Shown piece by piece: positions 1-64,000 of a stretch of DNA of 64,000 nucleotides. Made by a program: the position numbers and the translations under genes. The stretch is from Celeribacter sp. PS-C1 (GTDB taxonomy: Bacteria; Pseudomonadota; Alphaproteobacteria; Rhodobacterales; Rhodobacteraceae), in the NCBI RefSeq assembly GCF_019429625.1, contig NZ_JAHXRW010000004.1, positions 1-64,000 of the forward strand, read 5' to 3'. The notes under the pieces were generated by a model that saw only the letters and a list, made by a program, of their open reading frames with translations, was not told where the DNA came from and searched no databases. Position 1 is the first letter of the stretch. Each line of letters opens with the position of its first letter.

Positions 1-127
1 CAATATTGGTCGGGCTGCCACCGATATACTTCTCGAAGGACCCCATGTCCTCCAAACGCCCCCCAATCTGTGCGCCATAAAGATCAACGCCCGCGCGTCC
101 AATGGTGATTACGTCAAGGTCTTTCAT
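1..127 (-). CDS. iolC: 5-dehydro-2-deoxygluconokinase-like PfkB kinase (N-terminal fragment)
   Basis: Only the first 42 codons are in the window; the gene runs off the left edge. The visible start (MKDLDVITIGRAGVDLY) and the GGSPTNI motif near residue 37 are the first PfkB-family substrate/ATP signature and closely resemble IolC, which phosphorylates 2-deoxy-5-keto-gluconate in myo-inositol catabolism. The ATG lies 3 nt after the stop of the upstream isomerase gene, so it is the distal gene seen in the polyol operon. Assignment to IolC rather than another PfkB kinase rests on a short stretch and on the neighbours. Confidence 0.75.
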   Translation of the reverse strand, partial: MKDLDVITIGRAGVDLYGAQIGGRLEDMGSFEKYIGGSPTNI

Positions 128-130
128 GGC

Positions 131-1063
131 TCAGAAACCCGTTTCTTTGAGGAACGAACGCGAGGCAGCGAGGTCATCCAAAATGGAGCCCGTGTTGCGC
201 GGATCGCGTTCCTGTTCGATGGTGATGTAGCCGCCGTAGCCCTTCTCGGAGAGAAACGCGCGGATGGCCGGATAGTCGATATTCCCCTTACCGATGGGGC
301 ACATGACGCCTTTGCCGCAGGCGTCGAAAAAGCGGATGCGCTCGCCCATGACGGTCTCGTAGACCTCGGGGGCGATGTCTTTGAAATGGATATAGTCGAC
401 CCGCGCCCAGTGCTTTTCGAGCGTCCGGATCGGGTCCATACCGGAATAGGCCATGTGTCCGGTGTCGAGGCAGAGGCCCGCAGTGGTGTGGTCGACGTCC
501 ATCATGAGACGGTCGATTTCGTCCTCGAATTCGATATAGCCGCCAGCATGCGGATGGATCACAGCACGGACGCCGTATTCATCACGCGCGATCTCGGAAA
601 TGGTGCGGATGTTCTTGATCAACGCCGCCCAATCCGACAGGTCGAGACGCGGGGCGCGGCCCGAATGACCCGCGGCAAAATCGCGCTCATCGTGGCCCCA
701 ATCCATCACCGTGAGATACGGCGCGGCAAAGCGTTGGCCGTTATGACGGTCGGGTTTTGGCAGAGCGGTGATCAGGGCACAGATCTCGCGCGTCTGTTTG
801 ATCAGGGACTCGGTGTTTTTCTCGGAAACCAAATCGTCAAAGATCGTTCCGGCAACAATCGACAGCCCGCGCGCCTCCAGCGCCTCGGACATCACATCAA
901 TGTCGAGCGGCATATATCCGTAAGGACCGAGTTCGAGCCCGCCAAACCCTGCGCGCGCGGCTTCATCCAGCACCCGATCCCACGCCGGAAGGTGCGGATT
1001 TTTGACGTCATCCACCCCCCAGCAGCACGGGGCGCAGGTCACTGTGATGGGGTTGCTGGTCAT
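131..1063 (-). CDS. TIM-barrel sugar phosphate isomerase/epimerase, IolE-like
   Basis: A 310-residue protein of the AP-endonuclease-2-like TIM-barrel family, which includes inosose dehydratase (IolE) and keto-sugar epimerases. Likely metal ligands are visible: HPH near 170-172, the LDTGH motif at about 199-203, a His near 226 (IHFKD) and Glu near 283 (TIEQERDP). It sits directly before iolC and 3 nt after a monooxygenase-like gene, so it acts in the same cytosolic polyol pathway. Inosose dehydratase is the best guess because of iolC; the exact reaction is not determined by sequence inspection. Confidence 0.7.
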   Translation of the reverse strand: MTSNPITVTCAPCCWGVDDVKNPHLPAWDRVLDEAARAGFGGLELGPYGYMPLDIDVMSEALEARGLSIVAGTIFDDLVSEKNTESLIKQTREICALITALPKPDRHNGQRFAAPYLTVMDWGHDERDFAAGHSGRAPRLDLSDWAALIKNIRTISEIARDEYGVRAVIHPHAGGYIEFEDEIDRLMMDVDHTTAGLCLDTGHMAYSGMDPIRTLEKHWARVDYIHFKDIAPEVYETVMGERIRFFDACGKGVMCPIGKGNIDYPAIRAFLSEKGYGGYITIEQERDPRNTGSILDDLAASRSFLKETGF

Positions 1064-1066
1064 GGC

Positions 1067-1360
1067 TCAGTCCGTCGATGAGGCGACATTGATCGTTTCG
1101 AAGGTCAGGGATTTGTGGAATTGCTCGTGAAAAGCGATGAACTCTTTCGTGTGCTCGTATTCCATGTGGTCAGCGTGGGCCGCCTCGTCGTGCCATGTTT
1201 CGACAAAGACGAGACGGTCCGGATTGTCAGTGCAGGTGTAGAAGTCATACGCGATGCAACCCGGCTCTTCGCGGGTGGCCTTTTGAGCCGCTGGCGCACG
1301 CGCGAGGATCATGTCGCGCGTGTCCTTTTGCAGGTCAATTGTGATGATGAACTTGTACAC
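1067..1360 (-). CDS. ABM-family small monooxygenase/isomerase-like protein
   Basis: A 97-residue single-domain protein of the antibiotic-biosynthesis-monooxygenase (dimeric alpha/beta barrel) fold, recognised by the EPGCIAYDFYT core and the following FVETWHDEAAHADHM segment. The family includes quinol monooxygenases (YgiN type) and the LsrG isomerase. The start is GTG with a GAGG ribosome site about 8 nt upstream, 12 nt after the preceding epimerase stop. In this operon it may act on a keto-sugar intermediate rather than a quinone; that is inference from context only. Confidence 0.65.
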   Translation of the reverse strand: MYKFIITIDLQKDTRDMILARAPAAQKATREEPGCIAYDFYTCTDNPDRLVFVETWHDEAAHADHMEYEHTKEFIAFHEQFHKSLTFETINVASSTD

Positions 1361-1372
1361 CTGCAGGCCCTC

Positions 1373-2314
1373 TTAGCGAATGATCGTGGCTTGGAGCGCT
1401 GCGATGGAGGACTGGATGCCTGCCTCGGTGGACATGGTGAAATCTTCCATCTCCAGAGAGACCCAACCGTTGTAGCCGCACATGCCGACGACGGAGAAGA
1501 ATTCCTTCCACCACTGGAGATCACGACCCGCGCCAACGGCGACGTAGTTCCACGAACGGTTCGCAACGTCAGTCACATCCTTGAGTTCCAAGAGACCGTT
1601 GACGTCGCACAGACCCCGCTCGATGCGCGTGTCTTTGCCGTGGCAGTGGTGGATCGCGGCACCCAGTGCACGCGCGGAGGCAATCGGCTCTGCACCCATC
1701 CACATGAGGTGGGACGGGTCGAGGTTCATACCGACCATGTCGCCGACTTCATTGCGCAGACGGAACAGGGTTTCCGGGTTCCACACGAGCATCGCGGAGA
1801 AGTTCTCGAGCGCGTAACGCTTGATGCCCGCCTTCTTGCCGAACTCCACGAGATCATGCCAGAGGGGGAACGCACGGTCTTCCCACTGGTAACGGTCGCG
1901 CTCCGGCATCTCGTCCGGCCAGGATTTCGTGTAGACGAGCCAGTTCGGAACCTTGTCGCCCGGAGCCGCTTCGGGCAGACCGGACATGGTTACGATGGTT
2001 TCGACACCGATCTCGCCTGCAAGCGTGATGGTCTCTTTCATCTCTTTGAGGTGGCGCTCGCCCATTGCGCCCGGATCGAGCGGGTTGGCAGAACAGTTCA
2101 GCGCGGCGATCTGAAGCCCACGGGCCTCAATCTCTTTGAGCTTGGACTTGAGCAGGCCTTTATCGGCGAGCAGTTCGTCCGCGCGGAAGTGCGGGCCATT
2201 GGACCAGCCGCCGCCGGTCATCTCGATGCCTTCGACACCAAGCTCCACACATTTGTCGAGCATGTCCGTGAAGGACAGGTCGCGCATCACATCAGTACAA
2301 ATGGACAGTTTCAT
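1373..2314 (-). CDS. TIM-barrel sugar phosphate isomerase/epimerase
   Basis: A 313-residue member of the same TIM-barrel superfamily as its two operon paralogues. Candidate ligands are Glu170 (YALENF), the NLDPSH motif at about 197-202, HCHGKD at 223-228 and a C-terminal Glu in SLEMED. A good ribosome site (AGGAG, 9 nt spacing) supports the ATG. It lies between a Gfo/Idh/MocA dehydrogenase and the ABM protein, a pairing seen where a keto-sugar made by the dehydrogenase is isomerised or dehydrated. Substrate unknown. Confidence 0.7.
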   Translation of the reverse strand: MKLSICTDVMRDLSFTDMLDKCVELGVEGIEMTGGGWSNGPHFRADELLADKGLLKSKLKEIEARGLQIAALNCSANPLDPGAMGERHLKEMKETITLAGEIGVETIVTMSGLPEAAPGDKVPNWLVYTKSWPDEMPERDRYQWEDRAFPLWHDLVEFGKKAGIKRYALENFSAMLVWNPETLFRLRNEVGDMVGMNLDPSHLMWMGAEPIASARALGAAIHHCHGKDTRIERGLCDVNGLLELKDVTDVANRSWNYVAVGAGRDLQWWKEFFSVVGMCGYNGWVSLEMEDFTMSTEAGIQSSIAALQATIIR

Positions 2315-2339
2315 ATCTGCAATCTCCTAAGGCAGACGG

Positions 2340-3512
2340 TTAGGCGTATTCGACCCAGGCGGCCCCTGCGTCGGCGGAGCGAACACAGTTTTCGAGCCAG
2401 CGCACGCCTTCGGTGCCTGCGTTGATGCCGGGGTAGTGGTGGGTTTTCAGGAAGTCTTCGTCACCGCGCAGTTTCGCGTCGATGGCTTCGGCGATCCAAA
2501 GGTAGATGTTGGCCCAGCTGTCGCCGAGACCCTCGGTGTGCAACCCGCCCATACGGTCGTATTTGAGACCTTCCTCCTCGAGGTAGGGCATGCCGTGGTG
2601 CAGGATCTGGTTCGGTTCGCCCTGAACCTCATAGATGAGCTGGTCAGGATGGCTATCGGACCACTCGACGGAGGCCTTGGAGCCGACAAAGCGGTAGCGC
2701 TGCGACCCCATGTTACCGGCGTTCACCGAAGAGACCCAGAGACGGCCACGGGCACCGTTGTCGTAGTGCATGAGCACCGTCGCGTGATCTTCGAGCGGCG
2801 CACGGGTCGGGATGAACGCCTTGCGGTCGCAGAGCAGTTTCTCGATTTTCATCTCCGGTAGAACCACCTCGGAGAGGTAGTAGAGGTGCGTGCCGATGTC
2901 GCCAAGAACGAAAGTGGAGCCAGCCGTCGCCGGATTGGTCCGCCATTTCACCGCATCGCCCGCGTTGGTGTCGTCGCCTGCGTTAAAGCCGTGGGTGTAT
3001 TGCATATCGACGATACGAATATCGCCGAGCATCCCCTTGGCCACCATCGCAGCCATCTGATGCACGAGCGGATGGCCCGTGAAGCCGTAGGTCACCCCAA
3101 CGATCAGGCCCTTTTCTTCGGCGAGTTTCGCGACGATCTCGCATTCCTCGACGGTGAAAAAGAGCGGCTTTTCGCAGATCACATGGATTCCTGCTTCGAG
3201 CAGTGCTTTGGTGATCTCGAAGTGGGTGAAGTTCGGCGTCGCGACAGATACGACATCGACTCCATCCTCACGGCCCGTTTCACCCGCGATCAGGTCCTGA
3301 TAGGTCGCATAGCACCGGCCCTCAGAGACACCGAGGTTGATGCCGAAATCACGGCCGCGCTCCGCATCAAGATCGAAGGCACCAGCGACGAGCTGATAAG
3401 TGCCATCCCGCAGCGCGCCGGTGCGGTGTTTGTATCCGACCTGACCTGTGCGGCCACCACCGACCATGCCCCAGCGGAGCGGACGTTGGATTGTTCTTTC
3501 GCCATTAATCAT
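2340..3512 (-). CDS. Gfo/Idh/MocA-family NAD(P)-dependent oxidoreductase
   Basis: About 390 residues. The N-terminal Rossmann motif (MVGGGRTG, near residues 16-23) and the CEKPLFF motif with the catalytic Lys identify a Gfo/Idh/MocA dehydrogenase, longer than the IolG-type gene next door. The start was placed at the ATG at 3512 because the AAGG ribosome site is 9 nt upstream of it; ATG 3518 in the same frame is possible but its spacing is only 3 nt. It probably oxidises a ring hydroxyl of the transported polyol or sugar. Specificity cannot be read from the sequence. Confidence 0.75.
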   Translation of the reverse strand: MINGERTIQRPLRWGMVGGGRTGQVGYKHRTGALRDGTYQLVAGAFDLDAERGRDFGINLGVSEGRCYATYQDLIAGETGREDGVDVVSVATPNFTHFEITKALLEAGIHVICEKPLFFTVEECEIVAKLAEEKGLIVGVTYGFTGHPLVHQMAAMVAKGMLGDIRIVDMQYTHGFNAGDDTNAGDAVKWRTNPATAGSTFVLGDIGTHLYYLSEVVLPEMKIEKLLCDRKAFIPTRAPLEDHATVLMHYDNGARGRLWVSSVNAGNMGSQRYRFVGSKASVEWSDSHPDQLIYEVQGEPNQILHHGMPYLEEEGLKYDRMGGLHTEGLGDSWANIYLWIAEAIDAKLRGDEDFLKTHHYPGINAGTEGVRWLENCVRSADAGAAWVEYA

Positions 3513-3554
3513 AGGCATCAACCTTCTGAAGAGACCCTTCGCGGGTAGGTTTTC

Positions 3555-4556
3555 TCAAGAATAGATTTCGGGTTTTTCGATCATCGTGATCGGCTCACGT
3601 GCCCCCGTATCGACAGCCCGCAGAGCCGCATCAGCCACGAGCGTTGCGGCATAGCCGTCCCATGTTGACGGACCCGTCGCACCGCCCTGCCCCGCAGCCA
3701 CGATCCATTCGCGGAACTCCTGATCATAAGCTTCAATGAAACGCTCGCGCCAATCTTCCGGGATTGCCTGACGGATGCCGTATTGGTCGGAGATCACCGT
3801 CGCCGGACGGTTCGGGAGAGCCGCCACACCGGTCTCGCAGGAAACTTCGCCGCGGATGTCGTAACCGTATGAAATGTTCACCGAAATCTCGACATCGACG
3901 ATGGCGCCGGACTGCATGTGCAGCATCACCATGACCGGATCGCGCAGGTCGGTGCCGCGCGTGGAACGGCGCGGGACGCGCACTTCGACAGACGAAATCT
4001 CGTCTGACAGAAGCCAGCGGGAAATATCCGCATCATGCACCAGCGTATCGTTGAGAGGCATCTCGGAGGTGTAGAGGCCCTCCGGCACGGACGCATTGCG
4101 GTGCACCGACTTATACATCAACGGCGCGCCGAGCGTGTTGCCATCGATGACTGCCTTCAGGCGACGGTAGTCCGCATCGAAGCGACGCATGAAACCGACC
4201 TGAACGAGACGCTTTCCGAATTCGACTTCTGCAGCCATGACCTTGAGCGCAGCGGCCTCGGAGGTCACGAGCGGCTTTTCACAGAACACCGCTTTGCCCG
4301 CAGCGATACAGTCGAGGAGCTGCTCTTCGTGAGCAGGCCCCCAAGAACAGATCACGATCGCATCGACATTGTCCGAGCGGATCAGATCTTGCGGGGTTGC
4401 GAAAACCTCTGCGCCCTCGGGTGCGGCAGAGGCCGCACGCGTTGCATCAATGTCCGTCACTGCGGTGACGTCTACGCCAGAAAGAACTTGCGTAAGGCGG
4501 CGGATGTGATCCTGACCGATCATGCCCGTGCCGATAACACCAACTTTGAGTGCCAT
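3555..4556 (-). CDS. iolG: Inositol 2-dehydrogenase-like Gfo/Idh/MocA oxidoreductase
   Basis: A 333-residue protein with the NAD motif GTGMIG at 9-14, the CEKPLV motif with Lys94, Asp170 and His174 (NDTLVHDAD). These match the Lys-Asp-His triad of inositol dehydrogenase, which oxidises myo-inositol or scyllo-inositol to an inosose with NAD+. The frame is open further upstream, but the ATG at 4556 begins the conserved Rossmann strand and follows the upstream epimerase stop by 11 nt. Together with iolC it points to inositol-type catabolism. A different cyclitol or sugar substrate remains possible. Confidence 0.7.
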
Positions 4557-4567
4557 GGATCTGCTCC

Positions 4568-5467
4568 TTACTTGAAGTATTTGTCGACGTAGCGCTGCAT
4601 TTCGGAGCGCATGAATTTGCCGGAGGCGTCCATCCGGTCTTCCCAGGCAAAGACACAGGCGGTCATGATGCCGTCGAAGCCAATCTCGGCGAGCGTGCCG
4701 AAGAAGTCGTCCCACGGAACTTCGCCCTGACCGATGTCGAGATGCTGGTGGATGCGGGCGTTGGTGCCCGGCGGGTTCAGGATGTAGCGCAGACCTGAAG
4801 AGGCCTTGTGATTGAAGGTGTCTGCGACGTGCACGTGGGCCAAAACGTCCTTGCACTCACGCAGCATCTCTTTGGTGTCATCGCCAAAGTAGAAGGTGTG
4901 CGGCGCGCAGTAGAGGAACTTGACGTTCTTGGAATTCACCGTGCGGATAAGGTCCACGGCGGGGTTCAACTCCTCAACCCAGTCCTCGGGGTGCGGCTCG
5001 ATGTGCAGGTTCACGCCTTCGCGCTCGAAAATCGGCACCAGTTCGTCCATCGACCGCCACCATGCGTCTTCGCAGGTCTCTATCATTGCACCGGTGTGGC
5101 AGCAGTAGCAGCCGCCCTTGTCGGGGTGCGGGCCACGGCCGAATTCGGAGTTCATGACATCGACGTCAAGCTCGACGGCGATCTCTATGGCGCGTTTCCA
5201 GTGTTTTACGGCGGCCTGACGTTCGCCCTCGTCATTCGACGCCCAGCGATACATCGGCAACAGAGACGAGATGCCCACTCCACTGTCTTTCAACGCTTTT
5301 TTGAACGACTTGATCCGGTCCGGAAAGACGCGCGGTGCCTTGAACCACTCAAGGAAATCGGCACGCGGAGACAGTTCGATCCACTCGTAGCCAAGTTCGG
5401 CCACTTTGGACGGAAGCTCCTCCAGAGACAGGTGACGGTGCATAAACGGGTCGAGGGCGATTTTCAT
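4568..5467 (-). CDS. TIM-barrel sugar phosphate isomerase/epimerase with CYCCH motif
   Basis: A 299-residue TIM-barrel isomerase, the third in this operon. Glu157 in HIEPHPEDW and HVHVAD are the likely metal-site residues. An unusual cysteine cluster (CYCCH, about 120-124) sits before the GAMIE segment and is absent from the other two paralogues. An AAGG ribosome site 9 nt upstream supports the start. It is the first catabolic gene after the ABC transporter genes, separated from the ATPase gene by an 82-nt spacer with a strong hairpin. Confidence 0.7.
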
Positions 5468-5497
5468 AGGGGTAAACCTTCGATTGGAATTTCAAGG

Positions 5498-5535
5498 GGC
5501 GCCCGCCGGGAGAGAAGGAGGAGCGAGCGGGCGCC
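5498..5535 (-). other. Intercistronic stem-loop between ATPase and epimerase genes
   Basis: A perfect 9-bp stem (GGCGCCCGC paired with GCGGGCGCC) encloses a 20-nt loop. Read on the minus strand the loop is pyrimidine-rich with CTCCTCCTT. No T-run follows, so it is more likely an mRNA-processing or stability element between transporter and catabolic genes than a full terminator. Confidence 0.5.
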
Positions 5536-5549
5536 AGGAGAAGCTTGGA

Positions 5550-6362
5550 TCAGGACACCGTCGCAGCGGCCGCGCCCTGCCCTGTGTTGTCTTCAAGGTG
5601 GGCATCGAGATCAGCGAGCGCTTCGCCACCGGCCATAAGGTCGGTGATTTCCTCGCGAGACTTTTCGCCCTTCATGAAGTTGGCAGCGAGCGCACCACGG
5701 ATCAGAACCGCGAAGTGATCGCCAACGGCCATGGCGTGGGTCACCTGGTGGGTGATGAAGATGACGGCGACGCCGCGCTTTTTGGCTTCCATTACCACGC
5801 GCAGAACGTGGCTCGCCTGTTTTACACCCAGGGCCGCTGTCGGCTCGTCGAGGATCAGAACGCGCGCACCGAAGTGCAGAGCGCGGGCGATGGCGAGGGA
5901 CTGACGCTCACCGCCGGACAGGCCACCAATCAGGCGATCACCGTCGGTGATCCGCGTGATGCCGAATTCCTGCACGGCCTTCACCGCCACTTCATTCGCC
6001 GTCTTCTTGTCGAAGACCTTGAACGGGCCGAAGCCTTTGGTCGGTTCCACACCCACAAAGAAACTGCGGCCGATGGACATCAGCGGGAAAGTTCCGCCAA
6101 ACTGGTGTACCGTGGCGATCCCGCGGTCGGCTGCGTCTTTCGGACGGGCGAAGGAAACGGGTTCCCCATCCATCAACATCTCGCCGGAGGTCGGTTTGTG
6201 AACGCCTGCGAGGGTTTTGATCAGGGTCGATTTGCCGGCGCCGTTATCCCCCAGAAGGCACAGAACCTCGCCCGCTTTCACCTGGAGTGTTATGTTGTGA
6301 AGCACGTCGATCGGGCCGAAGGACTTGTTCACGTTTTTCAATTCAAGAACAGGTTTGTTCAT
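5550..6362 (-). CDS. Sugar ABC transporter ATP-binding protein (FrcA-like)
   Basis: A 270-residue single-domain ABC ATPase of the carbohydrate CUT2-like type. Walker A GDNGAGKS is at 38-45, signature LSGGERQ at 148-154 and Walker B VLILDEP at 168-174. The HQFGGTFPLMSIGR stretch resembles the FrcA fructose/ribose-type subfamily. The ATG at 6362 is the correct start: 11 nt after the permease stop, while the longer open frame upstream only overlaps the permease gene. It energises import together with the two permeases and the binding protein encoded upstream. Confidence 0.85.
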   Translation of the reverse strand: MNKPVLELKNVNKSFGPIDVLHNITLQVKAGEVLCLLGDNGAGKSTLIKTLAGVHKPTSGEMLMDGEPVSFARPKDAADRGIATVHQFGGTFPLMSIGRSFFVGVEPTKGFGPFKVFDKKTANEVAVKAVQEFGITRITDGDRLIGGLSGGERQSLAIARALHFGARVLILDEPTAALGVKQASHVLRVVMEAKKRGVAVIFITHQVTHAMAVGDHFAVLIRGALAANFMKGEKSREEITDLMAGGEALADLDAHLEDNTGQGAAAATVS

Positions 6363-6373
6363 CGTTTCGGTCC

Positions 6374-7369
6374 TTATTTCTTGGGTTTCGGTGAGTAGGA
6401 AAGCGCCATTTTGCGGAAACTCTCGTTCATCGCGACGGCGATCAGGAGCATCACGCCGATGATCAGGTTCGCCCAGTTGCGGTCGATGGCGGTGAAGTCG
6501 ATGCCCTTGTTCACGATGGCGAAGGTCAGGGTGCCGATGAAGACGCCGGCGATGGATCCGAAGCCACCCGTAAGGAGCACACCACCTACAACCACACTGA
6601 CAATGATGTTGAAGATGTCGTTCATGCCGCCGGAGACCTGCGCCGAGTTGAATAGGATCGCGTGGCACATTCCGACAAAGGACGCAGCGGTGGAGGTTAG
6701 AACGAACAGCAGGATGGTGATGCGATCCACCGGAATGCCTGCATTGCGGGCGCTGACTTTGTCGCCGCCGATGGCGAAAATCCAGTTGCCGAACTTGCTC
6801 ATGTGCATGACGAACCAGAAGATCACGGCCAGAATGACCCACCAGATGATGATGACCTGATGGCTGCCGCCGAAGATGAAGTCACCGAACAAAGTCTTGG
6901 CCCAGGCAGGAGACGTCAGCGGAACAGAGGCCGCACCGGTCAGGAGTTTCGAGCCAGCGAGCACCACACCCTGCATCGCAACAAGCGTTCCGAGGGTGAT
7001 GATCAGCGTCGGCACCGTGGTGCGCACGGCGAGGATGCCGTTGAAAAGACCGACCAGAACACCGATGGTCAGGGCGCCGATGATGCCGAAGATAATCGGC
7101 AGATCGTAGTAGCCGGAGATAATCGCGGTGGTCATTGCCCCTGCCGGGATCATGGCCCCGATGGAAATGTCGATCTCACCGGAGATCATCAGAAGGCCGA
7201 CTGGCAGAGCCACGATGCCGATGCGGGCGGCGTAGTTGAGCCAGCTGGCGGCGTTGGCGAGTTTGCCGAGTTCAACACCGCCGAAGACGACGTAGAAAAC
7301 GAGGACACCGATCAGGCTGAGGATGGAAGCCGCAGCGGGACGGCGCAGAAGGTTTGCAATAAGGTCCAT
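6374..7369 (-). CDS. Sugar ABC transporter permease (RbsC/FrcC-like), first of two
   Basis: A 331-residue hydrophobic protein with about eight to ten membrane segments and the RbsC/FrcC-type GLLMISGEIDISIGAMIPAG motif near residue 60. The EAA-like cytoplasmic loop is represented by GNWIFAIGGDKVSARNAGIP. It is clearly paralogous to the permease encoded just upstream (10-nt spacing), so the transporter is probably a heterodimer rather than the homodimer usual for this family. Confidence 0.85.
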   Translation of the reverse strand: MDLIANLLRRPAAASILSLIGVLVFYVVFGGVELGKLANAASWLNYAARIGIVALPVGLLMISGEIDISIGAMIPAGAMTTAIISGYYDLPIIFGIIGALTIGVLVGLFNGILAVRTTVPTLIITLGTLVAMQGVVLAGSKLLTGAASVPLTSPAWAKTLFGDFIFGGSHQVIIIWWVILAVIFWFVMHMSKFGNWIFAIGGDKVSARNAGIPVDRITILLFVLTSTAASFVGMCHAILFNSAQVSGGMNDIFNIIVSVVVGGVLLTGGFGSIAGVFIGTLTFAIVNKGIDFTAIDRNWANLIIGVMLLIAVAMNESFRKMALSYSPKPKK

Positions 7370-7379
7370 TGATCCGCCC

Positions 7380-8393
7380 TCACTTCTTCTTGGTTGCGTA
7401 GTTCATCGCGAGTGCCCGGAAGCTGTCGTTCGAAAGAACCGCTGCGAGGAGCAATGCGCCGATTATGATGGAGCCGATGTTCGGGTCGAGTGCGGCGAAG
7501 TAGATGCCCTGGTTCACCACCGCGAAGGTCATCGTGCCGAGCAGGATACCCACGACCGATCCTGCACCGCCGGTCAGCAGCACACCGCCGATAACCACAC
7601 ACATGATCGAGTTGAAGATGAACGACTGCCCCCCTGCAACCTGTGCGCTTTGGTAGGTCATCACCTGGGCGATGCCGACGAAGGCTGCGTTGAAACCGGA
7701 CATCATGAAAAGGCCGATGGTGAGCTTGTCGGTCGGGATCCCGGCGTTGCGGGCGCTTTCGCGGTCACCACCGAGGGCAAAGACCCAGTTCCCGATGGGC
7801 GAAATGTGCAGGAAATAGAAGAACACCGCCACAAACCCGAGCCACCAGAAGATCGACACGTTGAACATGCCATTGATGAATTGGCCGAGGATCGACTTGG
7901 TCAGCGGATCAGGGACATAGGATACGCTGGTGGAGCCCTTGATCATCACAGCGAGGCCGAGGGTCATTCCCATCACCGCGAACATCACGCCAATTGTCAC
8001 AATGAGCGACGGAATGGTGGTGCGGGTGACGATGAGACCGTTCACGAAACCGACGAGCAGACCGACACTCAGGCCGCCGAGGATGCCAACGATGGCTGGG
8101 AGTTCGTAGTGACCGGAGAGAATGGCCGCCATCATCGAGGACGCCGGGATGACTGACCCGACAGACATGTCGAATTCGCCGGAGATCATCAGAAGGCCAA
8201 CGGGCAGCGCGATGATGCCCACTTCAGCGGCGATGTTGAGCCAGCTCGACCAACCGGGAGCGGACATAAAGACCTTCCCGCCGAGAGCTGCAAAGAAGAT
8301 GTAGACGACGACAAACCCGATCAGAGAGCCCGTTTCGGGGCGCCTGGCCAAACTGCCAAGCGAAATGCCTTTCGCGCCGGTTTTCGGTTCCAT
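7380..8393 (-). CDS. Sugar ABC transporter permease (RbsC/FrcC-like), second of two
   Basis: A 337-residue membrane permease with GLLMISGEFDMSVGSVIPAS and GNWVFALGGDRESARNAGIP, the same blocks as the adjacent permease. The ATG at 8393 was chosen because the protein then begins with a short cytosolic segment before the first membrane helix; an in-frame ATG at 8453 would add 20 residues but has no ribosome site. It is separated from the binding-protein gene by a 157-nt spacer carrying a terminator-like hairpin. Confidence 0.85.
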   Translation of the reverse strand: MEPKTGAKGISLGSLARRPETGSLIGFVVVYIFFAALGGKVFMSAPGWSSWLNIAAEVGIIALPVGLLMISGEFDMSVGSVIPASSMMAAILSGHYELPAIVGILGGLSVGLLVGFVNGLIVTRTTIPSLIVTIGVMFAVMGMTLGLAVMIKGSTSVSYVPDPLTKSILGQFINGMFNVSIFWWLGFVAVFFYFLHISPIGNWVFALGGDRESARNAGIPTDKLTIGLFMMSGFNAAFVGIAQVMTYQSAQVAGGQSFIFNSIMCVVIGGVLLTGGAGSVVGILLGTMTFAVVNQGIYFAALDPNIGSIIIGALLLAAVLSNDSFRALAMNYATKKK

Positions 8394-8504
8394 TGATTTG
8401 TATCCGTTTGGTTGTGCCGACGGCGCGCCGACGACTGCGTGCGCAGCGGGCACCGTTGGCGGGAAATGCCGTCCGCAGTGAACGGGCGACCTCCGTTTTC
8501 ATGT

Positions 8505-8538
8505 GGGAAAAGTGACCCGCGCGGTCGGCGCGCGGGTC
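8505..8538 (-). terminator. Hairpin after binding-protein gene, probable attenuating terminator
   Basis: A perfect 10-bp GC stem (GACCCGCGCG with CGCGCGGGTC, 5-nt loop) is followed on the minus strand by ACTTTT. It lies just past the stop of the solute-binding-protein gene. Such elements commonly reduce read-through or protect the binding-protein message, so that it is made in excess over the permeases. Confidence 0.6.
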
Positions 8539-8550
8539 GCCTCGGGAGAC

Positions 8551-9525
8551 TTAGCGCGCTCCGGCTTTCACGCCTTCCATCACCAACTCAACGTTCGCGG
8601 CGTCGATGACGCCCGGACCGGTGAGGATTTCACGGGTCGGGATGGTCACGCCGTAGTTGACGAAGTTGTTGAGGATCGAAACGGCAAAGAAGCCTTGCTG
8701 ATAACCCTGTTGGTCAATCGCACAATCCTGCGTTCCGGCCTGGATATTCGCAAGGATCGAGTCGTTGAAGTTCATGCCGCAGACATGGACACTGCCGGTT
8801 TTCCCAGCCTGAGCGATACCGGAAACGGTCGCGTTTGTATCGGCGTCACCGATGGCGAACATGGCGTCGATGTCCGGGTTTTGCAAAAGATGTGCACGGA
8901 CAGCCTGAGCGACAGCGGTTGCGTCACCAAATGCGGTGGCCGGAAGCTGAAGCACGGAGCCCGTTCCGCCAACGGATGCAATGCCGTCGTTAAAGCCGCT
9001 ACAGAACGCTTCGATGTTGGCCGCACCCGGAAGGGTGTTCACACATGCGCCGTTCTTATGGCCCGCGTTGCCGAGGTATTCGCCTCCGGCGAAACCGGAT
9101 TTGTAGTCAACAGCACCAACATAGTTCAGAGCGCCGAGACGGTCGGCAGCTTCGAGGCCACCAGCGTTGTAGATAACGAGCGGGATGCCAGCGGCAACAA
9201 CAGCTTCGAAAGCCGGGTCCATTGCTTCCGGAACCCAGTCCGGACCGACGATTGCGTCTGCACCTTGGTCGATGGCCTGACGGATAAGTTCTGCGGCATC
9301 CGGTCCGAGGTTGTCGTAATTCTGGGGGCCGAGCCAGGTGACGGAGCCACCCTGTGCTTCTGCAACTTTACCGGCTTCTTCGGCACCGAGCTTAACGCGG
9401 GACCAGAACGGGTCATCGGGCTTGCCACCCACCACGAAAATGTCGGCAGCCATAACGGCACCTGCAGCGCAGGCAGCGACAATGGCAGTAGTTGCAGTGG
9501 CCGCGAAACGGCTGAATTTGGTCAT
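8551..9525 (-). CDS. Sugar ABC transporter substrate-binding protein
   Basis: A 324-residue periplasmic binding protein of the ribose/xylose-type (Peripla_BP_4) family with a Sec signal peptide ending near residue 26. ADIFVVGGKPDDPFWSRVKLG is the typical first strand-helix unit, and GADAIVGPDWVPEAMDPAFEAVVAAGIPLVIYNAG is the hinge-facing second unit. A strong GGGAGG ribosome site precedes the ATG. It is the first gene of the minus-strand operon and captures the sugar or polyol. The ligand is unknown but probably inositol-like from the downstream enzymes. Confidence 0.85.
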   Translation of the reverse strand: MTKFSRFAATATTAIVAACAAGAVMAADIFVVGGKPDDPFWSRVKLGAEEAGKVAEAQGGSVTWLGPQNYDNLGPDAAELIRQAIDQGADAIVGPDWVPEAMDPAFEAVVAAGIPLVIYNAGGLEAADRLGALNYVGAVDYKSGFAGGEYLGNAGHKNGACVNTLPGAANIEAFCSGFNDGIASVGGTGSVLQLPATAFGDATAVAQAVRAHLLQNPDIDAMFAIGDADTNATVSGIAQAGKTGSVHVCGMNFNDSILANIQAGTQDCAIDQQGYQQGFFAVSILNNFVNYGVTIPTREILTGPGVIDAANVELVMEGVKAGAR

Positions 9526-9642
9526 GATATTTTCCTCCCATAAGCTCCTGTCCTCCCAGGAGCCACCATGTGCACTCTGGATACGGATGCGGGAGGATTC
9601 TCGAAACACAAACTGAATAAATCTGTTGCATATGTGTCATTT

Positions 9643-9663
9643 TGTGTCATTCATAATGATACA
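9643..9663. promoter_or_regulatory. Candidate LacI-family operator in divergent promoter
   Basis: A 21-bp inverted repeat, TGTGTCATT-CAT-AATGATACA, with one mismatch between 9-bp arms. A further direct copy of TGTGTCATT lies 10 bp to the left (9633-9641). It is in the intergenic region between the transporter operon and the LacI-type regulator, where an autoregulated repressor would bind. Confidence 0.55.
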
Positions 9664-9690
9664 TTTCAGATACTACAGGCGGGCAACATC

Positions 9691-10725
9691 ATGAAAAGGC
9701 CAACGATTTCCGATCTCGCCCGAGAGGCAGGCGTTTCCGTGTCGACCGTGAACCGGATTCTCTCCGGCGCAACAAATGTGAAAGCGAGCACCGCGCAGCA
9801 CATTCAGAGGACCGCGGAAAAGATCGGATTTTACGGGCTTGGCTCCATCGAGGACCAAATCAAAAAGAACGCACCGCACTATCGGCTCGGCTTCCTGCTG
9901 CAACAATCGACGCGTGAGCTTTACCAACACTTCGGTCGCGAAATCACCAAGGCCTGCCGTGGCCGTCAATTCGACACAGCAGACCCGCTCATTGATTTCG
10001 TCGACCTCCTGACGCCGGAAAATATCTCGCAACGTCTCCTCGCGCTCGGGCGGAACTGTGATGCGGTGGCTCTGATCGCGGCAGATCACCCGCAGATCGG
10101 TCAAACGGTTCGCGCGCTAAGTGAGATGGGCAAACCCGTAGTCGCCTATATCACCGACCAATCCGCGCCCGAGCGTGCCGCGTTCGTCGGAACAGACAAC
10201 TGGAAACTCGGCCGCACGGCGGCGTTCCTGATTTCGCAAATGACCAACCATACCGGACGCATCGGCGTCTTTCAGGGCAACCCGCGCTATCAATGTCAGG
10301 ACGTGGCGGAGGCCAGCTTTCGCTCTTATATCCGCGAACACGCCCCGCATCTGAGCGTCGATGAGTGCCGATCGACCAACGAAGAACCCAATCGCGCCCA
10401 TGAAATGGTGCGTGATCTGTTGAAATCGACCGATGAGATCGTCGGGATCTTCATGGTGGGCGGCGGCATCTCTGGCGTTCTTCGCGCGCTTCGCGAAGTG
10501 CCGCTTGAGCGTCGTCGGGGCGTAAAACTGATCTGCCGTGACATCGGCCCTGAGACGCGAAAGGGCCTCTCGGAAGGCCTGATCACCGCGGCTTTGTGCC
10601 ACCCAATGGAGCACACGAGCGAAGTTCTGGTGCAAACCATGATCAATGCCGTTGCGAACGATGGCCCGCGCTCAACAGTCCACCACACCGTCCCGTTCGA
10701 GATCATTACACCTGAAAATATTTAG
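9691..10725 (+). CDS. LacI-family transcriptional regulator
   Basis: A 344-residue regulator. Residues 1-25 (MKRPTISDLAREAGVSVSTVNRILSG in outline) are the LacI helix-turn-helix and hinge start, and the rest is a periplasmic-binding-protein-like sensor domain (AFVGTDNWKLGRTAAFLI; GIFMVGGGISG). The ATG at 9691 is the LacI-type start; upstream in-frame codons overlap the promoter. Divergent from the transport/catabolic operon, it probably represses it until a pathway sugar binds. The sensor domain resembles those of regulators next to Frc/inositol-type ABC systems. Confidence 0.85.
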   Translation: MKRPTISDLAREAGVSVSTVNRILSGATNVKASTAQHIQRTAEKIGFYGLGSIEDQIKKNAPHYRLGFLLQQSTRELYQHFGREITKACRGRQFDTADPLIDFVDLLTPENISQRLLALGRNCDAVALIAADHPQIGQTVRALSEMGKPVVAYITDQSAPERAAFVGTDNWKLGRTAAFLISQMTNHTGRIGVFQGNPRYQCQDVAEASFRSYIREHAPHLSVDECRSTNEEPNRAHEMVRDLLKSTDEIVGIFMVGGGISGVLRALREVPLERRRGVKLICRDIGPETRKGLSEGLITAALCHPMEHTSEVLVQTMINAVANDGPRSTVHHTVPFEIITPENI

Positions 10726-11027
10726 GTTTGCACCGGAGCACTTCTAACGCGTTGGACACTGAAACGATGACTATGACACCCTCGACTTCTGATGATGCCG
10801 ATTTCGCTCAGAATGCAGCAGCAAAACCCTTATTTCATTGGGTCTCAAAACTCCAACCTGACCCCAAAAACGGACTCGAAAACCGTTGTCCCTTTGCGGG
10901 GACCCGGGGTTCACATGCTCTATCTCTCCGCCATAATTCCAAAAATGATGACGAAGAGTTTGCGGTAGAAATCCGATCTTTGATCGAGCTGGCGACCGCA
11001 TTTCTCGGGTGATTGGCCCACCGAAAT
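10726..11027. other. Intergenic stretch without protein gene
   Basis: This 302-bp gap separates the convergent LacI and LysR genes. The only recognisable content is a decayed 3' half of a tRNA-Ser gene (listed separately). A 94-codon open frame across it has no ribosome site, no family resemblance and reads through the tRNA remnant, so it is not called. Confidence 0.6.
10870..10933 (+). pseudogene. Decayed 3' fragment of a tRNA-Ser(CGA) gene
   Basis: The segment has an anticodon-loop-like CTCGAAA, a perfect long variable arm (GTCCC-TTTGCG-GGGAC), a GGGGTTC T-arm start and a typical serine acceptor end ATCTCTCCGCCA including CCA. The anticodon stem has a mismatch (CGGA/ACCG), the T-loop is damaged (TTCACATGC rather than TTCGAATCC), and no 5' half is present upstream. 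It is therefore a remnant, of the sort left by integrative elements that target the 3' end of tRNA genes. Confidence 0.55.
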
Positions 11028-11960
11028 TCATGCCGATGTTTGCCGCAAAAGTGGTCGATCCCCTCTCGCCCAATCTGCAAGGTATTTGCGCATGTAAGCG
11101 ACGAAGTTCTGAGCGGCGAGTTTGTTGCCTACGGGACCGGAAGTGATCGCGTAGATGTCAAAGCTCACTTTCGGCGCGAGCGGTTTGACGACAAATCCAG
11201 GCGGTGTGCTGAAATAGGCGGTAAACTCGTCCACGATGGCGGCCATGCGCGTCTGGCTGGCCAAGAGAGGGATAAGGATAAGCGAGTTCACGGCGATCGA
11301 CGGATCGACCGTCATGCCGCGTTCGACCATTTCGTCCGACAACACGCGCCCAATCGGCCCCCGGGTCGTCGTGGCCAGAAGCGGCACGTTCCTTAAATCG
11401 TCGAGCGACAGCTGATCCTTCGCGGCGATCTCCATTTCCTCCGGCACGAGGACTACGAGCCGTCCTCGCCCGAGGTGGCTCAACTGCACGTCCTCTGCAT
11501 GAATGCGTCCGGCGACGATGCCGATCTCTGCCTGACCGTTCTTCATCGCTTGAAGCTGTTGCCCGAGCGTGCCGACATCCACCGAGATGTGAAGATTAGG
11601 CATGTCGCTTTTGATCCGCGAGATCGCACCGGTCACGAAGTGCTGCGCGAGCAGGCCGACGGTCATCACGGAGAGGCGCGTACCTGTGCCTTTGCGCACG
11701 GCCTCAATCCGGTTTTCCAGCCGGTTCAACCCGTCGTAGAGAAAGCGGCTCTCGTTATAGATTGAATCGGCCTCCGCCGTCGGAATGACCCGTCCACGGT
11801 CAAGAACGAACAGCGTGAGCCCCAAAGCTGCTTCAAAATCGCGCAAATGACGGCTCACCGTCGGCTGGGACAGCTTCATGCTCCGCGCGGCGGTCGTGAT
11901 CGACTCGTGCTCATAAACGGCACAGAACACCTGTAAACGTTGGAGTGTTAGCGGTCGCAT
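11028..11960 (-). CDS. LysR-family transcriptional regulator of the TRAP/deacylase genes
   Basis: A 310-residue LysR-type protein. The N-terminal winged helix-turn-helix (LQRLQVFCAVYEHESITTAARSM, SQPTVSRHLRDFE) is at about 6-50, followed by the effector-binding domain (LSVMTVGLLAQHFV from about 94). It is divergent from the TRAP transporter and deacylase genes and so probably controls them; an 18-bp palindrome lies immediately upstream of its start. The inducer is unknown, plausibly the TRAP substrate. Confidence 0.85.
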   Translation of the reverse strand: MRPLTLQRLQVFCAVYEHESITTAARSMKLSQPTVSRHLRDFEAALGLTLFVLDRGRVIPTAEADSIYNESRFLYDGLNRLENRIEAVRKGTGTRLSVMTVGLLAQHFVTGAISRIKSDMPNLHISVDVGTLGQQLQAMKNGQAEIGIVAGRIHAEDVQLSHLGRGRLVVLVPEEMEIAAKDQLSLDDLRNVPLLATTTRGPIGRVLSDEMVERGMTVDPSIAVNSLILIPLLASQTRMAAIVDEFTAYFSTPPGFVVKPLAPKVSFDIYAITSGPVGNKLAAQNFVAYMRKYLADWARGDRPLLRQTSA

Positions 11961-11977
11961 GTTTGAGGTATCCCGTG

Positions 11978-11995
11978 AGTATATAGAAATATACT
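11978..11995. promoter_or_regulatory. Palindrome upstream of LysR gene, candidate operator
   Basis: AGTATAT-AGAA-ATATACT is a perfect 7-bp inverted repeat with 4-bp spacer, 18 nt from the LysR start codon in the divergent promoter region. It contains a T-N11-A arrangement compatible with a LysR box. The surrounding A/T richness slightly lowers its significance. Confidence 0.45.
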
Positions 11996-12082
11996 ATCTA
12001 AAAAGAAAAAATTTTCTATTTCTGCAAGTCGCATTGCACGGCACGGTTCCAAAAACGACAGACACAGGGACGTAAGCCTTAA

Positions 12083-13369
12083 ATGCAGGCACCTATTATC
12101 ATCGCCTTTACTCTTCTCACGCTTCTTGCGGGATCGGCCATTGCCTATGTGATCGGCGCGTCGGCGATCCTGACCTTCATCGCGGCGGAGAAGACAAACT
12201 ACATGGCGGTCCTGCCGCAGCGCTTATTCAGCCAGCTCGATTCCTTTGCCTTTCTCGCGATGCCGCTCTTTATCTTTGCGGGAGATCTGATGAACCGCGG
12301 GGGCCTCGCAACTGCCCTGATTGATTTCTGCATGTCATTCCTCGGGCGCCTGAAAGGCGGGTTGGGTCATGTGAATATCGCCACGTCCGTGTTTTTCGCG
12401 GGTGTGTCCGGCTCTGCCGTCTCCGACGCGGCGGCTCTCGGGAATTCTCTCGTCCCTGAAATGCAGCGCCGTGGATACACGCTTGATTACGCGGCAGCGA
12501 TCACCGGGGCCTCGTCGATCATCGGACCGATCATCCCGCCGTCGTCGATCCTGATCTTTTATGGCGCATTGATGGAAACGAACGTCACCGCGCTCTTTGC
12601 CGCAGGGATTCTGCCCGGACTTCTGCTCGCAGCAGTGCTCATGGTCATGAACGCTTATTTCGCCCATAGAGACAACCACCCGGGCGGCAAGGATGTGGAC
12701 GTGCCGCCGTTCTTCGCCTCGCTCCTGCGTGCGCTTCCTGCGATGCTTCTGCCCTTCATCATTCTGGGGGGCACGCTGTTCGGCTTCATGACCCCCGCGG
12801 AGGCCGCCGCCGTCGCCGTCGTTGCGGCACTCATCATCGGGTTCGCTTATGGCAAGCTGTCGCTCAAGGATGTCGGCGCGAGCCTTCAGCGCACGGGTGT
12901 CATGCTCGGCGGTCTGTTCATCCTGCTCTGTGCGATCTCGACCTTTAGCTACCTCGCCGCGCTGCTTCAATGGCCGCAGGCGATCAAAGCAACCGTCGAA
13001 GGCTGGGGCCTCGGCCCACTTCAATATCTCATGCTGATCAACGCCATTTTCCTTGTGGCAGGCATGGCGATGGATGTGAAAGCGGCGGTGGCTCTCTTTG
13101 CTCCGATCTTTGTTCCAGTGGCTCTGGCACTGGGCATCGACCCTGTCCATCTTGGCATCGTTATCTGCTTCAACATCACCACCGGCCTTCTGTCCCCTCC
13201 GTTGGGCGCGGTGCTGTTGATGCTCTCGACGACGGTCAAGATGGACTACTGGCGCCTGATGCGCGCGACCTTTCCCTTCTTCGTCGCCGAAGTTCTGCTG
13301 CTCTTCGTGCTGACATACTTCCCCCAAATCTCTCTGGCCCTCCCCCGCATTCTGGGTCTGGCCTCATAA
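12083..13369 (+). CDS. dctM: TRAP transporter large permease (DctM)
   Basis: A 428-residue integral membrane protein with about twelve hydrophobic segments. The MPLFIFAGDLMNRGG, FAGVSGSAVSDAAALG and GPIIPPSSILIFYG blocks are diagnostic for TRAP DctM subunits, which carry the sodium-driven transport step. It is first in an M-P-Q ordered operon; P-Q-M is more usual. The 13-nt run after the stop leads into the binding protein. No strong ribosome site is seen before the ATG. Confidence 0.9.
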   Translation: MQAPIIIAFTLLTLLAGSAIAYVIGASAILTFIAAEKTNYMAVLPQRLFSQLDSFAFLAMPLFIFAGDLMNRGGLATALIDFCMSFLGRLKGGLGHVNIATSVFFAGVSGSAVSDAAALGNSLVPEMQRRGYTLDYAAAITGASSIIGPIIPPSSILIFYGALMETNVTALFAAGILPGLLLAAVLMVMNAYFAHRDNHPGGKDVDVPPFFASLLRALPAMLLPFIILGGTLFGFMTPAEAAAVAVVAALIIGFAYGKLSLKDVGASLQRTGVMLGGLFILLCAISTFSYLAALLQWPQAIKATVEGWGLGPLQYLMLINAIFLVAGMAMDVKAAVALFAPIFVPVALALGIDPVHLGIVICFNITTGLLSPPLGAVLLMLSTTVKMDYWRLMRATFPFFVAEVLLLFVLTYFPQISLALPRILGLAS

Positions 13370-13390
13370 AGAAACCGACAGTGGAGTGAC

Positions 13391-14374
13391 ATGATGACCT
13401 TTCTGAAAACATTGACCTATGCGAGTTCTATCGCCTTGCTTGCCGCCACAGCCCAAGCGGCGGAAGTCAAAATCGCAATGAACGGCGCGGACGATCCTGT
13501 CGCCAACGCCGAAGCCGCCTTTGCCCACGGGTTTGCCGATGCGCTCGAAGGCACCGAGTTCGAAGTCAAGATTTTCCCGTCCAACACCTTGGGCAGCGAG
13601 AGCGAGCGCTATGACCAGATCGCGCAGGGTCTCGTCGAGGTGAACCTCGCGACGACCTCCACCGCCTTCGGGATGTCCCCGCTCGTGAAAGGCGCGGCGA
13701 TGCCGTTCTTCTTTGCGGATGCGGAAGAGTTCGACACGGTGATTGGCGAGAGCAACATCATGGCCGAAATGAACGGCCCGCTGGTTGAAAACGGCGTGCG
13801 CATGGTTGGCTTCAACTTCATCGGTGTCGGCATTGGCATCCACAATGCAAAGAAACCGATCTCCAAACTCGAAGACATGCAGGGCATGCGCTTCCGCGCG
13901 CTCAATGCTGAACAGCTCGCCTTCCAAGAGGCGCTCGGCTCCAGCGGCACCATCGTTGCCTGGGCCGAGGTTGCGAACGCGATCCAGACCGGCGTGGCGG
14001 ACGGCTACTTCAACCCGCCGAACTCCGCCATCCGCACGGGTCACACCGAGTTTCTCAAGCATTTTACCCCTGCCAACATCGCCCCGTCGATCCGCTCCGT
14101 CCTGATTTCCGAGGACTGGTACATGTCTCTGTCTGATGAGGAGAAAGCAGAGATTGATGCCGCCATTGACGCAGGGATCAAGGCGAACCGCGATTGGGTC
14201 GATGCATGGTCCTCTGAGGTGCGGACCCGCCACGAAGCCGCAGGCGTGACCATCACCGAACTTGAACCCGGCGAACGTGAAAAGATGATCGCCCTCTCCG
14301 AAGGCGTCTGGGCCACAACCCTGAACCCCGAAGACCTCAAACTTTGGACCGACGCCAAGGCATCGGTGCAATAA
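13391..14374 (+). CDS. dctP: TRAP transporter substrate-binding protein (DctP)
   Basis: A 327-residue periplasmic TRAP receptor with a Sec signal peptide ending near residue 23. Characteristic DctP elements are the FPSNTLGSESERYDQI segment, MRFRALNAEQL with the conserved ligand-binding Arg, and TGVADGYFNPP. GGAG lies 4 nt before the first ATG and 7 nt before a second in-frame ATG (13394). The ligand is probably an organic acid; N-acyl-D-amino acids are suggested by the linked deacylase, as inference. Confidence 0.9.
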   Translation: MMTFLKTLTYASSIALLAATAQAAEVKIAMNGADDPVANAEAAFAHGFADALEGTEFEVKIFPSNTLGSESERYDQIAQGLVEVNLATTSTAFGMSPLVKGAAMPFFFADAEEFDTVIGESNIMAEMNGPLVENGVRMVGFNFIGVGIGIHNAKKPISKLEDMQGMRFRALNAEQLAFQEALGSSGTIVAWAEVANAIQTGVADGYFNPPNSAIRTGHTEFLKHFTPANIAPSIRSVLISEDWYMSLSDEEKAEIDAAIDAGIKANRDWVDAWSSEVRTRHEAAGVTITELEPGEREKMIALSEGVWATTLNPEDLKLWTDAKASVQ

Positions 14375-14392
14375 GAACATAGGCCGCCCCCA

Positions 14393-14929
14393 ATGAAGAA
14401 CACCCTCGCCAATTCCGTGATCAAGATTTCGAACCTGCTTGATCGCATCGCTACCCTTCTCTCCGGGATAGCATTGGTTGTCCTTGTGGGGGCGGTCATG
14501 CTCCAAGTCATCGCGCGCTATGTGTTCAAGCAGCCGCCGGTCTTTACAGAGGAGCTCGCACGCTACGCGATGATCTGGGCCGGACTGATCGGCGCAACCA
14601 TGTCGTTCAAACGCCGATTTGATCCCGCTCTTTTCAACGGAGCGACCCGAGGACCGAAGTTTCTCCTGCATGCAGCAAATGTCGCGAAGTCGCTGGTCGT
14701 CATTCTCTACCTCGCGCCGATCCTATGGCATGTATTCTTCGGCCCTGGCATGAACCCTGCGCGGGCGTTCATCACGCGACACAGCCGGACGATGGCGGAC
14801 ACCCTGCCCTTTACGACCTTCTGGGTGGCGATCGCCGTGCCTCTGATGATCGTCTTTATCTTCGTCCATCTCGCGGCACGCTGGTCCGGCGATACCGGCC
14901 TTGACGCACCCGAAGACGACGCAACCTAA
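14393..14929 (+). CDS. dctQ: TRAP transporter small permease (DctQ)
   Basis: A 178-residue protein with four membrane segments. The DctQ signature is visible in VMLQVIARYVFKQPPVFTEELARY, IWAGLIGATMSFKR and the final helix from about residue 140. It pairs with DctM in the inner membrane. The C-terminus ends shortly before the deacylase gene ribosome site, consistent with one transcription unit. Confidence 0.85.
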   Translation: MKNTLANSVIKISNLLDRIATLLSGIALVVLVGAVMLQVIARYVFKQPPVFTEELARYAMIWAGLIGATMSFKRRFDPALFNGATRGPKFLLHAANVAKSLVVILYLAPILWHVFFGPGMNPARAFITRHSRTMADTLPFTTFWVAIAVPLMIVFIFVHLAARWSGDTGLDAPEDDAT

Positions 14930-14957
14930 AATCCCATTTTACGAGCAGGAGTTTTTC

Positions 14958-16409
14958 ATGCAGGCGGACACTCTCATTCGCGGCGCCGATATTATTGACG
15001 GGACAGGCGCGCCACGTCGCAAAGGCGATGTGGCAATACAGGGCGACCGGATTGTCGCGACGGGTGATCTGCGTCACTGGTCCGCCGGCAAGGTGATTGA
15101 TGCCAAAGGCCGCGTCGTCGCGCCCGGCTTCATAGATCCGCACGTCCACCACGATGGAGCGCTGTTTACGCAGCCGGACATGGAATTTATGACGAGCCAA
15201 GGCGTTACCACGGTGATCAACGGCAATTGTGGGTTCTCTATCGCGCCCGTGACGCTTGAGGGCAAACTGCCTGATCAGTTGCGGATGATCATTGATGATC
15301 CGCAACTCGTATTCCCGACCTATGCCGCCTATCAAGACCGGATCGCCAATGAACCGCCCGCAGTGAACGCCGCTTGTCTGATCGGACATTCGACCCTACG
15401 CATCAACGAACTCGCGGACTTGAACCAGCCCGCCGATGCCCGGCAACTCAAGGAGATGTGCCGCAAGCTCGATCAAGCGCTTGGCGAAGGAGCAATAGGT
15501 CTCTCGACGGGCCCTTTTTATCCGCCGTCCCGTGCTTCAACGACGGCCGAACTGATCGCTGTTGCCAAGGTCGCCCACGCTCATGGCAAGCTCTATGTCA
15601 CCCATATGCGCGACGAAGGCGACCGCGTGATAGAGGCGCTCGAAGAAACCTTCACAGTCGGGCGCGAAAGCTGTTGCGGGGTACATGTCTCTCACCACAA
15701 GTGCGCGGGCATGAACAATCACGGCCTTTCGGAAGTCACCTTGAAGATGATTGACGAGGCCATGTCGAAACAGGATGTCGGCCTCGACACCACGCCGTGG
15801 GTGGCCTCGTCCACGATCCTCAACTCGGGACGCCATCGACAGGCCAGCCGTGTGATCGTTGCAGAATCCGCGCCCTTCCCCGAGATGGCAGGCCGCGACC
15901 TGAGCGACATTGCGGAGGAATGGTGCGTCGATCTAGACACTGCGATGGAACGGCTTTTGCCGGCGATGGGGGTGTTCTTCATCATGGATGAAAATGATGT
16001 GCAGCGCATTCTGAGCTATGAACACACAATCATCTGCTCCGATGGGATGCCCACCGGCAAACACCCGCACCCGCGCGTCTGGGGTACCTTCACCCGCGTC
16101 TTGGGTCGCTATGCGCGCGACCTGAACCTGTTCTCCCTCGAAGAAGCCATACGCCGCATGACCTCAATGCCCGCGGACCGGTTCGGTCTTGGCGGGCGCG
16201 GTAGGATCGCTGTCGGGGGCTTCGCCGATCTTGTGATTTTCGATCCCGAAACGGTGGCCGAAGGAGCGACATTTGAAACGCCAGTCCGCCCTTCTGTCGG
16301 CATAGATTGCGTGTTCGTCAACGGACGCGCAGTCTGGACCGATGGAAAGAAAACGGGGGCGCGTCCAGGCAGACCACTCACACAGACGGCGCCGTGTCAG
16401 ATCGTTTAA
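14958..16409 (+). CDS. N-acyl-D-amino-acid deacylase-like amidohydrolase
   Basis: A 483-residue amidohydrolase-superfamily protein. GFIDPHVHHDG near residue 60 gives the HxH metal site, NGNCGFSIAP is the D-aminoacylase-type motif, and THMRDEGDRV, HVSHHK and SDGMPTGKHPHPRVWG supply further conserved residues. Such enzymes hydrolyse N-acyl-D-amino acids, or related dihydropyrimidine-like amides, in the cytosol. The ATG at 14958 is preceded by AGCAGGAG; an upstream in-frame start would overlap dctQ. Linkage to the TRAP transporter suggests it processes the imported compound. Confidence 0.8.
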   Translation: MQADTLIRGADIIDGTGAPRRKGDVAIQGDRIVATGDLRHWSAGKVIDAKGRVVAPGFIDPHVHHDGALFTQPDMEFMTSQGVTTVINGNCGFSIAPVTLEGKLPDQLRMIIDDPQLVFPTYAAYQDRIANEPPAVNAACLIGHSTLRINELADLNQPADARQLKEMCRKLDQALGEGAIGLSTGPFYPPSRASTTAELIAVAKVAHAHGKLYVTHMRDEGDRVIEALEETFTVGRESCCGVHVSHHKCAGMNNHGLSEVTLKMIDEAMSKQDVGLDTTPWVASSTILNSGRHRQASRVIVAESAPFPEMAGRDLSDIAEEWCVDLDTAMERLLPAMGVFFIMDENDVQRILSYEHTIICSDGMPTGKHPHPRVWGTFTRVLGRYARDLNLFSLEEAIRRMTSMPADRFGLGGRGRIAVGGFADLVIFDPETVAEGATFETPVRPSVGIDCVFVNGRAVWTDGKKTGARPGRPLTQTAPCQIV

Positions 16410-16443
16410 GTGCGGCACGCACAGCAATGCCTCCCCTAAATTC

Positions 16444-16470
16444 ACGCAGCCATTTCCGCGATGGCTGTGT
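16444..16470. terminator. Stem-loop between convergent genes
   Basis: ACGCAGCCAT pairs with ATGGCTGTGT (9 Watson-Crick pairs plus one G-U) around a 7-nt loop, 34 nt past the deacylase stop and about 95 nt from the convergent amidase stop. No clear T-run follows on either strand, so terminator function is tentative. Confidence 0.35.
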
Positions 16471-16564
16471 GTCGGGCATAAACGAACATCAACCGAAGGG
16501 GCCCCATTTCTCGTCCGATGGGACGGCTTGATCTACGGCCATTTCACATATCGGTCAGGCGGCT

Positions 16565-18052
16565 TTATTTACAAACCGTCGATGCAACGCGATAGAGATT
16601 GGCCTCGCCGTACCAGGGACCGACGAACATCGCCCCAACAGGAAGCCCATCGACCTCGCCACACGGGACCGTCAGGGCCGGATGCCCCGTCACGTCGAAT
16701 TGCGACGTCGAGACATTCACACCCAATGCGCGCTGCATAAAGTCTGAGAGACTTGTCTCTGCATCCGGCAATTTCGGAGCAACATAGGGCAACGTCGGCA
16801 TCAAGAGCGCATCAACGCCACCAAGCGCGGCATCATATGCAGCCCGCATTTTGAGAGACAAGTTCTGGGCCTTGGCGTAGCTTTTGCCCTGCGTCTGGCG
16901 AAGTGCCCAAGTGCCTGTCAAAAGAGAAATCTGCAAGGTGATCGGAAGCTCCTCGGCACGCGATTTCCAATCCTGCATGGCTTCCATCAACTCGGGCGCA
17001 TATTGCCCGCGCCAATTGAAGCCCATTCCCAATCCTTCCATCATTTGACGGGTCAATCCCTCGAGGCCAATCGGGGCCCAGACTTTATCGGCAATGTGAT
17101 GTTCCGGGATTGAGACCGGCACCACTTCCACACCTGCCTCTTCGAGGCGTTCCGCAAACGCCCGAACCGTTTTCGCAACTTCAGGCTGCATGCCTTCGAC
17201 AGAGAAGCCCTCTTCAAGAAGCCCGACCCTCATACCTTTGCCGCCACGCTCTAGTGATGCGGGATAGTCCTGTGCCGGCATTCCTTGCTGACGCGGATCG
17301 AGGCCGTCAGGGCCCGCCAGAACCGATAGCATCAAGGCATTGTCGGCAAGCGTGCGGGTCATCGGGCCCGCATGATCGAGTGTGGCCTCGATCGGCATAA
17401 TGCCGGTGTAGGGGACAAGCCCGTGGGTCGGTTTCATTCCAATGATACCGCAATGACTCGAAGGAATGCGAATTGAACCGCCCTGATCTCCCCCGACAGC
17501 CATATCGACGTCCCCGTTCGCGACAAGTGCGGCGCAGCCCGAACTCGACCCTCCGGCGGATCGTGTTGGATCCTTCGGGTTGAGGACAGGTCCGCTTGCA
17601 GAGGTAAAACTCGCACCTGACATACAGAAATTCTCGCACACCGCTTTCCCGGCAATGCGCGCGCCCGCCTCCAAAAGCCGCGTCACGACAGTCGCGTCTC
17701 GCGATGGAATAAAGCCTTCGAGCAAAGAAGAGCCGTTGGCCATCGGCACTTCTGCGAGGAAGATATTGTCCTTCAAAGCAACAGTACGCCCCGCCAACGG
17801 CCCCTCTTCAGCGCCAACCAAATCACAGGTCGCATACCATGCGTTTAGAGCATGCTCTGGAAGGTGGCTGGTCACCCGGCGCGGATAGACGGGCTTTTCC
17901 GGGCTATCATCAAGTGCGTCACAAAGATCGTAGGCTTGGAAGCTGCCTTCCATAATCTCGGACATCTCAGCCGCCCGCTCTTTCGTGAGAGTCAAACCGA
18001 GCTCGCTGCCCAATGCGATCAGTTGCTGTGTGTCGGGTCGGTTAAATGCCAT
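16565..18052 (-). CDS. Amidase (amidase-signature family)
   Basis: A 495-residue amidase-signature hydrolase. The Ser-cisSer-Lys triad is readable as Lys94 (VALKDN), Ser169 (GGSSSG) and Ser193 (GGDQGGSIR), with the usual 24-residue spacing between the serines. It hydrolyses a carboxamide to acid plus ammonia in the cytosol. AAGGAG lies 6 nt before the ATG at 18052; a TTG two codons upstream is less likely. It lies 70 nt downstream of the AmiC-like gene, with a MarR-type box in that spacer. Substrate unknown. Confidence 0.85.
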   Translation of the reverse strand: MAFNRPDTQQLIALGSELGLTLTKERAAEMSEIMEGSFQAYDLCDALDDSPEKPVYPRRVTSHLPEHALNAWYATCDLVGAEEGPLAGRTVALKDNIFLAEVPMANGSSLLEGFIPSRDATVVTRLLEAGARIAGKAVCENFCMSGASFTSASGPVLNPKDPTRSAGGSSSGCAALVANGDVDMAVGGDQGGSIRIPSSHCGIIGMKPTHGLVPYTGIMPIEATLDHAGPMTRTLADNALMLSVLAGPDGLDPRQQGMPAQDYPASLERGGKGMRVGLLEEGFSVEGMQPEVAKTVRAFAERLEEAGVEVVPVSIPEHHIADKVWAPIGLEGLTRQMMEGLGMGFNWRGQYAPELMEAMQDWKSRAEELPITLQISLLTGTWALRQTQGKSYAKAQNLSLKMRAAYDAALGGVDALLMPTLPYVAPKLPDAETSLSDFMQRALGVNVSTSQFDVTGHPALTVPCGEVDGLPVGAMFVGPWYGEANLYRVASTVCK

Positions 18053-18080
18053 GATCAACTCCTTCAGGATGTCCCGTCAG

Positions 18081-18102
18081 AATTATTGAATTGGCAACTA
18101 TT
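18081..18102 (-). promoter_or_regulatory. MarR-type box upstream of amidase gene
   Basis: On the minus strand the 22-bp site begins AATAGTTGCC and ends TTCAATAATT, an imperfect palindrome of form AATNNTTG-N6-CAANNATT. It is identical at 18 of 22 positions to a site in front of the NitT/TauT ABC operon (19881-19902). It lies 29-50 nt upstream of the amidase ATG. Confidence 0.55.
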
Positions 18103-18122
18103 GTAAATGCTATATTTTAAAA

Positions 18123-19193
18123 TTACTCATTTGCGATAATATTCAGATCATAGCCCTGCGCTTCAGCGATCAAAATCGATGCGCGCGCGCCGACGGGCCG
18201 CACTTCTGACCCATTGCGGGCCGAACGTCCGGGAAGAACAGACCCTAAATGGCTTCGCAATTGTGTCGGCACGGAGGATCGGCTCTGTTCCATAAGAGCC
18301 GCCAGATTATAGATCCCCTCATAGACCGACTGACCATACGCATTGACGGGTGGCGGAGAGTCTCCGAAGTGATTGTAGTAACTCTCGAGAAACAGACCGT
18401 TGTTTCGCGAACGCTGGTTCGCAAAGTAACTGGAAGCCGCGAACAGGTTTTCGGTATCGTCAGGCCCGAGGCCATAGAGCATCGTTTCATCAAAACCCGG
18501 AATGCAACGCGTGATGCGTCCCGCCAACCCTGCTTCGGCGAAGGCGCGATTGAAGGAAACAGAGTCGAGTCCGAGGAACATCGGAATCACGGTATCTGCA
18601 CCGCTCGATTTCAAGTTCTCAAGCACCAATGAATAGTCGCAGTCGCCCAAGCGCTGAAACGCTTCGCCCACCACTTCGCCGCCCGCAGCCGCGATCAGAC
18701 GCCGCGCGACAGCAAAACTTTCTCTGGGCCAGCGATAGTTTGATCCACAGAGAAACACTTTCCGGATTTTACGCTTCTCGGAAATCACACGCAGAGCAAC
18801 ACGAAGCAAGTCCTCTGTGGTTTCTCCGGTCGCGATCACGTCAGGGCTGTGTTCTCCTCCCTCGAACTGCGGCGTGTAAAGAAACGGGATGCGGCCAGCC
18901 AAAGCTCTCGTTACATCGGCGCGTGCGTAACTCGGAAACATGCCGATCATCGCCTCTGCCCCGCGATCTTCGACGGCCTCGAGAGCGAGTTGCCCCGAAG
19001 CGCGTCCGCAGTCCTTGGCAAAAAATTCGACGTGCCGACCAAGAATGCCGCCGCCTGCGTTAAGTTCGGTTACCGCGAGTTCAGCTGCCGCAACAGCGGA
19101 AGGAGACCACAGTCCGGCAGGGCCAGATTGCGCAACCAGCAGGCATAACCTCATGGGCGTCGAGGAATGGCGTGAAATCAAGGAAGCAGTCAT
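18123..19193 (-). CDS. AmiC/FmdD-like amide or urea binding protein without signal peptide
   Basis: A 356-residue protein of the periplasmic-binding-protein type I fold, resembling the amide sensor AmiC and urea/short-chain-amide receptors (LCLLVAQSGPAGLWSPSAVAAAELA; GILGRHVEFFAKDCG; MIGMFPSYARADV). With the ATG at 19193 (GGGAGG, 9 nt) no Sec signal or lipobox is present, so it is probably cytosolic. In Pseudomonas, AmiC is a cytosolic ligand sensor controlling an amidase operon. Here no AmiR/ANTAR partner is adjacent. A sensing role for the neighbouring amidase is inferred. Confidence 0.65.
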   Translation of the reverse strand: MTASLISRHSSTPMRLCLLVAQSGPAGLWSPSAVAAAELAVTELNAGGGILGRHVEFFAKDCGRASGQLALEAVEDRGAEAMIGMFPSYARADVTRALAGRIPFLYTPQFEGGEHSPDVIATGETTEDLLRVALRVISEKRKIRKVFLCGSNYRWPRESFAVARRLIAAAGGEVVGEAFQRLGDCDYSLVLENLKSSGADTVIPMFLGLDSVSFNRAFAEAGLAGRITRCIPGFDETMLYGLGPDDTENLFAASSYFANQRSRNNGLFLESYYNHFGDSPPPVNAYGQSVYEGIYNLAALMEQSRSSVPTQLRSHLGSVLPGRSARNGSEVRPVGARASILIAEAQGYDLNIIANE

Positions 19194-19313
19194 GTTTTGA
19201 GCCTCCCACCGAGACACGCGCAGCTTCCAGTTCAAAATTCGCCAAAGCCCCTTGCCGGACATCGCTGTGTTAGTGGTGACCGTTTTTTGTGCTCTGCGCG
19301 TGGTGTCTGCGTG

Positions 19314-19727
19314 TTAATTTGCCAAAGTTCTCAGAATGCGTGAGAGCTCTGCACGATCTCCCGCCGCGATAGATTCGAAGACTTCGCTCTCACAGGATTC
19401 GACAGGCTTCGCTGCCCCAGCCTGAAGTTCACGACCGTGATCTGATATGAAAACCAAGACTTTACGTCTGTCTGTTGGAGATGGGGCACGATAAACCGAT
19501 CCGGCTGACACGAGACGATCAACCATCTTCGTCATGGTCGGCGGATCGACCAAAGCCCAAGCTGCAAGGTCACTCATCGTCCGGCCATCCTCTTCCGCAA
19601 GCGCGGTGAGAATGCGGAAATGCTCGAGTGAAAGCCCCTTCTCTTTAAGTGTGGAGGACAGCGAACTTTCCAGTCTTCGATTAACTTGGGCAATCAAACG
19701 CGTGAGCGGCAATACTGACTCTGTCAT
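19314..19727 (-). CDS. MarR-family transcriptional regulator
   Basis: A 137-residue winged-helix protein of MarR type. The recognition region DLAAWALVDPPTMTKMVDRLVSAG is at about 53-76, followed by the wing SPTDRRKVLVFISDHG. The start at 19727 has a GGAGG ribosome site; the frame extends upstream only into the promoter region. It is divergent from the NitT/TauT transporter operon and probably represses that operon and the amidase via the shared box. Its ligand is unknown. Confidence 0.85.
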   Translation of the reverse strand: MTESVLPLTRLIAQVNRRLESSLSSTLKEKGLSLEHFRILTALAEEDGRTMSDLAAWALVDPPTMTKMVDRLVSAGSVYRAPSPTDRRKVLVFISDHGRELQAGAAKPVESCESEVFESIAAGDRAELSRILRTLAN

Positions 19728-19880
19728 CTCACGTAACCTCCAAAAACTTTCTTTTCCATTATTTGCCTTTTCAGTTAATTCGCTTGTCGTTTTGACGCAA
19801 GAAAAATTCCACCTCGCCCAAAAGTTCAAAAAATAGGCAATTTTCACTGAATTCCGGGATTCCAATAAATTTGCAAAAAT

Positions 19881-19902
19881 AATAGTTGCTGTTTCAATTA
19901 TT
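19881..19902 (+). promoter_or_regulatory. MarR-type box upstream of NitT/TauT operon
   Basis: A 22-bp site beginning AATAGTTGCT and ending TTCAATTATT, with AATNNTTG-N6-CAANNATT symmetry. It sits inside a wider perfect 8-bp inverted repeat (AAAATAAT ... ATTATTTT, 19876-19904). It is 47 nt upstream of the GTG start of the ABC ATPase gene and about 155 nt upstream of the MarR start, and matches the amidase-promoter site. Confidence 0.6.
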
Positions 19903-19948
19903 TTACTTTCAGTTGATCTCAACACTAAGCGAGACCGGAGAATATCCC

Positions 19949-20731
19949 GTGGCACATGCTCTCGAAGCAATCTCAATCAGCAAGACTTACCAGTCCTCGG
20001 ATGGACCGAATACGGTTCTGCGTAACATGTCATTCCGTGCAGAGAAGGACGAGTTCTTTGCCTTCGTCGGGCCGTCGGGGTGTGGCAAGTCGACATTGTT
20101 CAACATCATCACCGGTCTTCTGGCCCCCGACACCGGCAGCATTGTTGTCGATGGGTCGGAAACGACCGGACGGGTCAGTGAAAAGATCGGATATGTGCTT
20201 CAGAAAGACCTCCTCTTTCCGTGGCGGACTGTCGAAGACAACATCATCCTCGGCCTCGAAATCAAAGGCGTCTCCAAGCGCGAAGCCCGCGCAATGGCCA
20301 GCGACATACTCAAAGATTACAAAATGAGCGGCTATGAGCGGAAATTGCCCGGTGAATTGTCTGGCGGCATGCGTCAGCGCGTTGCCCTTATGCGCACGAT
20401 GGTGACCGATCCTCAAATCATCCTCATCGACGAAAGCTACAAGGCTCTCGACTACCCTCTCAAAATCGAACTGGAGGGTGAGTTGCTCGACCGTGTGAAA
20501 GGTTCGGGCAAAACCGTGATCTTCATCACCCACGACATCGAAGAAGCCGTGACTCTTGCAGACCGTGTTTACGTGATGAAAGCACGACCTGGTGAAATCG
20601 TCGAGGAAATCAAGATCGATCTGGGAACCGATAGCCACAACATCCCGGAACGGCGCATGTCTCCGCATTTCAACGAATACTACACACGGATCTGGAAACG
20701 GATCGGCGGTGCCCACGCCGCTGTCGCCTGA
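19949..20731 (+). CDS. NitT/TauT-type ABC transporter ATP-binding protein
   Basis: A 260-residue ABC ATPase with Walker A GPSGCGKST at 41-49, signature LSGGMRQR at 137-144 and the H-loop in THDIEEA. The Walker B continuation reads IDESYKALD where most family members have DEPFGALD; the catalytic Glu is kept. The GTG at 19949 was chosen since GGAG lies 8 nt upstream. It starts a three-gene import operon (ATPase, permease, binding protein) for a nitrogen- or sulfur-bearing compound, probably an amide. Confidence 0.85.
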   Translation: MAHALEAISISKTYQSSDGPNTVLRNMSFRAEKDEFFAFVGPSGCGKSTLFNIITGLLAPDTGSIVVDGSETTGRVSEKIGYVLQKDLLFPWRTVEDNIILGLEIKGVSKREARAMASDILKDYKMSGYERKLPGELSGGMRQRVALMRTMVTDPQIILIDESYKALDYPLKIELEGELLDRVKGSGKTVIFITHDIEEAVTLADRVYVMKARPGEIVEEIKIDLGTDSHNIPERRMSPHFNEYYTRIWKRIGGAHAAVA

Positions 20732-20756
20732 GCCGAAAGCTGGAAAGACTCTCAAA

Positions 20757-21593
20757 ATGAGCACGCACACAGAAACCGCCCGCCAGGCGGCACGTCGCCC
20801 CCTCGCCAATCTCTTCCCGCTCACCTCCAATCCGATCGGACGCCGATATGTACTGATCGGCCTACAGGTCGCGATTACCGTTGCGCTACTCGCGACTTGG
20901 GAATTCGGGGCGCAGGCCGGCTGGATCAACCGCTTCCTCTTTGCCAGCCCGTCCATGGTTTGGGACGTTCTCGTCGACCGGGCTCTGTCGGGGGAATTGC
21001 TCGAAGATGTATGGACGACCTCTGTCGAAACACTCGTCGGCTACATTGTCGGCGCGATTGGCGGATCTTTGATTGGCCTCGGCCTATGGTATTCACGGTT
21101 TATTTCCGACCTCTCGGCACCGTTTATTGCAGCACTCGGGTCCATTCCGGTCCTCGCTGTGGCGCCTATGACGATCATCTGGTTCGGGACCGGCATCCTC
21201 GCCAAAGTCATGATTGTGGCCTTCTCCTGCATCGTCGTTTCGCTGACGACCTCCTACAAAGGCGCGATGCGTACGGACGAAGATCTGATCAACCTGATGC
21301 GGTCTTTTAACGCGAAACGGTCCGCGATCTTCCTGAAATTGGTGGTTCCCGCTGCGATGCCTTGGGTCTTCTCGGGTCTGAAGCTCTGTGTCGGCTTCTC
21401 CCTCGTGGGCGCAATTGTCGGCGAATACATCACCTCGCAGAGCGGTGTCGGTCACATGATCCTGCTCGGCTCCTCCAACTTCTCCATGAACATCGTCCTC
21501 GCCGGCATCGCGGTGGTGATGGTCATGATGCTTGTCTTCAACGCGCTGATCACTCTCCTCGAGCGCTTCATTCTATCTTGGGAAAGGAAATAA
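20757..21593 (+). CDS. NitT/TauT-type ABC transporter permease
   Basis: A 278-residue BPD-type inner-membrane permease with about six membrane segments. The EAA loop is visible around FNAKRSAIFLKLVVPAAMPWVFSG, and GSIPVLAVAPMTIIWFG is the family block preceding it. The ATG at 20757 follows the ATPase stop by 25 nt; the longer open frame upstream overlaps the ATPase gene. It forms the channel for the substrate delivered by the binding protein encoded next. Confidence 0.85.
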   Translation: MSTHTETARQAARRPLANLFPLTSNPIGRRYVLIGLQVAITVALLATWEFGAQAGWINRFLFASPSMVWDVLVDRALSGELLEDVWTTSVETLVGYIVGAIGGSLIGLGLWYSRFISDLSAPFIAALGSIPVLAVAPMTIIWFGTGILAKVMIVAFSCIVVSLTTSYKGAMRTDEDLINLMRSFNAKRSAIFLKLVVPAAMPWVFSGLKLCVGFSLVGAIVGEYITSQSGVGHMILLGSSNFSMNIVLAGIAVVMVMMLVFNALITLLERFILSWERK

Positions 21594-21595
21594 AC

Positions 21596-22603
21596 ATGAA
21601 CCGTAGAACCCTCCTCGCCTCTACCGCTGCCTTCGGTCTGACGCTCCTGCCAGTTGCAGGCTCCGCACAGGACATGACCGAAGTGACCATCAACCAAGCG
21701 TTCCAGTCGCTGCTGTACCTCCCGCTCTATGTGGCTCAGGAACAAGGTTTCTTTGCCGACGAAGGTCTCGAAGTGACGATCGAAACCGGTGGCGGTGGTG
21801 CGCAGAGCTGGGCTGCTGTGATCGGCGGGTCCGCACAGTTCTCCATTCAGGACCCGGTGTTCGTCCCGAAGTCTCGTGAAATGGGCGCCGACGGTGTTGT
21901 CGTTGCTGGTGTCCAGAACGCGCCGACCGTGTTCATCTTCGGTTCTGACGAAACCCCGCTTCAAGATGATCTGTCCCTGCTCTCCGGCAAGCGCGTGATC
22001 ACCTCCCCCGAGCCGGACACCACCTGGGCCTTCATGTCCTATCTGATCGAACAGGAAGGCCTCGAAGACGTGAACATCGTCAACGTGTCCATCGGCAACG
22101 AAATTCCTGCGGTTATGGCCGGTCGTGCCGACTACGCTCTCGCAGTGGACCCGCAAGTTGCTCAGGCCGAGCTCGATAACGGTCTCTCTTCGGTCTACTC
22201 CTTCTCGGCGAACAAGGACTGGTACCCCTACGCATTCTCCAGCCTCACCACGACCCAGAGCTACATCGACGAAAACCCGGAAGCTGCACAGGGTGTCGTG
22301 ACAGCCTTCGAACGAGCGTCCCGTTTCATCTACGCAGACTTCGACCGCACCGTTGAGATCGCGCAAGAGTACTTCCCGACCCTTTCCGAAGAAGTCGTCC
22401 GCACCTCCGTGCAACGAGAAATCGACGCGAAAGGTTACCCGGAAAACGTGCTCGTGTCCGAGAAAGCTTGGGAAAACAACATGAACATCTCCGTTTATGC
22501 CGGCACGCTGACCGAATACCCGTCAGATGCCACTTCCTACGCTGCAAACGTCAACGTCGAGCTCGCCACGAAAGCAGCCGAAGCCGCAGACGCACTCAAC
22601 TAA
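21596..22603 (+). CDS. NMT1/THI5-like ABC transporter substrate-binding protein
   Basis: A 335-residue periplasmic receptor with a signal peptide that begins MNRRTLLAS and ends near residue 24. INQAFQSLLYLPLYVAQEQGFFADEGLEV is the NMT1/SsuA/TauA-type opening, and GGGGAQSWAAVIGGSAQFSI contains the ligand-contact loop. GGAAAGGA precedes the ATG, 2 nt after the permease stop. Family members bind nitrate, sulfonates, pyrimidine precursors or related nitrogen compounds; the linked amidases favour an amide or ureide. Confidence 0.85.
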   Translation: MNRRTLLASTAAFGLTLLPVAGSAQDMTEVTINQAFQSLLYLPLYVAQEQGFFADEGLEVTIETGGGGAQSWAAVIGGSAQFSIQDPVFVPKSREMGADGVVVAGVQNAPTVFIFGSDETPLQDDLSLLSGKRVITSPEPDTTWAFMSYLIEQEGLEDVNIVNVSIGNEIPAVMAGRADYALAVDPQVAQAELDNGLSSVYSFSANKDWYPYAFSSLTTTQSYIDENPEAAQGVVTAFERASRFIYADFDRTVEIAQEYFPTLSEEVVRTSVQREIDAKGYPENVLVSEKAWENNMNISVYAGTLTEYPSDATSYAANVNVELATKAAEAADALN

Positions 22604-22622
22604 GGCGTCCGCCAAAATGATC

Positions 22623-22650
22623 GGCGTCGGACAGTTTCTTGTCCGACGCC
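22623..22650 (+). other. Strong hairpin after binding-protein gene
   Basis: GGCGTCGGACA and TGTCCGACGCC form a perfect 11-bp stem with a 6-nt loop, 20 nt after the binding-protein stop and 64 nt before the next small gene. No T-run follows. Its position suggests a stabiliser of the binding-protein message or partial read-through control. Confidence 0.55.
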
Positions 22651-22713
22651 ACACCCCCCAAACCCCGTCCTACCAGACGGGTAATAATTGCCAAAATTTC
22701 CGGAAAGATCCCG

Positions 22714-22962
22714 ATGCCGCTCCCTCTTGAAACCCGCCTCGCCATGATTGGCCTTTCCCACGATGAGATGACCTCCGATCTGCGAACGGTTGTCTCAGAC
22801 TGGGCTACACGCTGCGAGGCACTGACGGCGTATGCAAAGGCGCATCTTGATCCCTACGAAACGCCGTTGAGCGCACGGGTTTCGCCATTTGGCCCTGTGC
22901 GCCGGGAAAGCGGTCGAGGTTTCACACTCGAACAGGACACCCGCGCCGGAGAGGCAAAATGA
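22714..22962 (+). CDS. Small GatC/AtzG-like protein coupled to amidase
   Basis: An 82-residue protein whose last four bases (ATGA) overlap the start of the second amidase gene, implying translational coupling. A GGAAAG ribosome site lies 7 nt before the ATG. The layout, an N-terminal helix (LETRLAMIGLSHDEM) followed by LDPYETPLSARVSPFG, resembles GatC and AtzG subunits that wrap around amidase-signature partners. No database comparison was possible, so the family link is a pattern-level inference. Confidence 0.5.
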   Translation: MPLPLETRLAMIGLSHDEMTSDLRTVVSDWATRCEALTAYAKAHLDPYETPLSARVSPFGPVRRESGRGFTLEQDTRAGEAK

Positions 22963-24296
22963 AAGACATGACTGAAACTGACCTCGCACAGATGGATATG
23001 ACAGAGGCCGGACGTGCGGTCCGCGCTGGCCGTACAACTTTCGAAGAACTCACATGCGCCTGTCTGAAGAGGGCGGAAGAAACTTCGGAGCTGAATGCAT
23101 GGGAACGCCTGTGCACCACGGAAGCCCTCGATGCGGCGCGGGCTCAAGATACGTTGCTCGCAGCCGGATATGACCTCGGCCCACTTCAGGGCATGCCGAT
23201 CGGCCTCAAGTCCAATATCGCTGTTGCGGGGTTCCCTCATACCGCAGGATCCCAAATCCTCGCCGAACACATCGCGACGCGCGATGCGGATGTAACGCAC
23301 CGCTTGAAACGTGCCGGAGCCGTTATTCTTGGTCAAACCAACATGCACGAGTTCGCGTGGGGCGGGACGACGGACAACCCACATTACGGACAAGGCCGCA
23401 ACGCCCGGGACCCGAGCCGTATCCCTGCCGGCTCGTCGGGCGGTTCCGGTGCAGCTGTGGCGGCCGGGTCTGCCATGGCTGCACTTGGGACGGATACGGG
23501 GGGATCGGTGCGTCTGCCCGCAGCCCTCAATGGAATCTATGGATTGCGGCCCGGAGTCGGAAAGCTGCCCGTAGATGGTATTTTCCCGCTCGCGTTTTCC
23601 CTTGATACGGTTGGTCCAATGACGCGATCGGCGCGGGACGCGGCTCTCCTCTATCGAGCGATGTCTGGCGAAACCGACCCCTCGCTTGAGGCGCGACGCG
23701 CCACTTTACCGCGACGCCTCGGACTGCCCGTTGAATATGTCAGGGCGCGGCTCGAAGCAGGTGTGGAAGCTGCATTCGACGGATGGCTGAAAAGCCAGCG
23801 CGCGCGCGGCATAGAAATCGTCGAAATTGATCTGCCGAACATGGATCTTGCGGTAGATGCTTTGGTCATCGCCGATGCAGCAGAGCCGACCACCCTGCAT
23901 GATGCTTGGCTCGATCGCTGCCCTGAGAACTACGGCGATGATGTCCGGGCACAACTTCTCGCCGGACGCAGTATTCGGGCGACCGACTATCTGCACGCTC
24001 AAAGATTCCGAGCCGCCTTTCGTCGTCGTGTTCTTGGCATTCTTGATGACGTGGACATGATCGTGATGCCGACGCTTCCGTTTGTTGCACCAGAGGTCGG
24101 GCAGACAGAAGTTATCCTTTCAGGCCATCGCGAAAGTGCGCTGACTGCAAATATGCGCTTCACGGCTCTCGCGAGCTGCGCAGCTCTGCCTGCGCTCAGT
24201 TTGCCAGCAGAGACTGGCGACGGGCTGCCAGTCGGAATTCAACTGATCGGACGGGACGGCGCAGAGAGCGACCTTCTCTCCTTCGCCGCGAGCTGA
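22959..24296 (+). CDS. Amidase (amidase-signature family; AtzE/AtzF-like)
   Basis: A 445-residue amidase-signature enzyme with Lys84 (GLKSN, where LKDN is more common), Ser159 (GSSGGSG) and Ser183 (GTDTGGSVR) as the catalytic triad. Its length and coupling to a small upstream protein resemble AtzE/AtzG, which deaminates carboxybiuret, though other amides or ureides are possible. It differs from the amidase at 16565-18052 and is not a recent duplicate. It follows the NitT/TauT transporter genes and precedes a DMT exporter. Confidence 0.8.
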   Translation: MKDMTETDLAQMDMTEAGRAVRAGRTTFEELTCACLKRAEETSELNAWERLCTTEALDAARAQDTLLAAGYDLGPLQGMPIGLKSNIAVAGFPHTAGSQILAEHIATRDADVTHRLKRAGAVILGQTNMHEFAWGGTTDNPHYGQGRNARDPSRIPAGSSGGSGAAVAAGSAMAALGTDTGGSVRLPAALNGIYGLRPGVGKLPVDGIFPLAFSLDTVGPMTRSARDAALLYRAMSGETDPSLEARRATLPRRLGLPVEYVRARLEAGVEAAFDGWLKSQRARGIEIVEIDLPNMDLAVDALVIADAAEPTTLHDAWLDRCPENYGDDVRAQLLAGRSIRATDYLHAQRFRAAFRRRVLGILDDVDMIVMPTLPFVAPEVGQTEVILSGHRESALTANMRFTALASCAALPALSLPAETGDGLPVGIQLIGRDGAESDLLSFAAS

Positions 24297-24300
24297 TCTC

Positions 24301-25194
24301 ATGATGAACTCCGATGTCCACCCGCGAGAAATGCGAGGTGGCTTGCCGATCCGCGCACTCGCGCTATTGATCGGTGTTTGTGCGATATGGGCCGGGAATG
24401 CGGTCTTTCTCCGGTATTCGATCGGCATCCGATCCCTGCCCCCAATCCATGTGGCGGCGGGCCGCTTTCTGATTGTTGCGGTCTTGCTGTCACCGCTTTT
24501 GCTGCGACCAATTACAAATCTCCCGCGCATTCTTGTCGCGGGCCTCTTAATGGGGGCGTGCCATTTCGGCTTCCTGATGGTCGGCTACGGGCAAATCACA
24601 GCCGTCGCCTCCGCCGTTCTCCTCCAGATCGGTGTCCCTTTGACGGCACTGCTCTCCATGGCTCTCGGCGCAGAACGTCTCTCGGTTCGCCGGCTCCTGC
24701 TCGTCGTCGGTTCAACCGTTGCGATCATCTTTGCGCTCGGTGGCCCGGGACAACTTGATCTGATCGGGGCAAGTTGCATCATCCTGGCCGCGGCGACGCT
24801 TTCTCTCGGCTCAGTCATAATGGCGAGAAGCGGATCTGTCGGTGCCCTTACCATCCAGGCGTGGACGTCCATTGGATCCGCCGTCGTTCTGTCGGCATTG
24901 GCTCCACTTCTTGAACCGGAAGGTCTCGGCGAGCTCACCGCACAACCTTGGCTCGCGGCCATCAGTATCGTCGCACCGGCCCTTATCGTGACTGTTGGCG
25001 CACATACGGTTTATTATCATCTCCTTAAAAACCATCCGCCCAGTCTGGTCTCAGCCGTCACGGTGCTCTTTCCTTTACTCACGATTGTCTTCGGGGTGGT
25101 GTTTCTCTCCGAGACACTCAGAGCGCAATTCGTCATTGGGACAACGATCGCCGTTCTGATCCTCAGCCTCCTCGTGATAGACCGCCGCCGCTGA
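24301..25194 (+). CDS. DMT/EamA-family transporter
   Basis: A 297-residue protein with about ten membrane helices in two EamA repeats. The first contains CAIWAGNAVFLRYSIG and PPIHVAAGRFLIVA; the second ends VVFLSETLRAQFVIGTTIAV, the classical last-helix motif. Such carriers export amino acids or other metabolites, or import them. It is 4 nt after the amidase stop, hence last in the transporter-amidase operon, and might export the product. Confidence 0.8.
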   Translation: MMNSDVHPREMRGGLPIRALALLIGVCAIWAGNAVFLRYSIGIRSLPPIHVAAGRFLIVAVLLSPLLLRPITNLPRILVAGLLMGACHFGFLMVGYGQITAVASAVLLQIGVPLTALLSMALGAERLSVRRLLLVVGSTVAIIFALGGPGQLDLIGASCIILAAATLSLGSVIMARSGSVGALTIQAWTSIGSAVVLSALAPLLEPEGLGELTAQPWLAAISIVAPALIVTVGAHTVYYHLLKNHPPSLVSAVTVLFPLLTIVFGVVFLSETLRAQFVIGTTIAVLILSLLVIDRRR

Positions 25195-25342
25195 AATGGC
25201 GCAATGTCGCAAAGTGAAAGGAAGTATGAAGGTGGATCAGCTCTTTTATCTTCACCGCTGCCAACGGATGCCTTCAAACACCCCTACCTCAAGCCATCCG
25301 CATCAGATCGAAAGAAAGTTTCTTTCATTCGGTGCCAAATAA

Positions 25343-25368
25343 AAAAGGCCCCACTTTCGTGGGGCCCT
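25343..25368 (-). terminator. Rho-independent terminator of the aldo/keto reductase gene
   Basis: A perfect 8-bp GC stem (GGCCCCAC with GTGGGGCC, TTTC loop) is followed on the minus strand by six T residues. It lies 33 nt past the stop of the aldo/keto reductase gene and ends the minus-strand cluster. Confidence 0.85.
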
Positions 25369-25400
25369 TGAAGCATTGAGCAGAGAGATCAAACGATCGC

Positions 25401-26261
25401 TTATACGCCGGCGTAAACCGGGAACATGCTAGCGTCGCCGTAGTCCTTGATTTTCTCCATGGACTTGAGGGCGTCCATGTCCTCGGCGGAGATTTCAAAA
25501 TCGACGGTGGCGTTGCTTTCCATGTGGGCAGGCGTTGCGGTTTTCGGCAGCGGGAGCAGGTCCAGTTGCAGGCAGTAGCGGATCGCCAGCTGCGGCAGGC
25601 TCACACCGTATTTGTCGGCCATGGCCTGCACTTCGGTGTTTTTCATCAGCTCGCCGTGGCCCATTGGAGAATAGGCTTCCACGAGGATGTTCTTGCTCTG
25701 ACAGTAGTCGATCAGTTCGAAGGGCGTGTTGGTGATGTGGGCGAGGATCTGGTTGACCATCGGCGCCACAGTGCCGTTGTCGATGAGATTGTCGAGGTCG
25801 GCTTTCTCGTGGTTGGACACGCCGATGGCGCGGATTTTGCCCGCTTTATAGAACTCTTCGAGCGCGGTCCAGGCGGCGAGGTTGCCTTCGAAATAGCGAT
25901 CTTCGCCACCGAATTTGTCCCAAGGCGTCGGGCTGTGAATGATCATCAGGTCGATGTAGTCGACGCCCAGAAGATCGAGCGAGCCCTGGATCGCGGCTTT
26001 CGCGCCTTCATAGTCCTTGATGCCTGCGTCCAGTTTGGTTTGCAGGAACAGCTCTTCGCGCGCCACGCCGCAGTCACGCAAGCCTTCGCCCACACCGCGT
26101 TCGTTCCCATAGGCCTGTGCGGTGTCGATGTGGCGGTAGCCGAGTTTGACGGCGGCTTTCACGGATTCGGCGACTTTGTCGTCGTCAATCATCCAGGTGC
26201 CAAGGCCGAGTTTCGGGACTTCGACGCCATTGGAGAGGGTGAATGTCTCTTGAAGGATCAT
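25401..26261 (-). CDS. Aldo/keto reductase (DkgA/YeaE-like 2,5-diketo-gluconate reductase type)
   Basis: A 286-residue cytosolic NADPH-dependent aldo/keto reductase. The catalytic tetrad is complete: Asp46 and Tyr51 (HIDTAQAYGNE), Lys76 (LQTKL) and His109 (MIIHSP). NADPH-binding LPLPKTATPAHMESN is near 245. AGGAAG precedes the ATG at 26261; a longer upstream frame lacks a ribosome site. The family reduces aldehydes, methylglyoxal and keto-sugars. It has its own promoter region with one of the 25-bp CAYTCATGA sites. Confidence 0.85.
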   Translation of the reverse strand: MILQETFTLSNGVEVPKLGLGTWMIDDDKVAESVKAAVKLGYRHIDTAQAYGNERGVGEGLRDCGVAREELFLQTKLDAGIKDYEGAKAAIQGSLDLLGVDYIDLMIIHSPTPWDKFGGEDRYFEGNLAAWTALEEFYKAGKIRAIGVSNHEKADLDNLIDNGTVAPMVNQILAHITNTPFELIDYCQSKNILVEAYSPMGHGELMKNTEVQAMADKYGVSLPQLAIRYCLQLDLLPLPKTATPAHMESNATVDFEISAEDMDALKSMEKIKDYGDASMFPVYAGV

Positions 26262-26416
26262 GAGATCTTCCTTTCTTTGCGTTTGGCCGTTTGCCGAACT
26301 GGGCAAACGGGGCTGTTTCCATCTGTCCCAGACGGGACATCGAACAGCCGGTGTCATCTTGATGTGCTCAATCTAGGCCAAAGCGTGAGCTATTATAATC
26401 CGGGCAAAATAGATGC

Positions 26417-26441
26417 CACTCATGACTCAAAATCATGAGTG
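26417..26441. promoter_or_regulatory. 25-bp inverted repeat, candidate LysR operator (AKR promoter)
   Basis: CACTCATGA-N7-TCATGAGTG is a perfect 9-bp inverted repeat with a 7-bp centre. The same architecture recurs at 31018-31042 and, with a degenerate right half, at 28417-28441. It lies in the 204-bp spacer upstream of the aldo/keto reductase gene and just past the cupin stop. Confidence 0.65.
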
Positions 26442-26465
26442 ACTCCTTTTAGCGCAAATCTAAGG

Positions 26466-26861
26466 TCAGCCGTTGTAATCTTCGTCCGCGACCTTCTCCA
26501 TCCAGGTCACGGCAGAGCCATCGACGGTCTCTTGGATCGCATAGTGGCTCATGGCATTTTCGGGTGCTGCCCCGTGCCAGTGTTTCTCGCCCGCCGGGAA
26601 CCAGACAACATCGCCAGCGCTCACCTCTTCGACCGGACCACCTTCGCGCTGAACACGACCACGTCCAAAAGTGATGATGATGGTCTGACCTGCGGGGTGG
26701 GTGTGCCATGCGGTGCGCGCGCCCGGCTCGAAGGTCACATGCGAACCACCGACGCGGCCCGGCTCTTCGGCTTGGAACATCGGATCGACACGCACGGTGC
26801 CGGTGAACCAATCCTCGGGACCAGCCATGGAGGGGATGCTGCCGGAACGGATGATTTTCAT
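26466..26861 (-). CDS. Cupin-domain protein, cytosolic (mandelonitrile-lyase-like cupin)
   Basis: A 131-residue single-domain cupin without signal peptide. The metal motifs are WHTHPAGQ (His-X-His, about 53-60) and KHWHGA (about 93-98). Proteins of this subgroup are small Mn/Fe cupins often encoded beside carboxymuconolactone-decarboxylase-like proteins and reductases. It is closely paralogous to the exported cupin at 30478-30936, with the shared C-terminal pattern [14 protein letters not shown]. It is last of a three-gene unit with the reductase and exported CMD protein. Confidence 0.8.
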
Positions 26862-26888
26862 GGGGATACTCCTTTCAGAAACGCGGGC

Positions 26889-27527
26889 TCAGCCGCGCAA
26901 TTTGTCAAAACGATAGGTCAGAGCCGGGCCGCCGGGCTGGACATAGGCCAGTTCCACGGTCGCCATGGCGAAGGGTTCGATGAACCTCGCGTTGCGCATG
27001 CCGCCACAGTCCAACGCCTCAAAACCGACATCGCGGATCAGCCCGAACGCGATTTCCTTGGCGCCCGCGTCATCACCATAGGTCATGACCTGCGGTGCAG
27101 GCCCCTGCCCTTTGCGGGCAAAGACCGGATAGAAACTTTCCGAGGGGTTGGTGTTAAAACATGACACCCAACGCGCCTCGGGACGCAGTTTTGCCAATTC
27201 CTCGGCACCAGACGAAGTCGTGCCGACGACCAGCGCTGTGTCACTGTCGTTGAGCGGCAAGGAACAGTTGAGCACCACCTTGCCCGCCAGATCCCCCGCC
27301 TGCTCCAAAACATCGGCGCGGCGCGACCAATGCACCGCCAAAAGCACCGCATCGGCGCCAGAGACGGCCTCCGCCACAGTGCCCGCAAAGGCGCCGACCT
27401 CGCTTGCAAGCCGGTCGAGCTTGGCACGGCTGCGGGCATAGGAAAAGGTCACGTCATGCCCCGCCTCGGCCCAGATGCGGCCGAGTTTGCCGCCCATGAG
27501 ACCCGATCCCAGAATGCCGATTTTCAT
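26889..27527 (-). CDS. NAD(P)-binding reductase (F420-oxidoreductase-like)
   Basis: A 212-residue Rossmann protein beginning MKIGILGSGLMGGKLG, the dinucleotide motif of the NADP/F420 oxidoreductase-like family (NPD). SYARSRAKLDRLA after the second strand fits NADP recognition, and VLLAVHWSR is the third-strand region. It has only the short NPD architecture without an additional catalytic domain. It lies 27 nt after the CMD gene and 27 nt before the cupin gene. The substrate is unknown. Confidence 0.7.
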   Translation of the reverse strand: MKIGILGSGLMGGKLGRIWAEAGHDVTFSYARSRAKLDRLASEVGAFAGTVAEAVSGADAVLLAVHWSRRADVLEQAGDLAGKVVLNCSLPLNDSDTALVVGTTSSGAEELAKLRPEARWVSCFNTNPSESFYPVFARKGQGPAPQVMTYGDDAGAKEIAFGLIRDVGFEALDCGGMRNARFIEPFAMATVELAYVQPGGPALTYRFDKLRG

Positions 27528-27554
27528 GCCAAGCTCTCCTTTCAGCGCCTCAGT

Positions 27555-28340
27555 TTACTCTGCGCGGTTCTCAAACACCTCTTTCGCGACCGGCATGGCG
27601 GAGAAGACCTTCGGCCAGCCCGCATAGAAGGCCAGATGCGACAGCATGGCGCCGGCTTCCTCTTGGGTCAAACCATTGTCCATGGCGCGGTTGAGGTGGA
27701 ATGTCATCTGTTCCGGCTGACCGGCGGCGATGAGGGCGGCGACGGTGACGAGGCTGCGGTCACGCGGTGCGAGGTCCGGACGGAGCCAGAGATCGCGGAA
27801 CAGCACGTCGCGGGTGTTGTCCACCACACCGATGCTGACATCGCTATAAAGCCCGCTGACAAGCTCCTCGCGCGCATCCTCGGCCTCTTGGTTCAGCGGC
27901 AGGAATTCAACCTCTGCGCCGGGAAGACTATCAGGCGTGATGCCACGGGCCTCAAACACGGGGGCTGCGGCTTCGGCGGCGGCGGTGGCGTTGCCAAGAC
28001 CGGTGTAGAAGGCGAGATGGGTGATGGTCTCGGAGAGTTCCGCAGGCGTTACACCGGCGTCCAAGGCCAGCGTCACATAGCTGTCGAGGTTTTCGGTCTC
28101 ATGACGGGTCATGAGGGCTGCAAAGGTTACGAGCGCGCGGTCGCGCACGGACATGGCCTCGCTCTCCCACTCGGAACCGAGGATCGTCTCGCTGGTGTAG
28201 GCCTCAAGCGCCGGAGCGACTTGGGCAAGCGACGACGGCACGGTGTCGCGCACGTCCTGCGCGAGAGCGGCACTGGTCATAAGGGCAAAGGCGGAGGCGG
28301 CGATCGGGGTCTTTTTCAGGGACTTCTTCGGGAACGTCAT
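27555..28340 (-). CDS. Exported double-domain carboxymuconolactone-decarboxylase-family protein
   Basis: A 261-residue protein with a Sec signal peptide (cleavage near ALA-QD, residue 27) and two CMD-like helical domains, around 60-115 and 185-255. Repeated elements are RDRALVTFAALM / RDRSLVTVAALI and THLAFYTGLGNA / SHLAFYAGWPKV. No CxxC is present, so it is not an AhpD-type peroxidase. AGGAG supports the ATG. An exported CMD protein is uncommon, and it heads an operon preceded by a variant of the 25-bp site. Confidence 0.8.
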   Translation of the reverse strand: MTFPKKSLKKTPIAASAFALMTSAALAQDVRDTVPSSLAQVAPALEAYTSETILGSEWESEAMSVRDRALVTFAALMTRHETENLDSYVTLALDAGVTPAELSETITHLAFYTGLGNATAAAEAAAPVFEARGITPDSLPGAEVEFLPLNQEAEDAREELVSGLYSDVSIGVVDNTRDVLFRDLWLRPDLAPRDRSLVTVAALIAAGQPEQMTFHLNRAMDNGLTQEEAGAMLSHLAFYAGWPKVFSAMPVAKEVFENRAE

Positions 28341-28416
28341 GGGGAACTCCTGTTGTTTGTGTCTGCTGCACATGTGGGGCGGATTGCTCTGCGGTTAATG
28401 CCGCTGTGCATCACCC

Positions 28417-28441
28417 CACTCATGAGCCGCTTTCATCAATC
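28417..28441. promoter_or_regulatory. Variant 25-bp site upstream of CMD operon
   Basis: CACTCATGA-N7-TCATCAATC keeps the complete left arm and TCAT of the right arm of the inverted repeats at 26417 and 31018, with the same 7-bp centre. It lies in the spacer between the LysR stop and the CMD gene, 77 nt upstream of the CMD start. Confidence 0.5.
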
Positions 28442-28467
28442 CCCTAAACACCCCTCTGAGATCAGAT

Positions 28468-29394
28468 TTACGCCCGTTCCCTGAGCGCATCCAAGACCAC
28501 CGTGAAGGCCGAAGACGGCCTCTGGCGGCTTGGGTAATAGAGGTGAAACCCGGGGAAATACGGGCAATAGTCATCCAGACAGATACGTAGCGCCCCACGA
28601 TCAAGATGCGGCTGCGCCAGACGTTCGGGCACAAGCGCCAACCCATGCCCGTCAATCGCTGCCTGAAGCACCGGGTTGACGGTGTTGAAACAGGCTTGCC
28701 CCTTGACCTTGACGTTGATCTCCTGCCCGTCCTTGTCCTCGAATTCCCAGGCATAAAGCGCGCCATGGGTCGAGAGGCGCAGGTTGATGCAGCGGTGATC
28801 GACCAAATCTTGCGGCACATCAGGGGTGCCCAGCGCCTCGAAATACTCCGGCGCGCCGACACAGATCATCCGCTCGTCCGGCCCGATCCGCATCGCGATC
28901 ATGCCGTCACTGACCTGATCGCCGTAGCGCACACCGGCGTCACATTGCGACGCGGCCAAATCGGTGTAGCCGTAGTCCATGACGAACTCGACATTGACGG
29001 CGGGGAATTGCTTGAGCACTGGCGAGAGTTTGGGCCAGAGAATGCTCTCGATGGCGTATTCCACGGCAACGATCCGCACGGTGCCAGTGGGCGTATCCTG
29101 GGAATCGTTGAGCGCCTGCAACCGGCTTTCGATTTTCTCGAAACAGGGGTTGAGGGTGGCCAAAAGGTCCTCCCCTTCCAGCGTCGGCGCCACCGTGCGC
29201 GTCGTGCGGGTCAAAAGCCGCAATCCAAGGCGCTGCTCCAGCCCCTTAATGGTATGGCTCAGCGCCGATTGCGACACGTTGAGCCGAGCCGCAGCCTTGG
29301 TAAAGCTGCGCTCTTCGGCCACAGCGGCGAAGGCGATAAGGTCGTTGATATTCTCGCGTATCATGAGGGAAGCCGGAGGTTGGGAGGTGATCAT
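28468..29394 (-). CDS. LysR-family regulator of the redox cluster
   Basis: A 308-residue LysR-type regulator with the helix-turn-helix at about 15-60 (AAVAEERSFTKAAARLNVSQ, SALSHTIKGLEQRLG) and an effector domain from about 100 (TVRIVAVEYAIESI). It belongs by pattern to the YafC/DsdC-like group. The first ATG (29394) has a weak AGGGA; ATG 29364 (MIRENINDL) is also possible. It lies centrally in the cluster and is the best candidate to bind the three 25-bp sites. Inducer unknown. Confidence 0.85.
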   Translation of the reverse strand: MITSQPPASLMIRENINDLIAFAAVAEERSFTKAAARLNVSQSALSHTIKGLEQRLGLRLLTRTTRTVAPTLEGEDLLATLNPCFEKIESRLQALNDSQDTPTGTVRIVAVEYAIESILWPKLSPVLKQFPAVNVEFVMDYGYTDLAASQCDAGVRYGDQVSDGMIAMRIGPDERMICVGAPEYFEALGTPDVPQDLVDHRCINLRLSTHGALYAWEFEDKDGQEINVKVKGQACFNTVNPVLQAAIDGHGLALVPERLAQPHLDRGALRICLDDYCPYFPGFHLYYPSRQRPSSAFTVVLDALRERA

Positions 29395-29468
29395 CTAACG
29401 GGTTCCCTCATGATATATGTTTCAGACTCATAAAGTCGACGGATTATGCGAAGCTCATAACGGGATCG

Positions 29469-30488
29469 TTATGGCGCAAGTCTCACGAGCCGATCGTCCG
29501 AGGCACCATCGCGGCGGGGCGAACGGTTGGTGGTGATGGCATAGACTTCATCGCCCACAACCAGAACATCGCGAAGACGCTCCCCTGCGGCATAGGCCTC
29601 TGAAACGGCGCCCGTCTCAGAGATACCCAGCACAGCACCTGCCCGAAGTCCGGCGAGCAAAAGCCCCTGCCCTGAAGACGTCAGACCGGACGGCGCCCAG
29701 GTGCTTCGACCGGAGTGCGCGAAAGGCGCCTGCATCCCCTCACGGGTCTCATCGCCTTGGATCACGGGCCAGCCGTAATTGCCGCCCGCGACAATGCGAT
29801 TGACCTCGTCGTGACCGGATTGCCCGTGCTCTGCGGCAAACATCTGTCCCGACGCGTCCCAAGTGATCCCCTGCGGATTGCGATGCCCCAAAGAGTATAC
29901 TGGCGAACCTGGGAAAGGATTGTCCTCAGGCACCGCGCCCTCCGGCGTCAGGCGCAGGATCTTGCCCGCAAGGCTCTCCACATCCTGCGGCAGCGCGCGG
30001 TTTTCGGTCCAGCCGGTGGTGACATAGAGCATCCCGTCCGGCCCAAAGGCAACGCGCCCGCCGTTGTAAAGCGGATGGCCCGGGATATTGTCCAAGAGGA
30101 CGCGAGTCTCACGCCAAATCTCTCCGTCTCTCTCAACCTCGATCACCCGGTTATAGCGCTCTTCGGGCGTGCCAGCGTGATGATAGAGCACCGCGCGGCT
30201 GGTGTCGGCAAAATCGGGACGCAGCGCGAGGCCCAAAAGCCCCCCGCCACGATGATTCAGGATCGGCACAGAGGTCTCGACGGGCAGACGCGTAAAGCCC
30301 TCCCCGTCGAACAGGCCCAAGGTGCCCGCCTTCTCGGTCACATAGATCACATCGCCATGCGCCTCGATGTCCCAAGGGTAGTCGAGACCGTCCAAGACGG
30401 TCTCCCCCTGTGCCATCGCCACACCTGTCACGGCGCAGGTCAGCCCCAAGGCTACGCCCCGCAGCGCGGGTCTCAGCTTACCCACCAT
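29469..30488 (-). CDS. PQQ-type soluble aldose sugar dehydrogenase, exported
   Basis: A 339-residue six-bladed propeller protein of the glucose/sorbosone (GSDH) family, with a signal peptide ending near AMA-QG (residue 26). Diagnostic blocks are LNHRGGGLLGLALRPDF, NGGRVAFGPDGMLYVTTG, YSLGHRNPQGITWD and AEHGQSGHDEVNRI...GGNYGWP, which hold the Ca/PQQ and catalytic His/Arg positions. It would oxidise aldoses in the periplasm. Its start overlaps the upstream exported cupin by 11 nt, indicating coupling; ATG 30497 is an alternative start. Confidence 0.8.
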   Translation of the reverse strand: MVGKLRPALRGVALGLTCAVTGVAMAQGETVLDGLDYPWDIEAHGDVIYVTEKAGTLGLFDGEGFTRLPVETSVPILNHRGGGLLGLALRPDFADTSRAVLYHHAGTPEERYNRVIEVERDGEIWRETRVLLDNIPGHPLYNGGRVAFGPDGMLYVTTGWTENRALPQDVESLAGKILRLTPEGAVPEDNPFPGSPVYSLGHRNPQGITWDASGQMFAAEHGQSGHDEVNRIVAGGNYGWPVIQGDETREGMQAPFAHSGRSTWAPSGLTSSGQGLLLAGLRAGAVLGISETGAVSEAYAAGERLRDVLVVGDEVYAITTNRSPRRDGASDDRLVRLAP

Positions 30489-30936
30489 ATTCGGCATCCG
30501 TGACTTTCTCGCCCCACTCAACCGCGGAACCGTCGACGGTGGCCTGAATGGCGTAATGCGTGACCGAGGTGCTGTCAGTCGCACCATGCCAATGTTCGAC
30601 ACCCGGCGGACACCAGACCACGTCGCCCGCAGTGATGACCTGTTTCTCCTGCCCGCGTTCTTGGGTCCAGCCCGTCCCATGGGTGATCACCAACATCTGA
30701 CCTGCCGGATGCGTGTGCCACGCAGAGCGTGCGCCCGGAAGGAAGGTCACTTCGCCCGCACTCACGTCATTCATCTCAGGTGCAAAGACCGGCGCGACAT
30801 AGGCAGTGCCGGAAAAAGTCTCGTCACTGCCGATCTGACCGGGGCGTTCGTGATGGTGGGAGATTTCGACGGATTGTGCGAAGAGCGCGGCGGGGGCCAG
30901 TGCAAGCGTCAGGCCCAGTGCAAGTGTGCGTTTCAT
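30478..30936 (-). CDS. Exported cupin, paralogue of the cytosolic cupin
   Basis: A 152-residue cupin with a Sec signal peptide (MKRTLALGL..., cleavage near LFA-QS at residue 20). Metal motifs WHTHPAGQ and EHWHGA match those of the cytosolic cupin at 26466-26861, as does HYAIQATVDGSAVEWGEKV. AGAGGA precedes the ATG at 30936. It is transcribed with the PQQ dehydrogenase and divergent from the zinc alcohol dehydrogenase, and the shared promoter region holds a perfect copy of the 25-bp site. Confidence 0.8.
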   Translation of the reverse strand: MKRTLALGLTLALAPAALFAQSVEISHHHERPGQIGSDETFSGTAYVAPVFAPEMNDVSAGEVTFLPGARSAWHTHPAGQMLVITHGTGWTQERGQEKQVITAGDVVWCPPGVEHWHGATDSTSVTHYAIQATVDGSAVEWGEKVTDAEYGG

Positions 30937-31017
30937 AGGTGTTCCTCTCTCAAATGATGCATGTTGCAGACAACCTAGGTCGCGCACCCTTTCGGATCAT
31001 GGTCACTTCTCTCAACG

Positions 31018-31042
31018 CATTCATGATGAGCCCTCATGAATG
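31018..31042. promoter_or_regulatory. 25-bp inverted repeat, candidate LysR operator (cupin/ADH divergent promoter)
   Basis: CATTCATGA-N7-TCATGAATG, a perfect 9-bp inverted repeat with 7-bp centre, identical in geometry to the site at 26417. It is 82 nt upstream of the exported cupin and 95 nt upstream of the alcohol dehydrogenase start. Confidence 0.65.
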
Positions 31043-31136
31043 GCTTGCATGGAATAGCGATTATCCTCGCCGCGTTTTGCGCCATTTTATCGGCATACAT
31101 TTGACCCCTTCCCCAAAAGAGGATGCCAAAGAAACC

Positions 31137-32348
31137 ATGTGTGACGCGTGTAACACCTCCCCCGAACTTCTGACCCGTGACGGCGAGAGCCGCCGTGGCT
31201 TTCTGACAGCAGGGGCCGCCGCCGCTGTGGCCGCGCCGCTGGCCGCCACAGGCTTTGTCGGGGCCGCCCGTGCGCAAGACGCCCAAGACGCCAACGCTCT
31301 GGCCGAAAGCCAAGTGCAATCCTGGGCCGCCTTCGACACCGACGGCTCTTTTGCCCCCCACACCATCACCCGCCGCGCAGCCGGGCCGAAGGATGTGGTG
31401 GTCGAAATCATGTATAGCTCGATCTGTCACTCCGACATTCACACCTACAAAGGCGACTGGGGCCCTGCGGTTTACCCGCTTGTGCCGGGCCACGAGATGG
31501 TCGGCCGCGTTGTGGCCGTTGGTTCCGACGTGATCAAATTCCGCGAAGGCGACTTCGCCGGTGTCGGCACCATGGTGGACAGCTGTGGCGAATGCGCCAA
31601 CTGTCTCGCCGACCGTGAACAGAACTGCCTCAACGGCACAACCTTCACCTATGGCTCCGAGGACAAGATCTCCGGTGGTGTGACCTATGGCGGTTATTCC
31701 AAGAAGATCGTCGTCAAAGAAGAGTTCGCCCTGCGCATCCCGCCGGGGGTTGACCTTGCGGGGTTTGCGCCGCTCTTGTGTGCGGGCATCACCACCTTCT
31801 CTCCGATCAACCACTGGGATCTGAAACCGGGTCAGCGCTATGGCGTGATCGGCATGGGCGGTCTGGGCCACCTCGCCGTCAAACTCGCCGTCGCAAAAGG
31901 CGCCGAGGTTGTGGTCTTTACCACCTCCGAGGACAAAATCGCCGATGCCAAGGAATTCGGCGCCACAGAAGCCTATCTCTGGTCCGACGAAGAGGCACTC
32001 GCACAACAGGCGATGAGCTTTGATCTGATGATCTCCACCGTCCCCGTGGCCTACGACATGCAGTCCTTCCTCAACATGCTGAAACTCGACAAGACGCTGG
32101 TCAATGTTGGCGCACTGTTCGAGGTCCAAGGCGCTCAGGGCATGATGATGGCGTTCAACCGCCAGAGCCTTGCCGGCTCCATGACCGGTGGCATCGCGGA
32201 AACCCAAGCCGTGATCGACTTTGCCGCAGATCACGGCGTGGCCGCGACCTATGAGATGATCACCCCGGATCAGATCGGCGAGGCTTGCCAAAAGGTCGTC
32301 AACAAAGAGGCGCGCTACCGTTATGTCATCGACATGACTGCGGCCTGA
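31137..32348 (+). CDS. Zinc-dependent alcohol dehydrogenase with Tat signal (YahK/CAD-like)
   Basis: A 403-residue medium-chain dehydrogenase. A twin-arginine signal is present (SRRGFLTAG at 18-26, hydrophobic stretch, cleavage near ARA-QD at about 47). Catalytic zinc ligands are Cys97 (CHSDIH), His119/Glu120 (GHEMVG) and Cys215. Structural zinc cysteines are 150, 153, 156 and 164. The NADP Rossmann motif GMGGLG is at 239-244. Cinnamyl-alcohol/YahK-type enzymes reduce aldehydes and are normally cytosolic, so a Tat leader is odd. The frame is open upstream, but the Tat leader defines this ATG. Confidence 0.8.
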   Translation: MCDACNTSPELLTRDGESRRGFLTAGAAAAVAAPLAATGFVGAARAQDAQDANALAESQVQSWAAFDTDGSFAPHTITRRAAGPKDVVVEIMYSSICHSDIHTYKGDWGPAVYPLVPGHEMVGRVVAVGSDVIKFREGDFAGVGTMVDSCGECANCLADREQNCLNGTTFTYGSEDKISGGVTYGGYSKKIVVKEEFALRIPPGVDLAGFAPLLCAGITTFSPINHWDLKPGQRYGVIGMGGLGHLAVKLAVAKGAEVVVFTTSEDKIADAKEFGATEAYLWSDEEALAQQAMSFDLMISTVPVAYDMQSFLNMLKLDKTLVNVGALFEVQGAQGMMMAFNRQSLAGSMTGGIAETQAVIDFAADHGVAATYEMITPDQIGEACQKVVNKEARYRYVIDMTAA

Positions 32349-32356
32349 TGCCATCC

Positions 32357-32388
32357 TGTCAGGACGGGCCACAGTGTCCGTCCTGACA
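32357..32388 (+). other. Stem-loop between alcohol dehydrogenase and cyclophilin-fold genes
   Basis: TGTCAGGACGG pairs perfectly with CCGTCCTGACA (11 bp, 10-nt loop) 9 nt after the dehydrogenase stop. No T-run follows and the next gene starts 23 nt further on, so it may modulate rather than stop transcription. Confidence 0.5.
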
Positions 32389-32410
32389 CACACCTTACGG
32401 AGCCAGAGAG

Positions 32411-32863
32411 ATGTTCGCCCCCCTCTTCCGCACCGCCTTGCTCGGCCTCGCGTTGACCGCACCGGCCTTCGCGGACAGTTCCGAGACGACACTTCAGAAA
32501 GACAGTATGATGACGAAAATCCAGTTCACCTTCGGCTCAGAGGTTCTCACCGCCACGCTCGACGACACACCCGCCGGACAGGATTTCGCCGCCATGTTGC
32601 CGCTTGAACTGGAGCTGAAGGATTACCACGGCATCGAAAAGGTCGCCGACCTGCCGCGCAAGCTCGACACCTCCGGCGCGCCCCGGGCCTATAAACCCGA
32701 GACCGGCGACATCACGCTCTATGCGCCTTGGGGCAATCTTGCGATCTTTTACAAACCCTTCCAGAAATCCAACGGGCTTGTGCGTCTGGGCACCTTTGAC
32801 GGATCGCTTGCGCCGCTGGTCAAAGCCGGTGACACACGCGTGCGGATCGCGATCATCGACTAG
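32411..32863 (+). CDS. Exported cyclophilin-like-fold protein
   Basis: A 150-residue protein with a signal peptide (cleavage near AFA-DS, residue 21) followed by a cyclophilin-like beta-barrel domain: TFGSEVLTATLDDTPAGQDFAAMLPLEL, then GDITLYAPWGNLAIFYKPF and LVRLGTF. The domain lacks the catalytic residues of true cyclophilin prolyl isomerases. Such proteins are repeatedly linked to cupin/CMD/aldo-keto reductase genes. Cytosolic forms are usual; here it joins the exported set. Confidence 0.7.
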   Translation: MFAPLFRTALLGLALTAPAFADSSETTLQKDSMMTKIQFTFGSEVLTATLDDTPAGQDFAAMLPLELELKDYHGIEKVADLPRKLDTSGAPRAYKPETGDITLYAPWGNLAIFYKPFQKSNGLVRLGTFDGSLAPLVKAGDTRVRIAIID

Positions 32864-32950
32864 GGCCACACGCTCCGCGCCTTTCCCTGTTTACAGCCCT
32901 CTCTTTGAGTGCCAGTTTCCCGGCAGAAACGAACTTTGCCAGGACGCACC

Positions 32951-33562
32951 ATGACCGACGACCTCACCGCCCGCCACAACGAAAAAATGCGCAAAATCAA
33001 AGCCGCGCGGGACAAGTTGATGGCGACAAAGACCGAAGAAAAAGGTCTCATCATGGTGCACACCGGCAATGGCAAGGGCAAATCCTCGTCAGGCTTCGGC
33101 ATGATCATGCGCTGCATAGGTCACGGCATGCCCGCCGCGGTCGTGCAATTCATCAAAGGCAGCTGGGAGACCGGCGAAAAGACCCTGTTGCGCGAACGTT
33201 TCGCGGATGAAGTGCGGTTTTTCGTGACCGGCGAAGGCTTTACCTGGGAAACCCAGGACCGCGACCGTGATGTGGCAGCGGCGCAAAACGGCTGGCGCAT
33301 CGCAAAGGAACAGATCCTCGACCCGGACATCCAATTCGTCCTCTTGGACGAGATCAACATCGCGCTGCGCTACGATTATCTCGACATCGACGAAGTGGTC
33401 GACTTCCTGCTCACTCAAAAGCCGCCGATGACCCACGTCTGCCTCACCGGCCGCAACGCCAAACCCGAGTTGATCGAAGCCGCCGATCTGGTAACCGAAA
33501 TGACGTTGGTCAAACACCCGTTCAAGGACGGAGTGAAGGCGCAAAAGGGCGTGGAGCTTTAA
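32951..33562 (+). CDS. cobO: Cob(I)yrinic acid a,c-diamide adenosyltransferase
   Basis: A 203-residue CobO/BtuR-family ATP:corrinoid adenosyltransferase that attaches the adenosyl ligand during cobalamin synthesis or salvage. The P-loop GNGKGKSS is at 39-46, and VQFIKGSWETGE, VLLDEINIALRY and LTGRNAKPELI are family blocks. The ATG at 32951 fits the family N-terminus. No cobalamin riboswitch is evident in the 87-nt leader, and no other cobalamin genes are nearby. Confidence 0.9.
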   Translation: MTDDLTARHNEKMRKIKAARDKLMATKTEEKGLIMVHTGNGKGKSSSGFGMIMRCIGHGMPAAVVQFIKGSWETGEKTLLRERFADEVRFFVTGEGFTWETQDRDRDVAAAQNGWRIAKEQILDPDIQFVLLDEINIALRYDYLDIDEVVDFLLTQKPPMTHVCLTGRNAKPELIEAADLVTEMTLVKHPFKDGVKAQKGVEL

Positions 33563-33568
33563 ATACAT

Positions 33569-33601
33569 CCGGCCCCGGCGCGGTGTCGCACACGGGGCCG
33601 G
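33569..33601. terminator. Stem-loop between convergent cobO and FAH-family genes
   Basis: CCGGCCCCG and CGGGGCCGG form a perfect 9-bp GC stem around a 15-nt loop. It lies in the 59-bp gap between convergent stops, a fitting place for a bidirectional terminator, although no T-run is seen. Confidence 0.5.
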
Positions 33602-33621
33602 TAGATCAATGCAAAGGTGGT

Positions 33622-34461
33622 TTACTCGTCCGCCACGCAAACCTGTCGCTGGGTGCCGAGGCCCTCGATGCCCAGCTCGACCACATCGCCATCCTTGAGA
33701 TACTGCTGCGGCGACTTGCCCATGCCGACACCGGCGGGTGTGCCGGTCGAAATGATGTCGCCCGGATGGAGCGTGAAGAACTGCGACAGGTAGGAAATCA
33801 GATACGCCGGTTTGAAGATCATCGTCGCGGTCGTCCCGTCCTGCATGCGTTCACCATTCACGTCACACCACATCGCCAGATCGTCCGGGTCTTTGATCTC
33901 GTCAGGCGTCACCAACCACGGGCCGACGGGGCCGAAATTGTCCGACGACTTGCCCTTAGACCATTGCCCCGCGCGCTCCAGTTGAAAGCCGCGCTCGGAG
34001 ACATCGTTCACGAGGCAATAGCCCGCTAGATGCTCCAAAGCCTTGTCTTCGCTCACGTATTTCGCGGGCTTGCCAATCACCAGACCCAATTCGACCTCCC
34101 AATCGACCTTTTCCGCCCCGCGCGGGATCAGGATCGGATCGTTAGGCCCACAGATCGCAGAGGTATATTTCGCGAAAATCACCGGCTCTTTCGGCAGTTC
34201 CATGCCGCTCTCCTCGGCATGATCGGCGAAATTGAGCCCGATGCAGATGAATTTGCCCGTGCCGCCCACACAAGGCCCCAACCGCACCTCTTCGGTGATC
34301 AAGGGCAGCGTCTCGATGTCGAGCCGATTGAACTCGCTGAGCCGCGTCAAAACATCGCCCGACAGGTCGTCCAAATGATCCGACAAATCGCGCAACCGGC
34401 CCTTGGCGTCGATCAAACCGGGCTTCTCCGCCCCCTTGGGGCCAAAACGTGTGAATTTCAT
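33622..34461 (-). CDS. Fumarylacetoacetate hydrolase-family protein
   Basis: A 279-residue FAH-fold enzyme. FICIGLNFADHAEESG opens the catalytic domain, DWEVELGLVIG carries metal-binding Glu residues, NDVSER the metal Asp, QWSKGKSSDNFGPVGPW the catalytic Lys, and STGTPAGVG ends the active site. CAGGAGG precedes the ATG. Relatives include 2,4-diketo-3-deoxy-fuconate hydrolase, ureidoglycolate lyase and homoprotocatechuate isomerase/decarboxylases. It stands alone, so its substrate cannot be fixed. Confidence 0.85.
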   Translation of the reverse strand: MKFTRFGPKGAEKPGLIDAKGRLRDLSDHLDDLSGDVLTRLSEFNRLDIETLPLITEEVRLGPCVGGTGKFICIGLNFADHAEESGMELPKEPVIFAKYTSAICGPNDPILIPRGAEKVDWEVELGLVIGKPAKYVSEDKALEHLAGYCLVNDVSERGFQLERAGQWSKGKSSDNFGPVGPWLVTPDEIKDPDDLAMWCDVNGERMQDGTTATMIFKPAYLISYLSQFFTLHPGDIISTGTPAGVGMGKSPQQYLKDGDVVELGIEGLGTQRQVCVADE

Positions 34462-34522
34462 GAGGTCCTCCTGTTGGGAGGAAGATGGCGCATCTGGGGG
34501 AAAGGTAAAGGGGGAAGTGTGT

Positions 34523-34531
34523 GGGGGGGGG
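34523..34531 (+). repeat. Nine-G homopolymer tract
   Basis: A run of nine G residues in the 258-bp gap between the FAH-family gene and the Imm11-like gene. Such runs are prone to slippage. It overlaps the first codons of a 62-codon open frame that ends 10 nt before the Imm11-like start, but no product is recognised from that frame. Nothing else is evident in the gap. Confidence 0.7.
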
Positions 34532-34719
34532 AATGACGACTTGGAGAGGCTGGTTCGCGGACAAAGCTGCCGTTCGCCGCGATCGCTCGATATGTACTGC
34601 AAACGAGTTGGGAAAGGCTGCTGGAGACGTAGCGGAAGGCATCGGGGAAGACTTGTTCACTTTCTGGCGATACACTTGTGGTGACCGAAGAAGGCTTTCC
34701 GTAAAATAAGGAGAATAGA

Positions 34720-35325
34720 GTGGCGCCTGTGTCTGCAGTGTATTTTGAATTGAAATTCGGAAAGACCAATTCTTGGGTGGCAACGTTGGGTCCGACCCCA
34801 GAGATTGTTTACGATAAAATAACAGGTAAGGAAGATTTCACCGAACTCAGGAAAGTCAAAACTTACTGTTCGGCTTGGAAGCCTGGCGAAGATTGGACGC
34901 CACAGCCGATTTGTATTCACGAAAGAGATTCTGGTCGAAAACTGACCAGGGCAGATCGTATCATGGGTAGCGTAGTCGGTCCCTTTTTATCAGAAAATGC
35001 CGTCGAAAAAATGCGACCTCTTCTGGAGAGAGAAGGGTACGTTTTACCACTCGCCGTCAAAAATCATGACGAAAACTTCTATCTGTGGTGGGTTCCATGG
35101 GTGGAAGATAGCATCGACTTCGAGCGTTCAGAGAAACACGGCGGGGGCCTAACGATCAAAAAACCAGCGATCAATTATTACAAAGTTGAGGGGCTGACGG
35201 CGTTTCGTCGTCACTATGATGGTATGTATAATCCTGATGGACAGGAAAATGTTATTGTTAATGATGAATTTCGGCGCAACTGGTTGGATGAAGGATTGAC
35301 GGGAATCTTGTTTGAGCCCGTGTGA
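34720..35325 (+). CDS. Imm11-like (DUF1629-type) immunity protein, orphan
   Basis: A 201-residue protein. The C-terminal pattern (VIVNDEFRRNWLDEGLTGILFEPV in outline) resembles the ending of Imm11/DUF1629 proteins, predicted immunity proteins of polymorphic toxin systems. AAGGAG lies 6 nt before the GTG start. The gene is visibly richer in A/T and uses different codons (AAA, GAT, TAT) from its neighbours, suggesting transfer. No toxin is next to it. The family call is by eye and tentative; the coding status is strong. Confidence 0.55.
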   Translation: MAPVSAVYFELKFGKTNSWVATLGPTPEIVYDKITGKEDFTELRKVKTYCSAWKPGEDWTPQPICIHERDSGRKLTRADRIMGSVVGPFLSENAVEKMRPLLEREGYVLPLAVKNHDENFYLWWVPWVEDSIDFERSEKHGGGLTIKKPAINYYKVEGLTAFRRHYDGMYNPDGQENVIVNDEFRRNWLDEGLTGILFEPV

Positions 35326-35555
35326 TAGGATGTAAATTCGACAAAGGCTCGATCTACGTTTCGCTGAGATTTTCATTGAAGTCCTCTCTAGCCGGACTTT
35401 CCCGCGCGGTTTCTCTGCAAAAGCGAATTGCTGCAACTGCTCACTCGGTAATATGGGCTTAAACCAGACCTTCGCTGCATATGACAAGAACCTCCCCCCT
35501 TGCGCCCCTACACACAATACCCGAAACACATGCGCGACGAAGGGAGACGCCGCGC

Positions 35556-36806
35556 ATGACCGACACCCCACAGAGCACAAAACTGTGCACAAGACGGAGT
35601 AAGAACTGGAAAGCCCCGGCGGCATTCGCTTTGGCGACGCTGTTTTTCCTCTTCGAATTCATCTCCCGCATCGCGCCCTCCACTGCGACCACGGCGATCA
35701 CACAGGACCTTGATCTGACCAAAGCCGGACTCGGCGTGTTTTCTTCTCTGTTTTTCTGGGTTTACGCGCCGATGCAGATCGTGGTCGGGCTGTTGCTCGA
35801 CCGCTGGGGTGCGCGGCGGTTTGTCGTTCCGGCCATTGCGCTCTGCGCGGGCGGGATTGCCCTCATCGGTCTCGCGCCCAATGTGGTGATCGCCTCCGTC
35901 GGGCGGTTGATGACAGGTTTTGGCGCGTCTTTCGCCTTTGTCGGCGCGCTTTATGTGGTGAACCACTGGTTCGCGCCCGCGCGCTTTGCGCTGCTGTCGG
36001 GCCTCGTCAATGCGGTCGGCATGTTGGGCACCGCGATTGGCGTCGTTTGGCTCACCTCCCTGACAGAGACCGCAGGCTGGCGCCCGTCCTTCATCGGCAT
36101 CGGGATCACCGGCGGCGCGCTGTTCGTGCTCGCCCTGTTTTTCTACCGCGAGGCGCCGTCCGCAGGCGATACGGACACCCATCCCAATCCGATCGGGCCG
36201 CTGAAACAGGTGATCAAAAGCCCGCAGGTCTGGCTTTTGTCCCTCGTGGGCGCCTTTATTTACATGCCGATCAACGTCTACGGCGGGCTTTGGGGCAACG
36301 AAGAGCTGATCGCCGATCACGCCCTCTCTGCCGTCTCCGCCGAGACCGCCGTCTCCATGGTGTTCTGGGGCATGGCCGCGGGATCGGTGCTTTGGGGGGC
36401 GGTGTCCGACGCCTTAGGGCATCGCAAATGGATCGTCTTCGCGGGCGCCGTTGCGGCAACCCTGTTCTGGGGCTGGGTCATTCTGGGCGGCAGCGGCAAT
36501 ATGGTGCTGATCTCCGCCGCGCTCTTTCTCGGCGGCCTGTTTTGCGGTGCGCAGATGCTGACCTTTGCCATGGCCAAAGAGGGACAGGACCAAAGTGCGG
36601 TGGGCACGGTCACAGCGTTTGTGAACATGATTGGGATCGGCGCGGCTTTGGTGTTTCAACCGCTGGTCGGCTGGCTTTTGGATCTCACTGGCGGCAATCA
36701 TGCGCTTGCGCTGTCGGCGGTGCCAATTTGCCTCGGGCTGGCCGCGCTCATGATCCTTGCGCTCAAGGAACCCGATCAACCGCACCTCAGAGGCGGCGGT
36801 TCATAA
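35556..36806 (+). CDS. MFS transporter
   Basis: A 416-residue major facilitator protein with twelve predicted membrane segments. Loop 2-3 motif GLLLDRWGARR and the corresponding second-half WGAVSDALGHRK motif identify the fold. FFLFEFISRIAPS before the first loop resembles the MFS subgroup of dicarboxylate/hexuronate-like carriers. GGGAG is 9 nt before the ATG at 35556. It converges with the Rrf2-type regulator gene, with 3 nt between stops. The substrate is unknown. Confidence 0.85.
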   Translation: MTDTPQSTKLCTRRSKNWKAPAAFALATLFFLFEFISRIAPSTATTAITQDLDLTKAGLGVFSSLFFWVYAPMQIVVGLLLDRWGARRFVVPAIALCAGGIALIGLAPNVVIASVGRLMTGFGASFAFVGALYVVNHWFAPARFALLSGLVNAVGMLGTAIGVVWLTSLTETAGWRPSFIGIGITGGALFVLALFFYREAPSAGDTDTHPNPIGPLKQVIKSPQVWLLSLVGAFIYMPINVYGGLWGNEELIADHALSAVSAETAVSMVFWGMAAGSVLWGAVSDALGHRKWIVFAGAVAATLFWGWVILGGSGNMVLISAALFLGGLFCGAQMLTFAMAKEGQDQSAVGTVTAFVNMIGIGAALVFQPLVGWLLDLTGGNHALALSAVPICLGLAALMILALKEPDQPHLRGGGS

Positions 36807-36809
36807 ACC

Positions 36810-37295
36810 TCAGTTCAGCCGCGAGCCATTGCAGCCGTCCTGCGGCATCATCATATCCGGGTGCGGCAGGTTCAAAAGCGCCTCAAGTCCCGCGTTGTCC
36901 GTCACCAGATCGGCCAGCGTCATATCGTCGAGCACGCCGTAGAACGCCTCCAAAGCCGCCGTTAGCGCAAGACGCAGACGACAGACGGCCTGCAAGGGAC
37001 AGGTGTTGTCTGACGCGGCGAAACATTCGGCGAAAGGCACATGCGCCTCGAAGTGCCGGAACACCTCGCCAATAGAAATCTCGTCGGGCGCGCGCGCTAG
37101 AACGATGCCACCCGCACGTCCGCGCGTGGTCTCGATATAGCCCTCATTGGCCAAAAGATGCACCACCTGCGCCAGATGGTTCTCGGACGCATTTGCGACC
37201 TTGGCGATGCCCGCACGGCGCACCATATGGCCTTCGTTCACGGCACAGGCCATGAGCACACGCATGGCGAGATTGGTTCTGATCGTCAAACGCAT
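36810..37295 (-). CDS. Rrf2-family regulator, NsrR-like
   Basis: A 161-residue Rrf2 winged-helix protein: MRLTIRTNLAMRVLMACA opens the domain and ASENHLAQVVHLLANEGYIETTRGRAGG is the recognition helix and wing. Three cysteines in CFAASDNTCPLQAVC match the Fe-S cluster arrangement of NsrR, a nitric-oxide sensor. No NO-detoxification gene is adjacent, so target genes are probably elsewhere. A perfect 10-bp palindrome lies 50 nt upstream. Confidence 0.8.
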   Translation of the reverse strand: MRLTIRTNLAMRVLMACAVNEGHMVRRAGIAKVANASENHLAQVVHLLANEGYIETTRGRAGGIVLARAPDEISIGEVFRHFEAHVPFAECFAASDNTCPLQAVCRLRLALTAALEAFYGVLDDMTLADLVTDNAGLEALLNLPHPDMMMPQDGCNGSRLN

Positions 37296-37345
37296 GGCTG
37301 TTGGTCTCCATCTTGGGCTTAGACAAGGCGCGCGCGCAGGTTTCC

Positions 37346-37355
37346 GTAACGTTAC
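37346..37355. promoter_or_regulatory. Palindrome upstream of the Rrf2 gene
   Basis: GTAACGTTAC is a perfect 10-bp palindrome 50-60 nt upstream of the Rrf2/NsrR-like start. It does not resemble the long enterobacterial NsrR site. It could be a self-binding or unrelated site. Confidence 0.3.
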
Positions 37356-37402
37356 AGGGCATCAAAACGCTGTGACGTTGATCTGGATCAGAAAGGTATA
37401 TC

Positions 37403-38464
37403 TCAGATTACGAAATTAGTCGCCTCGAACGGCACGCGGAGCGATGCGCCTGACCGGCTCTCGACAATCATCTCATGATCCTCGAAGCGGATATCCGCAA
37501 CGCCTGCCCAACCCTCGGGCTGATCCAGCACGACCGTCGCATGGCACAGCACATGGGTTCGGCCGCCTTCCAGCGTGAGCGCTGTGGTCACACCTTCACG
37601 CGCCACTGCATTGTCACCGAGCGCGGCCCGATGCCCCTCGGCCCCCGCCGCGCAGCCATCCTCAACCCCCAAAACGCCGTCATGCCGCCCGTCCCAAGGC
37701 GCATAGTCGCGCCCGCCGTTCGACATCCAGAGCATGGTGACCGGCATGACGCGGCTGTCTTTCACAAAGATCACAATGTCGCGCTCCCGCGCCCGCGAAA
37801 CTGCGGTCCAGCCAAGGCCATCGACGTTTTCCTCGACCAATGTGACGAAATCCTCATCGCCTGTCGCGTGCGGATAGTGGCTCAAATCCACCTCAGACCC
37901 GTCCCGCGCGGGGAATTGCGTTAGATCGGCGCTGCGCCCCGGATAGGCCAGAATATGCGCCGCTTCCAAGGGCGCGACAGAGGTCAGCGCTGCGCGTTTG
38001 GGCGAGGTCGCAATGTGATCGCCGGGAGAGACGCGGATCATCGGGTGATGGGCAAAGGTCAGCCCCCCTGCACCGCCCGTGATCTCATGACGCTGATAGA
38101 GCACCGGTTGATCGGCGTAGAGCGTGATCTGCTTGGTGATCTTTGCCCCCATCACCGGACGCTCCAGCGCCAACTTCATCCGGGCGTGGTCTTCGGTCTC
38201 GGTGCGTGAGATAAGATGCCACGACGAATTGGCGCTCCAACCATGCGGTGGATCATTGATCAGATCTGAGGTGCCGAAAGGAGCGGCCAGAAAATCTCCC
38301 GCCAAATGGGCATCGACCACGCTCGAAGCCTCTGCCGCCAAAGGCGTGCCGACCCAATGCGCGGTGTGAAACACCTCGTGATCCTTAACAGTGTAACTTC
38401 GAATATTGCCAACAGATGCGTCAAAGCTCAGCGCAAACGCCCCGCAGCTCAGCCGCAACACCAT
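37403..38464 (-). CDS. Aldose-1-epimerase-like (galactose mutarotase fold) protein
   Basis: A 353-residue protein with beta-rich sequence resembling the mutarotase fold: ALERPVMGAKITKQITLYADQP, LYQRHEITGGAGGLTFAHHPMIRV and MPVTMLWMSNGGRDYAPWDGRHDGVLGVEDGC, which recall His/Glu-containing sugar-binding edges of aldose epimerases. The function is unproven. The ATG at 38464 lies 12 nt past the rlmE stop with GGGG upstream, so the two may be co-transcribed. Confidence 0.6.
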   Translation of the reverse strand: MVLRLSCGAFALSFDASVGNIRSYTVKDHEVFHTAHWVGTPLAAEASSVVDAHLAGDFLAAPFGTSDLINDPPHGWSANSSWHLISRTETEDHARMKLALERPVMGAKITKQITLYADQPVLYQRHEITGGAGGLTFAHHPMIRVSPGDHIATSPKRAALTSVAPLEAAHILAYPGRSADLTQFPARDGSEVDLSHYPHATGDEDFVTLVEENVDGLGWTAVSRARERDIVIFVKDSRVMPVTMLWMSNGGRDYAPWDGRHDGVLGVEDGCAAGAEGHRAALGDNAVAREGVTTALTLEGGRTHVLCHATVVLDQPEGWAGVADIRFEDHEMIVESRSGASLRVPFEATNFVI

Positions 38465-38476
38465 CAGCCCCAAACC

Positions 38477-39196
38477 CTAACCACGGAACCCTGTCGCAAC
38501 GACGAATTTCTCGGAACTGTCAGAACGCGAAGACGGCGGCTTGAAGTGCTGAACCTTCTCGAATTTCTGCTTGAGAAGATGTTGCAAATCCCCTTCGGCG
38601 CCCCCCGCCAGAACCTTGGCCACAAACGTCCCGCCCGGAGACAGCACATCAAAAGCCAGATAGGCCGCCGCCTCGCAAAGCGCCATGATCCGCAGGTGAT
38701 CGGTCTGTTTATGCCCGGAAGAGGCCGCGGCCATGTCGGACATCACCACATCGGCCTCGCCACCCAGCCAGTCTTTGACCTTTTGATCGGCATCGTCTTC
38801 CATGAAATCGAGCTGATGAATCTCGGTCCCCGGGATCGGTTCGACCTCCTGCAAATCGACGCCCAGAATCGTGCCTATCTTCTTGCCGGACTTCTCGCCC
38901 AGAGCGTTCACGCGCTTCACAGCCACCTGACACCAGCCGCCGGGCGCACAGCCCAGATCGACCACCCGCGCACCGGGCACGAGAAAGCGGAACTTGTCGT
39001 CGATCTCCATGATCTTGAAGGCCGCGCGGCCCCGATAGCCCTCATCGCGGGCCCGTTTGACATAGGGATCGTTGAGCTGACGCTCCAACCAGCGGGTCGA
39101 CGACAGCTTCCGCCCCCGCGCAGACTTCACCTTGACGCGCAAATCCCGCGCGCCGCGTCCCGATGTCGCCCCGGGTTTCTTTTTGTCACCAGCCAT
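38477..39196 (-). CDS. rlmE: 23S rRNA (uridine-2'-O-)-methyltransferase RlmE/FtsJ
   Basis: A 239-residue RrmJ/FtsJ-type methyltransferase that 2'-O-methylates U2552 of 23S rRNA. The SAM motif DLGCAPGGW is near residue 81. The Lys-Asp-Lys-Glu tetrad is represented by [26 protein letters not shown] and SSEKFVVA. The basic N-terminal extension ([13 protein letters not shown]) is usual in alphaproteobacteria. A large inverted repeat lies upstream. Confidence 0.92.
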
Positions 39197-39267
39197 GAGT
39201 CTACGCGTCCTTTTGATCGAAAGGCCTTATAACAGAGCCGAAGCGCTCAGGGAAAGAGCCGCTTTTA

Positions 39268-39323
39268 TGAGTATTTACACCAAGAAGAAAACCAATCCGT
39301 CTTCTTCTTGGCAAAAATACTCA
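39268..39323. repeat. Long imperfect inverted repeat (GAGTATTT ... AAATACTC)
   Basis: The 56-bp element has arms TGAGTATTT-aca-CCAAGAAGA and TCTTCTTGG-caaa-AATACTCA, giving an almost continuous 20-bp stem with a small interior asymmetry. It lies 8 nt past the stop of the minus-strand dehydrogenase gene and before rlmE. It may act as a terminator or be a dispersed repeat; no second copy is in this window. Confidence 0.6.
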
Positions 39324-39331
39324 TTCAAAAA

Positions 39332-40204
39332 TTAGCCAAAGGCCTTGAGCCGCGCCATGAGGCTCGAGGTATCCCAACGCCCGCCGCCCATGGTTTGCAC
39401 ATCCTTGTAGAACTGATCGACCAGCGCCGTGACCGGCAAGGGCGTGCCGGTGTCTTCACCCGCCTCGAGACAGATCGCCAGATCCTTGCGCATCCAGTCG
39501 ACGGCAAAGCCGTGCTCGTAATGGCCTGCCAGCATAGTCTTGTGGCGGTTGACCATTTGCCAGCTGCCTGCCGCGCCGCCGGAGATCACATCGACCAAAG
39601 CCTCGCCGTCGAGGCCGGATTTTTCCGCGAGCAACAGCGCCTCGGAGAGCCCCTGCACCAGCCCCGCGATGCAGATTTGGTTGCACATCTTGGCGGTCTG
39701 GCCCATGCCGACCTCGCCAAGGCGTTTGACGATCTTGCCATAAGCGACCATCACCGGCTCGGCCTTGGCATAATCGCCTTCCGCGCCGCCGCACATGACG
39801 GAGAGCACGCCATTCTCAGCACCGGCCTGCCCGCCTGACACAGGTGCGTCGACATAGCCGATTCCGGCCTCTACGGCGATCGCGGCCAGCTCACGGGTGA
39901 CTTTGGCGGACACTGTGGTGTGATCCACAAAGATCGCGCCAGGTTTCATCCCCGCAAAAGCGCCATCAGGACCGAGGCAGACAGAGCGCAGGTCGTCGTC
40001 ATTACCCACACAGGCCATCACGAAATCTGCGCCCTCCGCGGCCTCGCGAGGAGTGGGCGCAAAACCGCCATCGTGCGCCTTAGCCCAGGTCTCCGCTTTC
40101 GCCGTGGTGCGGTTGTAGACCGTCACCGCATGGCCTTTCGCGACCAGATGCCCCGCCATCGGGTATCCCATGACCCCAAGACCCAGAAATGCAGCGTTCA
40201 CCAT
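39332..40204 (-). CDS. 3-hydroxyisobutyrate dehydrogenase-family NAD(P)-dependent oxidoreductase
   Basis: A 290-residue beta-hydroxyacid dehydrogenase. The NAD motif FLGLGVMGYPMAGHL is at 5-19, substrate-binding VDAPVSGGQAGAENG near 118-132, and the catalytic Lys lies in GQTAKMCNQI near residue 171. The family includes 3-hydroxyisobutyrate dehydrogenase, tartronate semialdehyde reductase and GLYR-type succinic semialdehyde reductase. No valine- or glyoxylate-pathway genes flank it, so the substrate is open. Confidence 0.85.
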   Translation of the reverse strand: MVNAAFLGLGVMGYPMAGHLVAKGHAVTVYNRTTAKAETWAKAHDGGFAPTPREAAEGADFVMACVGNDDDLRSVCLGPDGAFAGMKPGAIFVDHTTVSAKVTRELAAIAVEAGIGYVDAPVSGGQAGAENGVLSVMCGGAEGDYAKAEPVMVAYGKIVKRLGEVGMGQTAKMCNQICIAGLVQGLSEALLLAEKSGLDGEALVDVISGGAAGSWQMVNRHKTMLAGHYEHGFAVDWMRKDLAICLEAGEDTGTPLPVTALVDQFYKDVQTMGGGRWDTSSLMARLKAFG

Positions 40205-40307
40205 GGCTTTTCCCTCGCGCGTCGATGTGGTTTAACGGCGCAAACCGTAGCCGCTCGCGGCCCGGCGTCAACATGCATTACCGCACAGCCGACAGGACCG
40301 CCCTCTC

Positions 40308-42767
40308 ATGGCCCGGATTTTCTCTTTGTTGCTCAAGATCGTCTCCGGTCTCGTTCTCTTGACCGTTTTGGCGATCTGGCTGACCTATTGGCTCGCCGCG
40401 CGCTCCCTGCCGGATTACAACGCGGATTTTGAGGTGGCGGACATCAGCGCGCCCGTCGAGATCGCGCGAGACAACGCCAATGTGCCGCATATTTTCGGCG
40501 CCACGGATGAGGATGTCTATTACGGGCTGGGCTTCGCCCATGCGCAGGACCGCTTGTTCCAGATGATGCTTCTGCGGCGTACAGCGCAGGGCCGGTTGTC
40601 AGAAATGTTCGGCGAGCGCACATTGAAGACCGACGAGCTGATGCGGCGTCTTGGCCTTTACGAGGCCGCGCGGCAATCCGCACAGGTGCAAAGCCCCGAG
40701 GCTACAGCCGCACTCGAGGCCTATGCCCGCGGGGTGAACGCCTGGATCAAGGAGGTCAACGAAGGCGCTTTGGGACGCGGCGCGCCGGAGTTCTTTCTCT
40801 TCCCCTCAGAGATCGCCTATTGGCAGCCCGCCGATTCCATCGCGATCCTGAAACTCGTTGCCGTTCAGCTCTCGGATCAGATCCCGAACGAAGTGCTCCG
40901 CGCCCGCGCCTCTCTGTTGTTACCGCAAGAGCGACTGCGCGATCTCATGCCGGACGCACCCGGCACGGGCCTCGGGCTTTTGCCGTCCTACGCGGCGCTT
41001 TTCCCCGAGGCGCAGCCGGGCGTTGCCACCTCTGGCACGCAATATGCCCTGTCGCCTTTCCCGAAATCCGGCCTTGCGGGTGCCTCCAACGTCTGGGCCG
41101 CGGGTCCGGGGCGCTCGGCCACCGGCGCAACGCTTTTGGCCAATGACCCGCATCTGAATTTTGCCGCACCGGGCGCGTGGTATCTGGCACGGCTGCAACT
41201 GAGCACCGGCGGCGTGATTGGCGCCTCTGTGCCGGGGATTCCCGCGATTGTCTCGGGCCGACATGAGAGCTTTGGTTGGGGCATTACGGCGGCCTATCTG
41301 GATGACGCCGATCTCTACATCGAGAAACAAAACCCCGAGGCGCCGGGCGAAGTTCTGACGCCTGAAGGGTTCAAACCGCTGCGCAGCCGACCATCGATTG
41401 TCCAGATCAAGGATGCGGCCCCCGTCACCTTAACGCTGCAATGGTCCGACAACGGCCCGATCCTGCCGAACACCGCCTTTGACGTCGATACGATCACTCC
41501 GCCGGGACATCTCGTCTCTGTGGCCTGGACCGCCCTTGTGCCCGATGATCGGTCTATGACGGCAGTGATTGCGCTCAACCATGCGACGACGTTGACGCAA
41601 GCGATGGTGGCCGCGCGCGACTTTGCCGCCCCCGCGCTGAACCTCGCCATGGCGGACCCGGACCGGGTGCAGATGAAGGTCATCGGCCGCGCGCCCCTTC
41701 GTGATGCGCTGCATCAATCCAAGGGCCGCATCCCCTCGCCCGGTTGGCTTGAGGCGGATCGTTGGCAAGGTTGGCGCGATTTCGACGATCTGCCGCTCTT
41801 TACCGCCGATCGTGACGGCATCATCGGCAACACCAACAACAAAACCGTCGATGCCCCCTTCCCCGACCACCTGTCCTATCACTGGGGCGACACCCAGCGC
41901 ATTCAGCGCTGGCAGCGTCTCATGCAGGCGCGCGAGGTCCACACCCGCGACAGCTTCATCGAAGTGCAAAACGACGTGGTCTCCCCAGCGGCACGCAACC
42001 TCTTGCCGCTCGTGGGGGCCGATCTGTGGTTCACCGGCGAGGCCGCGCCCGAGGGCACGCCCGAACGTCAGCGTCAACGCGCGCTCACGCTCTTGGCCGA
42101 GTGGAATGGCGAGATGAACGAACACCTACCGGAACCGCTGATCTACTATGCCTGGATGCGCGCACTCCAAGACCGTCTGATCCGCGACGAGATCGGGCCA
42201 CTGGCGCGCGAGTTCACCCATGTCGATCCGATCTTCATCGAGCGTGTTTACCGCGACATCGGCGGCGCCTCGGCCTGGTGCGATGTCATCCAATCGGCGC
42301 CGATGGAAACCTGCACCGACATTGCGCGCCTCTCTCTTGATGACGCGCTTCTGTGGATCGGAGAGCATTACTCGACCAATCTTGAGAGCCTTCGTTGGGG
42401 CGACGCCCATATGGCGCAGCACGATCACCCGGTGTTGGGCGATGTGCCTTTGCTGAAATGGGTTGTGAACATCCGGCAATCGACCTCCGGCGGTGACAAC
42501 ACGCTGATGCGCGGCGTGACGGCTGGAGATGGGCCGCAGCCCTTCGCCAACGTCCATGGCGCGGCGTACCGTGGGGTCTACGACTTTGCCGACCCGGACA
42601 GCTCTGTCTTCGTCACCGCCACCGGCCAGTCAGGCCATCCGCTGAGCCGTCACTATGACGATCTGGGCGAGTTGTGGCGGCGTGGGGAATATGTCCCGAT
42701 GAGCCTCGACCCCGAATTGGCCCGCGCCGCTGGCGTCGGCATCACGCATCTGGTGCCGGAGGAATGA
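40308..42767 (+). CDS. Membrane-anchored penicillin-acylase-family protein
   Basis: An 819-residue Ntn-hydrolase precursor of the penicillin/acyl-homoserine-lactone acylase family. An N-terminal hydrophobic helix (about 8-31) acts as signal or anchor to the periplasm. The predicted autoproteolytic site and nucleophile is Ser260 in GLAGASNVWAAGPGRSATG, followed by LLANDPHLNF; TNNK at about 509 and the C-terminal VTATGQSGHPLSRHYDD are family blocks. Substrates may be amides such as acyl-homoserine lactones or beta-lactams; this is not resolved. It overlaps the acetyltransferase gene by 4 nt. Confidence 0.85.
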   Translation: MARIFSLLLKIVSGLVLLTVLAIWLTYWLAARSLPDYNADFEVADISAPVEIARDNANVPHIFGATDEDVYYGLGFAHAQDRLFQMMLLRRTAQGRLSEMFGERTLKTDELMRRLGLYEAARQSAQVQSPEATAALEAYARGVNAWIKEVNEGALGRGAPEFFLFPSEIAYWQPADSIAILKLVAVQLSDQIPNEVLRARASLLLPQERLRDLMPDAPGTGLGLLPSYAALFPEAQPGVATSGTQYALSPFPKSGLAGASNVWAAGPGRSATGATLLANDPHLNFAAPGAWYLARLQLSTGGVIGASVPGIPAIVSGRHESFGWGITAAYLDDADLYIEKQNPEAPGEVLTPEGFKPLRSRPSIVQIKDAAPVTLTLQWSDNGPILPNTAFDVDTITPPGHLVSVAWTALVPDDRSMTAVIALNHATTLTQAMVAARDFAAPALNLAMADPDRVQMKVIGRAPLRDALHQSKGRIPSPGWLEADRWQGWRDFDDLPLFTADRDGIIGNTNNKTVDAPFPDHLSYHWGDTQRIQRWQRLMQAREVHTRDSFIEVQNDVVSPAARNLLPLVGADLWFTGEAAPEGTPERQRQRALTLLAEWNGEMNEHLPEPLIYYAWMRALQDRLIRDEIGPLAREFTHVDPIFIERVYRDIGGASAWCDVIQSAPMETCTDIARLSLDDALLWIGEHYSTNLESLRWGDAHMAQHDHPVLGDVPLLKWVVNIRQSTSGGDNTLMRGVTAGDGPQPFANVHGAAYRGVYDFADPDSSVFVTATGQSGHPLSRHYDDLGELWRRGEYVPMSLDPELARAAGVGITHLVPEE

Positions 42768-43309
42768 CCTCAGAGTGGGATAAAATGCGCGCGGGCGACT
42801 GGTATTGCTGCATGGATCCCGAAATAGATGCGCGCCGGACCAAGGTCTTTGACGCGGTACACCGCCACAACATGGCGCTGCCCTCGGAACGGGGTGACAT
42901 CCACCCGGAGCTGCGGACCTTGCTAGGCGCCGCTCCCGAGACCGCGCGGATCGAGGGGCAGTTTCACCTCTTGTATGGCGAGAACCTGTTTCTGGGAGAC
43001 GGCGCGTTTCTGAACGTCGGCTGTGTCGTGTTGGACAGCGCGCGGGTCGAGATCGGAGAAAACACGATGATCGGTCCGCGCACGCAAATCTACTGCGCCG
43101 ATCACCACCGCGATCCGGTGCTGCGCGGGCAACTCATTGAACGCGCCCTGCCCGTCACGATTGGGAAAGATGTCTGGATCGGCGGCGCTGCGATCATCCT
43201 ACCAGGTGTCACCATCGGCGATGGTGCGATTGTCGGCGCGGGTTCAGTGGTGACAAAAGACGTCGCGCCGGGCGCGCGTGTTGCGGGCAATCCGGCGCGG
43301 GTTCTTTAA
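42764..43309 (+). CDS. Maltose O-acetyltransferase-like hexapeptide acyltransferase
   Basis: A 181-residue left-handed beta-helix acetyltransferase of the LacA/Maa/NodL type. The N-terminal KMRAGDWYCCMDPEI and the repeats IGENTMIGPRTQIYCADHHRDPVLRG (catalytic His) and IGKDVWIGGAAIILPGVTIGDGAIVGAGSVVTKD are diagnostic. It transfers acetyl groups from acetyl-CoA to sugar hydroxyls. The ATG overlaps the acylase stop (ATGA). ATG 42785 is possible but would remove a conserved N-terminal segment. Confidence 0.85.
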   Translation: MTSEWDKMRAGDWYCCMDPEIDARRTKVFDAVHRHNMALPSERGDIHPELRTLLGAAPETARIEGQFHLLYGENLFLGDGAFLNVGCVVLDSARVEIGENTMIGPRTQIYCADHHRDPVLRGQLIERALPVTIGKDVWIGGAAIILPGVTIGDGAIVGAGSVVTKDVAPGARVAGNPARVL

Positions 43310-43312
43310 ACC

Positions 43313-43681
43313 TCACGCCTGCCCTTTGATCTCTTTCTTGTAGACCAGAAACGCCGCGCCCTTTTCCATCGCTTTGCGCGCGGAGGCATCGAGCGCCTTG
43401 TCTTCGAAGCGCTTCTGACCGGTGATGTCGCCGCCCTTCTTCATTTCCATAGCGGACCAGCCGGTCGCCTCGAGACCTTTGAAGGCCTTCGCAATCGCGA
43501 GCCTTTGCTCACCCGCCACCATGAACACCATCACGGCGTGACGCGCGCCCATGCGCAGGCCGGTTTTAGCGCCTGCGGTGGCCTCAAAGAGCATCATGAA
43601 CAGACGCCTTTGGGTATTGCCCTCGCCGGCTGTCTTGGTGTCAGGTTTGGTCTTTGTCTTGGCAGCCTGCTCTTTGCTCAT
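43313..43681 (-). CDS. Conserved hypothetical protein downstream of hflX
   Basis: A 122-residue basic protein without recognised family motifs. The N-terminus is Lys/Thr-rich and probably disordered (to about residue 20), followed by a compact region rich in Ala, Gly, Lys and Met. There is no signal peptide or clear membrane segment. It starts 1 nt after the hflX stop, so it is co-transcribed with hflX and may be functionally tied to ribosome or GTPase biology; that is inference. Confidence 0.6.
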   Translation of the reverse strand: MSKEQAAKTKTKPDTKTAGEGNTQRRLFMMLFEATAGAKTGLRMGARHAVMVFMVAGEQRLAIAKAFKGLEATGWSAMEMKKGGDITGQKRFEDKALDASARKAMEKGAAFLVYKKEIKGQA

Positions 43682-43682
43682 C

Positions 43683-45017
43683 TCACATCTCCCGAAATTG
43701 CTTTTCCTGACGCGGGGTCCAGAGAACCTTGAGCTGATAGCCGTCCTCGGCCATCTCCTCGCTCAAGACCACACCCTCCTCAAAGAGCCAGGCCCGTTTC
43801 TTGCCCTCGGCATAGGGCAGGACGAGATCGCGTTCAATCTTGTCTTCTTCGAAAAACCCGGAAATCGCCGACAAAAGCTCCGGCACGCCCTCGCCGGTCA
43901 CGGCAGAGATGGCGAAAATGCCGTCTTCCTGCCCCGCACGCTCCATCCGGGCTGCGTGGGCCTCTTCATCCAGAAGGTCGATCTTGTTCCAGACCTCGAA
44001 CATCGGAGCGTCTTCCTTGATGCCCAAGTCAGACAGGATTTTCAGGACATCGGCCTTTTGTTCCTCGGTCTCCTCGGCGGCAATGTCGCGCACATGAAGG
44101 ATGAGATCTGCGTCAAGAACCTCTTCGAGCGTCGCGCGGAAAGCGGCGACAAGCTGGGTCGGCAGGTTGGAGATGAACCCCACTGTGTCGGACAGAATGA
44201 TCTCGCGGTCGCCGCCATGGGCGTTCTCGATCACAAGCTGGCGCATGGTCGGGTCGAGCGTCGCGAACAGCATGTCTTTGGCGAACACATCCGCGCCGGT
44301 CACCGTGTTGAAGAACGTCGATTTGCCCGCGTTGGTGTAACCCACCAGCGCGACGATCGGGAACGGAACTTTCGCGCGCGAGGCGCGGTGTAGCTCACGG
44401 GTTTTGACCACCTTCTCAAGCTGACGGCGCAGGCGCACGAGTTGTTCGTCGATGGCACGACGGTCGGCCTCGATCTGGGTCTCGCCGGGACCGCCGACAA
44501 AGCCCAAACCACCACGTTGCCGCTCAAGGTGGGTCCAGGCGCGGACCAATCGCGTGCGCTGATAGCTGAGCGCGGCCATTTCGACCTGCAACACGCCCTC
44601 GCGGGTGCGCGCGCGGTCGGAGAAGATCTCCAAAATCAAGCCGGTCCGGTCGAGAAGTTTGACCTTCCATTCCTTCTCAAGGTTGCGCTGCTGCACCGGG
44701 GTCACCGGGCCGTCGATCAGCACAAGTTCCACCTCGGCGGCTTTCATGCGCTGTTTCAATTCCTCGATCTTACCGGAGCCAAAGAGATGGCCGGGCTGGA
44801 TCTTTGGCAGGCGGACGATTTCGGAGCCCACGACTTCGAGATCGGGCAGCGCTGCGGCCAGCGCCACGGCTTCCTCCAACCCTGCCTGCGGCTCGCGGCG
44901 GTCTCGGTCGGAGGTAATGTCGGGATGAAGCACCCAAGCGCGGGTCTGCTTCACTTCATGTTCGTATAGTTCGGCCAAATGCCGCTCCTTTAAACGCGAG
45001 AAAGCACCCGCCGCCAT
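43683..45017 (-). CDS. hflX: Ribosome-associated GTPase HflX
   Basis: A 444-residue HflX-type GTPase. The N-terminal domain has LFGSGKIEEL and VELVLIDGPVTPVQQRNLE, then the GGPGETQIEADRR linker. The G domain has GYTNAGKST (G1), DTVGFI (G3) and NKIDLL (G4). HflX splits stalled 70S ribosomes. It sits 66 nt downstream of hfq, the classical hfq-hflX pair. The ATG at 45017 lacks a strong ribosome site. Confidence 0.92.
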   Translation of the reverse strand: MAAGAFSRLKERHLAELYEHEVKQTRAWVLHPDITSDRDRREPQAGLEEAVALAAALPDLEVVGSEIVRLPKIQPGHLFGSGKIEELKQRMKAAEVELVLIDGPVTPVQQRNLEKEWKVKLLDRTGLILEIFSDRARTREGVLQVEMAALSYQRTRLVRAWTHLERQRGGLGFVGGPGETQIEADRRAIDEQLVRLRRQLEKVVKTRELHRASRAKVPFPIVALVGYTNAGKSTFFNTVTGADVFAKDMLFATLDPTMRQLVIENAHGGDREIILSDTVGFISNLPTQLVAAFRATLEEVLDADLILHVRDIAAEETEEQKADVLKILSDLGIKEDAPMFEVWNKIDLLDEEAHAARMERAGQEDGIFAISAVTGEGVPELLSAISGFFEEDKIERDLVLPYAEGKKRAWLFEEGVVLSEEMAEDGYQLKVLWTPRQEKQFREM

Positions 45018-45083
45018 ACGACAGGTGCCGATATTTCATACCGTCACATATATCTGACTGGACGGATTGCAAGAGGGCTGAAA

Positions 45084-45320
45084 TTACGCCTCTTCGCCGT
45101 CGTAGAGATTGATCGGCTGGGCCGGCATGATCGTCGAGATCGCGTGTTTATACACGAGCTGAGATTGGCCGTCGCGGCGCAGAAGGACGCAGAAGTTATC
45201 GAACCAAGTGATCACACCCTGAAGTTTCACACCGTTGATCAAAAAGATCGTCACGGGAACTTTGGTTTTGCGAACGTGGTTAAGGAAGGCGTCCTGAAGG
45301 TTTTGTTTATCGCCGGCCAT
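45084..45320 (-). CDS. hfq: RNA chaperone Hfq
   Basis: A 78-residue Sm-like protein. [30 protein letters not shown] is the Sm1 motif with the distal face, and YKHAIST is the Sm2 motif. The short C-terminus ([15 protein letters not shown]) is typical of alphaproteobacterial Hfq. It forms a hexamer that matches small RNAs with mRNAs. It is between trkH and hflX, the usual arrangement in this group. Confidence 0.95.
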
Positions 45321-45511
45321 GATCTTTGCCTTTTTTCTTGCGCTTTATGTTGCGAACTGTCCCTCGGGCGACAGCACTTGTGGACACCTCGCCGCAGATT
45401 CACTCGAATGTCAAGATAAGCGCCTGAAATTCCCCGCTCTTGTAAGGCGGCTATGGAAAACACGACACAAATTTACGTCACTCGGGACGCTAACATTCCT
45501 GGAATTGCGTT

Positions 45512-47059
45512 TCAGCGCCGCCAGAATTCCGGATTCAAAAGCGCGATGATCGCCAACATTTCAAGCCGCCCGAGTACCATTGTTGCAGCTAAGATCATCT
45601 TTTCCGCATCGCCAAGGCTCGCGTAGCTCAACGGCACATCGCCCACCACATTGGCCAGCGGCCCCGTGGTCGTGAGTGCAGAAATCGTGAACACAGCTGC
45701 TTCTTGGAAATGCAGGCCAAACAAGGACAAAAGCATCATCACCGCGGCGATGGTGAAGGCGAAGACCATGAAATAGACCCAAGCCACATATGCGCCCTCG
45801 CGCCGAATGCGCCGCGCATTGGCGCCCGCGCCGCCCACAGAGTGCGGCGAGATCAACTTTTCGATTTCACGCTCACCGTGACGCACCAAAGCGTAAAGCC
45901 GGAGCAGCTTGACACCGCCCGCCGTGGTCGCCACGCCGCCGCCGAAAATCGCCAGCCCCATGAGCAAAACCCCCGGCGCCTGAAGCCCGGACCAAAGCCG
46001 CGCCTCTTCCCAGCCGAGGCTCTCGAAACCGGCCGTCGAGAGGAAGGACAGCACCATGAACGTGCCGCCCCACAGGGACGACATCGCGCGGGCAAAGGTC
46101 CAGTCGCCAGAGACCTCAAGCACCGACACCCAATGGCGCAGGAACAGCAAAATCGGGATCACGACAATCAGCGCCAGACCGATTTTCATCTCCGGGTCGC
46201 GCCACAAAGGCGGCGCATCGGTGCGGGTCTGGTCGGCGGTAAAGGTCTTGCGCGAGAGCGCCAAGAACAGGAAAGCAAAGACCAGCGCCTCGCCGATGAA
46301 GCCGGTCCCCGCTTCGGTCAGCCCGCCGACGGGCGAAATGCCGGAGGTGGCCATCACGGACATGGCATGGCAGAGCGCGACATAGGGGTTCGAACCGATC
46401 ATCGAGAGCGCAAACCACAGCGCCAAGGTCAGGCCCAGATAGATCGGGAACAGCTTGACGGTAAAGCGCGCGAGGCGTTCGGGCGCAGCCGCCACACGGG
46501 TGATCTGGGAAGCGCGCACTTCGCTTTGGCCCGCCCCGCGCGAGGAAAGCACCTCAAACCCGCCAAGGTTCAGAGGCGCCAGAACCGCGACAGCCGTGAT
46601 CCAGGCGAAAAGCCCTCCGAGCCACCCCACCAGCGCGGTCCAGAGATGCACAGGGCGTGACAAGCGCGCCGGATCGTCGAACAGTGTCGCCCCCGTGGTG
46701 GTCAGCGCAGAAACCATCTCGAAATAGGCGTTGAAATACGTGGTGTCCTTGGTGGCCTCCGCAAAAGGCACGGCAAGGATCAAAGGCACGGCGGTGTAGG
46801 TGCCCAGTAGGGTCAAAAGCTGGTTTCGGCCTTCACGGTCCCGATCACGCAAACTGTCGCGATCCTCGGTCGCCTCGGGACGGAACCGGGCAATGGCGAT
46901 AAACCCCGCGAGAGAGGAAAACAGCACCGCCGCATAGAAAAACGCCCGCGCATCATCCCATTCGCGCAGCACCATAGCATAGATCGCAGGGACCATCATC
47001 GCGCCCCCGCTCACCAGCACCAGCTGGACAAAAAATGGCATGCGCGAGAAGCGGTTCAT
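45512..47059 (-). CDS. trkH: Trk potassium uptake protein TrkH
   Basis: A 515-residue integral membrane protein of the TrkH/KtrB superfamily with four M1-P-M2 repeats. TTTGATLF, MATSGISPVGG, FLSTAGFESLGW and ALTTTGPLANV correspond to the four selectivity-filter loops with conserved glycines. Its start overlaps the trkA stop by 1 nt (TGATG), showing coupling with its regulatory subunit. The 191-bp gap to hfq shows nothing clearly identifiable. Confidence 0.92.
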   Translation of the reverse strand: MNRFSRMPFFVQLVLVSGGAMMVPAIYAMVLREWDDARAFFYAAVLFSSLAGFIAIARFRPEATEDRDSLRDRDREGRNQLLTLLGTYTAVPLILAVPFAEATKDTTYFNAYFEMVSALTTTGATLFDDPARLSRPVHLWTALVGWLGGLFAWITAVAVLAPLNLGGFEVLSSRGAGQSEVRASQITRVAAAPERLARFTVKLFPIYLGLTLALWFALSMIGSNPYVALCHAMSVMATSGISPVGGLTEAGTGFIGEALVFAFLFLALSRKTFTADQTRTDAPPLWRDPEMKIGLALIVVIPILLFLRHWVSVLEVSGDWTFARAMSSLWGGTFMVLSFLSTAGFESLGWEEARLWSGLQAPGVLLMGLAIFGGGVATTAGGVKLLRLYALVRHGEREIEKLISPHSVGGAGANARRIRREGAYVAWVYFMVFAFTIAAVMMLLSLFGLHFQEAAVFTISALTTTGPLANVVGDVPLSYASLGDAEKMILAATMVLGRLEMLAIIALLNPEFWRR

Positions 47060-48435
47060 CAGAAGTAATCAATCGACACTTGCAGCAGACGCTCGACCTC
47101 GGGCACGTCGTCCCTCAGCGAGAAAATGGTGATCACATCACCCTCGTCGATGCGCGTGGCACCGGTCGGCTTGACGTATTTGCCACCCTTGGAGATCGCG
47201 CCAACCAAGACACCTTCGGGGAAGTCGATGTCGCGGATCGGCTTGCCGGAAATCGGAGAGGTCGAGAGCACCTGTGCCTCGATAACCTCCGCCTCGCCAT
47301 CGCCCACAGAATAGACGTTGCGCACCCGCCCGTGGCGAATGTGGCGCAGGATCGAGGACACCGTGGTGGCGCGCGGGTTGATATAGGCGTCGATGTCGAG
47401 CGCGTTGAGGATTGGCACCAGAGTCGGGTCGTTCACGAGACAGATCGCCATCTTCGCGCCGCGTTGCTTGGCGCGCACGGCAGCCAGCATGTTGACCTTG
47501 TCGTCGTCCGTCACACAAAGCGCGGCATCGGCACGGGTGATCCCCGCCTCGGCCAAGAGTTCCTGATCCAAAGCATCGCCATTGAGCACAATCGTGCGCT
47601 CCAGACTGTCGGCGGCCTTCTCGGCGGTCTTGCGGTTTTTCTCGATAATTTTGGCACGCACGCGTTCGGTGCGGGTTTCCAAGGCTTGCGCCACGGCCAA
47701 ACCAACGTTGCCACCACCCAAAATGACCACGCGCTCTTGCTTGGCGTGGGTCTTGCCGAAAATCTCCAACGTCCGGGTCAGGTCATCGGAATGGGCAAAG
47801 ACATAGACCTCATCTTTGGCAAAAAGCTGATCATTGGGCTCGGGCGCGAACAACCGCCCCTCGCGGCGCACGCCGACGACAATGGCGCGAAGCGTCGAAA
47901 AGAGATCCGACAGCTCACGCAAAGAGGTGTTGAGAACCGGGCAATCCTCTTCGAGCATGATGCCCATGAGCTGCACGCCGCCTGCGAGAAAGGCCTGTGT
48001 GTCGAATGCAGCCGGCGCCGCCAGACGGCGGAGCGCGGCCTCGGCGACCTCTTTCTCGGGCGAGATCACCACATCAATCGGCAGGTGATCGCGGCGGTAG
48101 AGGTCGGAATAAATTGCGGTCAGGTAGGACTGCGATCTGAGGCGCGCGATCTTACGCGGCACGCCAAAGACCGAGTGCGCCACCTGACAGGTGACCATAT
48201 TCACCTCATCGGAATAGGTCGCGGCGATCACCATATCGGCGTCGCGCGCCCCTGCCCGCTCCAGGACGTCCGGGTAGGAGGCAAAGCCCTCGATGCCTTG
48301 CACGTCCAGCGTATCGGTCGCACGGCGCACCAGCGCGGGATTGTTGTCCACGACGGTGACGTCGTTTTTCTCGGAAGAGAGTTGTTTGGCGATCTGCCAG
48401 CCGACCTGGCCCGCGCCGCAAATGATGACTTTCAT
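47059..48435 (-). CDS. trkA: Trk system potassium-binding regulator TrkA
   Basis: A 458-residue peripheral membrane protein made of two RCK units. The first RCK_N starts MKVIICGAGQVGWQIAKQL; the second begins near residue 233 (VVILGGGNVGLAVAQAL). Each is followed by an RCK_C domain, the last ending VITIFSLRDDVPEVERLL. It gates TrkH in response to NAD(H)/nucleotides. The ATG at 48435 is the conserved start; an upstream extension has no homology. Confidence 0.93.
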   Translation of the reverse strand: MKVIICGAGQVGWQIAKQLSSEKNDVTVVDNNPALVRRATDTLDVQGIEGFASYPDVLERAGARDADMVIAATYSDEVNMVTCQVAHSVFGVPRKIARLRSQSYLTAIYSDLYRRDHLPIDVVISPEKEVAEAALRRLAAPAAFDTQAFLAGGVQLMGIMLEEDCPVLNTSLRELSDLFSTLRAIVVGVRREGRLFAPEPNDQLFAKDEVYVFAHSDDLTRTLEIFGKTHAKQERVVILGGGNVGLAVAQALETRTERVRAKIIEKNRKTAEKAADSLERTIVLNGDALDQELLAEAGITRADAALCVTDDDKVNMLAAVRAKQRGAKMAICLVNDPTLVPILNALDIDAYINPRATTVSSILRHIRHGRVRNVYSVGDGEAEVIEAQVLSTSPISGKPIRDIDFPEGVLVGAISKGGKYVKPTGATRIDEGDVITIFSLRDDVPEVERLLQVSIDYF

Positions 48436-48526
48436 CGCATCACCTTTATTGCTTCGCCCCAGCCTTCGCACTTAACGGCGAAGGCGTCAACGCGGCTGTC
48501 GCGTCACATTTGGCCCGCACGTGGAC

Positions 48527-49930
48527 TCACTCCGCCTCTTCCGAGACATAGGCCACGCGCCCGCCCTGTTTGTTGCCCGTGACAACGCCCAGAGATTTCA
48601 ACTTGCGGTGCAGCGCCGAACGCTCCATCCCGACGAAGGTTGCCGTGCGAGAAATGTTGCCGCCAAAGCGGTTAATCTGTGTCAGCAGGTATTCGCGCTC
48701 GAAGAGTTCGCGCGCCTCTCTGAGCGGCAGCGTCGCAATCGCGGGAGACAAGACCGCCCGGCCCTCCTCTTCGCGTCCGCCATCCTCAGCAGGCAGCTCA
48801 GAGACATCAATCGCACCGGTGCTGTCGCCTAGGATCAGGACGCGCTCGATGACGTTCTTGAGCTGACGCACATTGCCCGGCCAAGCCATGGTCTGAAGCA
48901 TCGCAGCGGCATCCTCGGACAGCGCGCGCTGCGGCAGGCCCTGTTCACGGTTCAGTTTCTCGATGAAATACCCGGCCAGTTCCGGGATGTCCTCGCGACG
49001 TTTTTCGAGCGCAGGCACCTCAATCGGCACCACGTTCAGCCGGTGATAGAGCTCCTCGCGGAAGGTCCCGGCGGCAATCTCAGCCGTCAGATCGCGCGAG
49101 GTCGAAGAGATCACTCGCAGATCAACCGAGACCTGCGTCGTGCCGCCCACTCGGGTGAACCGTTGATCGACCAACACGCGCAGGATTTTCGACTGGGTGC
49201 CAAGCGGCATATCCGCCACTTCGTCGAAATAGATCACACCGCCGTTGGCCTCCTCCAACAAGCCTTTCTCGATGCCGCGCTCCGGGCTTTCACGGCCAAA
49301 GAGCACCTCTTCCATCCGGTCGGGCTCGATATTGGCGGAGGACACAGAGACGAAAGGTGCATCGTTGCGGTCAGAACCCGCATGGATGAACCGCGCCGCC
49401 ACTTCTTTGCCCACGCCCGCGCCGCCCGTCAGCATGACGCGGCCGTTGGATTTGGTGACTTTTTCCAGGTTGATTTTGAGCTGTTTGAAGGCGGTGGAGA
49501 CACCGATCATCTCGACATCGCCCGACCCCGACCGTTTCAGCGTCGCGTTTTCGCGCCGCAGACGCGAGGTCTCCATCGCACGGGTGATCACCACCATAAG
49601 CTGGTCAATGTTGAATGGCTTCTCGATGAAATCGTATGCGCCCTGTTTGATCGCCGCGACCGCAATTTCGATGTTGCCATGGCCAGAAATGATGATGATC
49701 GGCACTTCCGGGTGCTCACGTTTGACATGTTTGAGAATGTCGATCCCATCCATCTCGCTGTCCTTCAGCCAGATGTCGAGGATCATCAACGCGGGCACGC
49801 CGTCAGCAATTCGCTTCATGCAGTCGTCGGAATTGGCGGCCAGCCGCGTCTCAAAGCCTTCGTCCTGTAAAATATCTCCGATCAACTCGCGAATATCGCG
49901 TTCATCGTCGACGATCAGAATATCAGACAT
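48527..49930 (-). CDS. ntrX: Nitrogen/redox response regulator NtrX
   Basis: A 467-residue NtrC-family response regulator. The receiver domain has the phospho-acceptor near Asp52 (LMILDIWLKDSEMDG). The AAA+ domain has GGAGVGKEVAARF and VIYFDEVADM, and the C-terminal Fis-type helix-turn-helix contains GMERSALHRKLKSLG. The GAFTGA sigma54-contact motif is replaced (FGRESPERGIEKG), as is common for NtrX. It pairs with NtrY and regulates nitrogen, respiratory and envelope functions. Confidence 0.92.
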   Translation of the reverse strand: MSDILIVDDERDIRELIGDILQDEGFETRLAANSDDCMKRIADGVPALMILDIWLKDSEMDGIDILKHVKREHPEVPIIIISGHGNIEIAVAAIKQGAYDFIEKPFNIDQLMVVITRAMETSRLRRENATLKRSGSGDVEMIGVSTAFKQLKINLEKVTKSNGRVMLTGGAGVGKEVAARFIHAGSDRNDAPFVSVSSANIEPDRMEEVLFGRESPERGIEKGLLEEANGGVIYFDEVADMPLGTQSKILRVLVDQRFTRVGGTTQVSVDLRVISSTSRDLTAEIAAGTFREELYHRLNVVPIEVPALEKRREDIPELAGYFIEKLNREQGLPQRALSEDAAAMLQTMAWPGNVRQLKNVIERVLILGDSTGAIDVSELPAEDGGREEEGRAVLSPAIATLPLREARELFEREYLLTQINRFGGNISRTATFVGMERSALHRKLKSLGVVTGNKQGGRVAYVSEEAE

Positions 49931-49951
49931 GGTTTACTCCCGACTTCATCA

Positions 49952-52213
49952 TTACACTGCAAGCTCTTGTTTTTCATCTTCTTTCACCACTTCCATCAAG
50001 GAGAGGCGAATGGTGGCACAGGCCCCAATGCGACCCGACGGATCAATCGGCTCACCATCCGTGAGCGTCAGCGTCCCGCCATGTTCCTCAATGATTTTCT
50101 TGACGATCGGCAGGCCCAGCCCAGTGCCTTTCTCGCGTGTCGTCACATAGGGTTCAAACAGGCGCGAGCGATCTTCCGGCAGGCCAATGCCATTGTCCGT
50201 GATCGTCACCACCGCATCGTTGTCGTCGCGCCACATCGCCACACGCACGGTTGGCTCATAGCCCAACTCAAATCCGTTTTCCTGCAAGGATTCAATGGCT
50301 TCTCCGGCATTCTTGATCAAGTTCGTAAAGGCCTGTCCGATCATGGTCGCATCCACTTCGACCCAGGCGTGATCCGGTTCGATCTCGGCCCGCACCTTCA
50401 CATCCGGCAGCGCGTTTTGTTGCAACAGCACCGCGCCTTTCACCAGTTCGACCAAATCATGCTCGCGCCGCTCGGGGCTCGGCATCCGAGCGAACTTCGA
50501 GAACTCATCGACGATGCGGCGCAAATCGCCGGTCTGGCGCACGATCACAGAGGTGTATTGCTCAAGATCCGCCCGCGCCTCCTCATCGAGACCACGGCCG
50601 AATTTGCGCAGGATGCGTTCGGCAGACAGTTGAATGGGCGTCAGCGGATTCTTGATCTCATGCGCGATACGCCGCGCCACATCGCCCCAAGCGGCCAGTC
50701 TCTGCGCGCTCACCAGATCGGTCACATCGTCAAAGGCGACCACATAGCCCTCAAGGCGCCCCTCGACGTCGCGTCGCGTGGCGATCCGCACCAAGAGGCT
50801 TTCCTGTGCGCCGGAGCGAATGAGTCTCAGCTCTTCTTGCGCCACCTCGCGATTGCCCGCGCGCAGCACATCGAACAAAGGTCCGAATTCCGGCACCACA
50901 ACGGCCAGCGCCTCGCCCGTTACGTCGCGCTCGCCGAGGCTTAGAAGCGCCTGCGCAGAGCGGTTCAAAAGCGTCACCCGCCCCTCGGCGTCCAAGCCCA
51001 CGACCCCGGCCGTCACCGAAGACAGCACGGAATCAAACAGGCGGCGGCGCTGGTCGATCTGCTCGTTGCGGTCCAACAGCTCGTCACGTTGCAGTTTGAC
51101 CTGCCCGGTCATCTGGTTGAACACACGGCCCAGGGTGGCGATCTCGTCCTGACCTTCTTCTTCCGGCACACGGACAGACAGATCCCCCTCACCCACCTTT
51201 TTCGCGGCCCCCGCCAGCCGCCCGATGGGCCGCGCAAGACGTTCGGCGAACCACAGACCCAGCCAAGTCGCCGCCAAAATGAGGATCAGCGCGAAGCCGA
51301 TGTAGAGAAGGCCGAACTCGAAGAGCAACCGCCCCCGGTCGCTTTCCAACTGGTTGTAAAGCGCGATGCTGTCCTGTGTTTCATCCAGCAGATTGAGGAT
51401 TTTGCCATCCACATCGCGGGTCACATAGAGATAGCGGTCAGAAAAGCCGGCCAGACGCTGCAGTGCGCGAGATTCATTTTGGTCCCAATCATCAATCAGC
51501 ACCAGCTCGCCAGTCTCGGCACGGGCCAGATCGGCCTCGGATGGCTGTTCATAATCAAAGAGATAGGAGCGATCGCCGCGGGCTTTGATGTCGCCCGCCC
51601 GGTCGATCACATAGGCTTCGCGCAGGCCCCGCTGAATGAGGCCTTGTCCCTGGTTGAGCACCTGACGCAGTGCGCCATCGGGCAGGATCGTCACCTGACG
51701 GCGGCGGTCGATGATGAAATTGGCCAGCGCACGGGTGTCTTCCGAGAGGCCATCGTGGTGCTCGTCCTCATAGGCTTTGGCGGCCTCCAAAGAGGAGCCC
51801 ACCACATTACGCACCCGATCAGAAAACCACCCTTCGAGGCCGAAGTTCACCGTCACCACGGCGAAAACCGCGACCATGACGGTCGGGATGAGCGCCAACA
51901 GCACAAAGGCACCGGAGAGCCGCAGGTGAAGCCGTGAGCCTTCGGAATGGGCGCGCCGCGCGGCGACGACGCTGGCAATGCGCTGCGCGACAAGCCCCGC
52001 GACGACGAGCACATAGACCACATCTGCCAAAAGCACGGAGCGCAGCACGGTTGAGGCCGGTCCGTGGTCTAAAGGCCCGAGAACGAGGAAGGTCAGAATC
52101 GCCAGAATTGGACCGAGAACGAACACCGCAAGCGTTGCGACATTCTGCAACCGACGCTGACGCCGCAGCCGAGTCAAACGCTGCCAGCTCTGCCGTCCGA
52201 TCCGTTGTGCCAT
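49952..52213 (-). CDS. ntrY: Membrane sensor histidine kinase NtrY
   Basis: About 753 residues. The N-terminal membrane region has helices near 30-50, 65-90 and 105-130, a large periplasmic/extracellular loop, another helix near 310-330, then HAMP (ARPIGRLAGAAKKVGEGDLSVRVPEE), PAS, the H-box RRIAHEIKNPLTPIQLSAE and ATPase (DNGIGLPEDRSRLFEPYVTTREKGTGLGL). The start is uncertain: ATG 52213 (MAQRIGRQ) has GGCGGA upstream, and ATG 52231 would add six residues. It phosphorylates NtrX. Confidence 0.9.
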   Translation of the reverse strand: MAQRIGRQSWQRLTRLRRQRRLQNVATLAVFVLGPILAILTFLVLGPLDHGPASTVLRSVLLADVVYVLVVAGLVAQRIASVVAARRAHSEGSRLHLRLSGAFVLLALIPTVMVAVFAVVTVNFGLEGWFSDRVRNVVGSSLEAAKAYEDEHHDGLSEDTRALANFIIDRRRQVTILPDGALRQVLNQGQGLIQRGLREAYVIDRAGDIKARGDRSYLFDYEQPSEADLARAETGELVLIDDWDQNESRALQRLAGFSDRYLYVTRDVDGKILNLLDETQDSIALYNQLESDRGRLLFEFGLLYIGFALILILAATWLGLWFAERLARPIGRLAGAAKKVGEGDLSVRVPEEEGQDEIATLGRVFNQMTGQVKLQRDELLDRNEQIDQRRRLFDSVLSSVTAGVVGLDAEGRVTLLNRSAQALLSLGERDVTGEALAVVVPEFGPLFDVLRAGNREVAQEELRLIRSGAQESLLVRIATRRDVEGRLEGYVVAFDDVTDLVSAQRLAAWGDVARRIAHEIKNPLTPIQLSAERILRKFGRGLDEEARADLEQYTSVIVRQTGDLRRIVDEFSKFARMPSPERREHDLVELVKGAVLLQQNALPDVKVRAEIEPDHAWVEVDATMIGQAFTNLIKNAGEAIESLQENGFELGYEPTVRVAMWRDDNDAVVTITDNGIGLPEDRSRLFEPYVTTREKGTGLGLPIVKKIIEEHGGTLTLTDGEPIDPSGRIGACATIRLSLMEVVKEDEKQELAV

Positions 52214-52403
52214 GGCTTTATCCGCCAGCATTTTGGCCACGTTGCGCCTCGTCTTTATCCTGCTCTTGGTCCTGCCCTCTTGCGCGGGTTGGACCAAAAC
52301 CAAGACTAGGACCAAGACGCAAAGCACGGACATCCGTTGCAATCGGGTCGCAGCTGCGTGCTTTCCGCATCACTGCGCCCAAATCACCACGGATGTGGCC
52401 TTT

Positions 52404-53780
52404 TTACATCAACTTGCGGCGGCGTGTCACCTGAATATCGAGATCATTGATCTTTTTACGCAAGGTATTGCGGTTGATGCCAAGCAAATCGGCACATTTG
52501 GCCTGATTTCCGCCAACTGCATCGAGCGCTATTTCGATCAAAGGCCCTTCGACTTCCTTCAAAATCCGCTGATAGAGCCCCGGCGGCGGCAGGACTCCGC
52601 CATGCAGATCGAAATAGCGGCGCAGGTGTTTCGCCACGGAGGACGACAGTTTTTCGCCCTCGGAACCGCCCTGCAGCGGTTCCATCGCGGGCTGGTTGCC
52701 CAGCACCGTCTCCACTTCGATCCGGGTGATTTCTTCCTCGGGAGAGGTCACGATCAGGCGGCGGATGGTGTTTTCCAATTGGCGCACGTTGCCCGGCCAG
52801 CTGTAGGCGCGAACAAGCTCCATTGCCTCATGCGAGAAGCGGCGCGCAGACAAGCCGTCGCGTTCGGCTTTCGACAGGAAGAACTCGGCCAGAAGCGGAA
52901 TATCATCCACGCGCTCACGCAGGGACGGTACGGAGATCGTGACGCCGCCGAGACGGTAGAACAGATCCTGACGGAAGGCGCCGCTTTCCATTTTCGCGGC
53001 CAAATTGGCCTGAGAACTGGCCATGATGCGGGGGCCGTTGTCGGTGAAACTGTCGAGCATCCGCACGATGCGGGCCTGCGCCTCTTCGTCGAGATCACCC
53101 ACTTCGTCAAACAGGATCGAGCCGTTCTTGGCCTTGGAAATCACCGCAGCCGGGCCTTCCATCGTCGCCAGATCGGCGGCAGAGACCACCACGAAGGGCA
53201 GCGTGCGACGGTCGGAGAAATCATGGATCGCACGCGCGATAAGCGATTTACCCGTGCCGCTCTCTCCCGTGATCAGCACCGGAAGATCGGTGTTCATCAC
53301 GCGGGCAACAAGGCGATAAAGCGTCTGCATCGCGGGCGTACGCCCCACCAGCGGCAGGTCCTCTTTCGGCCCCTCGGAGGGCGCTTTGGCATTCGACGGC
53401 GCAGGGTTTGCGCGGCGTTTGACTTCAAGCGCCTTGGCCGCGCGCTTCATCAAATCGGGCAGATCGAAAGGCTTCGGCAGGTAGTCGAAGGCTTCAGCCT
53501 CCGCCGCCTGAATTGCCGTCATGATGGTGTTCTGCGCAGAGATCACAATCACCGGCAGACCGGGACGAAGCTCCGCGATCTTCGGCAGCGCCTCCAAGCC
53601 ATTTCCATCGGGCATCATCACATCGGAGATGACCAGATCGCCCTTCCCCTCCTCGACCCATCGCATCAGGGTGACCAAAGATGAGGTCGCATGGACCTTA
53701 CATCCGGCGCGGGTCAACGCCTGGGTCAGAACGGTGCGGATCGTGCGGTCGTCATCAGCGACGAGGATCGTGCCATCCAT
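52404..53780 (-). CDS. ntrC: Nitrogen regulator NtrC lacking the GAFTGA loop
   Basis: A 458-residue response regulator: receiver with Asp53 ([12 protein letters not shown]), AAA+ domain with GESGTGKS near 172-179 and [10 protein letters not shown] near 221-230, and a C-terminal Fis-like DNA-binding domain ([20 protein letters not shown]). Between the walker motifs the L1 loop is shortened ([17 protein letters not shown]) and GAFTGA is absent. NtrC of Rhodobacter capsulatus has the same deletion and activates sigma70 rather than sigma54 RNA polymerase. It follows ntrB, with 145 nt between them. Confidence 0.93.
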
Positions 53781-53925
53781 GTTTTTCTCTCCTTGTCAGT
53801 TTCGCGCCAGACTCAAAACCGGGACCAAAGCTGTCCCTTGTCCGTCGCGCATCCCCTTTTTAACGGGGTTTTTCACAGTTTTATTACACATCGCGCCCTG
53901 TCCCATTCTTGCCTGCCCCACGCCT

Positions 53926-55008
53926 TCACGTCGAGGATGTCGCATCGCGTGGCGCGACAGGGAGGGAAATGCGGAACACGGTTTTACCCGGCGTCGAGTC
54001 GACCGAAATCCAGCCCTCGTGATCCGAGATGATCTTGGACACCAGCGCGAGGCCGAGACCCGTGCCATTCTCGCGGCCCGATACGAAGGGTTCGAAAATA
54101 TCCGACGCGATCTCCGGCGGAAGACCCGGGCCGTCGTCAATGATCTCAACCTGCAACGGCAACGCCCCCCCAGTGCCGTCCTTGCGCCGCAGACGCAGCG
54201 ACAGGTCGTAGAAGGTGCGTAGACGGATCACACCGCCCTCTTTGCCCGCAGCCTCGGAGGCGTTCTTGATCAGATTCAAAAACACCTGCAGCAACTGATC
54301 GCCATCGACAAACGTAGGCGGAAGCGAGGGGTCGAATTCCTCGATGAACTTCATATTCGCGCCGTAGGACAGCTCGGCGGATTTGCGGGCGCGGTCCAGC
54401 AGATCGTGGATGTTGATCGCGCGTTTCGCGGGGGGGCGCAGGTTGCCGAATTGCTCGACCTGCTCCAAAAGCGCCACGATCCGGCGGCTTTCGGCCACGA
54501 TCAGATCGGTCAGTTCAAGATCCTCGGGGCTCAGGCTCATCGACAAAAGCTGCGCAGCACCCGTGATCCCCGCCAGCGGGTTCTTGATCTCATGCGCCAG
54601 CATTTCCGCCATGCCGATCGCAGACCGTGCAGAAGTTTTCACCTGATGTGCGCGCCCCAGTCGATCCGCGATCTGGCGCGGCTCCATCAACAGGATCAGC
54701 CAATCGTCCATGCCCTGCAGAGGCGCGATCTGGATGTTGCATTGCACGGGCGCAGCGTTGCCACCCGAAACATCGACATTGTTGATGAACAACGGTGAAT
54801 CGTCGCGACGCACGCGGGCAAAGGCCTCTTCGAGCGGCGCATCAATCGCCAGTTTGTCAAACACCGGCACGCCCATCAGGGTGCGCGCGGAAGCGTTCAA
54901 AAACAGTTCCGCCGAGGAATTCACCTCGTTGATCAGATTGTCCGCGTCGATCATCACCGCAGGCACCGGCAGTGAAGGCCAGAGCATATCGAACCGCGCA
55001 TCCGTCAT
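53926..55008 (-). CDS. ntrB: Nitrogen sensor histidine kinase NtrB
   Basis: A 360-residue cytosolic kinase/phosphatase of NtrC. The PAS domain spans about 15-120 (VPAVMIDADNLINEVNSSAELFL), the H-box is MLAHEIKNPLAGITGAAQLLS near 140, and the ATPase domain contains NLIKNASEA, DDGPGLPPEI and GTGLGLALVSKI. The ATG at 55008 overlaps the dusB stop (ATGA), giving the classical nifR3/dusB-ntrB-ntrC operon. A second ATG three codons upstream is less likely. Confidence 0.93.
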   Translation of the reverse strand: MTDARFDMLWPSLPVPAVMIDADNLINEVNSSAELFLNASARTLMGVPVFDKLAIDAPLEEAFARVRRDDSPLFINNVDVSGGNAAPVQCNIQIAPLQGMDDWLILLMEPRQIADRLGRAHQVKTSARSAIGMAEMLAHEIKNPLAGITGAAQLLSMSLSPEDLELTDLIVAESRRIVALLEQVEQFGNLRPPAKRAINIHDLLDRARKSAELSYGANMKFIEEFDPSLPPTFVDGDQLLQVFLNLIKNASEAAGKEGGVIRLRTFYDLSLRLRRKDGTGGALPLQVEIIDDGPGLPPEIASDIFEPFVSGRENGTGLGLALVSKIISDHEGWISVDSTPGKTVFRISLPVAPRDATSST

Positions 55009-56000
55009 GCGGCACATCCTTCTTTATCCGTAAAATCTCCGCTGAGCGCGTCCGGCAAGAGCGCCAGAACCGCTTTCGGCGCCTTCTCCGTCAGCACGCG
55101 CTTACGCAGCACCGCGGGCGTGCCGGCCGTGTCCATGTACCACCCCAGATGCTTGCGCATCACACGCCCGCCCAGGTCCGTACCATAGAACGCGACGCCG
55201 GCCTCATAATGTCCAGCGACCATCTCGGCGAATTCCTTACCCTCGGGCCGGACGGGTTCCGGTGACCCCGTCAGGTTCGCCGCCACCTGCGCCAAAACCC
55301 AAGGTCGCCCCTGCGCGCCGCGTCCGATCATCACGCCATCGGCGCCCGATTGCGTCAGAGCATCCTGCGCCGTCTCGGGCGAGGTGATGTCGCCATTGGC
55401 AATCACCGGGATCGACACCGACGCTTTCACGGCACGGATCGCCGCCCAATCTGCGCGCCCCTTGTAAAACTGGCATCGCGTGCGACCGTGAATGGTGATC
55501 ATCTGAATGCCCGCATCCTCGGCGCGCTTGGCCAGCTCCGGCGCGTTCAAAAGCGCATCGTCCCAACCCAGTCGGGTTTTCAACGTCACAGGCACATGGA
55601 CCGCCGCCACGACCGCCTCTATCAGCGTCAATGCATGATCCAGATCGCGCATCAGGGCCGAGCCGGAATAGCCGGAGACCACCTTTTTCGCGGGGCAGCC
55701 CATGTTGATGTCGATGATCCGGGCGCCGTTGTCCTCCGCGATCTTCGCGGCCAGCCCCATCGGCTCAGCCTCGCGCCCCGCAAGCTGCACGGCGGTGTTC
55801 TCGACCCCAAAGCCAAGTTCCGCCTTCTCGCGCGTGCCTGGACGCGCATTGATCATGTCGTGCGAGGCGACCATCTCGGACACGACCAAACCGGCCCCGA
55901 AGCTGGAGACCAGCGTGCGGAACGGCAGGTCGGTGATCCCGGCCATGGGAGCCAGGAACACGGGCGGGTCCAGTGTGAGTTGCGCCAAACGAACGGGCAA
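55005..56000 (-). CDS. dusB: tRNA-dihydrouridine synthase B (NifR3 type)
   Basis: About 331 residues. FLAPMAGITDLPFR opens the FMN-binding barrel, IDINMGCPAKKV carries the catalytic Cys, and HGRTRCQFYKGRADW and ANGDI..GADGVMIGRGAQGRPW bind FMN. It reduces uridines in the tRNA D-loop. I place the start at TTG 56000 (AAGGA, 8 nt upstream), since the preceding residues up to ATG 56102 resemble no Dus protein; the true start is uncertain. It is the first gene of the ntrBC operon. Confidence 0.85.
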   Translation of the reverse strand: MPVRLAQLTLDPPVFLAPMAGITDLPFRTLVSSFGAGLVVSEMVASHDMINARPGTREKAELGFGVENTAVQLAGREAEPMGLAAKIAEDNGARIIDINMGCPAKKVVSGYSGSALMRDLDHALTLIEAVVAAVHVPVTLKTRLGWDDALLNAPELAKRAEDAGIQMITIHGRTRCQFYKGRADWAAIRAVKASVSIPVIANGDITSPETAQDALTQSGADGVMIGRGAQGRPWVLAQVAANLTGSPEPVRPEGKEFAEMVAGHYEAGVAFYGTDLGGRVMRKHLGWYMDTAGTPAVLRKRVLTEKAPKAVLALLPDALSGDFTDKEGCAA

Positions 56001-56179
56001 GCGATTAATCCTTGTGCATTTCGACCAGAGGTAGCCTCCACGGGCGCGAGTCGCAAAGGGGCGCGAGGGGCTTTCGAGGAAAAAAGGGGCGAAAAACGAC
56101 ATTCGCACAAAATTTAATCTATCAAACAGTCAAAAACAGCGCATTGCAAGGGCGCGCGCCAGCGCTTATCCCAAGTCGC

Positions 56180-57373
56180 ATGACAAAAACTGCCGTCATC
56201 ATCGTTGCCGCCGGACGCGGCACCCGCGCGGGCGGGACACTGCCGAAGCAATGGCAAACGCTCGGGGGCGGCCGAACCTCTTTGCGCGTGATCGACCACA
56301 GCATCGCGCGCTTCCGTGCGCATGCCGACGCAATCGTCGTGGTGCATCACCCGGACGACCAGGACCTCGCGCAAAGCCTTGAAAATGTGACACTTGTCAG
56401 CGGCGGCGCGACGCGCGCGGCCTCTGCGCGGGCTGGACTTGAGGCCCTTGTCGGACAAGGGATCGACACGGTTCTGATCCACGATGCGGCCCGCGCCTTG
56501 ATCCCGTCTGCCGTGATCGAAGGGGTGAAAGACGCTCTTGAGCAGCACCAAGGCGCCGCACCTGCGCTCCCTGTGACGGACGCGCTGTGGCGAGGTGCGG
56601 CGCCTCAGAACGCGACAGAAACGAGCAATTTCGTGGACGGTACGCAGGATCGCAGCGGATTGTTTCGCGCACAGACACCGCAAGGCTTCGATTTTGAGGC
56701 GATTCTGACCGCGCACAGAGCCCATCACGCAGAGGCCGCCGACGATGTCGAAGTGGCCCGCGCTGCCGGCATCCGAGTAGCGATCACGCAAGGATCCGAA
56801 GAGAATTTCAAAATCACCCACCCGGAAGATTTCGCCCGGGCCTCCGCACTGTTGCGGCAAAAAGAGCAGGAGACGACACAGATGGATATTCGCCTCGATA
56901 TGCGCCTGGGCAATGGCTACGACGTCCACCGTTTCGGAGAGGGCGATCACGTCTGGCTCTGCGGCGTCAAAGTCCCGCATGGCCGCAGCCTACAGGGCCA
57001 TTCCGACGCCGATGTGGGCATGCATGCGCTCACCGATGCAATTTATGGCGCTCTGGCACGCGGTGACATCGGCCAACATTTCCCGCCGTCTGATCCGCAA
57101 TGGAAAGGCGCCGAGAGCCATATTTTCCTGCGCCATGCGATCGGGTTGGCCCGCGAGATGGGCTATGAGTTGATGAATTGCGACGTGACACTGGTTTGTG
57201 AGCGCCCCAAGGTGGGGCCGCACGCGCAGGCCATGCGCGCCGCTCTGGCAGAGATTATGTCCGTGGATATTGAGAAAGTCTCGGTGAAGGCGACCACCTC
57301 CGAGCGGCTGGGCTTTACCGGCCGCGAGGAAGGAATCGCCTCACTCGCCACCGCAGCTTTGATCCGAACCTGA
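56180..57373 (+). CDS. ispDF: Bifunctional IspD/IspF isoprenoid enzyme
   Basis: A 397-residue fusion. Residues 1 to about 230 form the MEP cytidylyltransferase IspD ([28 protein letters not shown]). Residues from about 240 form the MECDP synthase IspF ([19 protein letters not shown] with metal Asp/His, [35 protein letters not shown]). The fusion catalyses two nonconsecutive MEP-pathway steps and is typical of alphaproteobacteria. It is divergent from dusB. Confidence 0.95.
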
Positions 57374-57406
57374 CCTGATCCGCACCGCTTAAGAAGGAAG
57401 ACCCAG

Positions 57407-57904
57407 ATGAACCCTTTCGCCGAACTCATCGCGACCATGGCCCGGATCGGGTATATGCGTCCTGCCCCCGGCACATGGGGCTCTGCCGCCGCTGTGCCCC
57501 TGTTCTGGCTGCTTCACGAAACGCTGGGCGTTCCCGGAGTTCTGATCGGCACCGTCGTGATGTTTATTGCCGGACTTTGGGCCACGGGCGAGATGACGCG
57601 CGGGATGGAGAACCACGACCCCTCAGAGATTGTCATCGACGAGCTTGTCGGCATGTGGATCGCGCTGATCCCTGTGTCCATCGGCTCGGCCATGGCCGGC
57701 GCGCCCTCAACCGCGCTTTGGCCTGCCTGGCCCACTGCGTTTCTGGCGTTTCGTCTTTTCGACATCTGGAAACCCGGCCCTGTTGGCTGGGCCGACCGGC
57801 GCGGTGATGCCTTGGGTGTGATGCTGGATGACGTGATCGCCGGCGTGTTTGCAGCGCTGGTCGTGGTGGTCATGGCTGGGATTTACCACAAGGTGATCAT
57901 GTGA
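57407..57904 (+). CDS. pgpA: Phosphatidylglycerophosphatase A
   Basis: A 165-residue membrane protein of the PgpA family that dephosphorylates phosphatidylglycerophosphate. The start RPAPGTWGSAAAVPL, the acidic SEIVIDELVGMWIAL and RLFDIWKPGPVGWADRR motifs, and four hydrophobic segments are family hallmarks. AAGAAGGAAG precedes the ATG. The stop overlaps the next gene's GTG (GTGA), so it is coupled to the cinA-type gene. Confidence 0.9.
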   Translation: MNPFAELIATMARIGYMRPAPGTWGSAAAVPLFWLLHETLGVPGVLIGTVVMFIAGLWATGEMTRGMENHDPSEIVIDELVGMWIALIPVSIGSAMAGAPSTALWPAWPTAFLAFRLFDIWKPGPVGWADRRGDALGVMLDDVIAGVFAALVVVVMAGIYHKVIM

Positions 57905-58392
57905 CGACCGGAATTCCAGTCACCCTCGCCGCTGTCACATTGGAAGCCGCGCGCGCCAAGGGCGTGATGATCGCCACCGCCGAAAGCTGCACCGGTGGCA
58001 TGATCATCGGCAGCCTGACGGAGGTGGCGGGCTCCTCCGACGTGGTCGAACGCGGATTCATCACCTATTCCAATACAGCGAAACGCGAGATGTTGGGCGT
58101 CTCGCCCGTGACCTTAGCGCAATATGGCGCAGTCTCTGAGCAGGTGGCGCGCGAAATGGCCGAAGGTGCCGTGAGCCGCTCGCAGGCCCAGATCGCCGTC
58201 GCGGTCACAGGCATCGCTGGCCCCGGCGGGTCCGAACACAAACCCGAAGGTCGGGTCTGTTTCGGCCTTGCCTATGAGGGGCATGACACGATCGTGAAAA
58301 CGGTGAACTTCGGGCCAATCGGCCGCGCCAATGTGCGCAGCGCCACCGTCATTACGGCACTGGAAATGATGCAAAACGCACTTGAGGCGTAA
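57901..58392 (+). CDS. pncC: CinA-family nicotinamide-nucleotide amidohydrolase (PncC)
   Basis: A 163-residue stand-alone CinA C-terminal domain. TAESCTGGMIIGSLTEVAGSS contains the catalytic Ser/Thr region, NTAKREMLGVSP follows, and AVTGIAGPGGSEHKPEGRVCFGLA is the second core motif. It deamidates NMN to nicotinate mononucleotide in pyridine nucleotide recycling. It starts with GTG overlapping the pgpA stop; the ispDF-pgpA-cinA order is common in this group. Confidence 0.88.
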   Translation: MTTGIPVTLAAVTLEAARAKGVMIATAESCTGGMIIGSLTEVAGSSDVVERGFITYSNTAKREMLGVSPVTLAQYGAVSEQVAREMAEGAVSRSQAQIAVAVTGIAGPGGSEHKPEGRVCFGLAYEGHDTIVKTVNFGPIGRANVRSATVITALEMMQNALEA

Positions 58393-58427
58393 AAGCGCCT
58401 CGGCACAACACGGGTTTGGGAGGACTC

Positions 58428-59177
58428 ATGTTCGAAACGATTTTGGTGATCCTCGCCGGGCTTGCAGGCGGCGCGCTCAATGCCGTCGCGGGCGGCGGCA
58501 CATTTCTGACCTTACCAGCCCTGATCTTGGCCGGTGTGCCGCCGGTCTCCGCCAACGCCACCGCCACGCTCACCGCCCTGCCCGGCTATGTCTCTAGCGT
58601 CTGGGCCTACCGGCGCGATCTGCACACCACCGCCACCATGCCCGCCGCGCGGATGATCGCGATTGCGGCTCTGGGCGGGGTGTTGGGCGCTCTGCTTTTG
58701 CTGATCACGCCGAATGACACGTTTCTGGTGGTGGTACCTGCGCTCATGGCCTTGGCGACCCTGCTCTTTGCCGGTGGGCCGCAGATGATCAAACGCCTGT
58801 TTGCGCGCGAGATGATGGGACCTCTGGGGGCCGCAGTCGCACTCTTCGCCGTCTCCATCTATGGCGGTTATTTCAATGGCGGGCTGGGGATCATGCTTCT
58901 GGCCGTCTTGGGACTGATCGGCTTTACCGATCTGCATGCGATGAACGGGCTAAAGAACGCTTTGTCGGTGCTTTTATCGCTGGTCTCCGCCGTGACCTAT
59001 GTTTTGGCGGGGGTGATCGCTTGGAACTTCGCCGCCGTTCTGGCCGCCGCGATGATTGCGGGCGGGTTCTTAGGCGCGCATTACGCGCGGCGCATCAAGA
59101 ACACCGCTCGGCTCAAGCAGTTTATCGTCCTGGTCGGTGTGGTGATGACGGTGATTTTTACGGTGCGGTTGCTTTAA
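58428..59177 (+). CDS. TSUP (TauE/SafE) family membrane transporter
   Basis: A 249-residue membrane protein with about eight hydrophobic segments. GLAGGALNAVAGGGTFLTLPALI and GVPPVSANATATLTALPG at the N-terminus and YGGYFNGGLGIMLLAVLGL with MNGLKNALSVLLS in the second half are the TSUP repeats. The family carries sulfite, sulfonate or sulfoacetate across the membrane. GGGAGG 4 nt before the ATG at 58428 supports the start. Substrate unknown. Confidence 0.88.
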   Translation: MFETILVILAGLAGGALNAVAGGGTFLTLPALILAGVPPVSANATATLTALPGYVSSVWAYRRDLHTTATMPAARMIAIAALGGVLGALLLLITPNDTFLVVVPALMALATLLFAGGPQMIKRLFAREMMGPLGAAVALFAVSIYGGYFNGGLGIMLLAVLGLIGFTDLHAMNGLKNALSVLLSLVSAVTYVLAGVIAWNFAAVLAAAMIAGGFLGAHYARRIKNTARLKQFIVLVGVVMTVIFTVRLL

Positions 59178-59181
59178 GCAT

Positions 59182-59628
59182 TCAGCCGTAAAGCTCCGCC
59201 GCCCGGCGTTCAAACGCGCGCACGATGCGTTGCATGGCGTCATTGAACACCATGCCGATCACCCCTTGCAGGATGGCGTTCTTGAATTCGAAATCGACGA
59301 AGAATTCGACATCACAGCCGCCATCTTCTGCGGGCGTGAATTGCCACCAGCTTTTCATGTAGCGAAACGGACCGTCGAGATATTCGGTGTCGATGCGGCG
59401 CTCTTCGGCAAACAGTTTCACACGCGAGCCGAATTTTTCGCGAAACACCTTAAACGAGATCACCAGATCGGCGAGCATCAGCTCGTGGTCGCCCATATCG
59501 GTGCGCGAGCGAATGCGCGCGGCGGCATTCCACGGCAGGAATTTCGGGTAGCTTTCGACATCGGCCACCAGCGCATACATCTGATCGGCGCTGAACGGCA
59601 TGTGCTTTGTTTCCTGGTGCGTCGGCAT
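59182..59628 (-). CDS. Coq10/RatA-like START-domain protein
   Basis: A 148-residue member of the polyketide-cyclase/Coq10 START group. [28 protein letters not shown] is the first helix-strand unit and [10 protein letters not shown] and [30 protein letters not shown] the rest of the fold. Mitochondrial Coq10 and bacterial homologues bind ubiquinone and support its use; the E. coli RatA name reflects a reported ribosome effect. It converges with the TSUP gene, 4 nt apart. The function is assigned by homology pattern. Confidence 0.85.
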
Positions 59629-59716
59629 GGTCTCTGGTCTATGTTTTCCTTGCCTGATACATCTATGGCTGAGCCCAAAATTGCAAGTGTCCAAAACGGG
59701 ACCGAAAGGGAACAGG

Positions 59717-60283
59717 ATGACGCAGCGACCCTATCACATCGATGTCATGATCTCGGCCAAGGCGATCGCCGCCCGGATCGAGGACCTCGCGAAAGAGATC
59801 AGGCGAGACTACAAGGACACTGACAAATTGGTGGTCGTGGGCCTGTTGCGCGGCTCGTTTGTCTTTATTGCCGATCTGGTGCGGGAGCTGGAAATGAATG
59901 TCGAGGTCGATTTCCTGGAGGCCTCATCCTACGGCAATGCCACCGAGTCGTCGCGCGAGGTGAAAATCCTCAAAGACCTGCGCGGCCCCATCGAAGGCCG
60001 CGATGTTTTGGTCGTCGAAGACATCGTCGACACCGGGCATACACTGTCGGCTGTCATGAAACTCCTGCACTCACGCAACCCGCGCAAAATTGAGACCATC
60101 GCGCTTTTGGACAAACCTGCGCGCCGCGAGGTCGATCTCAAGGCGACATGGACCGGCTTTGAAATCCCCGACGCTTTCGTCGTGGGGTATGGCATCGACT
60201 TCGCCCAAGCCAATCGCAACCTGCCGTTCATCGGCTCCGTGGTGTTCGACGACGAAGACGCCAAAGAAAGCGACGGCGCGTGA
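59717..60283 (+). CDS. hpt: Hypoxanthine phosphoribosyltransferase
   Basis: A 188-residue purine-salvage enzyme. The PRPP motif [15 protein letters not shown] is near 98-112, [17 protein letters not shown] holds the flexible loop region, and [24 protein letters not shown] is the C-terminal base-binding segment. It converts hypoxanthine or guanine with PRPP to the nucleotide. The stop overlaps the next GTG (GTGA), so a small membrane protein is coupled. Confidence 0.93.
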
Positions 60284-60462
60284 ACCAGATGCGCTGGATG
60301 TTACGCGCAAAACGATGGGCGCAACATCCGCCGTCCGCCAAGCGGGTGAAGTTCACCTTTGCGATCATCGCGGTTTGCGTTGCGATCTATGCGGTTGAGA
60401 AAACCGTCGGCCTGCCTGAATGGATGCAGGTGACCCAGACGCCAAAGATCAAGCTTCAGTGA
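60280..60462 (+). CDS. Small single-helix membrane protein downstream of hpt
   Basis: A 60-residue protein: a basic N-terminus ([20 protein letters not shown]), one hydrophobic helix (about 25-42, [13 protein letters not shown]) and a short polar tail. It starts at GTG overlapping the hpt stop (GTGA) and its tail overlaps the convergent LysR gene by 14 nt. The coupling and clear topology argue it is real; the function is unknown. Confidence 0.6.
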
Positions 60463-61366
60463 GCTCAGAGGCCGGCGACACATTCTCCAGCCCCATCAGA
60501 AAATCTTCCTCCGCCTCCAACGCAAGAGCAATGCGAGACCGCGCTTGGCGAAGGCGTGGCGCATCGGCCAAATCGACATGCGAGGCCACGAAGATCGGCA
60601 CGGGCGGGACTTCCAGAACCGGCGTGATCCGGCGCAACATCTTGGACGCATTGCCCATAAACACCGGCAACATCACGCGCCCCATGCCTTCCTCCGCCAA
60701 CGCACGGAGCGTCAGAAAACTGTCGGAGGCCGCCATAAAGTGCACGCGCCGCCGCTCAAGTTCCTCGCGCAGCTTCTGCCCCGCGTGAGACCGCCCGATG
60801 CCGCCCGTCAGGCCCAGCCAATGATCTTCGGGCACCGCCTCGGATGAGGCATAAAAACCGAAGGCCATCTGCGTCGCCATGTCGCCGAACAAATCATCGG
60901 GCAGCTTGTAGGTCGGGCGCACCGTCACATCGGCGTGGAGCCGCGACAGGTCGAGGTGGCTGTTGGTAGACAAAAGCTCGAAACTCAACTCATGCCCATG
61001 CCCGCTCTCATGTGCGGAGAGCCGCGCCAGAAGTTTCGGCAGGACCGTTTGGCAAAACGTATCCGTCGAGGTGACACGGATGACACCGGCCAAAGGCGCC
61101 TCACCCACCTGCGCCAACCGTTCAACGGCGCCCACCGCGGCCTCAACCTCGCGTGCGGCTTCGATCAGGCGCAATTTTTCCGGCGCAATGTCATAGCCGC
61201 GGACAGATTTCTCGAATAACTCGACGCCAAGACGTTTCTCAATGGCCGCGACACGGCGCAAAACCGTGGCATGATTGACCCCTAACTCGCGTGCGGCCCC
61301 GGACACGGAACCCGAGCGCGCCACCGCGAGTACGAACCGATAATCGTCCCAATTTGGTCTGTGCAT
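60449..61366 (-). CDS. LysR-family transcriptional regulator
   Basis: A 305-residue LysR-type regulator. NWDDYRFVLAVARSGSVSGAARELG and NHATVLRRVAAIEKRLG form the helix-turn-helix; the effector domain begins at about 90 (GVIRVTSTDTFCQTVLP). GGGAGG lies 6 nt before ATG 61366; the ATG three bases upstream is also possible. No target genes are evident: it stands between hpt and an RNA methyltransferase operon and may be autoregulated. Confidence 0.83.
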   Translation of the reverse strand: MHRPNWDDYRFVLAVARSGSVSGAARELGVNHATVLRRVAAIEKRLGVELFEKSVRGYDIAPEKLRLIEAAREVEAAVGAVERLAQVGEAPLAGVIRVTSTDTFCQTVLPKLLARLSAHESGHGHELSFELLSTNSHLDLSRLHADVTVRPTYKLPDDLFGDMATQMAFGFYASSEAVPEDHWLGLTGGIGRSHAGQKLREELERRRVHFMAASDSFLTLRALAEEGMGRVMLPVFMGNASKMLRRITPVLEVPPVPIFVASHVDLADAPRLRQARSRIALALEAEEDFLMGLENVSPASELTEA

Positions 61367-61459
61367 CATGTCCGTCCCTCCCCTCATCACACCTAAATAT
61401 AGCATAGGTGCAGTGCGATCTGACTTGAGAGAGATCACTTGAAGGACGGTTTTTGCACA

Positions 61460-61503
61460 ATTGGGCGCGATTCATCAGGAAAAATCGCGTTCAGGCGCCC
61501 AAT
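61460..61503 (-). terminator. Stem-loop past the RNA methyltransferase gene
   Basis: ATTGGGCGC and GCGCCCAAT form a perfect 9-bp outer stem, with a competing inner stem CGCGATT/AATCGCG. It begins 24 nt after the methyltransferase stop on the minus strand. There is no T-run, so it may be a factor-dependent end or processing site. Confidence 0.4.
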
Positions 61504-61526
61504 CACGATACGTTTTGGAGAAGCGA

Positions 61527-62639
61527 TCAGGGCAAAGGCGCGGTCTGAAACAACGTGACTTTCAACCCTCCATGGGCCACCGGCGCACCGGTCGGAAGCC
61601 ACGGCAAACCCGTCGACTGCGCAAGCTGCGCATCCGAGGTGATCATGCCGACACGCCAGCCGGAGAACCGCGCGCGCATCACGTCACCGAAGGCACCATA
61701 AAGGGCATAAAGGTCTTTCTTTTTGCCAATCCGCGCGCCGTAAGGCGGGTTGACGATCACCAGTCCCTGCGCGCCTTCGGGGCGCTCGATCTCGGACACA
61801 GACACAGGTTTGAACTGGCAGAGATCCCCCACGCCCGCGCGTTCTGCATTGTCGTTCGCCATGCGAATAACGTTCACATTGCGATCAGAGCCGTAAAATT
61901 GCAAATCCGTATCCCATTTGGGGGCTTGGTCTTTGAAATTTTGCAGAGGCCGGGGGTCGAACCCGACCAGATGTTCAAAGGCAAAGGATCGCGCGCGACC
62001 GGGCAACAGCCCCCGCGCTATCTCAGCCGCCTCGATCACAAAGGTCCCGGAACCACACATCGGGTCCAGCACTGGCTCAGAGCCGGTATAGCCACAGGCC
62101 CGCAGAAAAGAGGCCGCCATGGTTTCGCGCATCGGCGCCTTGCCCACACCAGCCTTGAAGCCACGTTTGTGCAGCGCCTCGCCGGAGGTGTCGACGGAGA
62201 GGATGACCATATCGTCCTCGATCCGCACCTTGAGCACGACCTCGGCCTCGGGCGAGACAGGCGCGCCAAGCTCTTCGGTGATGGCGCGCTCGATGCGCTC
62301 TTGCGCCGCCCCTGCGTGGTAGATTTTGTTGCGCTTTCCGGTGACGACCTCGACCCGGAACGGCACGTCGGGTTTGAGCACCTCGCCCCAAGGGAATTTG
62401 CGGGCGCGTTTGTCGAGCTGCGCCAGATGCAGCGCTCGGAAATTGCCGATCCGCGCCAGAACCCTCGCCGCACAACGTAGGGTGAGGTTCGCCCGCCAGA
62501 CGTCTTCCCAGGTGCCTTCAAAGGTCACGCCACCGCCAACGGCGACTGGTGACGGGAAACCCGCCTCCTCCGCCTCGGCCAACAGAAACGGCTCAAGCCC
62601 CGGCTGGGTGCCGAGGAAAATTTCGAATGTGTCTGACAC
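61527..62639 (-). CDS. THUMP-domain class I RNA methyltransferase (RlmL/RlmK-N-like)
   Basis: A 370-residue methyltransferase of the RlmL/YpsC group. The N-terminal region FLGTQPGLEPFLLAEAEEAGF contains the ferredoxin-like/THUMP module (to about 160), followed by PMRETMAASFLRACGYTGSEPVLDPMCGSGTF (SAM motif I) and VIVNPPYGARIG (N6/N2-guanine-type NPPY). It probably makes m2G in 23S rRNA or tRNA. It starts with GTG immediately after the lipA stop, so it is in the lipA operon. Confidence 0.85.
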   Translation of the reverse strand: MSDTFEIFLGTQPGLEPFLLAEAEEAGFPSPVAVGGGVTFEGTWEDVWRANLTLRCAARVLARIGNFRALHLAQLDKRARKFPWGEVLKPDVPFRVEVVTGKRNKIYHAGAAQERIERAITEELGAPVSPEAEVVLKVRIEDDMVILSVDTSGEALHKRGFKAGVGKAPMRETMAASFLRACGYTGSEPVLDPMCGSGTFVIEAAEIARGLLPGRARSFAFEHLVGFDPRPLQNFKDQAPKWDTDLQFYGSDRNVNVIRMANDNAERAGVGDLCQFKPVSVSEIERPEGAQGLVIVNPPYGARIGKKKDLYALYGAFGDVMRARFSGWRVGMITSDAQLAQSTGLPWLPTGAPVAHGGLKVTLFQTAPLP

Positions 62640-63590
62640 TTAAGCTTGACCGAGTTTGGCGAGACGGTTCGCGCGCAACCGGGCGAAATCATCGCCCGCA
62701 TGGTAGGACGACCGCGTCAGGGGCGTCGCGGAGACCATCAGGAAACCTTTGTTGATCGCAGCTTTCTCGTAGCTTTTGAACTCATCTGGAGTAATGAATT
62801 CCGCGACGCGGTGGTGTTTCGGCGTCGGCTGCAAATATTGCCCGATGGTCATGAAATCGATGTCCGCGGCGCGCATATCGTCCATGACTTGCAGAACTTC
62901 GGGGCGCTTCTCGCCCAATCCTACCATGATGCCGGATTTGGTGAACATAGTCGGGTCGAGCTCTTTCACACGCTGCAACAGACGCAGCGAGTGGAAATAG
63001 CGCGCACCGGGACGCACCTCTTGGTACAGACCCGGCACGGTCTCGAGGTTGTGGTTGAACACGTCCGGCTTGGCCTCGACGACGGTTTCCAACGCGCTTG
63101 GGTCGCATTTCAAAAAGTCCGGCGTCAGGATTTCGATGGTGGTCTCGGGGCTACGCTTACGCACCGCGCGGATGGTCATGGCGAAATGCTCCGCACCGCC
63201 GTCTTCAAGGTCGTCGCGGTCAACAGAGGTGATCACCACGTGTTTGAGGCCCAGTTTCTGAACCGCATCGGCCACGCGGCCCGGCTCGAAGACATCAAGC
63301 TCATCCGGACGCCCGGTGGCGACGTTACAGAAAGTGCAGCCACGGGTGCAAATCTCGCCCATGATCATCATGGTGGCATGCCCCTGTGACCAGCACTCGC
63401 CCGCGTTGGGACAGCCCGCCTCTTCGCACACAGTCACCAATTTATGCTCACGCATGATCTTATGCGTGTCCATGTAGCCCTTAGACGTGGGTGCCTTGAC
63501 CCGGATCCAATCCGGTTTCTTCGGCTGGGCATTGTCGGGACGATGCGCCTTTTCGGGGTGGCGTTGGTCGGGGATCTTGAGATCACGCAT
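62640..63590 (-). CDS. lipA: Lipoyl synthase LipA
   Basis: A 316-residue radical-SAM enzyme that inserts two sulfurs into octanoyl groups. The auxiliary cluster motif [12 protein letters not shown] (C-X4-C-X5-C) precedes the radical-SAM motif CTRGCTFC (C-X3-C-X2-C) near 100. [19 protein letters not shown] and the [12 protein letters not shown]-terminus, with the cluster-ligand Ser, are conserved. The ATG at 63590 gives the usual short N-terminus. It is divergent from the peroxiredoxin gene. Confidence 0.95.
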
Positions 63591-63719
63591 GGCAGGATGC
63601 TTTTCCGTTTGGGCTTTTCCGTATGGATCACGATATAGGCAACCTGCCCGCAAATGTCTCGCGAAATCCGCAGATTTCCGGGGCGGGACCGGTTTCGCTG
63701 CAAGTGCATTGATACGCGC

Positions 63720-63736
63720 TTTAGAATCGCTCTAAA
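63720..63736. promoter_or_regulatory. Irr-box-like palindrome upstream of peroxiredoxin gene
   Basis: TTTAGAATCGCTCTAAA has a perfect 6-bp inverted repeat and matches, with one change, the iron control element TTTAGAA-N3-TTCTAAA recalled for Irr in rhizobia and other alphaproteobacteria. It is 60 nt upstream of the peroxiredoxin start and about 130 nt from the lipA start. An Irr regulator elsewhere in the genome is presumed. Confidence 0.5.
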
Positions 63737-63795
63737 AGGTCTGCGACAGAATGAAGCGTCCCCTCTCCCGATGGGCGCGCGATCCAAGGAGCAAG

Positions 63796-64000
63796 ATGAT
63801 GAAAGCCGGTTACAAACTCCCCGAAGTGACCTTCCACACCCGCGTGCGCGACGAGAGCATCGGCGGTCCGAACCCGTTTAAATGGGAAGACAAAACCACC
63901 TCCGATTACTTCGCAGGCAAGCGCGTTGTGCTGTTCTCCCTGCCGGGCGCCTTCACCCCCACCTGCTCCACCTACCAACTTCCGGGCTTTGAAAAAGGCT
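63796..64000 (+). CDS. Peroxiredoxin (Prx5/AhpC-TSA type), N-terminal fragment
   Basis: The first 68 codons are visible before the right edge. FSLPGAFTPTCST contains the peroxidatic Cys in the PxxxTxxC context typical of Prx5-like, 1-Cys or glutaredoxin-linked peroxiredoxins. The N-terminal KAGYKLPEVTFHTRV fits the family. AAGGAG lies 4 nt before ATG 63796 and 7 nt before the second ATG at 63799, either of which could start. It would reduce hydroperoxides in the cytosol. Confidence 0.85.
   Translation, partial: MMKAGYKLPEVTFHTRVRDESIGGPNPFKWEDKTTSDYFAGKRVVLFSLPGAFTPTCSTYQLPGFEKG

Follow-up and report, generated by a model that had tools for sequence, protein, structure and literature searches.

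LysR-family activators are reported to recognise a position near -65 (PMC4834489, PMC5603801); according to the introduction of one of these papers, no conserved motif was known for activation sites in general (PMC5603801), and the promoters controlled by ThnR have a second-site motif in common among themselves (PMC4834489). In the available text of the respective papers, redox-responsive LysR proteins of the OxyR type are characterised by the Cys199/Cys208 pair (PMC8063818), and the AdhR regulon is induced by methylglyoxal or formaldehyde, the cysteine of its regulator being conserved (PMC4776306).

The locus described here lies in a 64-kb window (the whole stretch of DNA that was analysed) and combines a LysR-type regulator, several oxidoreductases and cupins, and three copies of a 25-bp dyad. 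Sequence comparison makes a well-supported case that this is a new LysR regulon of textbook design; no published description of the regulon or the operator was found among the matches listed from open-licence PubMed Central, which is weak evidence of absence. The best explanation as a whole, to which we assign a probability of roughly 80%, is that the LysR-type protein whose gene lies between the dyads uses them as its primary recognition sites and would act as the tetramer outlined below.

Three dyads in an oxidoreductase cluster

The sequence-only reading had placed three dyads in promoter regions of this cluster, namely, those of the aldo/keto reductase (AKR) gene, of the CMD-reductase-cupin unit, and of the divergent exported cupin and alcohol dehydrogenase (ADH) genes. 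All three are confirmed as 9-7-9 inverted repeats matched to CAYTCATGA-N7-TCATGARTG, and the promoter regions are as described; dyad 3 is a predicted site common to the divergent cupin and ADH promoters.

25401..26261, minus strand: aldo/keto reductase (AKR); best model DkgA, 184 bits, under the cut-off of 425
26393..26400, minus strand: GATTATAA; predicted as activation site/-35 for AKR, at a distance of 16 nt from dyad 1
26417..26441, no strand: dyad 1, CACTCATGA-N7-TCATGAGTG, 0 mismatches; predicted site of LysR recognition for the AKR gene
26466..26861, minus strand: cupin; NCBIfam (R)-mandelonitrile lyase model, 193 bits (cut-off 140)
26889..27527, minus strand: NADP-binding F420-oxidoreductase-like protein
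27555..28340, minus strand: carboxymuconolactone-decarboxylase (CMD) protein; matched in two stretches, the N terminus resembling a signal peptide (by eye)
28393..28400, minus strand: CATTAACC; predicted as activation site/-35 for CMD, at a distance of 16 nt from dyad 2
28417..28441, no strand: dyad 2, 2 mismatches; predicted site of LysR recognition for the CMD-reductase-cupin operon
28468..29364, minus strand: LysR-type regulator; 298 aa when read from the conserved M(I/L)REN start (308 aa from an alternative ATG at 29394)
29413..29447, minus strand: candidate autoregulatory element ATAATCC-N7-TTATGA-N7-ACATATAT; the third arm overlaps the predicted lysR -10
29469..30488, minus strand: glucose/sorbosone-dehydrogenase-like protein (GSDH); overlaps the end of the exported cupin gene
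30478..30936, minus strand: second cupin, exported; 159 bits with the mandelonitrile lyase model, the N terminus resembling a signal peptide (by eye)
30994..31001, minus strand: CATGATCC; predicted as activation site/-35 for the exported cupin
31018..31042, no strand: dyad 3, CATTCATGA-N7-TCATGAATG, 0 mismatches; predicted LysR recognition site
31059..31066, plus strand: GATTATCC; predicted as activation site/-35 for ADH
31137..32348, plus strand: zinc-type alcohol dehydrogenase (ADH); best model Ahr, 269 bits, under the cut-off of 470; Tat-like N terminus RRGFLTAGAAAA (by eye)
32411..32863, plus strand: Cyclophil_like2-domain protein, downstream of ADH

The three dyads in the window are not a chance occurrence. 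With up to three mismatches allowed, the window contains exactly these three, compared with a mean of 0.08 and a largest count of 1 in 100 shuffles. The genome itself (3.87 Mb, 40 contigs) contains four sites at up to two mismatches, three of them in the window, and eight at up to three; the random expectations for GC of 0.65-0.50 are 0.06-0.28 and 1.0-4.2, respectively, and because chance alone gives the latter numbers, isolated three-mismatch sites carry little weight. The genome scan that had been proposed as a check on the motif thus revealed no random scatter, either in this genome or in 198 genomes of the family. Every dyad contains the LysR-family box T-N11-A within ATGA-N7-TCAT, that is, the operator is an interrupted palindrome of the kind associated with this family, LysR being the probable binder.

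Inverted repeats could also be RNA hairpins that terminate the upstream genes, given that dyads 1 and 2 follow gene ends, that dyad 1 folds well (z -5.2) and looks terminator-like on both strands in the scan, and that the stem of dyad 3 forms in the predicted fold. The hairpin of dyad 2, however, does not form (z -0.24), and that of dyad 3 is not clearly better than shuffles (z -1.25; 20 of 200 as good); furthermore, dyad 3 is located between divergent genes, and distal copies precede AKR and other genes. We therefore reject this highly improbable reading for the dyad family, dyad 2 having no hairpin and dyad 3 lying between divergent genes; dyad 1 may double as a terminator.

Conservation of the sites and their link to the LysR orthologue

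Comparison of orthologous clusters, also suggested by the sequence-only reading, showed that the motif is kept in most of the clusters examined. The 56 loci were chosen by their LysR relative, so the shared LysR reflects the search design and is not evidence. A site is present at up to two mismatches in 42 of these loci and at up to three in 48, counts that are not independent because the species are related, and the reversed pattern is found in none of the 56. Among the eight loci that lack a site at up to three mismatches, three (L060, L061 and L064) have only distant LysR relatives (29-49% identity), and the other five (L031, L037, L050, L054 and L062) have relatives at 75-83%. In the target promoters of 55 loci, sites with at most two mismatches precede the genes for CMD in 27 of 44 cases, AKR in 12 of 24, the exported cupin in 22 of 35 and ADH in 6 of 9; 200 permuted palindromes produced no site at that level. 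The spacer of 7 is unique, with 40 exact matches to TCATGA-N7-TCATGA against 0-2 for each of 20 other spacers. At up to three mismatches, 36 of the 44 CMD upstream regions have a site.

The regulon proves wider than the three promoter regions originally proposed, with more genes both here and in the relatives. In this genome, an MFS/DUF2255/SDR locus is probably a member as well. In relatives, the regulon extends to RibD_C, Cyclophil_like2 and split-off reductase genes: a reductase gene separated from CMD has its own site in L021 (1 mismatch), L026 and L056 (3 each), and contigs unlinked to lysR carry sites before AKR (L080, L083, L093), cupin (L081), cupin/cyclophilin-like (L104), cyclophilin-like (L109) and DUF2255 (L108) genes. 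The Cyclophil_like2 gene of relatives often has a site of its own. At up to three mismatches, 20 sites in the 55 loci have no known target gene; a Pfam scan of eight ORFs near some of these (six loci) identified four RibD_C proteins (L012, L043, L052, L058) and gave no match for the remaining four; the MFS and DUF2255 proteins were included in the same scan.

Site presence tracks the presence of the LysR orthologue, with two exceptions. Among the 198 family genomes, three have a site with at most one mismatch, all of them among the five that encode an orthologue of at least 80% identity (Fisher p 8e-6); none of the 193 genomes without such an orthologue has a site at this level, nor do two genomes that have it (G161 and G039). 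Within the genus, all six genomes with an orthologue of at least 84% identity contain 3-5 sites at up to two mismatches. The exceptions, G213 and G215, lack the orthologue and have one two-mismatch site each, the one in G215 some 230 bp upstream of a gene for an AKR (78%), for which the simple model gives no account.

These exceptions, in particular the site before the AKR gene, would fit a reading in which the dyads are real operators bound by a regulator encoded elsewhere, lysR being a bystander or a target only. We consider this unlikely, given the co-occurrence described above, with 0 of 193 orthologue-free genomes having a close site, and the T-N11-A spacing of the LysR family. Moreover, near more distant LysR relatives, versions of the motif end in the same place, on the relative's own start codon, with one mismatch in L057 and four in L089, L090 and L112. 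Around ten relatives that are 41-58% identical (L111-L117, L057, L060, L061), a search for generic palindromes with a spacer of 7 gave no common motif. A perfect AATGATGA-N7-TCATCATT precedes the 41% relative in L117.

Promoter geometry and the lysR promoter

A second element, AT(T/G)A, begins 18 nt outside the repeat in 59 of 87 flanks that face a regulon gene and in 2 of 68 other flanks. It overlaps the predicted -35, which places the repeat near -65, and dyad 3 carries it on both flanks. The compound pattern of dyad plus second element, at up to one mismatch, matches only the four promoters of the window in this genome. In front of the cyclophilin-like gene it is weakly represented (4 of 19 flanks), and it is absent from the single flank before a reductase gene. 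Recognition near -65 with a second site near -35 fits the predicted promoters, the AKR -10 being disputed: we predict TAGATT, 17 nt after TTATAA, but a consensus promoter scan, in which none of the four predicted target promoters came up, favours TATAAT at 26397-26392, inside the GATTATAA element, and dyad 1 would therefore be closer to the start than -65.

LysR-type regulators bind DNA as tetramers and activate in response to an effector. Under the preferred explanation, a LysR tetramer would hold the 25-bp dyad, whose midpoint is some 65 bp upstream of the predicted start, and also touch the half-site-like ATTA/ATGA element overlapping the -35 box. Upon an inducing signal, it would activate transcription of AKR, CMD-reductase-cupin, exported cupin-GSDH and ADH-cyclophilin-like genes; dyad 3, being flanked by the second element on both sides, could therefore drive both divergent promoters. 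With the activation-site motif defined at a fixed spacing, this geometry is testable by shifting one element.

The half-site CCTCATGA that the sequence-only reading had noted upstream of lysR does exist at 29406-29413 but is not the element that orthologous lysR promoters conserve. In 46 orthologous lysR upstream regions with a -10-like CATRTR, the next eight bases read TCATGAGG in three, namely in the window and in two further Celeribacter, and TCGTGAGG in eight, and they start with TCATGA in four; we accordingly rejected this half-site as the LysR self-site. A different element, ATGA-N8-13-CATRTR, is present in 45 of 52 lysR upstream regions, among which the window is counted, and absent in the other seven; the spacing is N8 in 43 of the 45, and in 200 shuffles the mean is 0.07 and the maximum 1. 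Autoregulation is a trait of LysR-type regulators, and LysR probably represses its own gene via this conserved asymmetric site between the lysR -35 and -10.

The overlap of the candidate site at lysR with the predicted -10 is a repressor position, and if the AKR -10 of the consensus scan is correct, dyad 1 is nearer to the start than is usual for activation. Both points would suit a LysR that acts on the dyads mainly as a repressor released by an electrophile, a rather unlikely alternative in view of the position of the target dyads, with their midpoint roughly 65 bp upstream of the predicted start, and of the conserved, directional element at -35.

Possible sensing and comparison with known systems

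The regulator has the features of the LysR family, with an N-terminal HTH_1 domain (79.7 bits) and LysR_substrate (105.9 bits), both above the Pfam cut-offs, and a full-length fold match to AphB and CrgA. Of its 23 clade-specific invariant residues, four are cysteines (C74, C141, C168 and C262; p 8e-4, relatedness ignored), and C192 is a common cysteine; the clade-specific cysteines suggest thiol sensing. The target oxidoreductases probably neutralise reactive chemicals, and the regulon would most likely answer reactive carbonyls or other electrophiles, perhaps via these cysteines. A more specific reading, which we advance tentatively as the odds are somewhat against it, is that LysR senses electrophiles through its cysteines in a way that sets it apart from OxyR and AphB, C74, C141, C168 and C262, in addition to C192, switching it on. 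It would then run a detoxification regulon that spans two compartments, with AKR, a cupin and the reductase in the cytoplasm and CMD, a cupin, GSDH and the dehydrogenase exported, and would do so from promoters with a conserved activation site, including one bidirectional dyad. To our knowledge, the cellular roles of these oxidoreductases and mandelonitrile-lyase-type cupins are not established; the regulon provides exact operators for these proteins, the cysteines are named for mutation, and the dyads can be used to look for distant targets.

By sequence and fold, the nearest solved structures are those of AphB (3szp, 3t1b). Cysteine 227 of AphB has a redox role, and PDB titles for V. vulnificus AphB include a C227S variant and a peroxide-treated form; by alignment count, this residue corresponds to alanine 236 here, and the invariant cysteines of the clade are others. 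YafC of E. coli belongs to the same broad LysR subgroup, but its equivalog NF040888, the best NCBIfam model, scores 143.6 bits, far under the curated cut-off of 470; yafC adjoins dkgB. Comparable to the regulon proposed here is the Escherichia coli YqhC-yqhD-dkgA system, in which a regulator that responds to aldehydes governs an aldehyde reductase and the aldo/keto reductase DkgA. YqhC belongs to the AraC family, and YqhD is a dehydrogenase of another type.

As predicted for LysR here, the regulator of the Bacillus subtilis AdhR/NmlR regulon (adhA, yraC, yraA) controls an alcohol dehydrogenase and a CMD-family protein (PMC4776306). AdhR, however, belongs to the MerR family, of which the LysR-family regulator described here is not a member, and the available description of that regulon names no AKR, cupins or GSDH (PMC4776306). 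The predicted architecture resembles that of the activators ThnR and PnpM/PnpR, which use a T-N11-A palindrome near -65 and a second site near -35 (PMC4834489, PMC5603801); as proposed here for LysR, ThnR serves a pair of divergent promoters, and a second region is conserved among the PB, PH and PM promoters that it controls (PMC4834489). In the available text, ThnR has a separate primary site for each divergent promoter, whereas here one dyad is symmetrically flanked. A further difference from ThnR and PnpM/PnpR as described there is that the second element here looks like one half of the primary site, at a spacing that stays the same from one species to the next.

The dyads and the genes they precede

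A pattern search recovered three 25-bp inverted repeats (dyads; CAYTCATGA-N7-TCATGARTG) in the window at exactly the coordinates of the sequence-only reading, which had taken them for LysR operators. In each, the LysR-family box T-N11-A is contained in the inner ATGA-N7-TCAT. At up to three mismatches, the window holds three matches, against a mean of 0.08 and a maximum of 1 in 100 shuffles.

Dyads and genes of the cluster (genes assigned from Pfam and NCBIfam profile matches)
26417-26441, dyad 1, preceding AKR
28417-28441, dyad 2, preceding the CMD-reductase-cupin unit
31018-31042, dyad 3, preceding the divergent second cupin and ADH
28468-29364 (-), LysR, regulator
AKR, aldo/keto reductase
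First cupin, (R)-mandelonitrile lyase model
Reductase, F420-oxidoreductase-like NADP protein
CMD, CMD protein with two matched stretches
GSDH, glucose/sorbosone dehydrogenase-like protein
Second cupin, same model as the first
ADH, zinc alcohol dehydrogenase
Cyclophilin-like, Cyclophil_like2 protein

Signal-peptide-like N termini were recognised by eye in the CMD, second cupin and cyclophilin-like proteins, and a Tat-like one in ADH. Judged by eye from its open reading frames, the adjoining cluster (19886-25194) combines ABC transporter and substrate-binding protein genes with ones for an amidase-like protein and an EamA-like transporter.

The motif is not scattered: in the 3.87-Mb genome, four sites have at most two mismatches, the window dyads and one on contig C40 (chance expectation 0.06-0.28 for GC 0.65-0.50). 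Eight sites appear at up to three mismatches, where 1.0-4.2 are expected, so that the remaining three-mismatch sites are within chance. The C40 site belongs to a pair 58 bp apart, at 119259 (three mismatches) and 119317 (two).

L065 7260-7342 (G000:C40:119259-119341), dyad pair between divergent MFS and DUF2255-SDR genes

The MFS/DUF2255/SDR locus is probably a further member of the regulon. An equally spaced pair lies upstream of the same genes in another genome (G210, locus L091), and a DUF2255 gene (65% identity) in the Rhodobium orientis genome likewise has a site upstream. In four of the six loci examined, RibD_C genes lie 3' of sites.

Conservation of the site and its co-occurrence with LysR

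One LysR search of species genomes yielded 56 loci, mostly Rhodobacterales by their titles. The site is conserved in most of these orthologous clusters, being present in 42 at up to two mismatches and in 48 at up to three (25 and 29 of 34 groups by genus or MAG); the backward-read control matched none at up to three. Eight loci lack a site at this threshold (L031, L037, L050, L054, L060, L061, L062, L064). Upstream regions were counted at up to two mismatches in 55 loci (L064 excluded): sites precede CMD in 27/44, AKR in 12/24, the second cupin in 22/35, ADH in 6/9, the cyclophilin-like gene in 17/41, LysR in 6/54, the reductase in 1/44, the first cupin in 0/45 and GSDH in 0/16. The last three genes usually lie 3' of another set member on the same strand. 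None of 200 permuted palindromes matched these regions at up to two mismatches. Only spacer 7 is enriched: it has 40 exact copies, whereas spacers 0-6 and 8-20 have 0-2 apiece (856,632 bases). The seven spacer bases vary freely among 128 distinct sites, whose arms match by selection.

Sites also travel with target genes. A reductase gene located away from CMD has a separate site (L021, one mismatch; L026 and L056, three). Away from the contig that carries lysR, sites lie upstream of AKR (L080, L083, L093), of the second cupin and an SDR-like gene (L081), and of cupin/cyclophilin-like (L104), cyclophilin-like (L109) and DUF2255 (L108) genes.

In the family, 3 of 198 genomes have a site at up to one mismatch (reversed pattern, one genome), and all three are among the five with a LysR of at least 80% identity (Fisher 8e-6), the orthologue being patchy (5/198). 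The other 193 have no such site; four of them hold a 54-56% LysR relative. Among 20 genomes of the genus, all six with an orthologue of at least 84% have 3-5 sites at up to two mismatches; of the 14 without, G216 has two, G213 and G215 have a single site each, and the other 11 lack any. The G216 sites are accounted for by the remains of the cluster: only fragments of ADH, CMD and LysR persist, at two locations roughly 2 Mb from each other, with a dyad beside each.

L094 1-14001, G216 cluster remnant
L095 1-16001, G216 cluster remnant

The two-mismatch G215 site (L096 7100-7124), between AKR- and reductase-like genes and upstream of AKR, is unexplained, as that genome has no LysR orthologue. 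The window's own genome also encodes a 50% identical LysR relative (L111 6510-7397; G000:C12:331515-332396), with no dyad at up to four mismatches in the surrounding 14 kb. A one-mismatch dyad (L057 7979-8003) ends on the start codon of a Pseudomonas LysR (58%) and is the only site at up to two mismatches in its genome.

A second element and the promoters

Aligned on the dyad, the promoters share CATTAA or GATTAT 16 nt beyond it. This half-site-like AT(T/G)A element begins at offset 18 in 65 of 161 flanks of sites with up to two mismatches (next best, offset 8). In 55 loci it occupies 59/87 flanks facing regulon genes versus 2/68 others: CMD 25/27, AKR 10/12, ADH 6/6 and second cupin 14/22, more rarely cyclophilin-like (4/19), and not the single reductase flank (0/1). 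The 31018 dyad has it on both sides. A search of the own genome for the compound of dyad and element at up to one mismatch yields no promoters other than those of AKR, ADH, CMD and the second cupin; two mismatches add C40:119320, one match on C19 and a wrong-way AKR dyad (reversed control, one match).

The element overlaps the predicted -35, and base composition is modestly biased at offsets 42-45, consistent with a -10 box 17 nt beyond the element. With a start predicted near offset 54, the centre of the dyad would lie at roughly -65. A sigma-70 consensus scan reported none of the four predicted target promoters (AKR, CMD, second cupin, ADH), and for AKR it favoured TATAAT inside the second element as -10, which counts against this layout.

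The lysR gene has a different element, ATAATC(A/C)-N7-TCATGA-N7-(R)CATATAT; ATGA-N8-13-CATRTR is common to 45 of 52 upstream regions (43 at N8; shuffle mean 0.07). Its last arm overlaps the predicted -10, as would suit a repressor. In the consensus scan, the -10 falls on TATCAT, a few bases beyond. The half-site proposed earlier at 29406-29413 is present but is not the conserved element: it directly follows this one, and TCATGA recurs there in only 4 of 46 regions.

The regulator and known systems

Sequence comparison gives strong support to the operator family and its regulon, and LysR is the probable binder of the dyads and would activate the target genes. We put the probability that a LysR-dyad regulon is the best explanation overall at roughly four in five (0.82, slightly reduced from 0.83 because of the promoter scan).

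The AlphaFold2 model has a normal LysR fold (pLDDT 87.8), nearest to AphB and CrgA. Across 56 orthologue rows (55 distinct; L038 = L082), C141, C168, C192 and C262 never vary, and 55 rows have C74. Ten relatives of 46-58% identity lack C74, C141 and C262, and two have C168 (L060 and L061, whose matches begin at residue 7, were excluded). Of the 23 invariant positions specific to the clade, 4 are cysteines (p 8e-4, relatedness ignored). The AphB cysteine is absent in the alignment to AphB; thiol sensing by this LysR is offered as a hypothesis.

Among the matches listed in open-licence literature, there is no description of this regulon, which is new but of a known type. In excerpts of PMC4834489 and PMC5603801, LysR activators use a T-N11-A site around -65 together with another site around -35, as is proposed here for dyad and element. 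The enzyme set resembles that of the aldehyde-responsive AdhR regulon, as presented in part of PMC4776306, and of YqhC-yqhD-dkgA, from both of which the present system differs in the class of its regulator.
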